Part shown: piece by piece, positions 1-44,974 of the stretch
Layout: each line of letters starts with the position of its first letter
Numbering within the stretch: position 1 is the stretch's first letter
Notes under the pieces: model-generated
Told to the model about the DNA's origin: nothing
Database searches by the model: none
Seen by the model: the letters and a program-made list of their open reading frames with translations, nothing else
Made by a program: the position numbers and the translations under genes
Source of the DNA: Pseudomonadota bacterium
Lineage (GTDB): Bacteria > Pseudomonadota > Gammaproteobacteria > Burkholderiales > Chitinibacteraceae
Length of the DNA stretch: 44,974 nt
Assembly (NCBI GenBank): GCA_026399755.1
Contig: JAPLQI010000096.1
Coordinates: 1-44,974 of the forward strand
Direction: 5' to 3'

Positions 1-97
1 AACCAAATACCTTGGGGCCTTCTCTGTGTACTGCTTTTTATCTTAGTGTTCTCTGTGTCTACAGATCTTTTTGCTTTAAAGCCGGCTGAACCCTAGT
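1..97. repeat. Intergenic stretch with a dispersed CACAGAGAACAC-type repeat
   Basis: The non-coding window edge downstream of the broken motD gene carries, on the minus strand, the words CACAGAGAACAC and CACAGAGAAGGC. The 12-mer CACAGAGAACAC recurs near the other end of the window (about 44576-44587). No gene is visible here. The function of such repeats is unknown; they resemble the short dispersed intergenic repeats found in many environmental proteobacteria. Confidence 0.4.
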
Positions 98-963
98 TTA
101 TTTAGCCGCAGGTGCAGCAGGAGCAGGAGCAGGAGCAGGAGCAAGAGCAGGTTTGGTCTCGTTGCCTAAGGGCAGCACCGCGACTTCGTCTTTATTATCA
201 GCCAAGATATTTAGCGTAACTCGGCGATTACTCGCCCGCCCTTCTGGCGTGTCATTACTACCTTGAGGGCGGAACTCTCCGTAGCCAATCGCCACCAAAC
301 GCTGCGGCGCAACACCCACATCAACAAACAAACGCACCACGCTGGCCCATCAACAAACAAACGCACCACGCTGGCCGCTCGGGCGGCCGACAATTCCCAA
401 TTTGATGGAAACTGCCCAGAGCGCATCGCCTGATTATCGGTATTGCCTTCGATTTGAATTAAGTTATCGGTGTTTTTAACCATCTCAGCTACGGCAATTA
501 AGGCCGTGGCCGATTCGGTATGTAGATCTGCTTTTGCAGTATCAAATAAAACAGAATCACTAATTTCAACGGCAATACCGCGTTTGGACTGAGTGACCCG
601 CACCTTGCCCTGATCAATCAAGGCACCCAGTGATTTTTTTAAATCGCCTGCCATGCCCTGCATTTTTTGCGTTTGCTCTGCCACCTTAGGGCTGGGTGTG
701 GGCGGCGAAACGGCGGATAGCACCACCAGTTTATCTGGAGCACCCGCCACGGGCTGATTCTGTTTAATCACTTCTTTGCTCGTGGGCGTTTGCTTAAAAG
801 CATCGACCATTGAATTAGACAATACTTTGTATTTGCCTTCATTTACCGAAGAAATGGCGTACATCACCACAAAAAAAGCGAATAACAGGGTAATAAAATC
901 TGCATAAGACACCAACCAGCGCTCGTGGTTTTCATGCTCCTCGTGCCTGTGTTTACGTGCCAT
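98..963 (-). pseudogene. motD: MotB/MotD-type flagellar stator protein, frameshifted by a 29-bp tandem duplication
   Basis: MotB-family proteins anchor the stator to peptidoglycan and form the ion channel with MotA/MotC. The N-terminus has one membrane segment with the channel aspartate context WLVSYADFITLLFAFF, and the C-terminal half is an OmpA-like peptidoglycan-binding domain (VLFDTAKADL, GNTDNQ, then GYGEFRP and NRRVTLNI). The domain is split over two frames because bases 319-347 are repeated exactly at 348-376. Twenty-nine bases is not a multiple of three, so the frame is lost after VVRLFVD and translation ends near 211. Removing one copy restores an uninterrupted protein with an Ala/Pro-rich tail ending at 98. 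The ATG at 963 (MARKH) is preferred over the TTG at 969. No motA/motC partner lies beside it. The duplication could be a real recent mutation, a switchable state or an assembly error. Confidence 0.85.
319..376. repeat. Exact 2 x 29-bp tandem duplication inside motD
   Basis: Positions 319-347 and 348-376 are identical. Each unit begins CATCAACAAAC and ends CACGCTGGCC on the plus strand. The repeat shifts the reading frame of the stator gene. Its perfect identity suggests a recent event. Confidence 0.95.
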
Positions 964-987
964 GCTCAATCCCTTTCTATTTAAATG

Positions 988-1015
988 TGGGCGGGCCGTT
1001 TTTTGTGCCCGCCCA
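988..1015. other. GC-rich hairpin between sppA and motD
   Basis: A 9-bp perfect stem (TGGGCGGGC at 988-996 with GCCCGCCCA at 1007-1015) lies just after the sppA stop codon. No T-run follows on the minus strand, so it is not a classical intrinsic terminator. It may stabilise or partly end the sppA transcript. Confidence 0.4.
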
Positions 1016-1020
1016 GCGCA

Positions 1021-1962
1021 TTATTTCAACTGTAAATTCAATTCAGAAACCAGTTTATTCGCAGCAGAAACGCCAATCTGACGCGCTAAACGATCTGCAT
1101 AACTAGGACGTGGCGTAAAATCGACGATCTCTTTAGCTTTAACCACATCACGCGCCACGCTATCTACCGAGCCAAGCGCATCGACCAAGCCCATCTTGAC
1201 ACTAGCAGCACCACTCCACACTAGGCCAGAAAAGAGATCAGGATTATCTGACAGCTTATTGCCACGCCCAGCTTTAACCACAGCAATAAACTGCTGATGA
1301 ATCTCATCAAGCATCACTTGCGCTTTATCGCGCTGGCCTTGGCTCATTGGTGAATAAGGATCTAAAAAGCCTTTATTTGCGCCTGCAGTCAATAGGCGAC
1401 GCTCTACACCCAGCTTTTCCATCACCCCACTAAAGCCAAAACCATCCATCAATACGCCGATCGAGCCGACCATAGAGGCTTTATCCGCAAAAATTTTATC
1501 TGCACCCGCTGCTGCGTAATAGCAGCCTGAGGCGCAAATTTCTTCGATCACCACATAAAATGGAATCTTCGGATATTGCTTTTTCAAGCGCGCAATTTCA
1601 TCGGCCATCATGCCCGCTTGCACAGGGCTACCACCAGGGCTATTGGCTTGTAAGATGACGGCCTTAGTGTTTTTATCTTCAAACGCCGCGGTTAAGCCTT
1701 CAATGAGTGTGGCCGCATCTGCTTCACCGCCCGCAGAAATAGCACCTTCTAAACGAACCACGGCAGTATGTGGGCCCGTTATCTCATCGCTGCCTTTTTT
1801 GCCGACCCAGCCCATCATCATGGCTAGAATTAGAATCACAATACTAAAGGTCACCAGCTTGAAAAAGATATTCCAACGTCGCGCACTGCGGCGCTCCTTA
1901 ATACCAGCGTGCAGCAAACTTTGTAATTGCTCGCGTTCCCAAGATTCTTTCGACTCGTTCAT
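1021..1962 (-). CDS. sppA: Signal peptide peptidase SppA (S49 family, short form)
   Basis: This membrane-anchored serine protease degrades cleaved signal peptides. The protein has 313 residues, with a cytoplasmic head, one membrane segment at about residues 32-51 (FFKLVTFSIVILILAMMMGW) and a single ClpP-like S49 domain. The nucleophile is S145 in ICASGCYYAAAGADKI, the GSIGV oxyanion-side motif is at 166-170, and K197 in AGANKGFLDPYSP is the expected general base of the Ser-Lys dyad. The length matches the short SppA type of about 300 residues rather than E. coli 67-kDa SppA. The start overlaps the Rieske gene stop by 4 bases, so the genes are probably translationally coupled in an rluC-HAD-Rieske-sppA operon. 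Confidence 0.93.
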   Translation of the reverse strand: MNESKESWEREQLQSLLHAGIKERRSARRWNIFFKLVTFSIVILILAMMMGWVGKKGSDEITGPHTAVVRLEGAISAGGEADAATLIEGLTAAFEDKNTKAVILQANSPGGSPVQAGMMADEIARLKKQYPKIPFYVVIEEICASGCYYAAAGADKIFADKASMVGSIGVLMDGFGFSGVMEKLGVERRLLTAGANKGFLDPYSPMSQGQRDKAQVMLDEIHQQFIAVVKAGRGNKLSDNPDLFSGLVWSGAASVKMGLVDALGSVDSVARDVVKAKEIVDFTPRPSYADRLARQIGVSAANKLVSELNLQLK

Positions 1963-2306
1963 ACCATTTCCTCAATCAGACAAACTTGATTCGCGTATTC
2001 GCGAACCGGCAAAGAAATAAGCTTGCGGCCGGGGCAAGGCCCACCCAAGCAAACACCAGTATTTGGCGCATAGTATGCGCCGTGGGTAGAACAAACCAGC
2101 CAAGAGTGGGAATAATCAAAAAAATCCCCCTGATTAAAATCCATCTCCATCGGCACATGGGCGCACTCATTAATATAAGCGTAAACCACGCCATCATAAC
2201 GAATAGCAAAAGCACTACGCTCACGCCCCCCCCATTGCAGGGTAAAGCGCTGTGCCAAACCCCGCTCAAGTAAGTCCTGGCTCTGGCAGAGTACTCGATC
2301 AGGCAT
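1959..2306 (-). CDS. Rieske [2Fe-2S] protein, ferredoxin-type
   Basis: This is a small (115-residue) stand-alone Rieske domain. The cluster ligands are C48-A-H50 (ECAHVPM) and C72-S-T-H75 (CSTHGAYYA), followed by the GxCxxGPCPGxxL segment typical of the fold. No signal peptide or membrane segment is present, so it is likely a cytoplasmic electron-transfer protein; the partner is unknown. It overlaps the HAD gene upstream and sppA downstream by a few bases. A run of eight C (G on the coding strand) at 2226-2233 lies inside the codons for WGGR; the present length keeps the frame open. Confidence 0.88.
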   Translation of the reverse strand: MPDRVLCQSQDLLERGLAQRFTLQWGGRERSAFAIRYDGVVYAYINECAHVPMEMDFNQGDFFDYSHSWLVCSTHGAYYAPNTGVCLGGPCPGRKLISLPVREYANQVCLIEEMV

Positions 2307-2955
2307 TCAGCAATATCCAATCTTTTAAAGCATGAAAATCATCAAAATGTGCCAGTGGCTTGCAAGTCAGCAGCTCAGGCAATTTATGCGCACCATAAGT
2401 CAGCGCCAAGCTTTGCGTGCCCGCATTTTGCGCTAGCTGTAAATCATGCGTGGTATCGCCAATCATCACGGCACGGCTTCCCTCAACGCCACATTTATCC
2501 AAAATGTAGTGCAGCATGGCGGGATGCGGTTTAGAAAACGCTTCATCGGCCGTGCGGGTCGTCTTAAAAAACCCGCCCAAGCCAGTAGATGCCAAGGCCC
2601 GATCCAATCCCACCCTCGATTTACCCGTAGCCACCGCCAGCTGAAAGCCTGCCTCAATAAATAGTGGCATAGCCTCCATCACGCCATCGTACAGTGCTAC
2701 ATCATGATCCTGCGCCAAATAGTAGCGGCGATACACAGCCACCACGTCGGTGATTTGTGCCGCCGTGGCCTCAGGAGCAAGGTATTGCATCGCCTCTTGC
2801 ATGCCATAGCCAATCACATAACGTGCTTCTTTATCTGAGGGCACGGCCAAGCCAACTTCAGCAAAAGCCGACTGGATTGCACGGGCAATGGTGCCAGTGG
2901 AATCCATCAAGGTGCCATCCCAATCAAACACCAGCAAATCAAACTGCTTAGGCAT
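2299..2955 (-). CDS. HAD-superfamily phosphatase, phosphoglycolate-phosphatase-like
   Basis: This is a HAD subfamily IA hydrolase of about 218 residues. Motif I is FDWDGTLMDSTG with nucleophile D11 and acid/base D13 (numbered from MPKQ). Motif II is VATGKSR, the motif III lysine lies in KPHPAMLHYIL, and motif IV is MIGDTTHDLQLA. A helical cap lies between motifs I and II. The family includes phosphoglycolate phosphatase (Gph) and pyrophosphatase-like enzymes, so the substrate is not certain. The ATG at 2955 fits the family N-terminus better than the one at 2967. Both starts lie near or inside the 3' end of rluC, which implies coupling. Confidence 0.9.
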   Translation of the reverse strand: MPKQFDLLVFDWDGTLMDSTGTIARAIQSAFAEVGLAVPSDKEARYVIGYGMQEAMQYLAPEATAAQITDVVAVYRRYYLAQDHDVALYDGVMEAMPLFIEAGFQLAVATGKSRVGLDRALASTGLGGFFKTTRTADEAFSKPHPAMLHYILDKCGVEGSRAVMIGDTTHDLQLAQNAGTQSLALTYGAHKLPELLTCKPLAHFDDFHALKDWILLNA

Positions 2956-3904
2956 GCGTTTTCTCAAGTAGGTCGATATAAGATTGTAATTCTGGCGGCA
3001 ATGGCGCTTCTAATTCTAAAGGCTTGCCCGTGATCGGGTGATCAACCACTAAACGCCAAGCATGTAGAAACATGCGCCGCAGCCCCTGCCTAGGTAACAG
3101 CTTATTTAAGGCAAAGTCACCGTATTTCTCATCACCTAAAATAGGATGATCGCTAGAAGCCAAATGCACCCTAATTTGATGGGTACGGCCGGTTTTAAGC
3201 TCGCACTCTAATAATGAGCAGTCTTTCCAGACCTGACGACGATTTACCACCGTGTGTGAAATCTTACCTTCTGGCGATACCCTTACACGGCGTTCACCTT
3301 CTGCTGTGTTGTATTTCAGCAAAGAAAATTTCACATGGCTGCGCGGATTTTCCCACACACCTTTCACCAAAGCCAAGTATCGCTTATCAATGCGGTGATT
3401 ATCACGCAAGGCATCTTGCAGAACGATCAAGGCAGAGCGTTTCTTGGCCACCATTAAAATACCGGATGTTTCTCTATCTAAACGATGTACTAATTCCAAA
3501 AATTTAGCTTGCGGGCGCTGGGCTCGAATTAGCTCAATCAAGCCAAAGCTCACACCAGAGCCGCCATGCACAGCCAGACCTGCTGGTTTGTTTAGAATCA
3601 GAATCGCATCATCTTCAAAGATGATCGGAATATCGATACGGTGCGAAGCCGCCACAGCGGGGGCCGCGTCTGGCTTCTCGGCCACACGCACAGGTGGTAA
3701 GCGTAAAACATCACCGGCAACGATGCGATATGTCACATCGCTACGGCCTTTATTTACACGAACTTCACCACTACGCACAATGCGATAAACATGACTTTTG
3801 GGTACGCCCTTGAGGTGTTTTAACAAAAAATTATCCAGCCTTTGGCCGGCATCTTCTTCATCCACAGTCAGGAACGTGACGGATGCTTTGCTACTGCCCT
3901 TCAT
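2948..3904 (-). CDS. rluC: 23S rRNA pseudouridine synthase RluC
   Basis: In E. coli RluC converts U955, U2504 and U2580 of 23S rRNA to pseudouridine. The 318 residues comprise an S4 RNA-binding domain (about 18-75, QRLDNFLLKHLKGVPKSHVYR) and a RsuA/RluA catalytic domain whose nucleophile is D143 in ELVHRLDRETSGIL. The NKPAGLAVHGGSG and TGRTHQIRVHL motifs are also clear, and the similarity to E. coli RluC runs end to end. It is transcribed divergently from rne across a 760-bp gap, an arrangement also seen in enterobacteria. It is the first gene of the minus-strand operon running to sppA. Confidence 0.95.
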   Translation of the reverse strand: MKGSSKASVTFLTVDEEDAGQRLDNFLLKHLKGVPKSHVYRIVRSGEVRVNKGRSDVTYRIVAGDVLRLPPVRVAEKPDAAPAVAASHRIDIPIIFEDDAILILNKPAGLAVHGGSGVSFGLIELIRAQRPQAKFLELVHRLDRETSGILMVAKKRSALIVLQDALRDNHRIDKRYLALVKGVWENPRSHVKFSLLKYNTAEGERRVRVSPEGKISHTVVNRRQVWKDCSLLECELKTGRTHQIRVHLASSDHPILGDEKYGDFALNKLLPRQGLRRMFLHAWRLVVDHPITGKPLELEAPLPPELQSYIDLLEKTHA

Positions 3905-4666
3905 CTTGACTTATACTCTCCGCACGCCACAACCCAGAAGGACGGCAACGATTACCGCAAGGGCTTGTTTTGGCAAGGATTACCGCCCAAACAAGCACCG
4001 CGCAAGGTGGCCAAGGCCACTTTTAGATCCCGCTCTTAAAGCAATACTGCAGGGCGATACAGTCGGCGATTACCTTCCCGCCGTAGAGAAATATACTCTA
4101 CGCCTCCCAACTGGCACAAAAAGCCAGTCCTAGTAAAACAGGGAGCGCAAGCGCGGGGCTCGCCTATCTGCCGTCAGGCTTATGCAACAAGTTCCGGGTA
4201 GCGGTTATCTCGCTCACCGCAAAAAGCAGCGATGGTAATTGATTTGTATATATAAAGCACTCATCGGATTCTTATTAGCGTACTGGCCTACTTTTACAAA
4301 AAGACAAGTAAAAACGCCGGTATGGTACGTTCGGCAGCTAAGCACCTTGTAATGGCCTTCAAAAAAAAGGTGAGAGAAGAATAAAAACCAGCAAGTAAAC
4401 TGGCTAAAATTCTTGCAAAAAGATGTACTAAAACAAGGATTTTAGGCCCATTTCCAAGGCTAGGTATGAACTTCACCGCCGTTTTGCAGGCCACTGTTAA
4501 TAATTGCATGGAAATAGCCCCACCCCTAGCGCCTCCAATACCTTTGTTGTCTTGACTTAGGATGCGAGCACACAACTAACAATGCCTGCATTTTAGTCTT
4601 GTACGGTTGCGCTGGGCTTGCCAGAACCTAATTCCTGCCGCGTGAGTGCGAGCCGGAGCATTTTTT
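3905..4666 (+). promoter_or_regulatory. Long rluC/rne intergenic region with tandem hairpins, probable rne 5' leader
   Basis: This 760-bp gap holds no convincing gene. Several stem-loops follow each other on the rne strand: GCTTGTTT/AAACAAGC (3963-3996), GTGGCC/GGCCAC followed by TTTT (4007-4024), CGTAGAG/CTCTACG (4082-4102) and ACTGGC/GCCAGT (4110-4128). In E. coli the rne mRNA has a long structured 5' UTR through which RNase E represses its own synthesis, so this region may serve the same role. A possible promoter word TTGACT lies at 4552-4557, but I cannot fix the transcription start. Confidence 0.4.
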
Positions 4667-7603
4667 ATGAAACGTATGCTATTCAACGCAACGCAAGCCG
4701 AAGAGCTGCGCGTTGCGATTGTTGATGGTCAAAAATTAGTCGACCTAGACATCGAAACCGTTGGCAAAGAACAACGGAAATCCAATATCTACAAGGGTGT
4801 AATTACCCGCGTAGAGCCTAGCCTTGAAGCCTGCTTCATCGATTACGGCTGCGATCGCCATGGCTTCTTGCCGTTTAAGGAAGTGGCTCGCGCCTACCTA
4901 AACGACAATGGTGACGGCAATGGTCGCCCACGCATTGGTGATTCACTCAAGGAAGGCCAAGAGCTGATCGTTCAAGTCGAAAAAGACGAACGTGGTAATA
5001 AGGGCGCAGCCCTGACGACCTACATCAGCCTGGCTGGTCGCTACCTTGTATTGATGCCAAACAACCCACGCGGTGGCGGTGTTTCTCGCCGCATCGAGGG
5101 TGAAGAGCGCAATGAGCTTCGCGCCGTACTCGACCAACTCGAAACGCCAAACGGCATGAGCCTGATCGCACGTACTGCTGCGATTGGCCGTAATGCTGAA
5201 GAATTGCAGTGGGATTTAAACTACCTATTGCAACTGTGGCGTGCGGTTGAAGGCGCTGCCTCTACCCAAACTGGCGCATTCTTGATTTATCAAGAATCAA
5301 GCTTAGTGATCCGCGCAATCCGCGATTACTTCCAGCCAGAAATCGGTGAACTGCTGATTGATAAGCTCGATATTTACGAGCAAGCACGCCAGTTTATGAG
5401 CCATGTGATGCCGGCCAATGTAAATCGCGTGAAGTTCTATCAGGATGACGTGCCGCTGTTCTCACGCTTTCAGATTGAGCATCAAATCGAAACTGCCTTT
5501 GCCCGTGAAGTGAACTTGCCTTCTGGCGGCGCAATTGTAATCGACAAAACTGAAGCGCTTTATTCCATCGACGTGAACTCGGCCCGCTCCACCAAGGGTG
5601 CTGATATCGAAGAAACCGCACTGCGCACCAATATGGAAGCCGCTGACGAAATCGCCCGTCAGATGCGTCTGCGTGACGTGGGTGGTTTGATCGTGATCGA
5701 TTTTATCGACATGGAAAACCCAAAGAATCAGCGCGAAGTCGAAAACCGCCTGCGTGACGCCCTGCACCACGACCGTGCTCGCGTTCAAACAGGCAAAATC
5801 AGCCGCTTTGGCCTGATGGAATTATCCCGTCAACGCCTGCAACCTTCCTTAGAAGAAACCAGCCATATCGCTTGTCCGCGCTGCCACGGCACTGGCTTCA
5901 CACGCGGCATCGAATCTTCTGCGCTCAATATCTTGCGCATTATTCAAGAAGAATCAATGAAGGAAAACACCGGCGCGATCCATGCACAAGTGCCAGTTGA
6001 TGTTGCTACCTTCTTGCTCAATGAAAAACGTGCTGAGATTTCTGCGCTCGAAGCCCGCCTTAAAGTGAGCGTGGTGTTGATTCCAAATACTCATTTGGAA
6101 ACACCTAACTACACGCTATCTCGCTTGCGCCACGAAGATATTGGCCAGATCGAAGATATGGTTCCTTCGTACAAGATGGTCGACTTGCCAAGTGAAACAG
6201 GCTATCAGCCAGGCAAAGTAAAAGAAGAGCAAACCAAGCGTCAAGAAGCCGTGGTTAAAGGCATTACGCCTGATCAACCTGCGCCTATTTCTGCCCGTGA
6301 TCGTATTGCTGCGCCGACTGATGAAGTGGCTGCTGAGCCATCCCTTTGGAAGAAGCTTGTAACTTGGTTCCAAGGTGAGCCTGCTGCGCCAGTAGAAGCA
6401 CCGAAGCCAGTTGCTGCAGCTCGCCCGCAAAACAATTCACGCAACCGCAATGACCGTGGTCAACGCCCGCCACGTGAAGCCCGTGAGCCACGTGAAGGCC
6501 AGCCAGCGCGTAATGAGCGCCCAGCTCGTAACGAAGAAGCAGCTGCACCAGCTCGTCGCGGCAGTGGCAAACCACGCATCGAAGAAGATCTGCAAAAGAG
6601 CCGTGAAAATCGTGAAGCGCGTGAAAACCGCGAGCCACGTGAACGCACTCCAAGCAATGATAGAAACGAGCGTAACGAAGCACCTGCCGAGCAACGCCCG
6701 CGTAACGAGCGTCCACCTCGCCAAGAGCGTCAACCGCGCAAAGAAGCCGCTGTTGCCAATACCGAAGCCTTGTTAATTACGCCCACCGTAGAAAACAACA
6801 CGGATGAAGCAAGCGAGCAACAACGTAGCCGTCGTCGTCGCAGCCGTCGTGGTGAGCGTCGTGGTGAACGTGTTGAAACAGCGACGGGTCCAGATGCTGT
6901 ATTCACAGCGATTGATGCACCTGCACCTGGATTTGTAGCGACAGCACCTTCAGTTAGCCCTGCTGTGGCACCTGCCTTTATCAGTGCACCAGCACCTGTT
7001 GTTGCGGCCCCCGTTGTGGCTCCAGCTCCAGCTCCAGCACCAGCGGCACCTGTTGTGGTTCAAGTTCAAGCTCCAACTCCGGCCCCTGCTCCTGCTCCGG
7101 TATTTGTTGCTCCGGCAGCTGAGATTGTGGTCGCCCCTATCGTTGCACCAGCCCCGACACCCGTCGCGGCACCCGCTACGATCATTGAGGCTCCAGCTCC
7201 AGCTCCAGCTCCAGCGCCGACACCTGCACCAGTTCCCGTAGCAGCGCCTGTTCCAACTCCGGCCCCTGCTCCAGCACCGGTAGTTGCAACACCTTTGGCG
7301 GTCATCGGCACACCAGAAGCCGCAGGGCTTGTGATGGTTGCTACGCGTGCTAGCGCCCCAGTGGAAAACACCCCAGCTGTGGAAGCGCCGGTACGCCGTC
7401 GTCGTCGTGATGTAGTCGCTAGCGCGCAAGCGAATAACGATGCGCCTATGTTGCAACAAGTTGAAACCCAATCAACGAGCAATGTAGAAGTAGCGACTCA
7501 AGCCGCCACTGACACCCCTGCTCGCGCCCGTCGTGATGTGCCTGCTACACCAGCAGACACAGCAGCCGAGCCACTCGTGCAAGTTCAAACCAAGCAATTT
7601 TAA
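4667..7603 (+). CDS. rne: Ribonuclease E
   Basis: RNase E is the endonuclease that initiates mRNA decay and matures rRNA and tRNA, and it scaffolds the degradosome. The ATG at 4667 (MKRMLFNATQ) is the conserved family start. A longer in-frame ORF from 4646 has no support. The protein (978 aa) has an S1 domain (about residues 35-120), the RNase H/5'-sensor regions, and a DNase I-like catalytic core with the metal-binding aspartates in SIDVNSARS and VIDFIDM. The Zn-link is CPRCHGTG, where two protomers share zinc. After about residue 520 it becomes disordered: an Arg-rich segment of NRNDR/PREAREPRE type, RRRRSRRGERRGER, and a long Pro/Ala segment. The C-terminal half is lineage-specific, as usual for the degradosome scaffold. 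Confidence 0.97.
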   Translation: MKRMLFNATQAEELRVAIVDGQKLVDLDIETVGKEQRKSNIYKGVITRVEPSLEACFIDYGCDRHGFLPFKEVARAYLNDNGDGNGRPRIGDSLKEGQELIVQVEKDERGNKGAALTTYISLAGRYLVLMPNNPRGGGVSRRIEGEERNELRAVLDQLETPNGMSLIARTAAIGRNAEELQWDLNYLLQLWRAVEGAASTQTGAFLIYQESSLVIRAIRDYFQPEIGELLIDKLDIYEQARQFMSHVMPANVNRVKFYQDDVPLFSRFQIEHQIETAFAREVNLPSGGAIVIDKTEALYSIDVNSARSTKGADIEETALRTNMEAADEIARQMRLRDVGGLIVIDFIDMENPKNQREVENRLRDALHHDRARVQTGKISRFGLMELSRQRLQPSLEETSHIACPRCHGTGFTRGIESSALNILRIIQEESMKENTGAIHAQVPVDVATFLLNEKRAEISALEARLKVSVVLIPNTHLETPNYTLSRLRHEDIGQIEDMVPSYKMVDLPSETGYQPGKVKEEQTKRQEAVVKGITPDQPAPISARDRIAAPTDEVAAEPSLWKKLVTWFQGEPAAPVEAPKPVAAARPQNNSRNRNDRGQRPPREAREPREGQPARNERPARNEEAAAPARRGSGKPRIEEDLQKSRENREARENREPRERTPSNDRNERNEAPAEQRPRNERPPRQERQPRKEAAVANTEALLITPTVENNTDEASEQQRSRRRRSRRGERRGERVETATGPDAVFTAIDAPAPGFVATAPSVSPAVAPAFISAPAPVVAAPVVAPAPAPAPAAPVVVQVQAPTPAPAPAPVFVAPAAEIVVAPIVAPAPTPVAAPATIIEAPAPAPAPAPTPAPVPVAAPVPTPAPAPAPVVATPLAVIGTPEAAGLVMVATRASAPVENTPAVEAPVRRRRRDVVASAQANNDAPMLQQVETQSTSNVEVATQAATDTPARARRDVPATPADTAAEPLVQVQTKQF
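7015..7290 (+). repeat. Pro/Ala-coding low-complexity repeat within rne
   Basis: CCAGCTCCAGCT-type hexamer repeats encode PAPAPAP tracts in the RNase E tail. A near-identical block containing ACTCCGGCCCCTGCTCC appears twice (about 7074 and 7254). Such repeats can expand or contract by slippage in whole six-base units without shifting the frame. Confidence 0.7.
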
Positions 7604-7628
7604 TTTGACTTGATTGAAATTAGACGTA

Positions 7629-7659
7629 AAAGCCACCGAGTCTCTCGGTGGCTTTTTTT
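7629..7659 (+). terminator. Intrinsic terminator of rne
   Basis: A perfect 10-bp stem (AGCCACCGAG / CTCGGTGGCT) with loop TCT is followed by a seven-T run, starting 25 bases after the rne stop codon. Confidence 0.93.
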
Positions 7660-8289
7660 ATGCGCAATCCAAACACTAGGCGATGGGTTTGCTGCGTACT
7701 CACTCCCCCTAAGAAAAAGCCTCGTCATTCCGAGTGTCTTTAACAAGCACACAGCTGCGCGATTGGATCATCAGCAAAACATTCGAGAATGAAAACTTGT
7801 AAATTGGGAAATTACTTCAAGCCAGATCTCCACATTGATTGGCAAAAAAAGAATAAAAAAAGCATTAATCTCAAATGCCAAGCAGCCAGCGCCATTTCAT
7901 ATTCATAACGAAAAATAGACTTCCCCTATAAAGCTATGTGCACCCTAAATGCAGCAAACTACCAAGGTATAAACCCCTACATTGTTGTAGCTCCTGCAAA
8001 ATAGCAATTTAATAGCTAAATCTATGCATTCATTCTTATCTTTATGTTTTGAAAAAGAAATAAATTGCCCATCACACTCACAATCAAATGACTCCAAACA
8101 CTTACCTAAATAGAATCCATTAGCTAATCAATCTGTTTCAAATTGTTTAAAACAGCTCAAGCTCAGATTGCCAGTTGGGGAAATTCACAAGTATCCGCAA
8201 CAATTATTCAAGGTTAATTTTAAATCTTGGACCAAACTGTAATGGTCATATTCATTCGCATCTGCACTCCTTACTTAGGCCTAAACAAC
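7660..8289. other. Gene-free 630-bp stretch upstream of livH
   Basis: This is AT-rich sequence with no credible ORF on either strand. It must contain the liv promoter. I see an imperfect inverted repeat CTGTTT/AAACAG at 8133-8155 but no recognisable riboswitch, attenuator or FNR-type site. Confidence 0.5.
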
Positions 8290-9219
8290 GTGGATATCTT
8301 CCTCCAGCAAATTTTCAATGGCTTGGTCGTTGGCAGCATTTATGCGCTGATCGCCCTTGGCTATACCATGGTGTACGGCATCATGCAGCTGATCAATTTT
8401 GCCCACGGCGAAATCGTGATGATTGGCGCAATGGTCACCATTACTTGTATCAATCTATTGCTAGGACAGAACGTCGCGCTACCCGGCCCGATGTTATTGC
8501 TCGTCGGCTTTATGATGGCCGTGCCGGTATCGATTCTTTTGGGCTACGCCATTGAAAAAATTGCCTATCGCCCGCTGCGTAAAGCACCAAGGCTTGCCCC
8601 CCTTATTACAGCCATTGGCGTTTCCATCGTATTACAACAAGCCGCCATGCTGATCTGGGGCCGCAACTACCGTCCTTTCCCCGCCATTTTGCCGAGCACC
8701 GTACATGAAATTGGTGGTGCAACCATTACCAGCTTGCAAATCGCCATTATTGGCCTTGCTCTTGCCTTAATGGCGGGCTTGTTTTTCCTTATCGAGCGCA
8801 CCAAATTAGGCCGCGCCATGCGTGCCACGGCCCAAAACCCTGAAGTCGCAGGCCTAATGGGTGTGAATATCAATTCCATTATCTCGATGGTGTTTATGAT
8901 TGGCTCGGCACTGGGCGCAGTCGCAGGCGTCATGGTTGCCGCCAATTACGATCAAGCTCATGCCTATATGGGATTCTTGATCGGTCTGAAGGCCTTTACC
9001 GCAGCTGTTTTAGGTGGAATTGGCAATCTGGGCGGTGCCGTATTAGGCGGCCTGTTACTGGGCCTAATTGAAAGCCTTGGCTCTGGGTATTTGGGTGATT
9101 TAACCGGTGGTGCATTTGGTAGTAACTACAAAGACATCTTCGCCTTTATCGTACTGATTATCGTACTGGTGTTCCGTCCGTCTGGCTTGCTAGGCGAGCG
9201 TGTAGCAGACCGCGCCTAA
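8290..9219 (+). CDS. livH: Branched-chain amino-acid ABC transporter permease LivH
   Basis: This is an inner-membrane subunit of a HAAT-family importer for Leu/Ile/Val or related substrates. The family N-terminus is (M)DIFLQQIFNGLVVGSIYALIALGYTMVYG, so the GTG at 8290 is chosen although the frame stays open back to a TTG at 8227. It has about 309 residues and eight or so hydrophobic segments. The LINFAHGEIVMIGA motif and the cytoplasmic coupling segment RAMRATAQNPEVAGLMGVN are diagnostic. livM follows after 16 bases. No periplasmic binding-protein gene (livK type) lies in the window, so the receptor must be encoded elsewhere and the substrate is not fixed. Confidence 0.93.
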   Translation: MDIFLQQIFNGLVVGSIYALIALGYTMVYGIMQLINFAHGEIVMIGAMVTITCINLLLGQNVALPGPMLLLVGFMMAVPVSILLGYAIEKIAYRPLRKAPRLAPLITAIGVSIVLQQAAMLIWGRNYRPFPAILPSTVHEIGGATITSLQIAIIGLALALMAGLFFLIERTKLGRAMRATAQNPEVAGLMGVNINSIISMVFMIGSALGAVAGVMVAANYDQAHAYMGFLIGLKAFTAAVLGGIGNLGGAVLGGLLLGLIESLGSGYLGDLTGGAFGSNYKDIFAFIVLIIVLVFRPSGLLGERVADRA

Positions 9220-9235
9220 GCCCAAGGGAAAAATC

Positions 9236-10345
9236 ATGTTTCAAAAACTAGAAAATCCCCGCGCACGGCTGATCGGCATGGTTGTGCTAACGGTAGTGAT
9301 GCTCATCCTGCCTTTTGTATTAACGGGTAATTTTGAAAGCGGCAAGTCATGGATTCGCACCATAGACTTTGCCCTGCTCTACATCATGCTGGCACTCGGC
9401 CTTAATATTGTTGTGGGCTACGCAGGGCTATTAGATTTGGGCTATATCGCATTTTATGCGGTAGGTGCTTATCTTTATGCCATTCTTAACTCGCCTCATC
9501 TGGCTGCGGTATTACCAGCTTGGCTGATTTACCCTTCTTTCCCGGTCATGATTTTATTGGCAGGATTAGTAGCGGGCCTATTTGGCGTCTTACTTGGCTC
9601 ACCTACTCTCAAATTGCGTGGCGACTATCTCGCCATCGTCACCCTAGGGTTTGGCGAAATTATCCGCATCTTTATGAACAACCTTGATCGCCCGATCAAT
9701 ATCACCAATGGCCCACAAGGGATTAACAATATCAAGACCGTGCAAATTGCAGGTTACGACTTTGGCCGCCCTATTGAGTTTCTGGGCCTGTCGTTTGAAA
9801 AAGTACATCTTTACTACTACTTGATTCTAGCCTTCTGCATCTTGATTATTTTTGTCTCGATGCGCCTGCAAAACTCACGGATTGGCCGTGCTTGGGTGGC
9901 GATTCGTGAAGATGAAATTGCCGCCAATGCGATGGGCATCAACACCCGTAATATCAAGCTACTGGCTTTTGCGATGGGTGCAAGCTTCGGTGGTGTATCA
10001 GGCGCTTTATTTGCCAGCTTCCAAGGCTTTGTTTCACCAGAATCATTTGTACTGATGGAATCCATCATGGTGCTGTGTATGGTGGTGCTAGGCGGGATGG
10101 GCCATATTCCTGGCGTAATTCTGGGTGCGATTATCGTATCGATCACGCCAGAGATTTTGCGTGACGTGATCAACCCACTACAACACGCCCTCGTTGGCCG
10201 CAAAGTGGTCGACCCAGAAAACTTACGCATGCTGATTTTTGGCCTTGCCATGATCGTGATTATGCTGCTTCGCCCTGAAGGCCTATGGCCCTCGCAGCGC
10301 CGCAAAGCAGAGTTCCACGAAAAAGATGAAGAGGCAAAAGCATGA
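9236..10345 (+). CDS. livM: Branched-chain amino-acid ABC transporter permease LivM
   Basis: This is the second permease of the HAAT importer, with 369 residues. It is a multi-spanning protein with conserved LNIVVGYAGLLDLGYIAFYAVGAY, LRGDYLAIVTLGFGEIIRI and the coupling region IREDEIAANAMGINTRNIKLLAFA. The length is in the usual range for LivM. The C-terminus is charged (RRKAEFHEKDEEAKA). The stop overlaps the livG start by four bases (ATGA), so translation is coupled. Confidence 0.95.
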   Translation: MFQKLENPRARLIGMVVLTVVMLILPFVLTGNFESGKSWIRTIDFALLYIMLALGLNIVVGYAGLLDLGYIAFYAVGAYLYAILNSPHLAAVLPAWLIYPSFPVMILLAGLVAGLFGVLLGSPTLKLRGDYLAIVTLGFGEIIRIFMNNLDRPINITNGPQGINNIKTVQIAGYDFGRPIEFLGLSFEKVHLYYYLILAFCILIIFVSMRLQNSRIGRAWVAIREDEIAANAMGINTRNIKLLAFAMGASFGGVSGALFASFQGFVSPESFVLMESIMVLCMVVLGGMGHIPGVILGAIIVSITPEILRDVINPLQHALVGRKVVDPENLRMLIFGLAMIVIMLLRPEGLWPSQRRKAEFHEKDEEAKA

Positions 10346-11112
10346 GCGAATTACTCCTAAAAATTGATGGCATTACCAAGCGCTTTGGCGGTCTGCATGC
10401 TTTGTCTGGCGTGGGACTTACCATTAACAAAGGTGAGATTTATGGCCTGATCGGCCCCAATGGCGCAGGTAAAACCACCTTATTTAACGTGCTAACCGGC
10501 CTTTATCAACCCGATGAAGGCAGCTTTAGCTTTAATGGCTTGGATTTATTCCGTAAAAAACCCAATGTAGTGGTTGAATCCGGCATTGCCCGTACTTTCC
10601 AAAATATTCGCTTATTTGCCAATATGACGGCCCTAGAAAACGTGATGGTGGGCCAACATGTACGTACTCACTCCGGCATTTTAGGCGCGGTGTTCCATAG
10701 CCCTAAGGCGGTGAAAGAAGAAGCTCAAATCCATAGCAAAGCCGCCGAACTCCTCGCTTATGTTGGCATTAGCAAACACGCGAAAGAGCTAGCGCGTAAT
10801 CTTTCTTATGGCGATCAGCGCCGCTTAGAAATCGCCCGCGCTTTGGCCACCCGCCCCATCCTCTTGGCGCTCGACGAGCCTGCGGCGGGGATGAACCCCA
10901 AAGAGACTGACGATCTTAAAAAGCTAATGGAAAAAATCAGAAGTGATGGCGTCACCATTTTGCTGATTGAGCACGACGTTAAGCTGATGATGGATCTATG
11001 CGATCGTATAGCGGTGCTTGATTATGGCAAGAAAATTGCCGAAAACGTGCCGAGCATGATTAAAAACGACCCACGCGTCATCGAGGCTTATCTAGGCGTT
11101 GCCCCAGAATGA
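10342..11112 (+). CDS. livG: Branched-chain amino-acid ABC transporter ATPase LivG
   Basis: This is a cytoplasmic ATP-hydrolysing subunit of 256 residues. Walker A is GPNGAGKTT, the Q-loop region is TFQNIRLF, the signature is LSYGDQRRLEIARALAT (the LSYG form is typical of LivG), Walker B is LLALDEPAAGMN, and the H-loop is LIEHDVKLMM. The C-terminal extension IKNDPRVIEAYLG is characteristic of the family. Confidence 0.96.
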   Translation: MSELLLKIDGITKRFGGLHALSGVGLTINKGEIYGLIGPNGAGKTTLFNVLTGLYQPDEGSFSFNGLDLFRKKPNVVVESGIARTFQNIRLFANMTALENVMVGQHVRTHSGILGAVFHSPKAVKEEAQIHSKAAELLAYVGISKHAKELARNLSYGDQRRLEIARALATRPILLALDEPAAGMNPKETDDLKKLMEKIRSDGVTILLIEHDVKLMMDLCDRIAVLDYGKKIAENVPSMIKNDPRVIEAYLGVAPE

Positions 11113-11167
11113 AACAGCCAGCCCAAACCAATAATTCGCGTGTTATGTATCAAGGAGTTGCACGAGC

Positions 11168-11884
11168 ATGAGCGGCCCATTACTACAAGTAAAAGACCTA
11201 AAAGTGGCCTACGGCGGTATCCACGCAGTAAAAGGCATTGATTTAGAAATTCATCAAGGCGAGCTAGTCGCGCTGATTGGTGCCAATGGTGCAGGTAAAA
11301 CCACCACCCTAAAAACACTGATCGGCATGTGCAACCCTAGCTCAGGCGAAATCCTATTTGACGGCAAATCGACCGCTAAAAAGCCAATTTACGATTACGT
11401 TAAGCAGGGCCTGATTATGGTGCCTGAAGGACGAGGTATTTTCAGCCGCCTTACCGTCGAAGAAAACCTCTTAATGGGCGCTTACACACGTAATGATAAA
11501 GCGGGCATTGCGCATGATTTGGAGCGTATTTACTACCTTTTCCCTCGCCTAAAAGAGCGAATGAAGCAGCTAGCAGGCACGCTTTCAGGTGGTGAGCAGC
11601 AAATGGTTGCGATAGGCCGAGCCATTTTGGGTAGACCTAAGCTCTTGCTACTGGACGAGCCATCGATGGGCTTAGCCCCGATTATCGTGCAAAAGATTTT
11701 TGAGATTATCAAAATGATCGCCGCCGAAGGCGTCACCATGCTGCTGGTTGAGCAAAACGCCAAGCTAGCCTTGCAAACCGCCAACCGAGGCTATGTGATG
11801 GAATCAGGCAAAATTACACTGGCTGATACCGCAGCCAATTTGCTGGCCAATCCAAAGATTCAACAAGCGTATTTGGGCGAATAA
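11168..11884 (+). CDS. livF: Branched-chain amino-acid ABC transporter ATPase LivF
   Basis: This is the second ATPase of the importer, with 238 residues. Walker A is GANGAGKTTTLKTL, the signature is LSGGEQQMVAIGRAI, Walker B is LLLLDEPSMGLAP, and the H-loop is LLVEQNAKLAL. VPEGRGIFSRLTVEENL is typical of LivF. An AAGGAG ribosome-binding site lies upstream of the ATG, after a 55-base gap from livG. The operon ends 27 bases further on at an intrinsic terminator. Confidence 0.96.
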   Translation: MSGPLLQVKDLKVAYGGIHAVKGIDLEIHQGELVALIGANGAGKTTTLKTLIGMCNPSSGEILFDGKSTAKKPIYDYVKQGLIMVPEGRGIFSRLTVEENLLMGAYTRNDKAGIAHDLERIYYLFPRLKERMKQLAGTLSGGEQQMVAIGRAILGRPKLLLLDEPSMGLAPIIVQKIFEIIKMIAAEGVTMLLVEQNAKLALQTANRGYVMESGKITLADTAANLLANPKIQQAYLGE

Positions 11885-11910
11885 TCATCCTTTAAGCAAA
11901 ATGAAACATG

Positions 11911-11941
11911 AAACGAGCCGCTCTATGCGGCTCGTTTTTTT
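11911..11941 (+). terminator. Intrinsic terminator of the liv operon
   Basis: An 11-bp perfect stem AAACGAGCCGC / GCGGCTCGTTT with loop TCTAT is followed by a T-run. Confidence 0.93.
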
Positions 11942-12093
11942 GTGAGCAAGAAATACATACAACCGAGGCTGGCCCCATTAATTAATTAATTACAACTCCT
12001 CCTCTCTCCGACAAACCACATCAGCTCATCCGTCAAAAAAAGAGTGCATTTAGAACCATTCGAATGACACCCGCCGAACTAATTGTAAACGAT

Positions 12094-13410
12094 TTAGAGG
12101 AAAGCCAATAAAGGTGAGATGCACAGCAAGAAGCCCGTCGCAATAATCACTTTGAGTGCCCAGCCTTTGTATTGGTGTAATGCGGGGACTTTGTAAACCA
12201 AATAGGCTGGAATTAAGCACCCGATTAAACCAAAGATAGGGCTACAGATTGAGGTAAAGCTTAGCACCGGCGCATTTAGTGCGATGGCACCCCATGAGAG
12301 CAAGATCGTGAAGACGATAATGCCTTTGGCAACCAGTGCTTTATTGATCTCTTCTTCGGTATAAAAACGGCGCAATACATTAAGCGCAATACCTTGACAC
12401 GCTTCACGAAAGCCAAGGTAAACACCAAAATAGGCTGTCATCACGGCAAAGATATTTAATACCAAGCTAAATATTTTAACAGTATCACCTGGTACGCTTT
12501 TGGCAACCATGGCCAGTGCCGAGATATTTTGTTTAGAGGCTTGGACCGCTTGCTCATGGCCCATAGCCAAAGTGAATGACACGGCGTAAAAGAAAACAGC
12601 AACAAACAAAATTCCAAAGGCAATATTCATAGCCCGCATCGCTTTGAATTGTGCGACATCACGTGATTTTTCTCGGGCACGATAAGAAATCACCATAGGG
12701 CTCAAACTTTGGATAAATAGAATCGACGTTAAAGTAAACGGCAACATAATGATGGCATCGGGAATTAATTTGCTGAGCGGGGGGATTGCACCAATATTGT
12801 GATAGTCCCATTGACTGACCATCATCAGGCCGAGAATCGTGACGACACCGAGCTTGGTGATGACCATGCCTGATGAAATTTTAAACAGCAGTTTTTCACC
12901 ACGAGAAGCGAGAGCGACGAGTAAACAGATCAGTCCAAGACCATAGAAAGGATTGGTTGAGAGTAATGTTTCAGTGGCACCAAAACTCTGTAAAAACGAT
13001 GCGCTATCGTTGGTAATGGCAGTTGAATACACAAAGACCCAGATGACTAGCATGATGAAATACAGCACACCAAGCAAAACACCCCAGTTTTTACCGAGAT
13101 AACCGGAAATCACGCCTGCGTAGTCATCACATTTAGGTGAAGTGGCTAAGGTATTGATAAACAATTTTTGAAACATATACATGGCTGGGTAACCAATAAT
13201 CGACGACAGCAAAAACACCCATAGCCCCATCAACCCAACCTGAACGGGCAAAAAAACAATCCCAGCTCCGATAGCCATCCCAATACTCATAATCACCCAG
13301 CCCCAATCGGTACTATCAAAGCGGGTAGCTTCTTTCCATTGTGCGGCACTCATCTGACTTCGGCTGAGTTTGATCTCTTGTTCTGCTGAACTGCTTAAGG
13401 GCTGTCCCAT
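12094..13410 (-). CDS. cyuP: CyuP/DlsT (YhaO)-like cysteine/serine permease, HAAAP family
   Basis: This is an inner-membrane amino-acid:cation symporter of 438 residues with about 11 membrane segments. It matches my recollection of E. coli YhaO (DlsT, now CyuP) almost throughout, for example FDSTDWGWVIMSIGMAIGAG, GLMGLWVFLLSSIIGYPAMY and FTLTSILFIQSLSPMVISYR. In E. coli this carrier imports cysteine and/or serine and is paired with the desulfidase CyuA. Here the CyuA-like gene lies on the other side of the regulator gene and is transcribed divergently. An FNR-type palindrome centred 144 bases upstream of the start has a TATCTT -10 hexamer at class II spacing for this gene. Confidence 0.9.
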   Translation of the reverse strand: MGQPLSSSAEQEIKLSRSQMSAAQWKEATRFDSTDWGWVIMSIGMAIGAGIVFLPVQVGLMGLWVFLLSSIIGYPAMYMFQKLFINTLATSPKCDDYAGVISGYLGKNWGVLLGVLYFIMLVIWVFVYSTAITNDSASFLQSFGATETLLSTNPFYGLGLICLLVALASRGEKLLFKISSGMVITKLGVVTILGLMMVSQWDYHNIGAIPPLSKLIPDAIIMLPFTLTSILFIQSLSPMVISYRAREKSRDVAQFKAMRAMNIAFGILFVAVFFYAVSFTLAMGHEQAVQASKQNISALAMVAKSVPGDTVKIFSLVLNIFAVMTAYFGVYLGFREACQGIALNVLRRFYTEEEINKALVAKGIIVFTILLSWGAIALNAPVLSFTSICSPIFGLIGCLIPAYLVYKVPALHQYKGWALKVIIATGFLLCISPLLAFL

Positions 13411-13519
13411 GATGAATTCCTTATCTCGATATTGATGTGATGACCTATTGATTGGGGTGAAATGGAGATGAGATCACCCCCACATGACTTGGTAATACCT
13501 AAACGAGTTTGCTGACGCC

Positions 13520-13525
13520 AAGATA
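13520..13525 (-). promoter_or_regulatory. Predicted -10 element for cyuP
   Basis: On the minus strand this reads TATCTT (4 of 6 consensus bases). It lies where a class II FNR promoter requires it if the box centre is at -41.5, giving a start near 13513. Confidence 0.5.
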
Positions 13526-13547
13526 GTGGCATTGAGCATGAAGACGG

Positions 13548-13561
13548 TTGATTAAAATCAA
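13548..13561. promoter_or_regulatory. FNR-type binding site between cyuP and its divergent regulator
   Basis: TTGATTAAAATCAA is a perfect match to the FNR/ANR consensus TTGAT-N4-ATCAA. With its centre at -41.5, the -10 position falls on TATAAT (13584-13589) rightward and on TATCTT leftward. One symmetric site could therefore activate both divergent transcripts. Confidence 0.65.
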
Positions 13562-13583
13562 ATTTTGTAACGAATATGATAAA

Positions 13584-13589
13584 TATAAT
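13584..13589 (+). promoter_or_regulatory. Consensus -10 element for the regulator gene
   Basis: TATAAT lies at exactly the class II FNR distance from the box at 13548-13561, giving a predicted start near 13596 and a leader of about 224 bases before the regulator ATG. Confidence 0.5.
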
Positions 13590-13594
13590 TTCAT

Positions 13595-13614
13595 GAGAAT
13601 AAATATTTATTATC
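13595..13614. promoter_or_regulatory. Candidate operator palindrome
   Basis: GAGAATAAATATTTATTATC is a 20-bp inverted repeat with 9 of 10 arm positions matching. It starts at the predicted rightward transcription start, a position suited to repression or autoregulation. The binding protein is unknown; the adjacent YheO-type regulator is the natural candidate. Confidence 0.35.
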
Positions 13615-13819
13615 AAAATAGGTTTGTGTAGGATTTTTGTGACCAACAAGCAAAAAATGCCATTAACCAATGGATACAAAGAATTTTATAAAAACAAAAG
13701 ACGAAACAACTCATAAATAACGTGTAAAAATCACAAAATACACCCTCAGATTATGATTGATTTTTTATCACTAAGATTGATATACTTTCGCCAAGATAAA
13801 TTTTATTGCGCATAGTGAG

Positions 13820-14452
13820 ATGAAAATACTAATTGATGCCCAGTTGCTTGTGAGCTTTATTGCTGCCGTTTTGGGTGAGGATTCTGAAGTCGTCGTGCAT
13901 GATTTATCAAATGTGAATGCGTCGCTAACCGCCATCAGTAACGGTCATTTGTCCGGTCGTGAAGTAGGCGCTCCCGCGACGGATTTAGCGCTGCGAATGC
14001 TGCAAGAATGTATGCAAGCAAGCGATGTGAGTTACAAGTTAAATTACCGCAGCAAGACTCGTGACGGTGTTTTGCTGCGTTCATCAACTTTGATTATCAA
14101 AGACGAGAATGATCAGCCCGCAGCGATGCTTTGTGTGAATACCGATGACAAGCGATTGCTTGAGTTACAAGACTCAGTCAGAAAACTATTACCGCCCAAT
14201 ATGGCCGAACAACAACAACAGGAATTTTTGTCAGCATCGGTTGACGATGTTGGGCAAGAAATATTACAAAGTGTACTAGAGCAATATTCAATTACACCGT
14301 CGCGAATGTCGGCTGATGAGAAATCCAAGGTGGTTAAAGACCTAGAGCAACGCGGTTTGTTTTCAATACGTGGCTTTGTCGCCAAAACCGCAGCGATTCT
14401 CGAAATTTCAGAGCCAACGCTATATCGCTATCTAAAAAGCAGTACAAATTAA
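13820..14452 (+). CDS. YheO/DauR-type PAS-HTH transcriptional regulator of the cysteine module
   Basis: The protein has 210 residues. The N-terminal YheO-like PAS domain (about 1-120) includes [32 protein letters not shown] and [19 protein letters not shown]. The C-terminal winged/HTH segment (about 155-210) includes [24 protein letters not shown] and [11 protein letters not shown]. This family includes DauR of Pseudomonas, which controls D-arginine catabolism; its effector here is unknown. The gene is divergent from cyuP and precedes the CyuA-like gene by 70 bases, so local control of both is likely. It is paralogous to the regulator at 18147 with the same domain order and nearly identical C-terminal HTH wording. 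Confidence 0.88.
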
Positions 14453-14522
14453 ACCCAAGTGCGGCACGCCATCAGCGCAGCAGCATGCTGAGATATTTGA
14501 CATCAAAAAGGTCCAAACACTC

Positions 14523-15830
14523 ATGAATATGCCTTCTTCACACACCCATTGGCCGGAGTTTATTAAGGCAGTGCAGCACGAAGTTGCCCCCGCACTAGGA
14601 TGTACTGAGCCGATTTCTTTGGCTTTGGCATCCGCAATTGCCACTCATTATTTGGCAAAAACGCCGGAGCGAATTGAGGCCAAGGTATCAGCTAATTTAA
14701 TGAAAAACGGCATGGGTGTAACTGTTCCGGGCACGGGCACGGTGGGGCTAAAAATCGCCGCTGCAGTGGGTGCGCTGGCAGGCAATCCCGAGGGTCAATT
14801 GGAAGTACTCAAAGGTTTAACGCAAGCACAGGTGGATGCGGGCAAGGCCATGATTGCTGAGCATCGCGTCGAATTATCGATTGCCGATGTGCCACATATT
14901 TTGTATGCGGAAGCGTGTGTGTATCACGGCGATGAATGGGCACGGGTGCGTATTGCCGATAGCCATACGCGAGTTATTTTGATAGAGCTCAATGGCAAAA
15001 TTATTTTTGAATTAGCCGATATTGATGCCGCCACTGCGGCTACTGCTTACGATATTGCCAGTGCAACAGCCAAAGATGTTTACGATTTTTCGATTACAGC
15101 TCCACTAGTGATGATTGATTTTATCGATGCAGCAGGGGTGTTAAACGAGGCTTTGTCGCAAGAAGGTATGAAGGGCACGTTTGGTTTACACATTGGCGCT
15201 ACATTACAGCGGCAAATCGCCACCGGCCTCATGTCGGAAGGCTTGCTCAGTGAAATTTTGATTCGGACCACCGCAGCTTCTGATGCAAGGATGGGCGGAG
15301 CGACATTGCCTGCAATGAGTAACTCTGGCTCGGGCAATCAGGGCATTGCCGCCACCATGCCGGTGCTTGTGGTGGCTGAGCATATCCATGCGAGTAGTGA
15401 GCAATTAACTCGCGCCTTAATGCTGTCGCATTTAATGGCAATTTATATTCATAGTAAATTACCAAAACTATCTGCTTTATGCGCGGCCACTACGGCATCA
15501 ATGGGTGCAGCATCGGGCATTGCGTGGTTGCTCAAAGGTGACTTTAAGACCGTGAGTATGGCGATCTCAAGCATGATCGGAGATCTATCCGGCATAGTGT
15601 GCGATGGCGCATCCAATAGCTGTGCGATGAAAGTCTCGACCTCGGCCCAGTCGGCGTATAAATCGGCACTGATGGCGATTGATGGCGTATGTGTAACTGG
15701 CAATGAAGGCATTGTGGCACATGATGTTGATCAATCGATCAATAATTTGGGCCAACTTGCCTGCCAAGGCATGGTACAAACCGACGTCCAAATTTTGCAA
15801 ATTATGCTGCATAAGCAGTCAAAACAATGA
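14523..15830 (+). CDS. cyuA: CyuA (YhaM)-like L-cysteine desulfidase / serine dehydratase-like protein
   Basis: The UPF0597/L-cysteine desulfidase family breaks cysteine down to sulfide, ammonia and pyruvate via aminoacrylate with a [4Fe-4S] cluster. The protein has 435 residues. Conserved features are [15 protein letters not shown] near the N-terminus, [41 protein letters not shown] and [19 protein letters not shown]; the cysteines in these segments are likely cluster ligands. The ATG at 14523 gives a normal-length family protein. RidA follows after about 80 bases. With cyuP on the other side of the regulator, it reconstructs the E. coli cyuPA pair. Serine as an additional substrate cannot be excluded. 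Confidence 0.88.
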
Positions 15831-15908
15831 TTGATGAGCAATATTGAGCGGCTAAATGCTTGCTCATACTGAGTTTGATTTTTGTTTTAATATTTTAAAG
15901 GAATGAAG

Positions 15909-16289
15909 ATGAAGGAAATTATTTTTACCGACGCCGCCCCCGCAGCCATTGGCCCATATTCACAAGCAACTGCGTTTGGAAAGCTGATTTTTACTTCGGG
16001 CCAAATTCCATTAGTTCCGGCAACGGGAGAAGTGATTGCCGGTGATGTCTCGGTGCAAGCACGACAAGCTTTAGAAAACTTAAAAGCGGTCTTGCAACAA
16101 GGCAATAGCTCGCTGGAACAAGTTTTGAAAACCACTTGTTTTTTGGCTGACATGGCTGATTTTGCGGCATTTAATGTGATCTACACCGAATATTTTGGTG
16201 CCGGCGTTCCGGCCCGTTCTTGCGTGGCAGTAAAAACCTTGCCGAAAAATGTATTGGTTGAAGTTGAAGCCATCGCTTATCGCGCATAA
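15909..16289 (+). CDS. ridA: RidA family enamine/imine deaminase
   Basis: RidA hydrolyses reactive 2-aminoacrylate and related imines released by PLP or Fe-S deaminases. From the ATG at 15909 (MKEIIFTDAAPAAIGPYSQA) the protein has 126 residues, the usual length. The upstream ATG at 15903 sits directly on the AAAGGA Shine-Dalgarno, so the second ATG is preferred. Family motifs are SGQIPLVPATGEV, NLKAVLQQGNSSLEQV and the active-site region VPARSCVAVKTLPKNVLVEVEAIA, with the substrate-binding Arg and the terminal Glu. Its position after the desulfidase gene points to detoxifying the intermediate made by that enzyme. Confidence 0.95.
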   Translation: MKEIIFTDAAPAAIGPYSQATAFGKLIFTSGQIPLVPATGEVIAGDVSVQARQALENLKAVLQQGNSSLEQVLKTTCFLADMADFAAFNVIYTEYFGAGVPARSCVAVKTLPKNVLVEVEAIAYRA

Positions 16290-16328
16290 GCATTAATCGA
16301 CGCATTGTCGCGCGTAAAAAACCAATCA

Positions 16329-16373
16329 ATCACCGCAAGTCTCTATGAAAGGATGGCTTGGCGGTGATTTTTT
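16329..16373 (+). terminator. Probable intrinsic terminator after ridA
   Basis: The ATCACCGCAAG arm (16329-16339) pairs with CTTGGCGGTGAT (16357-16368, one bulged G), with a T-run to 16373. Confidence 0.7.
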
Positions 16374-16654
16374 CACCCTAAGCATTTTCATACAGCCATG
16401 ATAAGGACTAAACCCTTACTCCTCAATTTCTGATCTCGCTCTGGCATACTGTGCGTTTGATTTTTGGAGTGGCAGCCTCTGCATTCGGCGATCTGATCTT
16501 AACTTAGGGCCTGTTCAAGTTCACTAAGCCAGCGGTCTCACTCAGGCTGCGTTTTGTCGCTTTCATGGCTGTAAACGCGACACTTTTTCAGCTTGCTTGA
16601 AGGGTCCCCTCCCCCCCACTAAAATACCACGCCCACTTTTATACGGCGCAACCT
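16374..16654. other. Gene-free stretch, possible mobile-element remnant
   Basis: No ORF is supported here. The block GGGCCTGTTCAAGTTCACTA (from about 16507), running on to the C-rich run near 16610, has the look of an insertion-sequence edge or MITE scar, but no transposase or paired inverted repeat is visible. I treat it as unassigned. Confidence 0.25.
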
Positions 16655-16927
16655 TCACTTTAAGAGCCCCCACAAGGTATTACGGCTTACGGCCTTGGAA
16701 GCATTGGCTAGGAAACTGGCACTGATCGGTTCGTAATTCTGATCAAAATCAACCACTGCAATGGGCTGGCGGGTACGGGAATTTTTATCCACCTCACGGG
16801 CTTTTTGCGAGGCCTGTGCCTGTCCATAGTCCTCGCGCAATGGGTCGTCGTTGGTCAAATCATAAATCTGACGGCCATCGACAAAAAAAAGGTGCCAGGC
16901 TCGATTAAATTTCGCATACGCCAACAA
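16655..16927 (-). CDS. Small hypothetical ORF, possibly a gene remnant
   Basis: This 90-residue ORF of unknown family is hydrophilic, with the segment VDGRQIYDLTNDDPLREDYG and an ending in SRNTLWGLLK. An AAGGAGG sequence lies immediately upstream of the TTG start, which is too close for a good site. A plus-strand run of A with GGTGCCAGGCTCGATTAAAT at 16881-16914 covers the first residues and looks like an inserted intergenic motif rather than coding sequence. An ATG in another frame would join the ORF if the eight-T run gained one base. It is probably a decayed or chimeric gene. Confidence 0.3.
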   Translation of the reverse strand: MLAYAKFNRAWHLFFVDGRQIYDLTNDDPLREDYGQAQASQKAREVDKNSRTRQPIAVVDFDQNYEPISASFLANASKAVSRNTLWGLLK

Positions 16928-16999
16928 GCCTCCTTACCTTATCGCTTATATAATCCCCAAAACTTGCCCTCTCCCCATACACACAAATAAGGAAGCTTC

Positions 17000-17743
17000 A
17001 TGCACTCTGCCGTACTTGCTAAAAATGTCATTGCCGCTTGCTTATTGCCAACAGGATTGTTTTTGCTGCTGATGGCCATAGGCTTACTCATCCTCAGTCG
17101 CAAACCTCGTCTTGGGCGCGGGCTGATTGTGACTGGCGTGCTCAGTCTCACCCTTCTTTCCATGCCGATTATCGGGAATGGTTTGCTGCGGATGCTTGAG
17201 CCTCCGGCTCTCACATCGATCCCCAGCGATACGATGGCTATTGTTTGCTTAGGTGGAGGTAAGCGCTACACCGCTTACGATCAAGCTGGAGGCGAAACCA
17301 TTAATAATGCAACGCTGGCTCGGCTGCGCTATACCGCGCAGATCGCCAAACAAAGCCATGTGCCTGTGTTAGTAACCGGTGGCAAGCCGCTAGGGGGCGT
17401 CAGCGAGGCAGAGCTGATGGCTCAAATTTTACGTGAAGAATTCAACACACCTGTGCGTTGGGTAGAAAATGAAGCGGTCGATACCCAAGACAACGCCCGT
17501 CTTAGCGCTCAGCTTCTACCTAAAAATGCAAAAATTGTGCTGATCACCGAGGCGGCGCACATGCCACGCGCACATTATGCATTTATGCGAGCGGGTTTTA
17601 ATGTGATTCCAGCCGCCACAGACTACGCAAATCAAGAGCCATTTTCCCTCTTATCTTTCATGCCAAAAGCATCGTCACTCAGCCGCAGCAGCTTTGCCCT
17701 GCACGAGCTTTTAGGCATGCTCTGGCACAAACTTCGCTCTTAA
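17000..17743 (+). CDS. DUF218 (YdcF/ElyC-like) membrane protein
   Basis: The protein has 247 residues. Two N-terminal hydrophobic segments (about 8-33 and 41-62) are followed by a DUF218 domain: AIVCLGGGKRYTAYDQAG, VPVLVTGGKPLGGVSEAELM, the conserved NTPVRWVENEAVDTQDNARL, and VLITEAAHMPRAHYAFMRAGF. Members such as ElyC and SanA affect envelope and peptidoglycan homeostasis under stress in enterobacteria; the biochemical activity is not established. An AAGGAAG ribosome-binding site lies 7 bases before the ATG. The gene is transcribed alone and ends at a hairpin at 17837. Confidence 0.9.
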   Translation: MHSAVLAKNVIAACLLPTGLFLLLMAIGLLILSRKPRLGRGLIVTGVLSLTLLSMPIIGNGLLRMLEPPALTSIPSDTMAIVCLGGGKRYTAYDQAGGETINNATLARLRYTAQIAKQSHVPVLVTGGKPLGGVSEAELMAQILREEFNTPVRWVENEAVDTQDNARLSAQLLPKNAKIVLITEAAHMPRAHYAFMRAGFNVIPAATDYANQEPFSLLSFMPKASSLSRSSFALHELLGMLWHKLRS

Positions 17744-17836
17744 ACTTGCCGCAAGATTTCTTTTCACTTCATGCAAAAAACCACACTTTCTCAGCCAATA
17801 CAGCTCTCAACCCTTATTTAACAAGGGTTTTAAGAC

Positions 17837-17882
17837 AAAAAAACAACACTCCCTTCATGAAAATGAAGCGTGTTGTTTTTTT
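17837..17882 (+). terminator. Intrinsic terminator after the DUF218 gene
   Basis: AACAACAC pairs with GTGTTGTT, with an inner CTTCAT-GAAA-ATGAAG hairpin and a terminal T-run. Poly-A on the left side makes it usable in both directions. Confidence 0.85.
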
Positions 17883-17969
17883 CGACCCCTTGCTTCAGGC
17901 AACATAAAAGTAAATTTTACAACAAATTTATAAAACCATAAAAATTAACAAAAGTGCGCTAAACGCGCA

Positions 17970-17995
17970 GCTAAACACAATAAATATCATTTAGC
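17970..17995. promoter_or_regulatory. Imperfect inverted repeat upstream of the serine module
   Basis: GCTAAA (17970-17975) is inverted as TTTAGC (17990-17995), with AATAAATAT between them, a word also present in the palindrome at 13595-13614. It could be an operator for the YheO-type regulators, but the evidence is weak. Confidence 0.25.
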
Positions 17996-18051
17996 ATCAA
18001 AAACATAGAGTTTTGTATTAATAATTTTTTATTCCTGTGAAAATTTTTTTA

Positions 18052-18065
18052 TTGATGCGCATCAA
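18052..18065. promoter_or_regulatory. FNR-type binding site upstream of the serine module
   Basis: TTGATGCGCATCAA is perfectly palindromic and matches the FNR consensus. The best downstream -10 (TAGAAT, 18107-18112) puts the site centre near -60.5, close to the class I spacing of -61.5. The -35 region is poor, as expected for an activator-dependent promoter. Confidence 0.6.
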
Positions 18066-18106
18066 AAAACGTACTTAATCCAACATCATCAACAAAAATT
18101 CGGGAG

Positions 18107-18112
18107 TAGAAT
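18107..18112 (+). promoter_or_regulatory. Predicted -10 element of the sdaC/sdaA module
   Basis: TAGAAT gives a predicted start near 18119, 28 bases before the regulator ATG. There is no good -35 hexamer. Confidence 0.4.
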
Positions 18113-18146
18113 CCACACCAACTTATCAAGACAAGAAATTTTTATC

Positions 18147-18773
18147 ATGAAAATATCGATAGACCTAGACATCCTCTCCGACTTTCTATCTCAGGTACTG
18201 GGAGAGTCAACAGAGGTGGCTGTTCACGATATGAATCAGCTAGAAAAATCGCTCTGCATTATTAAGAATCCCATCTCAGGCCGAGAAATTGGTGCACCCG
18301 CCACGGCTTTTGCCCTGCACTTACTACGCGAATGCCAAGACGGCGCCAAAGCGCCATTTCGTACCAACTACCTTGGCAAGACGCTAGATGGCCATCGCCT
18401 TCGCAGCTCCAGCATGTTGCTACAGGACGAAGCAGGAAAACCCTTTGCCATGCTGTGCATTAACCGCAATGACTATCACCTACAACGCGCAAGCGAATTA
18501 CTGCATCAATTTTTTCAACACGAAGAAAGTACCCCTAGCGAAGAATTACTTAGTCACTCCGTAGAAGAATTAGGCGACGACATTATTAATCAGGCATTAG
18601 CCAGCTATCCGATTGCCGCCAAACACTTAAGCAGCACAGATAAAAAAGACATTGTGCAAAAGCTTGAACAAAACGGCGTTTTTTTGGTGAAAGGTTTTAT
18701 TGCAAAAACAGCTTCTTTACTCTCGATTTCAGAACCAACGCTTTATCGCTATTTAAAAAACAGTACTAACTAA
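18147..18773 (+). CDS. YheO/DauR-type PAS-HTH transcriptional regulator of the serine module
   Basis: This 208-residue protein is a paralogue of the regulator at 13820. The YheO-like PAS domain contains VAVHDMNQLEKSLCIIKNPISGREIGAPAT and the C-terminal HTH contains [37 protein letters not shown]. It is the first gene of a likely three-gene operon with sdaC and sdaA, on the same strand with a 76-base gap. Its predicted role is to sense a small metabolite, possibly serine or a product, and to control the module. The effector is not known. Confidence 0.87.
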   Translation: MKISIDLDILSDFLSQVLGESTEVAVHDMNQLEKSLCIIKNPISGREIGAPATAFALHLLRECQDGAKAPFRTNYLGKTLDGHRLRSSSMLLQDEAGKPFAMLCINRNDYHLQRASELLHQFFQHEESTPSEELLSHSVEELGDDIINQALASYPIAAKHLSSTDKKDIVQKLEQNGVFLVKGFIAKTASLLSISEPTLYRYLKNSTN

Positions 18774-18849
18774 AAGAGAAATAAACGATCCAGATTGATC
18801 GATATACCCAAACACACTTAAAACAATTATTTTATCTCGAGAAAACATC

Positions 18850-20151
18850 ATGTCTGATACAACACTCAACGATCTAGCGCTGCCTGGCAGCGCCGCAAAA
18901 TGGACCAAACACGATACAGTTTGGATGCTCGGCCTCTACGGAACCGCTGTAGGCGCGGGCACTTTATTCTTGCCAATTAATGCGGGTATTGGTGGCTTAT
19001 GGCCGCTGGTTTTAATGGCGCTTTTAGCATTGCCATTAACCTTCTTTGCTCACCAAGGGTTAAGTCGCTTTGTACTTTCTGGCTCAACCAAAGACGGCGA
19101 CATTACTGAAGTAGTAGAAGAACATTTCGGCAAGGGTGCGGGGAAACTCATTACCCTACTTTACTTCTTTGCCATCTATCCAATTTTATTGGTTTACAGC
19201 GTGGCCATTACCAACACGGTATTGTCCTTCCTCACCCACCAATTGCATATTGCCGTGGGCACCGATTTAGTCACACGCGGTATTTTTGCGCTGTGTTTAA
19301 TCTTGGGCCTGATGTCTATCGTGCGCTTGGGTGGTGAAGTCATCGTTAAAGCCATGAGCATCTTGGTTTATCCTTTTGTGATTGCCTTAATGCTGCTTGC
19401 GGTATATCTGATTCCAAACTGGAATAGCTCGGTGATTGATCAAGCAGGTAGCCTAGGTGATGCACTGACTAGCGCTTCTTTCTACAAAACGATGTGGCTT
19501 GCAATCCCAGTGATGGTTTTCTCGTTTAACCATTCACCTATCATTTCTTCTTTTGCAGTGGGACAGAAAAAACTTCACCCAGGTAAAGAAGATCAAATCG
19601 CATCGAAGATCCTATTACGCAGCCACATCATGATGGTGTTGTCAGTTATGTTCTTTGTATTTAGCTGTGTATTTAGCTTGGCTCCTGCCGATTTAATTGC
19701 TGCTAAAGCCCAAAATATTTCGATCTTGTCCTACCTTGCTAATCACTTTGATAACCCAGTCATTGCATGGCTTGCTCCGATTATTGCCTTTATCGCTATT
19801 ACTAAGTCCTACCTTGGTCACTACCTTGGCGCCAAAGAAGGCCTGCATGGCTTGGTAATCAAACAATTGCGTGAAAAAGGTAAAACAATTTCAACACCCA
19901 AGCTTGAACGTTACACCTCGATCTTTATGCTGATCACCACTTGGTTAGTTGCCACCATCAACCCAAATATCTTGGGAATGATTGAAACACTAGGCGGCCC
20001 AGTGATTGCGGTACTGCTGTTCCTGATGCCAATGTATGCCATCCGTAAAGTACCTGCCATGCGTAAGTATTCCGGTGCAGCCAGCAATGTGTTTGTGGTC
20101 TTGATTGGTGTGATTGCTATCTCTGCGATCTTCTTTAGCCTCATGTCCTAA
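18850..20151 (+). CDS. sdaC: Serine transporter SdaC-like, HAAAP family
   Basis: This is an inner-membrane serine:proton symporter of 433 residues with about 11 membrane helices. Typical segments are TVWMLGLYGTAVGAGTLFLP, PLTFFAHQGLSRFVLSGS, VFSFNHSPIISSFAVGQKK and AITKSYLGHYLGAKEGLHGL. SdaC and CyuP belong to the same transporter family, so the two modules in this window have related carriers. It sits between its regulator and sdaA, and supplies serine to the dehydratase. Confidence 0.92.
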   Translation: MSDTTLNDLALPGSAAKWTKHDTVWMLGLYGTAVGAGTLFLPINAGIGGLWPLVLMALLALPLTFFAHQGLSRFVLSGSTKDGDITEVVEEHFGKGAGKLITLLYFFAIYPILLVYSVAITNTVLSFLTHQLHIAVGTDLVTRGIFALCLILGLMSIVRLGGEVIVKAMSILVYPFVIALMLLAVYLIPNWNSSVIDQAGSLGDALTSASFYKTMWLAIPVMVFSFNHSPIISSFAVGQKKLHPGKEDQIASKILLRSHIMMVLSVMFFVFSCVFSLAPADLIAAKAQNISILSYLANHFDNPVIAWLAPIIAFIAITKSYLGHYLGAKEGLHGLVIKQLREKGKTISTPKLERYTSIFMLITTWLVATINPNILGMIETLGGPVIAVLLFLMPMYAIRKVPAMRKYSGAASNVFVVLIGVIAISAIFFSLMS

Positions 20152-20209
20152 ACGCAATATATACAGCCTGCACTCATGCAGAGCAGGCTGTATTCACAAG
20201 GAAATAGCC

Positions 20210-21601
20210 ATGTTTAGCACCTTAGATATCTACAAAATTGGCATTGGCCCATCAAGCTCGCACACCATTGGCCCCATGAAAGCTGGGCATCAGTTTTTAG
20301 GCACACTAAAAGAAACGGGGCAATTTAATGCGGTGACCAAAATCGCAGTGGATTGCTACGGCTCGCTCTCCCTTACAGGGAAAGGCCATTGCACCGATCA
20401 CGCCATCATGCTGGGCCTAGCAGGCAATCTACCCGATACGATTGATTTAGATAATATGGCCAGCATCGTGCAGGAAGTTGAGCAAAACGGCACGATCTGC
20501 CTAGGCCGCACTCAGCAACGCGTTGGCTTTAGCTTAGTGTTTCAAGACAGCTACCTGCCCCTGCACGAAAACGGCATGATGATCCGCGCCTTTGTGGGAG
20601 ATGTCTGCTGCCTAAGTAAGACTTATTATTCGATTGGTGGCGGCTTTATTGTTGATGAAGAACACTTCAACCAAGGTAGTTGCAACGATATTCCTGTACC
20701 ACATCATTTCTTAAGCGCCGAAGATTTGCTAAATATGTGCGACGACAGCGGTCTTTCAATTTCTGCACTGGTGCTAGAAAACGAGAAAGCTTTCCACGAC
20801 ATCGCCGACATCAAAGCCCATTTCGTCCGTGTTTGGAACGTCATGCAAAGCAGTATCGAGCGTGGCATGAAAACCGAAGGCAATCTGCCCGGCCCAATGC
20901 GTATTCCTCGCCGCGCACCTGCTCTGCATCATCTACTCACCAGCTCGCTTGATGTATCTAAAGACCCGCTGAATGTGATGGATTGGGTGAATATGTATGC
21001 GATGGCAATGTCAGAAGAAAACGCCGCAGGTGGCCGCGTCATTACCGCCCCCACCAATGGCGCTTGTGGCATCGTTCCTGGCGTGATGTCTTACTACAAT
21101 CACTTTATTAAGCCACTGGATGAAGACAGCGCCCTGCGTTTCTTCTTGTCATCCGGTGCAATTGGCTGCTTGTACAAGCTCAACGCATCCATCTCTGGTG
21201 CTGAAGTAGGCTGTCAGGGTGAAGTCGGCGTTGCCTGCTCTATGGCCGCTGCCGGCCTTGCCGAATTGATGGGTGGCAGCCCAGCACAAGTCTGCATGGC
21301 CGCAGAAATCGCCATGGAACACAATCTGGGCCTCACTTGTGACCCAGTCGGTGGGCAAGTACAGATTCCATGTATCGAGCGCAACGCCATTGGCGCAGTC
21401 AAAGCCATCAACGCAGCCCGTATGGCCATGCACCGCAGCAGCAGCCCTAAAGTGTCTTTAGATAAAGTGATTGCAGCGATGTATGCCACCGGCAAAGATA
21501 TGGACGCAAAATACCGCGAAACATCCTGCGGCGGTTTGGCCTTGCAAATCACCGCTCCAGCGCTAAAAACCATACGTTTTATGGATAAAGTGCCTGCTTA
21601 A
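20210..21601 (+). CDS. sdaA: L-serine ammonia-lyase (dehydratase), iron-sulfur single-chain type
   Basis: This enzyme deaminates L-serine to pyruvate and ammonia with an oxygen-sensitive [4Fe-4S] cluster. The ATG at 20210 ([22 protein letters not shown]) with AAGGAA upstream is the family start, although the frame is open from 20114. The protein has 463 residues: an N-terminal beta domain with [16 protein letters not shown] and a C-terminal alpha domain with [37 protein letters not shown] and [16 protein letters not shown], whose cysteines supply the cluster. The gene follows sdaC by 58 bases and ends at a terminator. The cluster chemistry fits the FNR-type site upstream of the module. Confidence 0.96.
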
Positions 21602-21616
21602 AGAAACGCAGAAATA

Positions 21617-21650
21617 ACAAAGCCCCGCTGATATTTAGCGGGGCTTTGTT
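21617..21650. terminator. Bidirectional terminator between sdaA and the DUF2141 gene
   Basis: A 13-bp stem of AACAAAGCCCCGCT type pairs with AGCGGGGCTTTGTT. It serves the convergent sdaA and DUF2141 genes. Confidence 0.85.
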
Positions 21651-21755
21651 ACGTATAAAACAAACTAAAAACAGAGCTAGCCCCCATTTTAAGTCGTATA
21701 GTTTACTGACAACTCACTCGACCAACCAACCTCCCTCGTCAGAACCATACACTCC

Positions 21756-22166
21756 CTATTTCAAGCTGACTTGTGTGCTTAAACCCGCCTCAGGTAGGCT
21801 AATTTTTGCCGCATCAAAGCTTGGCGGCCCCATTTTCCCCTCTGCGTTATTACCAAAGGCGTACCCCTCCAAGGGAATACCAGACGTATTTATATCCATT
21901 TTACCGTTCTCATTTACGTCGTGAAAAACGGCAAGCGCGTAATCCCCAGCGGGTAGATCCTTAATCAAGATGACTTTCTCATCGGCGGTGACCACTTGCC
22001 CACGAAATGGTTTTTTTAAAAACTGCTCAGCAGAATTATAAATCGCCACCATCACTTTACCGCCAAGGGGCTTCACATCGTTCAGTTGAATCGTTAAATC
22101 TGCTGCTTGTACACCCACCGACGCAATTAAACATGAGGCCAGTAAGACTTGAGAGGCATATTTCAT
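21756..22166 (-). CDS. DUF2141 secreted protein
   Basis: This 136-residue protein has an N-terminal signal peptide (hydrophobic LLASCLIASVGVQA, cut near AQA/A-A-D). The mature part is a beta-rich DUF2141 domain: DVKPLGGKVMVAIYNSAEQF, DLPAGDYALAVFHDVNENGKMD and GIPLEGYAFGNNAEG. The last two blocks, with acidic DVNENGKMD, are the family hallmark. The role is unknown; members are periplasmic or surface proteins. It is a single gene convergent with sdaA. Confidence 0.88.
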   Translation of the reverse strand: MKYASQVLLASCLIASVGVQAADLTIQLNDVKPLGGKVMVAIYNSAEQFLKKPFRGQVVTADEKVILIKDLPAGDYALAVFHDVNENGKMDINTSGIPLEGYAFGNNAEGKMGPPSFDAAKISLPEAGLSTQVSLK

Positions 22167-22327
22167 ACTTAAGCTCCTTAGCTTGAACGGAAAAAAAGTA
22201 AATTCCTCACCATCTTAACAATGGGCTTAACCGCAGAAACGACCTTGTGATAAAGCGCAATAAAGCAGGATAAAGGGCCGCAAAAGGCGATCGAAGCCAA
22301 CTACAGCAACTTCATTTCACCTCACGT

Positions 22328-22365
22328 AAAAAAGCCCCGCTATTTTTTCTAGCGGGGCTTTTTTT
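22328..22365. terminator. Bidirectional terminator downstream of the parvulin gene
   Basis: AAAAAAGCCCCGCTA pairs with TAGCGGGGCTTTTTT around a T-rich loop, with A/T runs on both sides. It ends the leftward yciB-to-parvulin transcript. Confidence 0.88.
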
Positions 22366-22438
22366 ATGATCAGCTTAGCCCGCAAGCGGCGAAAGCTTAG
22401 CAAACATAAGAAAAATCTTTGCTTCTTATGAAAGCAGA

Positions 22439-23221
22439 TTACTCAACTTTTGCTTTAGCACGTAATTCTTCAACCATTTTTTGTACACGTTGGCCTTGCA
22501 GCTCACGCGTTAGTTCTGGTTTTACTTCTTCAAAAGTTGGGCCTTTAGCTTCGCGCTGATCATCTAGCTTGATGATGTGCCAGCCAAATTGAGTCTTCAC
22601 TGGGTCAGAAATCTTACCCTTAGGCAATTTGGTCAATGCTTCGCCAAATTCTTTTACGTAGTTAGCCGGGGTAGACCAACCTAGATCACCACCATTAACA
22701 GCGCTACCCTTGTCTGCAGATTTCGCCTTAGCGATATCTTCAAACTTCTTACCTTTTTTCAGGTCAGCCATAATAACTTTCGCTTCTTCTTCTGTTTTTA
22801 CCAGAATATGACGCGCTTTGTATTCTTTGCCACTGAAGTTGACTTTGATTTTGTCGTATTCTTTTTTCAAATCAGCGTCGCTTACTGGGTTTGCTTTTGC
22901 GTAGTCGTTCACGTAAGCGCCAACCAAGATCTGTTGCTTAGCCATATCGAGGCGTTGCTGTACTTCTGCGTTCTTTTCTACGCCTTTCTTTTGCGCTTCT
23001 TGGAACAATACTTCGTTACGAATCAGCTCTTCCTTGATGCGTGCGCGCAATTCTGGGCTATCTTTCTGGCCGCGTTCAGCAACTTGCTTTAAGAAGAAAT
23101 CAACCTTGCTATCAGGAATAGCAACACCATTAACGGTGGCTACATTTGCAGCTGTAGCCACAAAAGAAGCTGATAAGAAGCAAGCAGCGAGAGCAAGAGC
23201 AATACGGTTTGGTTGACGCAT
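22439..23221 (-). CDS. Periplasmic parvulin-type peptidyl-prolyl isomerase
   Basis: This is a folding catalyst in the periplasm, 260 residues long. A signal peptide (residues 1 to about 24, ending in ATAANVA) precedes a SurA/PrsA-type N-terminal helical region rich in Lys/Glu (about 25-125). A rotamase domain (about 133-225) follows, with KARHILVKTEEEAKVI, GGDLGWSTPANYVKEF and VKTQFGWHIIKL. It is the last gene of the yciB-yciI-bolA group, and a terminator follows about 75 bases downstream. It is similar to PrsA/PpiD-like proteins common in Neisseriales; the client proteins are unknown. Confidence 0.93.
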   Translation of the reverse strand: MRQPNRIALALAACFLSASFVATAANVATVNGVAIPDSKVDFFLKQVAERGQKDSPELRARIKEELIRNEVLFQEAQKKGVEKNAEVQQRLDMAKQQILVGAYVNDYAKANPVSDADLKKEYDKIKVNFSGKEYKARHILVKTEEEAKVIMADLKKGKKFEDIAKAKSADKGSAVNGGDLGWSTPANYVKEFGEALTKLPKGKISDPVKTQFGWHIIKLDDQREAKGPTFEEVKPELTRELQGQRVQKMVEELRAKAKVE

Positions 23222-23271
23222 GTGTTCAGTCCTTTGATCTTAAAGTCAGTAGAGCTTAGGTTCAGTTAATT

Positions 23272-23577
23272 TTACAACTCGTCCGGCGTCAGTGCTTTTT
23301 TAATACTGAGCGCGTGGATGGGGTGCGGGATTAAATCTGCAAATAAAGCCATCACCATGCGGTGACGTGCCAAGGTATTTTTGCCTGCAAATGCGGTAGA
23401 TACGATCGTTAAATCAAAGTGCCCGCCACCTGCCACACTGCCTGCGTGACCTGCATGCGAAGCACTATCATCGTAAACATCGACATATTCCGGCTGCAAT
23501 ACGGCAAGCCGTGAGTGTATTTCTTCTGCAATCATAACGCTAGGGGAGAACTTGGAGAAAGGGTTTTGCAATGACAT
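23272..23577 (-). CDS. BolA family protein
   Basis: BolA-like proteins work with monothiol glutaredoxins in Fe-S and iron homeostasis. The core includes DDSASHAGHAG, GGHFDLTIVSTAFAGKNTLARHRMV and HPIHALSIKKALTP. The conserved His in HALSIKA-type endings is a cluster ligand in BolA-Grx complexes. The start is uncertain: 23577 (MSLQNP, with AGGGG upstream) gives 101 residues, while 23535 (MIAEEIHSRL) matches the family N-terminus but has no clear ribosome-binding site. The first start overlaps the yciI gene. Confidence 0.9.
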   Translation of the reverse strand: MSLQNPFSKFSPSVMIAEEIHSRLAVLQPEYVDVYDDSASHAGHAGSVAGGGHFDLTIVSTAFAGKNTLARHRMVMALFADLIPHPIHALSIKKALTPDEL

Positions 23578-23839
23578 TTTCATAAGCCCCTGCTTTTACA
23601 TAAGGATCACTGTCAGCCCACGCTTGAGCTTCCGACAGAGAATCAAACTCTGCGACGATTAAACTACCCGAAAAACCAGCAGAGCCAGGGTCTACCGCAT
23701 CTATCGCAGGAAAAGGCCCTGCCAGCACCAAGCGCCCTACTTCTTTTAAGCACTCTAATCTAGCCAAATGCGCGGGACGGCTCGCCAAACGCTCTGTAGC
23801 GCGATCAGGATAATTATTTGCAATAATCGCGTAAAGCAT
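23540..23839 (-). CDS. yciI: YciI-like protein
   Basis: This is a 99-residue stand-alone YciI domain (dimeric alpha-beta fold). The conserved His and Asp/Glu positions lie in RPAHLARLECLKEVGRLVLAGP and EAQAWADSDPYVKAGAYENV. The enzymatic role is not firmly established; the family is related to muconolactone-isomerase-like folds. Its start overlaps the yciB stop by one base (TGATG), so it is translated by coupling. The order yciB-yciI-bolA is common in betaproteobacteria. Confidence 0.9.
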   Translation of the reverse strand: MLYAIIANNYPDRATERLASRPAHLARLECLKEVGRLVLAGPFPAIDAVDPGSAGFSGSLIVAEFDSLSEAQAWADSDPYVKAGAYENVIAKPFLQVLP

Positions 23840-24396
23840 CAGGACTCCTTATTTTCTTGTACTGGGTCATCAGTAAGATACCGTGAAAGCACCCATGCTT
23901 GCAGTAGCACAAATACCAGTGTCAGCCCCAATGTACCAAACATCTTAAAATTAACCCACTGATCTTCAGTAAAGTTAAAGGCTACATAAAGGTTAAGCAC
24001 ACCCATGCTGGCAAAAAATGTAACCCAAGCCAAATTAACTTTGTCCCATAACTTAGCGGGTAAGTTCATTTGTGGGCCCATTAAACTTTGCATTAGGTTC
24101 TTGCCACGTAAATAACGAGACCCGCACAGAATAACGGCAAACACCCAATACAGCACCGTGGGTTTCCACAGAATAAAGGCTTTATTGTGCAGCAATAAGG
24201 TTGCGCCACCCAGCACAGTAATCAAGCCAAAACTTAACCACAGCATGCCATCAACTTTACGGTGCTTAAACCAAGACCAAGCCACTTGCGCCGTGGTGGT
24301 TACAATCGCGACGCCGGTGGCGGCATAAATGCTTTTGGTAATGGAATAGGTTACAAAAAACAGGATAACGGAGAAGAGGTCGAAAAGGGCTTTCAT
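23839..24396 (-). CDS. yciB: Inner-membrane septation/spanning protein YciB (IspZ family)
   Basis: This is a polytopic inner-membrane protein of about 185 residues from the ATG at 24396 ([14 protein letters not shown]), which has GAAG six bases upstream. Five or so membrane segments are seen. Family segments are [60 protein letters not shown] and [19 protein letters not shown]. It is linked to septum formation and cell-envelope integrity in enterobacteria. Confidence 0.95.
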
Positions 24397-24463
24397 TAGC
24401 ATCTTCAAAAGAGAGATGCCGCATTATGCTGACCCATTTTTACGAAAACAAGTAAATGACGAC

Positions 24464-24493
24464 AAAAAAAAGCGCCGCGACAGTGCGCGGCGC
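24464..24493 (-). terminator. Intrinsic terminator of the candidate sRNA
   Basis: On the minus strand, GCGCCGCG pairs with CGCGGCGC around CACTGT and is followed by eight T. Confidence 0.9.
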
Positions 24494-24533
24494 AAAATTA
24501 CCACTGGAGATACACGAAGCATCAGCTTGCGTG
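24464..24533 (-). ncRNA. Candidate FNR-dependent small RNA
   Basis: A predicted transcript of about 70 nt has its start near 24533, exactly 41.5 bases from the centre of the FNR-type box. Its 5' part folds as CACG-C-AAGC-TGAT-GCTT-CGTG. A single-stranded stretch containing CTCC follows (TATCTCCAGTGGTAATTTT), then a perfect 8-bp GC stem and eight T. This is the layout of anti-Shine-Dalgarno Hfq-type sRNAs such as FnrS (E. coli) and AniS (Neisseria). The lack of any ORF here supports an RNA. It lies between yciB and ffs. Not experimentally shown. Confidence 0.6.
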
Positions 24534-24539
24534 AAAGTC

Positions 24540-24545
24540 ATTCTG
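24540..24545 (-). promoter_or_regulatory. Predicted -10 of the candidate sRNA promoter
   Basis: On the minus strand this reads CAGAAT (4 of 6 consensus bases) and sits at -12 to -7 when the FNR-type box is centred at -41.5. Confidence 0.5.
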
Positions 24546-24567
24546 GCGCAAAAGGGCATTAAAGGCA

Positions 24568-24581
24568 TTGATGTGGATCAA
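24568..24581. promoter_or_regulatory. FNR-type binding site of the candidate sRNA
   Basis: TTGATGTGGATCAA matches TTGAT-N4-ATCAA in full. The plus-strand side has no usable -10 at the class II distance (GATGTT), so activation would be leftward, toward the terminator at 24464-24493. Confidence 0.65.
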
Positions 24582-24732
24582 TCAGAACAAACTGATTTAA
24601 ACAGATGTTTATTTGGCACAAATGACAAATAACTAGCCCCCATAAGCAATAATTGGGAGCGCATATTTTAAACAAGTGGATTTAAATCAGACTTAGATTT
24701 GCGCAGAATGGCAAAACCAAAAAAAGGGGAGG

Positions 24733-24843
24733 TGGCGAGCCTAACCCCCGGCACTAGCATCAAAAGCTGTGGCTGCTTCCTTCCGGACCTGACCAAGTTC
24801 ACCTTCTAGCTATGCGGGGAGACCCGCCGTCGAACACAGGGCC
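24733..24843 (-). ncRNA. ffs: 4.5S RNA, signal recognition particle RNA
   Basis: The minus strand carries the invariant apical loop sequence GGTCAGGTCCGGAAGGAAGC (plus-strand 24777-24796), which binds the Ffh M domain. It is flanked by partly complementary arms with CCCCGCATAGCTAG on one side and GATGCTAGTGCCGGGG on the other. Ffh and this RNA target nascent membrane proteins to FtsY. A TATAGT -10 hexamer (24846-24851) with a GC-rich discriminator fits a strong, growth-controlled promoter. The ends are estimated to within about 5 bases; a T-run follows at about 24725. Confidence 0.93.
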
Positions 24844-24880
24844 GCACTATAGCACAGCACTGTAAAAACACCTAGGAAAA

Positions 24881-25858
24881 TCATCCGGTTCGGTCGCCAT
24901 AAAGCGGATTGATAAAGATTTCGGCACGATCGCGCCTATTCGCCCCCTTGGCCTGCGCGTAATAAAGCTTCGCCAGAGCCGCCTCTGGCGTCATATCCGC
25001 ACCATCAAGCACACCCATCGCCGCCAAGCTGCCGCTTACCGCATAACGCCCCATTTTTACAGAGCCTTGCAAGCACGGCGTGCAATTCACTACCAAACTT
25101 TGCTGAGCCAATGCCGCCATCAAAGCAGGCTGACTTCCGGCGTTGCCTGCTCCAAAGGTTTCTAGCACTACGCCATCGAGACCAGACATAGCTGATGCAA
25201 GCCACTCGGCACTAAAGCCCGGCGCCAATTTTGCCGCCACAATACGGGCATTTTCTGCCACTGGCTGTAAACGGAATGGCTCATTCGGACTTGCACGCTT
25301 AGGCATAGAAACTGACATCGCCCAGCGACCTGCAGCCCATCGCCCTAAAGCAGGTAAATTAGGCGATGCAAACGCCGCCATGCCATCGCAATCCACTTTG
25401 CGCACCCGGTTACCCCGCAGGCACAGCCCAGCGAATACCACAGCCACCTCACAAAAACCAGGCATGGACGCCAATGCCAGAGCAGCAGCGACATGCTCTA
25501 CGGCATCATTACCCGGCTCGCACCACGGGATTTGCGAGCCAGTAACCACCACCGGCTTACCTAGGTTTTCTAGCATATAAGACAGCGCCGCCGCCGTATA
25601 AGCCATGGTATCGGTGCCATGCAGCACCACAAAGCCATCGTAATCATCGTAATCCGCAGCGATATCAGCCGCGATGCGATTCCACAAAGCGGGCGTCATT
25701 TCACTGGAATCAAGCAGCGGGGAATACTCCAGCACCGACAGGTTTGGGTAGAGATTTTGCAACTGCTGCTGCAAATAATCGGGCGCTGGCGCATAGCCAT
25801 CACTACTTGGCAACATGCCGATCGTACCGCCGGTATAAATGACGCGAATTCTCTGCAT
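24881..25858 (-). CDS. ansA: L-asparaginase, type I (AnsA-like)
   Basis: The enzyme hydrolyses L-asparagine to aspartate and ammonia. The protein has 325 residues and no signal peptide, so it is the cytoplasmic type. Catalytic threonines lie in YTGGTIGM (residues about 9-16) and VLHGTDTMAYTAAALSYML (about residues 78-96). The swivelling loop and the second domain (LETFGAGNAGSQPALMAAL) are present. It is divergent from smpB across 63 bases and has no visible terminator before the ffs promoter. Confidence 0.93.
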   Translation of the reverse strand: MQRIRVIYTGGTIGMLPSSDGYAPAPDYLQQQLQNLYPNLSVLEYSPLLDSSEMTPALWNRIAADIAADYDDYDGFVVLHGTDTMAYTAAALSYMLENLGKPVVVTGSQIPWCEPGNDAVEHVAAALALASMPGFCEVAVVFAGLCLRGNRVRKVDCDGMAAFASPNLPALGRWAAGRWAMSVSMPKRASPNEPFRLQPVAENARIVAAKLAPGFSAEWLASAMSGLDGVVLETFGAGNAGSQPALMAALAQQSLVVNCTPCLQGSVKMGRYAVSGSLAAMGVLDGADMTPEAALAKLYYAQAKGANRRDRAEIFINPLYGDRTG

Positions 25859-25921
25859 CTATGACTTACTCCGTAAAGTGTTAGAATCGAGGTTTAGTGA
25901 AACAAAACCGGACCCATTGCG

Positions 25922-26377
25922 ATGTCGATCGTCGATAATAAAAAGGCCTTTCACGACTTCTTTATCGAAGAACGTTTTGAAGCGGGCCTTATGCTACAAG
26001 GCTGGGAAGTCAAATCCATCCGCGCTGGCCGTGTGCAGCTCAAAGAATCCTACGTGGTATACCTACGTGGTGACTTTTGGCTGATGGGCGCGCATATCTC
26101 GCCACTCACCAGCGCATCGAGCCATGTACTGCCAGAGCCCACCCGTCTGCGCAAGCTATTACTCAATCAACGTGAGATCGAAAAACTGTCGATCAAAGTT
26201 GAGCGCGCGGGCTACACAGTTGCTGCGCTCAATATGCATTTTAAAAATGGCTTTATTAAACTGGATATCGGTTTAGCCAAGGGTAAAAAGCAGCACGATA
26301 AACGCAACACCGAAAAAGACCGCGAATGGGTGCGTGAAAAAGCGCAGATTGTTCGTGCCAATAATAAATACAGCTAA
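25922..26377 (+). CDS. smpB: SsrA-binding protein SmpB
   Basis: SmpB binds tmRNA and delivers it to stalled ribosomes for trans-translation. The 151 residues include the OB-fold core with [39 protein letters not shown] and [23 protein letters not shown]. The basic C-terminal tail [17 protein letters not shown] enters the mRNA channel. The tmRNA gene is not in this window. A bidirectional terminator follows within 30 bases. Confidence 0.97.
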
Positions 26378-26402
26378 TCTCGCCTATCGCGATGATCTAT
26401 AC

Positions 26403-26429
26403 AAAAAGGGCAGTTTAACTGCCCTTTTT
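26403..26429. terminator. Bidirectional terminator between smpB and plsY
   Basis: AAAAAGGGCAGTT / AACTGCCCTTTTT forms a perfect stem with no loop bases beyond the turn. A and T runs flank it, so it serves both convergent genes. Confidence 0.9.
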
Positions 26430-26446
26430 GCTGCCTATCAAAAACA

Positions 26447-27067
26447 TCACTCCTTACTCGCCCCGCCTGCTTTCTCACCGATGCTACCCTCTTTGCCCGA
26501 CAGCAAGTCACGGATGTTTCTTTCATGACGCCAAATCAGCAATATAGATATCACCACAACAGCCGTAATTTGCGCCGAAGAGGGTAACCAAATCCAAGCC
26601 AGTACCGGCGCAAGCAAGGCCGCTAAAAGTGCCGCCAGAGAAGAAATCTTCATGCCCTTTGCCACCACCAGCCAAAGAATTAAAGTCAACAGGCCAACAC
26701 GCCAATCTAGCGCAAGCAAAATACCCGCTGCTGTCGCCACGCCTTTGCCTCCTTTAAAGCTAAAAAAGACTGGCCACATATGGCCCACCGTCACGGCCAC
26801 AGCCGCCATGGCGATCACTTCTGGCCCCAAGCCTAAGTAGCGTGCAGCGACTTGCGCCAGCACAATCGCCAGCCAGCCTTTAAGCGCATCGCCCAATAAA
26901 GTGAGCAAAGCTGCTTTTTTATTACCACTACGCAAAACATTTGTAGCCCCAGGATTGCCTGAGCCATAACTGCGCGGATCGGCTAAGCCGCTGGCTTTAG
27001 AGACAATCACGGCAAAAGAAAGAGAACCGATCAGGTAGCTTACTAAAATTAGAATTAACGGTGTCAT
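26447..27067 (-). CDS. plsY: Acyl-phosphate:glycerol-3-phosphate acyltransferase PlsY
   Basis: This is an integral membrane enzyme that makes lysophosphatidic acid from acyl-phosphate and glycerol-3-phosphate, the first step of phospholipid synthesis. The ATG at 27067 (MTPLILILVSYLIGSLSFAV) is preferred over the one at 27079. Family motifs are GSGNPGATNVLR (loop 1) and FKGGKGVATAAGILLAL. About five membrane segments are seen in 206 residues. The tail is hydrophilic. It is divergent from folB. Confidence 0.95.
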   Translation of the reverse strand: MTPLILILVSYLIGSLSFAVIVSKASGLADPRSYGSGNPGATNVLRSGNKKAALLTLLGDALKGWLAIVLAQVAARYLGLGPEVIAMAAVAVTVGHMWPVFFSFKGGKGVATAAGILLALDWRVGLLTLILWLVVAKGMKISSLAALLAALLAPVLAWIWLPSSAQITAVVVISILLIWRHERNIRDLLSGKEGSIGEKAGGASKE

Positions 27068-27148
27068 ACCTAAATCCACTACAATCGTAAGCTTCCGATT
27101 TTAAGCTAAATGACCGCTGCTGGGTAAAACCCATTAAGTCCCCCCATC

Positions 27149-27505
27149 ATGGACATTATCTATTTACACGAAGTGCGTGCGCGCACCCTTATTGGCTGGT
27201 ACGACTGGGAGCGCGTTGCGCCGCAAGTTGTAGAGCTTGATTTGGAAATTGGCATCCCTTCTGCTCGCGCCTGTGCCAGCGACGATTTAGTGGATACGAT
27301 CGATTACGACGCGGTGGTCAAACACATCCGCAAAGTGCTCGAAGAACGTCACTTTTTGCTACTAGAAGCGCTCGCCGAGCATATTGCTCAGCTGATCATG
27401 CAAGACTTTGGCGCACCATGGGCAAAGGTGTCAGTCACAAAACTAGGCATTTTGCACGAGGTTGGCCGAGTTGGTGTCACGATCGAGCGTGGGCGTCGAG
27501 CTTAA
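27149..27505 (+). CDS. folB: Dihydroneopterin aldolase FolB
   Basis: This folate-pathway enzyme converts dihydroneopterin to 6-hydroxymethyl-dihydropterin and glycolaldehyde. The 118 residues have the FolB signature: RARTLIGWYDWERVAPQVVELDLEI, DTIDYDAVVKHI, and the active-site glutamate and lysine in FLLLEALAEHIAQ and VSVTKLGILHEVGRVGVTIER. The plsY/folB divergent pair is a common betaproteobacterial arrangement. Confidence 0.95.
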   Translation: MDIIYLHEVRARTLIGWYDWERVAPQVVELDLEIGIPSARACASDDLVDTIDYDAVVKHIRKVLEERHFLLLEALAEHIAQLIMQDFGAPWAKVSVTKLGILHEVGRVGVTIERGRRA

Positions 27506-27658
27506 ATAATACATTGCCCATTCGGAGCAATGCCTGCATACCCCTCCCCGTCGATTTAATACTTCAAGTCATTTTGCATTTATTTGCGAAATGACTTGAA
27601 CTTCTTCGCCCTCAGCCTCACTAAGCATGTATTGAATGAATCAACGCAAGGATTTGGC

Positions 27659-28546
27659 ATGAGCCAATTTAGTCGTACTCTGATGGTTACCCTTATCACC
27701 GCATCACTTTTTGCCAGCGGCATTGCCGAAGCAAAACGGGTCGGTGGCGGCCGCTCCAGCGGCATGCAACGTAGCCAGAACGCGCGCCCGGCAGCCCCTC
27801 CTCCTCAGCGTAATATCGCGCCTGCTCAACAACCAGGACAAGTCGCGCCTCAGCCACAACGAAGCGGCATGGGCTCTATCATTGGCGGCGTAGCTGCGGG
27901 TGCTTTAGGTGGCTACTTACTAGGCAACTTACTAAATTCAAATAATGCATCAGGCACATCTGAATCTGCCGGCGGCGGCTTTCCATGGGGGCTATTGCTC
28001 TTATTGGGTGGTGGTGGTTACTTTGCAATGCGCATGATGCGCCGCCGTAAAGAAGCGGCGATGGCAGCGAGCCCGGCTTTTGCTGGCATGCCACGCAATG
28101 ACACCCCCGCTCAAACAGACCGTGTGTTCCGCATGGGCGATCAAGCAATGGCTGCAACCCCTGCCGCATCAGGCATCACACGTTTACCTGATGGCACAGA
28201 AACAGCCGCATTTCTTCGCCAAGCACGAGGCAGCTTTATGCATATGCAAACATTGCACTCTGCTGAGCAGGTCAATGAAATGCGTAAATACCTTACGCCG
28301 GAGCTATTTAACGAGCTAAGCCAAGATATTAGCGGCAATGAAGAGCCTGCTGAATTCCCAGAGCTCAATGCCGAGCTAGTAGATTGCGCAACGGAAGAAG
28401 GCCGTATGATTTCCAGTGTGCGTTTTTACGGCACAGTGAGTGAATCACTTCACTCTGCCCCTGCACCATTCCAAGAAGTATGGCATTTTGTACGCCCTAT
28501 TTCGGGAGACCCACGCTGGATGGTGGCTGGTATCCAACAGCTGTAA
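27659..28546 (+). CDS. Secreted or membrane-anchored Tim44-domain protein
   Basis: This protein has 295 residues from the ATG at 27659, which has AAGGA 7 bases upstream. A signal peptide (SRTLMVTLITASLFASGIAEA) is followed by a Pro/Gln-rich linker and Gly-rich hydrophobic segments (MGSIIGGVAAGALGGYLLGNLL and WGLLLLLGGGGYFAMRMMRRR). The C-terminal Tim44-like/MBA1 fold has FLRQARGSFMHMQTLHSAEQVNEMRKYLTPELF and FQEVWHFVRPISGDPRWMVAGIQQL. Betaproteobacterial members are of unknown role and may act in the inner membrane. A terminator follows. Confidence 0.88.
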   Translation: MSQFSRTLMVTLITASLFASGIAEAKRVGGGRSSGMQRSQNARPAAPPPQRNIAPAQQPGQVAPQPQRSGMGSIIGGVAAGALGGYLLGNLLNSNNASGTSESAGGGFPWGLLLLLGGGGYFAMRMMRRRKEAAMAASPAFAGMPRNDTPAQTDRVFRMGDQAMAATPAASGITRLPDGTETAAFLRQARGSFMHMQTLHSAEQVNEMRKYLTPELFNELSQDISGNEEPAEFPELNAELVDCATEEGRMISSVRFYGTVSESLHSAPAPFQEVWHFVRPISGDPRWMVAGIQQL

Positions 28547-28560
28547 TATGCAACATACAA

Positions 28561-28604
28561 TATAAACAGCAAAAGCCGGCAATTGTCGGCTTTTGCTGTT
28601 TATA
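28561..28604 (+). terminator. Terminator after the Tim44-domain gene
   Basis: An 18-bp perfect stem (TATAAACAGCAAAAGCCG with CGGCTTTTGCTGTTTATA) encloses a loop of about 8 bases. The core has A4 and T4 flanks. Confidence 0.8.
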
Positions 28605-28808
28605 AAAAAACACCAGCTCATCCGTCTAAACTAAAGACGGTATGACCTAAAAGGAAGAAGTAATGAATTGTTTTACTTATCTATTTACTAATAGTCTTAG
28701 CCCTTTTTTGGGATAAGCACATAAAAAATATGAATTGCGATCGCCTTTTGAACACAAGATCCTTTTTTAACTTAAACTGAGAACAATAAACCTGTTGGCA
28801 TACTACCT

Positions 28809-29156
28809 ATGCAAATGATTCGTCAAATTATTATCGCGTGCATGCTGCTGTCACTCACTGGCTGCGACAAGCTGATGGAAATTGTGAATAAACAGCAAGC
28901 CAACGGCAAAGCAATTGGAGCAGCGTGTCGGCATAGTGGCCGTGCACTAGAGGATTGTTATCGACGTAATACAAGAATTCCTAAGGCAGATATTTTTGCG
29001 GGCTGGAAAGATATGAATGAATATATGCAACAAAAAAAAATGGATGTTATTCAACCACCCGAAGATGAAGCCCCGCCGGTAGCGGCAAGTAAAAAGGCAG
29101 AGAAACATGCTGCATCCGAAGAAACGTCCGTTGAAGCAGATAAAGCAGAACACTAA
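28809..29156 (+). CDS. Small lipoprotein of unknown function
   Basis: This 115-residue protein has a lipoprotein signal peptide (IIIACMLLSLTGC, lipobox LTGC, lipidated Cys about residue 19). The mature part is charged, with two further Cys (ACRHSGRALEDCYRRN) and an acidic/Ala-rich tail (EKHAASEETSVEADKAEH). No known family is recognised. An A9 run at 29032-29040 (in the QQKKMD codons) is a slippage-prone site. The stop overlaps the start of the Crp/Fnr gene by one base, suggesting coupled translation. Confidence 0.75.
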   Translation: MQMIRQIIIACMLLSLTGCDKLMEIVNKQQANGKAIGAACRHSGRALEDCYRRNTRIPKADIFAGWKDMNEYMQQKKMDVIQPPEDEAPPVAASKKAEKHAASEETSVEADKAEH

Positions 29157-29827
29157 TGACCCAGAACCAAACACTTAGACAATTACTTGCCTCTGTCCCT
29201 CTGTTTAACGACTTAGACGATGATATTTTGGCCTCTATCGAGCAAATATCGAACCGACGCAACCTAAACAAAGGCGCATTGCTATTTGCCGAAGGTGATA
29301 TTGCAGAGTCAATGTATATACTCATCGAAGGCAGATTGCGCTGTTTTTCCAGTGCGGATACAGGCAAGGAATTTGTTTTTTATGTGGGCGCGGCAGGGAC
29401 AAGCTTTGGCGAAATGGCGCTTATTGACGCTGAGCCCCGCTCAATTTCGATTGATGCAGAAAAAAATTGTCAGTTATTAAGCATCAGTAAAACCGCATTC
29501 TTAGAATTACTTGAGCAAACGCCCCTACTCCATAAAAACCTACTCAGGAATATGATTAGGGCAAATCGATATTTAGCTGAAATGGTGAAATCACTGGCAC
29601 TTAAAGATGTATATGGCCGTATGCGCCTCCTTTTAGAAAGCTTAGCCGTTGAAGTCAACGGCCGTCGCTATATTGAAGAAGCACTTTCACAGCAAGCGAT
29701 TGCAGATCGAGTTGGATCATCGAGAGAAATGATCGCAAAGTTAATGCGCGAACTGGTATTTGGTAATTACCTGAGCATTAATAATCGTAAAATAGAGTTA
29801 TTACAAAAGTTACCCGAACATTTTTAA
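29156..29827 (+). CDS. Crp/Fnr family transcriptional regulator (first of two)
   Basis: The protein has 223 residues: a cyclic-nucleotide-binding fold (about 15-130; FAEGDIAESMYILIEGRLRC, GAAGTSFGEMALIDAEPRSI) and a winged HTH (about 150-220; LSQQAIADRVGSSREMIAKLMREL). There is no N-terminal cysteine cluster and few cysteines, so it is not an FNR-type oxygen sensor. The effector is unknown. It shares the wing and recognition helix wording with the next gene, so the pair arose by duplication. Confidence 0.9.
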   Translation: MTQNQTLRQLLASVPLFNDLDDDILASIEQISNRRNLNKGALLFAEGDIAESMYILIEGRLRCFSSADTGKEFVFYVGAAGTSFGEMALIDAEPRSISIDAEKNCQLLSISKTAFLELLEQTPLLHKNLLRNMIRANRYLAEMVKSLALKDVYGRMRLLLESLAVEVNGRRYIEEALSQQAIADRVGSSREMIAKLMRELVFGNYLSINNRKIELLQKLPEHF

Positions 29828-29877
29828 CACCTAATAATTTTGCCCCACTGGCAATAAGTCACGGAGACAACACCGTC

Positions 29878-30546
29878 ATGGATCACAATCTGCTTAAGAA
29901 TTTTTTATCCCAATCTGCCATTTTTCATGATTTCGCAGATGAAGACCTAGACATCGTCTTGAATGCAGCCGTAAAGCGTCATCTACCTAAAGGCACCTTT
30001 TTATTTCGTGAAGGCGACCCCGGCGAATCCATGTATGTCCTGCTAGAAGGCCGCACTCGCTCATTTACTAGCGACAATCAAGGCAAAGAATTTGTCTTTA
30101 TGATCGGCGAGCCAGGCGATGTATTTGGCGAAGTATCCCTGATTGATGACGAGCCACGCTCTTGGTCTACCCAAACCGAAGACGATTCATCCTTCCTGAT
30201 GTTCTCTAAACAAGACTTCCGCGAAGCCCTGAATGCCCTGCCCAACGCCAAAGATCAGCTAATTATGAATCTGGCACGCATGGTTCGTCGCCTTTCGCTC
30301 ACCATGAAAAACCTAGCCTTGCTGGATGTTTATGGCCGTGTTCGCGCCTTGTTTGAAGGCATGCTGACCGAAGCCGACGGGCAAGAAATGATTTCCGAGC
30401 CACTAACTCAGCAAGCCATCGCCGATCGCGTGGGTTCTTCACGTGAAATGATCGCTCGCATCCTGAAAGAGCTGGTGTTTGGCGGCTATATTCGCCTTGA
30501 AAATAAACGCATCATCTTGTTGCAAAAGCTACCTGAGCGCTTCTAA
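29878..30546 (+). CDS. Crp/Fnr family transcriptional regulator (second of two)
   Basis: This 222-residue paralogue of the preceding gene has a cNMP-binding domain with FREGDPGESMYVLLEGRTRS and GEPGDVFGEVSLIDDEPRSW, and a C-terminal HTH with LTQQAIADRVGSSREMIARILKELVFGGYIRLENKRI. No cluster-ligand cysteines are seen. The SSREMIAR segment is the recognition helix. A good terminator follows. It may compete for the same DNA sites as its neighbour. Confidence 0.92.
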   Translation: MDHNLLKNFLSQSAIFHDFADEDLDIVLNAAVKRHLPKGTFLFREGDPGESMYVLLEGRTRSFTSDNQGKEFVFMIGEPGDVFGEVSLIDDEPRSWSTQTEDDSSFLMFSKQDFREALNALPNAKDQLIMNLARMVRRLSLTMKNLALLDVYGRVRALFEGMLTEADGQEMISEPLTQQAIADRVGSSREMIARILKELVFGGYIRLENKRIILLQKLPERF

Positions 30547-30575
30547 AACTCAGTAGCCATTGCCATTTAGCCTAA

Positions 30576-30629
30576 AAGGGCAAGTAAACCCAACGCCACT
30601 CGCGTGAAGGTTTACTTGCCCTTCTTTTT
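30576..30629 (+). terminator. Intrinsic terminator after the second Crp/Fnr gene
   Basis: AAGGGCAAGTAAACC (30576-30590) pairs perfectly with GGTTTACTTGCCCTT (30609-30623), and a T-run follows. Confidence 0.92.
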
Positions 30630-30695
30630 TCTGACAAGAGCAAAGATATAACACGCTGAGTATGTCTGTTTTATGCTCAGTGGCTAGCCATAATC

Positions 30696-30724
30696 TTGAC
30701 ATGACAAGTTACCGTCTATTTAAT
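30696..30724 (+). promoter_or_regulatory. Sigma-70 promoter of the TetR-emrAB operon
   Basis: A perfect -35 TTGACA (30696-30701) is spaced 17 bases from TTTAAT (30719-30724). The predicted start lies inside the adjacent palindrome. Confidence 0.6.
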
Positions 30725-30750
30725 GACTGACCAGTTAGTTATTAAATAGA
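30715..30750. promoter_or_regulatory. 36-bp palindromic operator of the TetR-family regulator
   Basis: The two 18-base arms match at 15 of 18 positions: outer arms TCTATTTAAT/ATTAAATAGA and core TGACTGACCAGTTAGTTA. It overlaps the -10 element of the TetR-emrAB promoter and ends 8 bases before the gene, an ideal place for autorepression. The core resembles known TetR-family operators, but the bound protein is inferred. Confidence 0.65.
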
Positions 30751-30757
30751 GATAATA

Positions 30758-31396
30758 GTGACCGATATCACACTTCCACGGCAAAGACGCAAAGAAGCTC
30801 GTCCCGGTGAAATCATTGAAGCGGCGCTGATTCTTTTCCACCAAAAAGGCTATGCAGCCACCAAGCTAGATGATGTTGCACGCGCCGCAGGCGTGACCAA
30901 GGGCACTCTCTACCTCTATTTTCCTAGCAAGGAAGCGCTGTTTAAAGCGGCCATCAGTGAAACCATCCATCCCAATCTGGATAAAATTGAAGAACTAGCA
31001 ATCAATAGCAGCGAATCGGCCACCACTCGCCTACGCACGGCTATTGCCAGCTGGGCCAGTGCGCTCAATGAATGCAAGGGCAGCATTTCTAAGCTGATGA
31101 TTTCTGAAGCGGGTAATTTCCCCGACCTCACCGATTACTATATAGAAACAGTGGTGAAACGCTCACGCTCACTCCTGATGATGCTGATCCAAGCAGGCAT
31201 AGATAACGGCGAGTTTCGCCAAACTGATCCCGATATGCTGGCCCGAATACTGTTCTCCCCTATTTTGCTGACCAGCATCTGGCGGCATACCTATGCTAGC
31301 CAAGACCCAATTACTTACGATCTAAACCAACTCGCGCAATTTCATCTCGACATCGTTTTGCATGGCATTGCCATCGCCCCGGAGCACACGCTATGA
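30758..31396 (+). CDS. TetR/AcrR family repressor of the efflux operon
   Basis: The protein has 212 residues with a GTG start. The N-terminal HTH (about 14-60) reads PGEIIEAALILFHQKGYAAT, KLDDVARAAGVTKGTLYLYF, PSKEALFKAA. The C-terminal ligand-binding helices are divergent. The stop overlaps the start of the HlyD-family gene by four bases, so the repressor is encoded at the head of the operon it probably controls. Ligands are unknown; substrates of the pump are the usual inducers. Confidence 0.93.
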   Translation: MTDITLPRQRRKEARPGEIIEAALILFHQKGYAATKLDDVARAAGVTKGTLYLYFPSKEALFKAAISETIHPNLDKIEELAINSSESATTRLRTAIASWASALNECKGSISKLMISEAGNFPDLTDYYIETVVKRSRSLLMMLIQAGIDNGEFRQTDPDMLARILFSPILLTSIWRHTYASQDPITYDLNQLAQFHLDIVLHGIAIAPEHTL

Positions 31397-32478
31397 GCAC
31401 TAAAGCCGCCTCACCTGCCCGCAGTATTCTTGCGATTATCTTTCTGATTGCAATGGCTTTTCTAGGCTACCGCTGGTGGTGGGGCAGCCACCATATCAGC
31501 AGTGATAATGCACAGCTAGAAGGGCATATTGTGCCGATTGCTGCCCGAGTAAGCGGCTATGTAAAGGCTGTTCCCGTAAGTGACAACCAACTGATGCCAC
31601 AAAAATCCTTACTGATTGAGCTAGACCCTCGCGATTATCAAGTCAAAGTGGCGCAAGCCGAGGCAGACTATCGCCAAGCCTTATCTGCGGCTGGTCACGA
31701 CAAGCAACCTGGCGAAGCACTCGCCCGCATTGGGGCAGCAAGCGCTAACGCAGCGGCAGCAGCGGCACAATCTCATACCGCTGAAGCCCAAATTACCGAA
31801 GCACGCGCCAATGCCGCCAAAGCACGTAAGGACTTAGCCCGCAGCAAAGAGCTAGCTGCACAAAAAATGCTCAGCCAATCGGCACTCGACAGTGCAGACA
31901 CCTTGGTTAAGGCCGCAGATGCCCGCGTCAGCGCACTAGAATCGGCACTGCGCACCTCCAAGGAAAGCGCCAATGCCGCCGATCAACAAGTCGCCGTCTC
32001 ATCCGCGGGGCTTAAATCTGCGCAAGCCAAAGCAATGGCGGCTGAAGCCACCTTACAATTTGCGCGTAATCAACTGATTGATACGCAAGTCTATGCGCCA
32101 GCCTCAGGCGTGGTCAGCAAAAAAGCGGTGGAGCCTGGCCAAATGATTCAGGCGGGCCAAACGCTCATGTATTTAGTACCCACCGACAAAATTTGGGTCA
32201 TTGCCAATTTAAAAGAAACAGAACTCAAACAAATTAAACTAGGCCAAGAAGCAGAAATTGAAGTCGATGCCTTTCCTAATTTAAAACTCAAAGGAAAAGT
32301 GGATTCATTTAGCCCAGCAACCGGTGCGCGCTTTACGCTATTACCTGCGGATAATTCAACTGGCAATTTCACAAAAGTGGTGCAACGTGTGCCGGTAAAA
32401 ATTATTTTAGATGAATTGCCTAAAAACAATCTATTACGCCCCGGTTTATCGGTCAATGTAACGATCAACACACCTTAA
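31393..32478 (+). CDS. emrA: HlyD/EmrA family periplasmic adaptor
   Basis: This membrane-fusion subunit of a tripartite pump has 361 residues. One N-terminal membrane anchor (SILAIIFLIAMAFLGYRWWW) is followed by the biotinyl-lipoyl half-motif (DNAQLEGHIVPIAARVSGYV), a long Ala-rich coiled-coil hairpin (about 85-225) and the beta-barrel domain (LIDTQVYAPASGVVSKKAV, GQTLMYLVPTDKIWVIANLKETEL). It would link the EmrB-type carrier to an outer-membrane channel not encoded here. The 63-base gap to the MFS gene holds a ribosome-binding site. Confidence 0.93.
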   Translation: MSTKAASPARSILAIIFLIAMAFLGYRWWWGSHHISSDNAQLEGHIVPIAARVSGYVKAVPVSDNQLMPQKSLLIELDPRDYQVKVAQAEADYRQALSAAGHDKQPGEALARIGAASANAAAAAAQSHTAEAQITEARANAAKARKDLARSKELAAQKMLSQSALDSADTLVKAADARVSALESALRTSKESANAADQQVAVSSAGLKSAQAKAMAAEATLQFARNQLIDTQVYAPASGVVSKKAVEPGQMIQAGQTLMYLVPTDKIWVIANLKETELKQIKLGQEAEIEVDAFPNLKLKGKVDSFSPATGARFTLLPADNSTGNFTKVVQRVPVKIILDELPKNNLLRPGLSVNVTINTP

Positions 32479-32541
32479 TGAATGGATTGCAATAGAGAGC
32501 AGCGGGTTTTACCCGCCCTAAAAGCATTATAAAGAGGCAAT

Positions 32542-34128
32542 ATGAAAGCCATTTTGCCGGGTTTATCCCGATCAGATACGCCGGAGCGTATTTGCGCGCA
32601 TCGCTATATTATTGCGATGTCGGTTACGCTAGCCTGTGTTTTAGAATTATTAGACACCAGTATTGTGAATGTCGCTGTGCCGCATATGATGGGCAGCCTT
32701 GGTGCAACACTGGATGAAATCACTTGGGTATCCATTGGCTACGTAGTGGCCAATGTAATTGTTTTGCCTATTTCTGGGTTTTTGGCACAATTAATTGGTC
32801 GTAGAAATTACTTTATTTTATCGATTGCCCTGTTTATTTTTTCATCCTTTGCCTGTGGCAATGCCACGACTTTAGGCGGCCTTGTTTTCTGGCGTATTGT
32901 GCAGGGTTTAGGCGGGGGTGGCTTAATTGCCACAGCTCAATCCACCCTATTTGATACCTTCCCCAGCAAGGAAATGGGCACAGCTATGGCTATTTTTGGC
33001 ATGGGCATTATGACAGGCCCAATGCTAGGGCCTACATTAGGTGGCTGGTTAACAGATCAATACTCATGGCCGTGGATTTTTTATATTAACTTGCCCTTAG
33101 GTGGAATTGCACTATTTCTAACCCTGCTTTATATGCCGGAAGCAAAACACCAGCAAACCATCCATAGAATCGACTATATCGGTTTAATTTTAATGGCCGT
33201 TGGTATTGCCACTTTGCAATTACTACTAGAAAGAGGCGAGCGCTTAGAATGGTTTACCTCCGCCGAAATCACCGCCTATGCGCTAGTTAGTTTTTTTTCA
33301 CTCAGCTTATTTATCATCCGTCAGCTGGAAATAAAAAACCCAATTGTTGATTTATCAATCTGTAAAGATCCACAATTCTCTGCTGGCTTAGTGATGACTT
33401 TTTTACTGGGTGCATCACTCTTTTCAACGGTATTTATTTTCCCAGTATATGTACAAAGCTTAATGGGCTATACCGCATGGCAAACAGGGCTGATGATTTT
33501 ACCTTCGGCCATGGCATCAGGTTTGGCCATGCCTATTTCAGCCAAACTGGTTGCACGGGGTGTTTCAGCAAGAGCGCTAATTGCATTAGGCGCCATGCTA
33601 TTTATGTATGGAATGTGGCAACATTATCATTTCACCACCGATTCGGGCATGAATGATTTTCTTTGGCCCATGATTATTCGCGGCCTAGGGCTGGGCATGA
33701 TTTTTATGCCACTCAATGCGCTCACAATGGCCAATATTTTGCCGCAACAAATTCCTAATGCGGCAGGGTTATATAATCTAACCCGTCAATTAGGCGGCAG
33801 CGTCGGCATTGCAGCATCCGCTACTTTATTAGCCCAATTAGGCGATGCCAAACGTGCCGCGCTTAATGAGCATGTAATTGCCAATAGCGCACAAACAATA
33901 GAGCGGATTGCTGGGCTAAAAAGCAGATTGCTATTTATGGGCACACCAGAAACACTCGCCCCAATTAAAGCTCAGGCGCTACTCGCCCAACAAATTGCCA
34001 AGCAGGCACAAATGCTGTCTTTTGCACATTTATTTATGCTTTTTGGCATCGCCATGCTGTGCGTTACGCCGCTTTTGTTTGTCATGAAAAAGCAAACAAT
34101 GAGTGCAGGTAGTGATTTATCGCATTAA
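32542..34128 (+). CDS. emrB: DHA2 family MFS drug exporter, EmrB type
   Basis: This 528-residue inner-membrane drug:proton antiporter has about 14 membrane segments. Motif D1 region LLDTSIVNVAVPHM, motif A SGFLAQLIGRRNYF, and motif C GIMTGPMLGPTLGGWLTD are present. The large final loop and soluble C-terminal part have an amphipathic segment (KAQALLAQQIAKQAQMLSF). The gene pairs with the adaptor upstream as an EmrAB-type unit; substrates are unknown. A bidirectional terminator follows. Confidence 0.94.
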   Translation: MKAILPGLSRSDTPERICAHRYIIAMSVTLACVLELLDTSIVNVAVPHMMGSLGATLDEITWVSIGYVVANVIVLPISGFLAQLIGRRNYFILSIALFIFSSFACGNATTLGGLVFWRIVQGLGGGGLIATAQSTLFDTFPSKEMGTAMAIFGMGIMTGPMLGPTLGGWLTDQYSWPWIFYINLPLGGIALFLTLLYMPEAKHQQTIHRIDYIGLILMAVGIATLQLLLERGERLEWFTSAEITAYALVSFFSLSLFIIRQLEIKNPIVDLSICKDPQFSAGLVMTFLLGASLFSTVFIFPVYVQSLMGYTAWQTGLMILPSAMASGLAMPISAKLVARGVSARALIALGAMLFMYGMWQHYHFTTDSGMNDFLWPMIIRGLGLGMIFMPLNALTMANILPQQIPNAAGLYNLTRQLGGSVGIAASATLLAQLGDAKRAALNEHVIANSAQTIERIAGLKSRLLFMGTPETLAPIKAQALLAQQIAKQAQMLSFAHLFMLFGIAMLCVTPLLFVMKKQTMSAGSDLSH

Positions 34129-34136
34129 TGAGCAAT

Positions 34137-34167
34137 AAAAAAGGCTGATTAAAAATCAGCCTTTTTT
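34137..34167. terminator. Bidirectional terminator between emrB and luxS
   Basis: AAAAAAGGCTGATT and AATCAGCCTTTTTTT form a perfect stem with a two-base loop, with A and T runs at the ends. Confidence 0.92.
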
Positions 34168-34180
34168 TACATCTTCCCAA

Positions 34181-34690
34181 TTAAAGGGACTGTAGCTTTT
34201 CTTCTGATAACGCTAATTCATCATTACGATTTACGCCTATGCCACGAGCTATCACATTCTTAGCAATGCCTTGAGCTTCTTCCAAAGAATGCATTACAAA
34301 CGTGCCGCATTGATATTCGTTTAGCTCTGGAATCTCACTTTGCTCTTTTACCTTTAAAACATCTTCCATTGCCAGCTTCCAAGCGCTTGCAACACGAGCC
34401 TCGCTTGGTGCGCCGCATAAGCTCATATAAAAACCAGTGCGGCAGCCCATAGGCGAGATATCAATAATCTCTACGCCGTCGCCATTCAAATGGTCACGCA
34501 TAAAGCCAGCAAATAAATGCTCAAGGGTATGAATGCCGCGCTCAGAAAGAATTTCTTGATTAGGCACGCTAAAGCGCAAATCAAACACAGTGATCGTATC
34601 TTTGCTTGGGGTCTGCATGGTTTTGGCAACGCGCACCGCAGGGGCCTGCATACGGGTGTGATCAACGGTAAAACTATCTAGTAAGGGCAT
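34181..34690 (-). CDS. luxS: S-ribosylhomocysteine lyase LuxS
   Basis: LuxS cleaves S-ribosylhomocysteine to homocysteine and DPD, the autoinducer-2 precursor. From the ATG at 34690 ([15 protein letters not shown]) it has 169 residues; a 12-residue longer frame lacks support. Metal ligands are H54 and H58 in HTLEH and C128 in YQCGTF. E57 is the general base and C83 in [10 protein letters not shown] the catalytic cysteine. No pfs gene is adjacent. It is transcribed alone, convergent with the efflux operon. Confidence 0.97.
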
Positions 34691-34930
34691 TTTAAGACTC
34701 TCTGCTGTAGCCGCCGCCCCCAAAAAGGGCGCGCCTGTTGGATATGTTTTTCTACCTGAATATTCTGCCTAAAGATGGTATCACGGCGCAATGGCAGAGC
34801 AAGCTTCAATGTTTGTCCAATCATTGATTTCAAAATAACTCAAAAATGCGCTGTGCATCGCATGGCAAGCTTACCCTGCCAAGGGCCCGCCCTTCGCGCT
34901 ATAATTCGCTCTTTTGGTTGAAAGCTTCTA

Positions 34931-35905
34931 ATGACTAGCAATCTGGATCAAGCCCTTGCCCTTCTTAAAGCCGGAGAGCTGGTCGGTATTCCCACTGAAA
35001 CCGTTTACGGCTTAGCAGCGGATGCGGCACAACCACTGGCTGTGGCTAAAATATTTGCCGCCAAAGGCCGCCCTAACGATCACCCTGTGATTGTGCATAT
35101 TGCCGGTAAGGCACAGCTCAACGATTGGGCGATGGATATCCCTGATGATGCTTGGAAACTGGCCGATGCTTTCTGGCCCGGCCCGCTGACGCTGATTCTT
35201 AAAAAACAGCCGCATGTTTCTTATGCCGTAACCGGCGGGCAAGACAGCGTAGGCTTACGCGCCCCCGATCACCCAATTACGCACGAGCTATTGCAGCGTT
35301 TTGGTGGCGGGATTGCCGCCCCATCGGCCAATCAATTTGGCCATGTCAGCCCCACTACCGCACAGCATGTAAGAGATGAATTCAGCACAGAAAGTGTGTC
35401 ACTGATTTTGGATGGTGGCGCTTGTGATGTGGGCGTTGAATCGACGATTATCAGCCTGATCGGCCCGCGCCCCGTTTTGCTGCGCCCCGGAGGAGTCGCC
35501 CGCGAGGCCATTGAGGCCGTGCTTGGCCACGGTGTTGAGCACTTACAAAATGCCAGCAGTGCCAAGATTCGTGCTTCGGGATTATTAGATTCACACTATG
35601 CACCGCGCACCACGCTATTAACCGGCAATCAGGCACAAATGACGGCTGCAGCCCAAGCAAGAGCGGGGCAAAAGCTGGCGGTTTTACATACTCAAGCGCC
35701 AGTCCCACAGGATGACACCACGCTACATATCCTGATGCCAGATAACGCCGATGAATACGCGCAAATGATTTACGCCACCCTGCGCGATTTAGATACTCAG
35801 GGGCTGGATGCTATTTTGCTAGTGCTTCCGCCTGATGAGCCCGCCTGGCTGGCAGTTCACGACAGACTGGGGCGCGCCGCGCATCAAAAAATGAGCCAGG
35901 AGTAA
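34931..35905 (+). CDS. Sua5-type L-threonylcarbamoyladenylate synthase
   Basis: The enzyme makes threonylcarbamoyl-AMP for the t6A modification of tRNA. The 324 residues have an N-terminal YrdC/Sua5 catalytic domain (about 1-200): ELVGIPTETVYGLAADA, AKGRPNDHPVIVHI, WPGPLTLILKK, VGLRAPDHPITHELL and APSANQFGHVSPT. A C-terminal Sua5 domain (about 210-324; SGLLDSHYAPRTTLL onward) distinguishes it from the short YrdC/TsaC form. It ends at a terminator. Confidence 0.95.
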   Translation: MTSNLDQALALLKAGELVGIPTETVYGLAADAAQPLAVAKIFAAKGRPNDHPVIVHIAGKAQLNDWAMDIPDDAWKLADAFWPGPLTLILKKQPHVSYAVTGGQDSVGLRAPDHPITHELLQRFGGGIAAPSANQFGHVSPTTAQHVRDEFSTESVSLILDGGACDVGVESTIISLIGPRPVLLRPGGVAREAIEAVLGHGVEHLQNASSAKIRASGLLDSHYAPRTTLLTGNQAQMTAAAQARAGQKLAVLHTQAPVPQDDTTLHILMPDNADEYAQMIYATLRDLDTQGLDAILLVLPPDEPAWLAVHDRLGRAAHQKMSQE

Positions 35906-35941
35906 ATCCTCCATTCATGCTGCAGTGATTGAGCAAACCCC

Positions 35942-35976
35942 AAAAATCCCCAGCACACCTTGCTGGGGATTTTTTT
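35942..35976 (+). terminator. Intrinsic terminator after the Sua5-type gene
   Basis: AAAAATCCCCAGCA / TGCTGGGGATTTTT stem with a short loop and T-run. Confidence 0.93.
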
Positions 35977-36294
35977 ATCTCAATTTAATTCAAGCAATAC
36001 CACTTCGAAATTTTCAGCCTTGTTTTAATCAAAAAAACACATAATAACTTACGTTTCCCTTATTCAAACCCAAGAAAAAAGCAGTCTGGACCAAAGAGCA
36101 AACCAATCATATTTCCATTTAAAAACAAATAGATACATAAAAAATATCACCATTACAAATAGATAATTTCACGATACTTACCACATCCCATTATCAAAAT
36201 AACAACTTGCTTATATAGCACAAATAGATTGCCGCCTTTCTTCAATACCACTAATATCACCTTACGTAAATAAAACACCCTAAGTGAATTCCTT
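35977..36294. other. AT-rich gene-free stretch upstream of the pilin cluster
   Basis: No credible ORF is seen. It should contain the pilin promoter. I did not find a sigma-54 TGGCAC-N5-TTGC box, which drives pilin genes in several proteobacteria. The ribosome-binding site before the pilin start is weak. Confidence 0.4.
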
Positions 36295-36705
36295 ATGAAC
36301 AGAGGCTTTACACTTATTGAGATGATGATTGTCGTGGCAATCATCGGCATTCTTGCTGCCATCGCCCTTCCAAGCTACCAAGACAGCGTGCGAAAAAGCC
36401 GGCGCAGCGATGCAGTAGTGATGATTGCCAAAATCCAGCAAGCTGAAGAAAAGTGGCGGGCAAATAATACCGCTTACACCAGCGATCTTGGTACAACCGG
36501 GCTCAGGCTAAGCAACAGCAGCGGCGCCGTCACGAGCGACAGTGGGTTTTATGAAGTGAAGGTCAGTCAGCCCACAGGCTCCAGCTATGTCATTACCGCT
36601 AAAGCAGGCAAAACACAAAGCAAAGACACAGGCTGCACAGAATTGGTAATGACCATCAGTAATGGCAATGCAAACGGCTCACCGGCCCAGTGCTGGCAAA
36701 AATAA
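36295..36705 (+). CDS. Type IV pilin, PilE/PilA-like
   Basis: The 136-residue prepilin has a four-residue leader (MNRG) before the F-T-L-I-E motif (cleavage after Gly, E at +5) and the hydrophobic helix [20 protein letters not shown]. The globular part ends in a disulfide-bounded D-region with [15 protein letters not shown] and a final C at SPAQCW. It could be a major or a minor pilin; the single gene with a strong structure fits a pilus subunit. It precedes the minor-pilin cluster. Confidence 0.93.
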
Positions 36706-36765
36706 AAAACTCAAAATGTGGCACATCACGACAAGTAAAGCACTCCACCTGCTGAAGGCCTTTCC

Positions 36766-37203
36766 ATGCTCCGCACCCTTTTTGCTTTAAGCATTTTCTT
36801 TTTATCCGGCACCCTGTTGGCATCTGCGGTGTATGTACAAAGAGAAGCCAATGGCAGTGTGACATTTGGTGATGCGGCGTCGATGTCGCCCAAGGCCAAA
36901 GTGCACGTTGTAAAACCCTCTACCGCTACAGGCACACAAGCCTCCAGCCCTGCAACCCCGCCCCCTAATGAAGCACTGACCATATTGAACAAAATGGAGC
37001 AGCGCAATTTAAAAAGCATTGCAGAATCCAGGGAAAAATTAAGCAAGCTTTATAAAAGAGCCGCAGAAGAAAAAAAACCTAATTTGCGTGAAAACCTGCT
37101 GAGCCAGATTCAGGCAGAAACACAGGCAACTGAAATTTATAACGCAAATTTGAATCAGATCAAAAAAAACAAAGACGCACTCAATAAAGAGCAAACTTTA
37201 TAG
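36766..37203 (+). CDS. Secreted coiled-coil protein, DUF4124-like
   Basis: This 145-residue protein has a signal peptide (LFALSIFFLSGTLLASA) and a beta segment (VYVQREANGSVTFGDAA) resembling the DUF4124 start. A Pro/Thr linker and a long charged helical region (about 70-145; MEQRNLKSIAESREKLSKLY) follow. The function is unknown. Its place between pilin genes suggests a pilus-linked periplasmic role, but this is inference. Confidence 0.7.
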   Translation: MLRTLFALSIFFLSGTLLASAVYVQREANGSVTFGDAASMSPKAKVHVVKPSTATGTQASSPATPPPNEALTILNKMEQRNLKSIAESREKLSKLYKRAAEEKKPNLRENLLSQIQAETQATEIYNANLNQIKKNKDALNKEQTL

Positions 37204-37270
37204 TTTTAGCCTTCACCAAAACGATTAAAAATATAAAATATTTAATTAACTCAGCATATTTTAGGCAGTT

Positions 37271-37702
37271 ATGAAAAAGAATGGTTTTACTTTAATAGAA
37301 ATGATGATTGTTGTGGCTATTATCGCCATTCTAGCCTCGATTGCCATTCCCAGTTATCAGCGCTATATCCGTCAGGCGGCAGCAAAATCTGCAGCAGGTG
37401 ATTTAGTTTCTTTATCGCTTTATTTTGAACAAAAACTACAGCGCAGATTAAGTTACGAATTCACCGACGCCGATGGCAAGGTCATTGACGAGCTGACCAC
37501 CAATACAACGGAAGCCACTAAGGCATTAGTCACCGGCTGGCAGCCCTCTCAACCCGCTTTTACTTACAAAACAAGTATTGCGGATGACAGAAACAGTTAC
37601 AGCCTTACCGCCATCAGCACCAAATTCACCTGCACACTCAAGCTGACTTCCGCTACCGCCGGAACCGCAACAGGAGCCGATTGTGGATTCACAAGCTGGT
37701 AA
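37271..37702 (+). CDS. Type IV pilin-like protein (PilE group)
   Basis: The 143-residue prepilin has a five-residue leader (MKKNG) before [28 protein letters not shown]. The globular part has two Cys (FTCTLKL and GADCGF) that may pair near the C-terminus. It is closer to the PilE/ComP minor-pilin type than to FimT. The next gene overlaps its 3' end by 20 bases. Confidence 0.92.
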
Positions 37703-38132
37703 GCAAGTAGGCTTCAGCCTGATCGAGCTAATGGTGACCATGGTGATTTTTGTCATGCTGACGCTTGCAACCGTTTCGCTTGGCTCCTCCTGGCTGGTCT
37801 CTAGTGATTTGCAAAAGTCAGAAAGCGTTTTAAAAATGGCACACTCCAAAGCCAAAGCACTGGCCATCAGAAACGCCAACGGCACAGCAGCTGGCTTGCA
37901 AATCACCGGGCAAAAAGTCTTTATCTGCGCTGGTAATGTGGCAGGTGGCAGCTGCACGGCCAGCAACGCAATCTGGTCGGCGGCTTTTGCAAAAAATGCC
38001 GCGGTCAGCATCAGCGACAGCGCAAGCAGCGATATCACCACCATACAGCTAGACAGAACAGGTCTTGCCGACAGAGCGCTGACCTACACCATTACAGAAA
38101 AAGGCGATCGCATTGATGGCAAGCTTGTATAA
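37683..38132 (+). CDS. Minor pilin, GspH/FimT-like
   Basis: This 149-residue protein has a GTG start. A ten-residue leader ([10 protein letters not shown]) precedes [22 protein letters not shown], with normal E at +5. The rest is a beta-rich GspH-type domain with [24 protein letters not shown] and a possible disulfide ([12 protein letters not shown]). It overlaps both the preceding and the following genes, so the cluster is translated by coupling. Confidence 0.9.
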
Positions 38133-38526
38133 ACAAAAAGGCGACGCCATGATCGAGGCACTGGTATCCATTGTGCTGCTCGGCGTGATTATGATTGGGC
38201 TGACATTTTTAGTGGCCAAAACAGCCGTGGCACAAAAAACCACCTCAGTGCAAAACATGGCCTTGTTTGCCTTGCGCTCAGCCGCACAAACACAGGGCGT
38301 CAGTGCTTTATGTGCCGCTGCCAGCCCTTCGGTTTCGGTCGCGAATAAAAATGTGGCACTAACTGCCCAATGCCAGCGCAATGCATTTACTGCGACGGTT
38401 GCAGGGCAAACGATTAATATCCCTGCGGCTGCCAATTCGCCGATTACAGCCTCTGTTCTGACCACCAAACAAGATGAAACAAATGCGAAACTGATTGGGG
38501 GCGATGGTGTTATTTCGCTCAATTAA
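38116..38526 (+). CDS. Minor pilin, PilV-like
   Basis: This 136-residue protein has a nine-residue leader (MASLYKQKG) followed by D-A-M-I-E: the Phe at +1 is replaced by Asp but E at +5 is kept. The hydrophobic helix is LVSIVLLGVIMIGLTFLVAK. The globular part is short, with LCAAASPSVSVANKNVALTAQCQRN. A TTG at 38113 would add one residue. It overlaps both neighbours. Confidence 0.88.
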   Translation: MASLYKQKGDAMIEALVSIVLLGVIMIGLTFLVAKTAVAQKTTSVQNMALFALRSAAQTQGVSALCAAASPSVSVANKNVALTAQCQRNAFTATVAGQTINIPAAANSPITASVLTTKQDETNAKLIGGDGVISLN

Positions 38527-39148
38527 ATCGCAAAGCGGGGTTTCTTTAATCAGCATGCTGGTCGGCATTACCATCTCGCTGATTACAGCCCTGGCCATGC
38601 TGACCCTGTTTCGCCATTCAATCAGAATTACGGCAGACACCACCCAAATCAGCAAACAAGACGCTGAAAGAACCAGCGCCATGACCATTGCGCCCATTTT
38701 GCTGCAAGACGCCGGCTTTGGTATTAACAACGCCAGTGTCAGTGACAATATTATTGCGCTTAAAGGGGCGACTTTCTCTGCGGCCAGCAAACTCAGCGGC
38801 ACGGTTACAGCCAGTGGCGAAACGGCCAATGCCCTAGTCTGGCGACGTAATCTGGGAACAAATTTTGAATGCTCAGCCCTGTTTGCTGCGCCCGACAAAG
38901 GCCTGATGCTGCTTGGCCCCATCAACTGCACAGGCCTCACCGCATGGTCAACGGCCAGCTGGGCTTCCGCCAAGCCGCTTGCCAGCCTTGGCACTTTTAA
39001 TTTTGTGCTGAGCAATACTGCGGGCACATGCAGCCAGTTTGGCTATGCCAGCCCAGGCAAAGCCACCGTCACCATTCAATCAAACAATGCAATCGGGCAG
39101 CTTGTCAGCTCGCAGAGCTGCTTATCCAATCTGGTGGTTTCCCCATGA
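38504..39148 (+). CDS. Minor pilin, PilW-like
   Basis: This 214-residue protein begins MVLFRSIKSQSG, then V-S-L-I-S: the +5 glutamate is replaced by Ser. The hydrophobic segment is MLVGITISLITALAMLTLFR. A PilW-type region (DAERTSAMTIAPILLQDAGFGI) follows, then a Cys-containing beta domain. The start overlaps the previous stop, and the stop overlaps the next ATG by four bases. Loss of E5 is known in subunits that cap a pilus or pseudopilus. Confidence 0.85.
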   Translation: MVLFRSIKSQSGVSLISMLVGITISLITALAMLTLFRHSIRITADTTQISKQDAERTSAMTIAPILLQDAGFGINNASVSDNIIALKGATFSAASKLSGTVTASGETANALVWRRNLGTNFECSALFAAPDKGLMLLGPINCTGLTAWSTASWASAKPLASLGTFNFVLSNTAGTCSQFGYASPGKATVTIQSNNAIGQLVSSQSCLSNLVVSP

Positions 39149-41085
39149 AAAACCCGCAAAAAGGCATGGCGACAGTTCTGATCCTTATTTTTGTCGGCCT
39201 GGCACTTGGCGCAAGTGTTTTGGGCTCTAATTACTATGTAAAAGGAATGCAGGAGCAGCAAAACACCTCGCTGGCCGCCACTCAGGCTCAGATGCGGGCA
39301 TGGCAGGGGCTGGATATCGCCCAGACTGTTTTTAACAGCATGACGGCCGCTCAGCTGCAAACACTGGCAACAGCGGCGGCCACCTCACCGCAAAATATCG
39401 CTCTCACCGGCGTGCCCAATATTACTCTGCAAGTCACCAGCGCAGCAGCAGGCCCACCAAGCCAATTTAATATTGTGGTCACCGGTCTGGCAGGCACTAG
39501 CACCAGCCTTGCTTCCAGCTCAAGGCTGGCGGCCAGCATTGTCGTCACCCCAGGCACACCCCCCGCACTCCCATCCAGAGGCGTGGTGATGTTCAATAGT
39601 GATTTGAAGCTGGGCGGTGCCATCAAATTATTTGAAGGTGATGTGCATAATATGGAAATCCGTGTAAACGGCGATGTTGAAACCAGTGGAAATTCAATTA
39701 CTGGCGTTGGCGTTATTCGCTCTACCGGCAATATTACAATCACCTCTGGCAGCAGCTTTGGCTTGCTGCACGCCAATAGCAATATCACGCTCACAGGCAG
39801 TACCAGCTCCAAAGCCATGCTCTCCCGCGGCAATATCTTACTGGACAATAACGGCACCATTCATCATGCCGCCGCCAATGGCAATATCACGGTTAAAAAT
39901 TCGGCAGAAGTGCTCGATCTTTTGGCGGGTGGCGCGCTGGACATCAGTAATGGTGGCGCAAAATTTCAGAGCGGATACCAAACGGCCTATAGCTTTAACC
40001 CTACTACCGATCATTTTGAAATCACCACCCTGCCCCAGTTTGACGTGACCTCAGGCTATACAGGCGCAACGGGCAAACCCAAATTTGACAAAGTAAAACT
40101 GGGCGTAAGTAAACCGGGGGATTGGTTTGATACCAGTATGATCAGCGTTGTGCCGGATTTAATCGTGAATGTGCCCGTTGTCACGCTCACCCCCGACGAT
40201 AGCTTTAATGCCTATGCCTATAAAGATTTAGCCAATTACGCTTTCTATACAGACAGCAAGGGCTATATGAAAGTAAAGGTCAAACGAATCAGCGGCATTG
40301 CCGAAGGCGACTACTTTATTGGCTCTTTTGGCACTAGCCAGAAAGACTATCTTTGTACTGCGGTATCAGGCCCAGTATCCGCAGCTCAATGCACAGGCCG
40401 CGCCCTTGATACACAAAAAACAATTTGTGAGGGTTTTTCAAGCTCAAACACCTGCTTTTCTTATGACAGCAGCCAAAAACTATGGACAATTAATGGCAAA
40501 GGAATTGCACCCGGCGTAGCGTGGTTTGAAGGTAATTTAGCGGTGCAAAATGGTACTTATTACAATACGTTTATCACTACCTTAAATTTTAAAACCACAG
40601 CATCAGCCACAATCTATGCCCCCAATTATGCGGGCTATTCAGGACGGGTTGGCTCGACTACTTATTCACCGCTTGGCTATTGCAATCAAACTTATTACGG
40701 ATTAAATCCAAGCCAGTTTTGTGCTTCAGCCACAAGCTGGAATAGCGATATTGATGGCGGGATTGGTAATTTCTCTACCATGGCAGGCAGCACACTGAAT
40801 GATGTTTACCAGGGCGGCGATATCAGCTTTGCCAATAGCTCTGATATTTATGGCAGCGTTTGGGCGGGCAATTTATATGGCAATACGGGCGACACAAAGA
40901 TACACGGCTATATCACCGCCCTCGCCTTAGGCTCTAAAACAAACAATACCATTCAAAACAGTACCAATATTATTCTGACCAATTTACCTGCCAGCTTTAA
41001 AGCAGACCAAACAGCCTCCACCCCTGGCTCCGGCAGCAATGGCAGCGCATCCAGCTCGGTTGTTCGCTGGGTCAGATATATCTAA
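39145..41085 (+). CDS. PilX-like minor pilin with a large beta-solenoid-like extension
   Basis: This protein has 646 residues from the ATG at 39145; the open frame back to 39028 has no support. The N-terminal leader MKNPQKG precedes MATVLILIFVGLALGASVLG with no E5, as in PilX/GspK. Residues about 150-290 hold a repeated NGDVETSGNSITGVG/IRSTGNITITSG/NGNITVKNSAE pattern typical of a right-handed beta-helix. A Tyr/Ser/Gly-rich region with several Cys (CTGRALDTQKTICEGF, YCNQTYYGLNPSQFC) follows. The extension is much larger than in classic PilX (about 160 residues). It may be a tip adhesin. Confidence 0.8.
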   Translation: MKNPQKGMATVLILIFVGLALGASVLGSNYYVKGMQEQQNTSLAATQAQMRAWQGLDIAQTVFNSMTAAQLQTLATAAATSPQNIALTGVPNITLQVTSAAAGPPSQFNIVVTGLAGTSTSLASSSRLAASIVVTPGTPPALPSRGVVMFNSDLKLGGAIKLFEGDVHNMEIRVNGDVETSGNSITGVGVIRSTGNITITSGSSFGLLHANSNITLTGSTSSKAMLSRGNILLDNNGTIHHAAANGNITVKNSAEVLDLLAGGALDISNGGAKFQSGYQTAYSFNPTTDHFEITTLPQFDVTSGYTGATGKPKFDKVKLGVSKPGDWFDTSMISVVPDLIVNVPVVTLTPDDSFNAYAYKDLANYAFYTDSKGYMKVKVKRISGIAEGDYFIGSFGTSQKDYLCTAVSGPVSAAQCTGRALDTQKTICEGFSSSNTCFSYDSSQKLWTINGKGIAPGVAWFEGNLAVQNGTYYNTFITTLNFKTTASATIYAPNYAGYSGRVGSTTYSPLGYCNQTYYGLNPSQFCASATSWNSDIDGGIGNFSTMAGSTLNDVYQGGDISFANSSDIYGSVWAGNLYGNTGDTKIHGYITALALGSKTNNTIQNSTNIILTNLPASFKADQTASTPGSGSNGSASSSVVRWVRYI

Positions 41086-41094
41086 TCCCCTGCA

Positions 41095-41123
41095 CAGCCC
41101 CGTAAATCTAGTTTACGGGGCTG
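41095..41123 (+). terminator. Hairpin at the end of the first minor-pilin cluster
   Basis: CAGCCCCGTAAA pairs perfectly with TTTACGGGGCTG around TCTAG. There is no T-run, so it may be a weak or factor-assisted terminator. Confidence 0.5.
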
Positions 41124-41295
41124 ATTGACGTTAATTCCTACCCAACCTTTGATCTAACCCAGCGGCAATACTCCTTATTAAAGAGTAGAATCCGCCCCCT
41201 TCGTTAAGCGGCTCCGGTCCGCCACACACCAAGCAATATACGACTGGCATCGCCCAATGCTATACCTCAACAACTGCAGCACAAAAAATTGCCCC

Positions 41296-41820
41296 ATGCG
41301 CAAACACCTCGCTTTTAGCTTAATCGAATTAATGGTCACCCTGATTGTGCTGGGCATTATCCTGAGCATCGCCATCCCCAGCTTTACCGGCATGTTGCAG
41401 CGCTATCGCTTGCAAGCCGCTGTTTTAGAAGCACAAAATGACTGGCTATTTGCCCGCAGCACGGCGGTTAAATTTGGCGGTGCACGCAGCCCCGCTGTTT
41501 TTTATGTGGCTAAACGCACGAACAATCAAAGCTGGTCTTTGCAAATTTGTACTGTTGCTCCTTGCGGTGAAGGCAGCACCCTGCTGCGCCAGCAAAAATC
41601 AGAAGAGCATCGGGGGGTTGAATTAACTTCATTAAGCGATGCATTAAAAGAAAATAAATTCCATAATTACAATGGCCTGCCTGATTTTACGCAGCAGCAG
41701 TTTCTTCAGTTTCAATCCGGAAAATACCAGCTGCAATTACAAATTACCGCAACCGGCTTATCCACCCTATGCCGCCCCAAAGGCAGCATTGTTTTTGGAA
41801 AATATGCGGAATGCATTTAA
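41296..41820 (+). CDS. Minor pilin, GspH/FimT-like
   Basis: This 174-residue protein starts at [26 protein letters not shown] (ATG at 41296); the cleavage site has Ala instead of Gly at -1, which is tolerated in some minor pilins. The rest is the FimT domain (IPSFTGMLQRYRLQAAVLEAQNDWLFARSTAVK) with a final Cys pair (LSTLCRPKG, YAEC). It overlaps the next gene by about 10 bases and starts the second minor-pilin cluster. Confidence 0.9.
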   Translation: MRKHLAFSLIELMVTLIVLGIILSIAIPSFTGMLQRYRLQAAVLEAQNDWLFARSTAVKFGGARSPAVFYVAKRTNNQSWSLQICTVAPCGEGSTLLRQQKSEEHRGVELTSLSDALKENKFHNYNGLPDFTQQQFLQFQSGKYQLQLQITATGLSTLCRPKGSIVFGKYAECI

Positions 41821-42431
41821 GATTTCATTCCCAGCAGGGCTTATCTTTAATTGAAATGATGCTGGCCACCGCCATGGGGCTATTACTGCTTGCAGGCATT
41901 TCCAGCCTGTCGCTGAGCAATTTATTCACCAGCACAGATACCCAGCGCAGTATTATTTTGCAGCAGGACACGCAAGCCATGCTGTCTTTAATCAGCCGCG
42001 ATCTGCGTCGCGCTGGCTATCATCCTGATGGCAATCAAATCAGCGAAATGCGCAAAATATGGATTATTAATACGCCAGAGCAAAGCTGCGTTTTATTTCG
42101 CTACCATAACCCTGATTTCCCTAATAAAAACACGCATGGTTTTCAATTTAAAGCATCAAATAAAGCAGGCAGCTTTGTGAATATGCTGATCTCAAATGAG
42201 GCCAGCACTTGCGGCGATGGCCAGTGGCAGGCCCTGAACAGCCCCCGCAATATTCTTATCACTCAATTTAAAATCACGCCTCAACATTCTTTTGAGAAAG
42301 TAGGCAATGAAGTAAAAATGGTGATCAACAGCTTAGATATTGATTTAGAAGCCACAGATAATGCAGGGAAATTCAAAACGCATCTGAATCAGAATGTGCA
42401 ATTACGCAATCGCCCTTTTTTACAGGAATAA
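41811..42431 (+). CDS. pilW: Type IV pilus minor pilin PilW
   Basis: This 206-residue protein starts at MHLRFHSQQG-LSLIE (ATG at 41811). It has normal E at +5 and the hydrophobic core MMLATAMGLLLLAGISSLSLSN. The PilW signature ILQQDTQAMLSLISRDLRRAGY follows. The rest is a beta domain with two Cys. A downstream gap of about 10 bases leads to pilX. Confidence 0.92.
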   Translation: MHLRFHSQQGLSLIEMMLATAMGLLLLAGISSLSLSNLFTSTDTQRSIILQQDTQAMLSLISRDLRRAGYHPDGNQISEMRKIWIINTPEQSCVLFRYHNPDFPNKNTHGFQFKASNKAGSFVNMLISNEASTCGDGQWQALNSPRNILITQFKITPQHSFEKVGNEVKMVINSLDIDLEATDNAGKFKTHLNQNVQLRNRPFLQE

Positions 42432-42441
42432 GGCGATATCC

Positions 42442-43782
42442 ATGATGAAAGCCCCCATTTATCAGCAAGGCATTGCTGCACTGGCCGTCACCCTAGTGCT
42501 GACTTTAATCGCCACTATTTTTGTTTTATCAACCAATAAAAATAGCTATATCTTTCAGAAAACATCGGTTAATCACTATCAACAAACACAGGCTTTTGAA
42601 GCGGCAGAAGCAGGCTCGCAAGCTACGCTCTTGCAAATACGCCGTGATATTGAGGCCATTACTTTAAACCCCGATTACGACGGCATTATTTTAAAGAAAA
42701 TAAAATCGGGCCCACCGCCAGCGCTCGGTACCAATAACTGCGGCTGGGATACGGTAATCGTGAATAGCGATTCCTACGATTACTCTGAGCAGTTCAAAAA
42801 AAATAATTATCTGTTTTCAAAGAAAAACAGCAGCCTGTTTCAAAAAATAGGCTCGCTGGAAATCAATGCCGACAATACGGCCTGGCGCAGCAGTGTAGAT
42901 TTAAAAAATGGCATCGTCAGCAGTGAAGGCTGCGCCGATGAAAGCAGCGATAAAGGCCCGTTTTGCGCCGATACCGGCAGCGATCAAACGGCCGCCGTCG
43001 TGAGGCGGGGCTTTGATATTCCGCGCAAAGCCGAATTTAACCCCAAAAAAATTGCCCTGACCATTAAGGGGCATGTGGATATGAGCGGCAGCATGACGCT
43101 AAGTCCAAATTCCGGCCAGCCCAACCCGCTTTGCAATGTCTCCAGCGGGAAGGAATTTGGCTATTGGGGCGCGCCGCTCAGCCCAGACAGCACCCACAAC
43201 ACGCCGCTGGCCACGCTAAGTAACACCCAACTTTTTGGCGCAATTTTTGGCATGAGCCCAGCAGAATTTAAAAAACAGGCCACACAAATCAATCCAGCCG
43301 ATGGCAGTGGCACCGTCAGCAGCTGCCCAGCCGCCGTTGGTCTGATATGGATTAACGGGGACTTTACCCCGCCCAAAAACTGCGCCATTGGCAGCAGTTA
43401 TCCCCGTTTTGCCCCCGCCATTGTGGTAGTTGGCGGCTCAGGCAGCAATGCACTTACAGCAGGTGGCACGGGCGGCAATATAGTCTCTGACAGCCTTTTG
43501 ATTAGCGGCATGCTGTTTACAAACCATTTTAACGGCAGCATTCAGGTGCTGGGCGCCATGGCCGTCAATGGCAATATTGAAGGCGCTTTAAATGGCATCT
43601 TCGACAATACGCTAGGCGACTGTGTATATGGCCTTTGCGCGCAAAACCCTGGCACCGGCTCTAGCGGAGCTATTAACGTTGCTTACGATGAACGCATGTT
43701 TATTGGTGCCAATGCGGGCGGCGATCTCAGCGGCAATAAATCAGGCAGCTGGCATGACTTTTGTAAGGACGGCAAATGCTAA
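42442..43782 (+). CDS. PilX-like minor pilin with a large extension
   Basis: This protein has 446 residues. The leader MMKAPIYQQG is followed by IAALAVTLVLTLIATIFVLS with no E5, and the PilX-type helix (QTQAFEAAEAGSQATLLQIRR). The rest (about 100-446) is a Gly/Ser/Asn-rich region with a beta-helix-like pattern (AVNGNIEGALNGIFDN, ALTIKGHVDMSGSMTLS) and several Cys. It is larger than classic PilX. The ATG follows AAGG by 7 bases. Confidence 0.85.
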   Translation: MMKAPIYQQGIAALAVTLVLTLIATIFVLSTNKNSYIFQKTSVNHYQQTQAFEAAEAGSQATLLQIRRDIEAITLNPDYDGIILKKIKSGPPPALGTNNCGWDTVIVNSDSYDYSEQFKKNNYLFSKKNSSLFQKIGSLEINADNTAWRSSVDLKNGIVSSEGCADESSDKGPFCADTGSDQTAAVVRRGFDIPRKAEFNPKKIALTIKGHVDMSGSMTLSPNSGQPNPLCNVSSGKEFGYWGAPLSPDSTHNTPLATLSNTQLFGAIFGMSPAEFKKQATQINPADGSGTVSSCPAAVGLIWINGDFTPPKNCAIGSSYPRFAPAIVVVGGSGSNALTAGGTGGNIVSDSLLISGMLFTNHFNGSIQVLGAMAVNGNIEGALNGIFDNTLGDCVYGLCAQNPGTGSSGAINVAYDERMFIGANAGGDLSGNKSGSWHDFCKDGKC

Positions 43783-44480
43783 GCCCAAAGCAAAACGGCT
43801 TTTCCCTGCTGGAGATCCTGATCACGCTGTTGATTATCGGCATTGCGGCTCTGGCATTAAATGCCCTGCAAACCAACGCCCTAAAAAACAACAGCATTGC
43901 GCAAAACCGCAATGAAGCACTGTTCCTTGCACAGGACAAGCTGGAAAAACTACGCCAGAGCAATCTTTGCCCACGCAGCAGCGCCACCTCTGGCGGGCTG
44001 AGCGTCAGCGGCGATCAGGGCACAAGCAATGCGGGGCTTGAAACCATACAGCGGCAAACCGCCAGCTACCGCCGTATCACCCTGATTAAAGACATCAGCT
44101 TGCCCGCTCAGCCAGCACCTGATTTTGGCTGCCCACCGATTACAAAAAACCCACCCACCGCCGCCACCCTGCCCGATCCACAAAAGCTCTACCAGCTTGA
44201 GCGCAGCGTACAGGTTGCCATCGATTGGCAGGATAGCTACGGCGACACGCAATACATCACCCTCAGCAGCCAGATCAACTGGTCATCGCTAGGCGATTTA
44301 CCCAGCCCACCGATCGACGCTTGTGACTACGCATGGGTGGCAAAGAAAGATTTACTCTGGGGGGCGTGGGCGAAATTTGGCAATGGCCTGTACCAGTGCA
44401 CGATAGAGGGCGGCTGCGCTGGGAGCGATATCACACCGGATATGGCGGCAGGGCAATGGAAAAGGATAAGGGGATGTTAG
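43776..44480 (+). CDS. pilV: Type IV pilus modification protein PilV, with a possible carbohydrate-binding tail
   Basis: This protein has 234 residues. The leader MLSPKQNG precedes FSLLEILITLLIIGIAALALNALQ (E at +5), and the PilV region (NNSIAQNRNEALFLAQDKLEKLR) follows. The last 50 residues end in CDYAWVAKKDLLWGAWAKFG, NGLYQCTIEGGC and AAGQWKRIRGC: paired Cys and a W...W...Y...W pattern recalling small chitin-binding modules (CBM5/12 type). This resemblance is by eye only. The start overlaps the previous gene by seven bases, and the cluster ends here. Confidence 0.87.
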   Translation: MLSPKQNGFSLLEILITLLIIGIAALALNALQTNALKNNSIAQNRNEALFLAQDKLEKLRQSNLCPRSSATSGGLSVSGDQGTSNAGLETIQRQTASYRRITLIKDISLPAQPAPDFGCPPITKNPPTAATLPDPQKLYQLERSVQVAIDWQDSYGDTQYITLSSQINWSSLGDLPSPPIDACDYAWVAKKDLLWGAWAKFGNGLYQCTIEGGCAGSDITPDMAAGQWKRIRGC

Positions 44481-44974
44481 CTATGCAGCGGGATGGATGA
44501 GGCGGAAACGGCATACTGCGCATTGCTTATTAGCTGATGTTACGAAGAAAAACCCAAATCTTGAACCACGGAGGGCACAGAGAACACAGAGTTTCACGGA
44601 GAAAAACAAGGCTTGAATTAAAATATTCTGTATGTTTTAAGTATTTCAAAACCCAGCAATTAGAATTCGTATCGCAGCTAGTGGCACTGGGCTTAAATCT
44701 CCCCTTGAAACACGCCGGAGTGAGGAACAAGCGGGGCGGGGTTTCGGCCAGGGAGCGAGGGACGAGCCAATCCCGCCTGCCGCCGACTCGATTGTCCGCA
44801 GCGTAGGGGCTTTCGTATTTTTGAGTTTGTCGCTTGGCTTCGTTTCTTGGCGAAGTGTATAGACCGGAGACATAGGTAACACACGTGCGGACACATGGGT
44901 AACACATTTTACGCGTTTAACAGCAGGGTATTCAAATCGATTCTCCCGAAGCGCTGATGGCAAAAATAGAGGTC
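44481..44974. repeat. Gene-free window end with repeat-like and insertion-sequence-like motifs
   Basis: No credible ORF is seen. At 44566-44609 ACCACGGAGGGCACAGAGAA leads into a motif with CACAGAGAACAC, the same word as at the window start. At about 44863-44911 AGACATAGGTAACAC and GACACATGGGTAACAC form a direct-repeat pair of the kind seen beside IS481-like transposase genes. No transposase is present up to the edge. Confidence 0.35.

Follow-up and report, generated by a model that had tools for sequence, protein, structure and literature searches.

A conserved candidate gene for an FNR-controlled small RNA between ffs and yciB in Chitinibacteraceae

The interval between the 4.5S RNA gene ffs and a downstream septation protein gene, presumably yciB (the name was given by recognition both in an earlier note on this DNA and by us), raises the question of whether it holds a gene for a small regulatory RNA under FNR control, as the earlier note had proposed. 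In the following, the window is the whole stretch of DNA that was analysed (44,974 nucleotides). Through genome comparison, the predicted small RNA (sRNA) gene has passed from a candidate to a strongly supported one. In our reading, the interval very probably holds a stand-alone gene for a trans-acting sRNA of ~70 nt that is activated by an FNR-family regulator and masks ribosome-binding sites.

The elements of the locus lie on the minus strand and are collected in Table 1. The perfect FNR-type palindrome reported before is exact and matches all 10 specified FNR bases. The same holds for the class II spacing; when the box centre is set to -41.5, the start site falls at 24533 and CAGAAT then occupies exactly the -10 position. 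A sigma-70 promoter with a -35 hexamer has not been found in a scan around the element, which is expected if FNR substitutes for the -35 contacts. Exact TTGATNNNNATCAA boxes occur three times in the window against 0.09 expected, and none of 100 shuffles reached three, so that FNR-type boxes are enriched across the whole window and the sRNA box is not alone there. The window box is not a chance occurrence. The joint conservation of box, -10 element, RNA, and terminator is a stronger test than the box count.

Table 1. Features at the predicted sRNA locus (window coordinates)
Feature	Position	Strand	Basis or detail
FNR-type palindrome TTGATCCACATCAA	24568..24581	-	sequence; centred at -41.5; plus strand reads TTGATGTGGATCAA
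-10 element CAGAAT	24540..24545	-	sequence; falls at -12 to -7
Predicted transcription start	24533	-	class II spacing rule
Predicted 70-nt sRNA	24464..24533	-	BLAST relatives in its own family, model matches in a second; fold z -3.26
5' hairpin (4 pairs, bulged C, 4 pairs, UGAU loop)	24513..24533	-	predicted fold
Invariant 15-nt core GUGUAUCUCCAGUGG with anti-Shine-Dalgarno UCUCC	24501..24515	-	alignment
Intrinsic terminator, 8 GC pairs, T8	24464..24493	-	stem 24493-24472, loop 6, T8 24471-24464
ffs (4.5S RNA), upstream neighbour	24731..24828	-	RF00169, 73 bits
yciB-like septation protein gene, downstream neighbour	23839..24408	-	ORF

The other two exact boxes of the window are located at 13548-13561 and 18052-18065. 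The first box is followed, on the minus strand, by a transporter gene (12094-13410) resembling a serine/threonine permease, and has TATCTT at the class II -10 spacing. The second precedes a gene (18147-18773) that resembles 13820-14452, by eye of the helix-turn-helix type. Given these two regulator-transporter pairs and an L-serine deaminase-like gene at 20114-21601, serine utilization here may come under FNR-type regulation.

The predicted fold of the transcript consists of the 5' hairpin, a short weak hairpin, and the terminator (-27 kcal/mol), and only one of 200 shuffles folded as well. The model agrees with the ~70-nt RNA with a 5' hairpin and a CTCC-bearing open stretch that the earlier note had described, and the GC stem with its T8 run is likewise present, with all eight pairs GC. 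Terminator-like sites are not exceptional by themselves (3 per 1.5 kb vs 2.0 in shuffles). In the window, the first three bases of the core are also predicted to pair within the 5' hairpin.

BLAST with 24460-24640 as the query gave matches in 34 of 61 genomes; these are 34 of the 37 genomes of the window's own family (f1), while none of the 24 genomes from 24 other families had the element. The three f1 genomes missed all belong to one genus, g7. The window genome groups with Iodobacter, and its closest relative is G002 (97% identical over the query). An FNR-type box is present in all 30 f1 loci fetched, with 10/10 matching bases in 14, 9/10 in 10, and 8/10 in 6, and the gap from the box to the anchor is near-fixed at 41–45 nt. 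In a second family (f32), all five genomes carry the element, with no change in the 15-nt core and with a 9–10/10 box; the distance from box to core is 55–56 nt there vs 49–53 nt in f1.

Across 399 genomes of the order, model R1 matched 67 genomes at E up to 0.01. The R1 matches outside f1 are mostly noise, and f32 is the clear addition. Thirteen R1 loci outside f1 and f32 (L047, L048, L050-L060) have been rejected because no box stands at the right place; weaker R1 matches for which no loci were taken are not counted in this set. With model R2, which includes the promoter, matches came up in family f21 (G307) and, as a decayed copy, in G023. G307, also listed weakly by R1 (E 0.0028), does not count as an independent find, since its sequence is identical to the Parachitinimonas row that went into R2. 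For six of the 12 weak R2 loci (L402-L413), the match is confined to the model's 3' end. Neither model gave a strong match outside f1, f32, and f21 in the 399 genomes, a search in which weak relatives can be missed because the filters are strict and the sample is drawn from a larger group.

A scan of named genomes, which required the exact core (as BLAST and R1 did not) and a box remnant, gave 35 matches. We take 25 of them as real and 10 as chance (L061, L063, L067, L070, L073, L080, L081, L088, L091, L095); the Parachitinimonas match (L082) has been retained despite its broken T run. The real matches are from Iodobacter, Chitinibacter, Deefgea, Silvimonas, Jeongeupia, Chitiniphilus, Chitinolyticbacter, Chitinilyticum, Formivibrio, Amantichitinum, and Parachitinimonas, and from four bins with broad or doubtful names. 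Apart from these bins, all are genera of the NCBI Chitinibacteraceae, order Neisseriales. A bin labelled Janthinobacterium sp. (L077) is probably mislabelled, as it falls into one genus with the Iodobacter genomes. Neither Neisseria nor Chromobacterium is among the 35 matches. The box, the -10 element, and the hairpins, on whose conservation in related genomes the earlier note had made its proposal depend, are all kept in f1 and f32.

At one g7 locus (L401/L049; G023:C1:23432-23542, minus strand), the box and CAGAAT are kept, the usual 5' hairpin is lost, and GUGUUCCAGUG stands where GUGUAUCUCCAGUG is usual. This variant RNA has no match in the two other g7 genomes. Seed decay or retargeting are possible readings of this sequence.

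The relatives show which parts of the RNA are fixed and which vary. The core is identical in all 30 rows of the f1 alignment and at the five f32 loci, and columns T9 to G32 of the f1 alignment are without variation. This core is the probable seed, and its UCUCC is 45–79% unpaired in the predicted ensembles. Folding and promoter comparisons used 34 distinct sequences (eight near-identical ones were omitted from 42 distinct real ones). Thirty-three of these have NANNNT at -12 to -7, and across families the start site that the box alone predicts coincides with, or adjoins, the foot of the 5' hairpin. The relatives' RNAs are 64–82 nt long. The hairpin itself varies in sequence (CACGcAAGC..GCUUCGUG; CAGAAGG..CCUUCUG; GGAAG..CUUCC), and f32 and Parachitinimonas have a hairpin of other sequence at the same place. 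It is weak in the f1 sequences outside Iodobacter (-5.1 kcal/mol, and -3.9 in one). For L026, L034, L075, and L027, full-length folding favours a different hairpin, in which a part of the core is paired. A GAUGC/GUAUC hairpin given by RNAalifold has been rejected as the conserved fold, since f32 is unable to form such a pairing; model R1 was built with it nonetheless.

The terminator is strong in every predicted fold of the 34 sequences. Among 19 distinct rows, seven of its eight pairs show compensatory changes and 95.4% of the cells are paired. None of 500 shuffles scored as high on four of five measures of covariation, and 15 of 500 did on the fifth.

Based on these observations, we infer the following sequence of events. 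When oxygen falls, an FNR-family regulator would bind the box at -41.5 and activate the sigma-70 RNA polymerase in class II fashion, so that a -35 element would not be needed. Six of the 30 boxes match at only 8/10, and the regulator may accordingly be FNR, ANR, or DNR. The resulting RNA would carry a protective 5' hairpin, the largely exposed invariant core, the strong terminator, and a U tail of the kind bound by Hfq or ProQ. Its UCUCC stretch could pair with the ribosome-binding sites of several mRNAs, covering the Shine-Dalgarno GGAG and flanking bases on either side. Such pairing would block translation in trans and give FNR a repressing arm at the RNA level.

The identity of the targets has been approached by a pairing comparison of candidate start sites, in which no target consistently conserved across genera was found. 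The genes ctaC, sodB, and doxX are leads only. Since ctaC and sodB were chosen from 83 listed sites, their shuffle figures overstate the case: the mean pairing energy for ctaC is -19.4 vs -13.8 for flank-shuffled seeds (0/500 as good; 16 distinct sites from genera g1-g5 and g8), and sodB shows a weak tendency (9/300; 23 distinct sites from 27 of 30 loci). By genus, the number of 500 shuffles that did as well for ctaC was 118 in g1, 3 in g2, 0 in g3, 9 in g4, 0 in g5, and 46 in g8. The pairing is good in g2-g5 and not in Iodobacter; counting G-U, it extends over 12 uninterrupted pairs in g3 and g5, and the runs of g2 and g4 are shorter. Equally strong pairing (0/500) is seen in g7, which is without the canonical RNA. 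The ctaC test left out G024, which had drawn attention to this gene; g9 and g10 gave no locus, and seven g6/g11 loci without a clear GGAG start were removed by hand (energies -13.5 to -21.2). The sodB test left out g7 and included G012, which had drawn attention to it. For the control genes, 267 (yciI), 47 (bolA, whose starts look misplaced), and 31 (asnA) of 300 shuffles did as well.

For doxX, ACCACTGGAGAT before the start is kept in 7/7 of the Iodobacter orthologues found, in which the whole upstream region is kept too; the eighth Iodobacter genome, G003, gave no orthologue match. Among the 12 best matches in other genera, CCACTGGAG is kept only by G015, three paralogues and two weak matches having been set aside. 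The predicted doxX pairing of 12 nt is confined to Iodobacter, with a 9-nt match in G015 besides. Matches in SpoVR have been rejected because they sit within a conserved protein motif, as have those in rpoC and ftsZ, which are probably conserved for other reasons. In one f32 genome, a second exact 15-nt complement of the seed, ACCACTGGAGATACA, lies away from the sRNA gene (L217; G111:C8:118011-118025). No same-strand frame of at least 70 codons covers it or starts within the next 60 bases, and it might be a target or a sponge.

The long invariant stretch (15 nt and more) and the lack of a target of matching conservation would also suit an sRNA whose main partner is another RNA or a protein, that is, a sponge or a protein-titrating RNA that does not act on ribosome-binding sites. 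We consider this quite unlikely. A largely accessible UCUCC is the typical anti-Shine-Dalgarno seed, and the ctaC and sodB sites outpair flank-shuffled seeds. The doxX and g3 ctaC sites are also in the best 1% of 87 background starts, although Iodobacter sodB reaches only the best 7%. Titration of CsrA in particular is unlikely since the window RNA has no GGA.

Neisseria belongs to the Neisseriales, the order to which NCBI taxonomy also assigns the genera listed above, and the RNA could in principle be a distant true homologue of the Neisseria AniS/FnrS that has been moved and rearranged. The layout and the promoter class, as given in the gonococcal description (PMC3032703), are common to both. 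On the other hand, that text describes an RNA of 108 nt that begins with AUG and lies beside bfrA/bfrB, while the predicted window RNA is 70 nt, begins with CAC, and lies between ffs and yciB. These differences, and the failure of R1 and R2 to find a strong match elsewhere among the 399 genomes of the order, make common descent improbable.

The neighbours of the element bear on whether it acts in cis. A yciB gene follows on the same strand in 33 of 35 judgeable f1 loci (L068 ends too early to judge) and in Parachitinimonas, and ffs is present in 12 of the 12 f1 loci scanned. Such an arrangement would be expected if the element were the 5' leader of yciB, with FNR driving yciB and the terminator working as a cis attenuator or riboswitch-like element. 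At the two Chitinilyticum loci (L011 and L013), however, no same-strand yciB follows. The five f32 loci have no neighbour in common with the window, and the three f32 genera differ in neighbours among themselves, yet box, -10 element, core, and terminator are kept. The two genomes of one f32 genus, g42 (L044, L045), have acetyltransferase-like and PilZ-like downstream genes in common, as judged by eye. Because the neighbours in f32 are quite different, the element is not a yciB leader there, and a terminator that is strong in every fold also argues against a leader, which makes this reading very improbable. The gene is not tied to one downstream gene, and this supports action in trans.

The segment of 118 bp had been called gene-free, and here the earlier note needs qualification, since a 58-codon open frame on the plus strand (24456-24632) overlaps it; the frame is not kept in the relatives. 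That the conserved piece functions through the opposite strand or at the DNA level (for example by encoding a short peptide or by binding a protein) is suggested by this antisense frame and by the unusually strict conservation of the core, but it is hardly credible, because the antisense frame varies between 9 and 79 codons, stop to stop, in 23 loci with no common start or end, the same 58 codons recur only in the nearest relative (L002), the sense frames end differently too so that an open frame is kept on neither strand, and single-base indels between relatives together with the terminator covariation point to an RNA from the minus strand.

Three loci in other families have FNR-type boxes before predicted short RNAs. 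L403 (G167:C4:30758-30889, minus strand; family f51) has TTGACATGGATCAA and AATATT at -12 to -7, followed by a predicted RNA of ~82 nt that contains UCUCC twice, ends in a strong terminator, and precedes a thioredoxin-like ORF; this is possibly an unrelated FNR-controlled sRNA with anti-Shine-Dalgarno motifs. L409 (G144:C21:690976-691096, minus strand; family f20) has an 8/10 box, CATTAT at -12 to -7, and a predicted ~69-nt RNA with a terminator between two ORFs that by eye are cation-ATPase-like and ccoN-like (cbb3 oxidase subunit), and might represent either an FNR sRNA or the leader of ccoN. L412 (G228:C84:22501-22631, plus strand; family f37) has a perfect TTGATCCAGATCAA, TAGAAT one base off the usual position, and a predicted ~82-nt RNA that contains GCUCC and ends in a long terminator. 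On the opposite strand it is overlapped by an open frame of 113 codons, and it has no evident sequence likeness to the window RNA.

In E. coli and Neisseria, FNR exerts part of its action via sRNAs, and the window RNA would be a further case, from environmental bacteria. A broader proposal is that an oxygen-switch sRNA of independent origin arose in the Chitinibacteraceae, in which the 15-nt Shine-Dalgarno-masking seed stayed frozen across families and the 5' hairpin was replaced repeatedly; that it shuts down the aerobic aa3 oxidase (ctaC) and the iron superoxide dismutase (sodB) in several genera when FNR is active; and that unrelated FNR sRNAs in other families (L403, L409, L412) mean that the circuit was invented repeatedly. 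We put this forward as a speculative extension that is unlikely to hold in full. A frozen seed with a changing hairpin would allow the convergence of such circuits, and whether they always acquire the same kind of targets, to be tested. The family alignment is ready for Rfam.

The earlier note had left undecided whether the RNA is a distant relative of known FNR-dependent sRNAs or a new one. As far as the tools reach, it appears to be new. At the gathering cut-off, Rfam gave only ffs in the window and 18 loci, with no family at the sRNA. At E up to 10, the region 24400-24730 gave 14 matches, all below the cut-offs and without FnrS, whose Rfam model we take to be RF01796; those listed as best for the minus strand coincide mostly with the terminator and have been discarded. 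In the open PMC literature, no title or abstract opening among the matches listed reports an sRNA in Iodobacter, Chitinibacter, Deefgea, or Chitinimonas. The ANR-dependent sRNAs PhrS and PaiI of Pseudomonas are also driven by an FNR-family low-oxygen regulator; they are other RNAs in another host group.

The closest comparison is with Neisseria, where AniS, FnrS, and NgncR_094 are one RNA according to PMC4176332. For the gonococcal RNA, PMC3032703 gives a 260-fold anaerobic induction of a promoter fusion, and the authors saw no homologue of the enterobacterial fnrS outside that family at the time. Enterobacterial FnrS is likewise an anaerobic sRNA with a class II FNR site at -41.5 (PMC3032703), which it has in common with the window RNA; in contrast, the window region shows no FnrS match in Rfam. 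The likeness of design that had been claimed stands: a perfect FNR box at -41.5, a 5' stem-loop, an unstructured middle, and an intrinsic terminator are described for the gonococcal FnrS/AniS (PMC3032703) and are predicted here in the same order. Set apart from AniS by description, the predicted window RNA represents a new sRNA family built on an FnrS/AniS-like plan.
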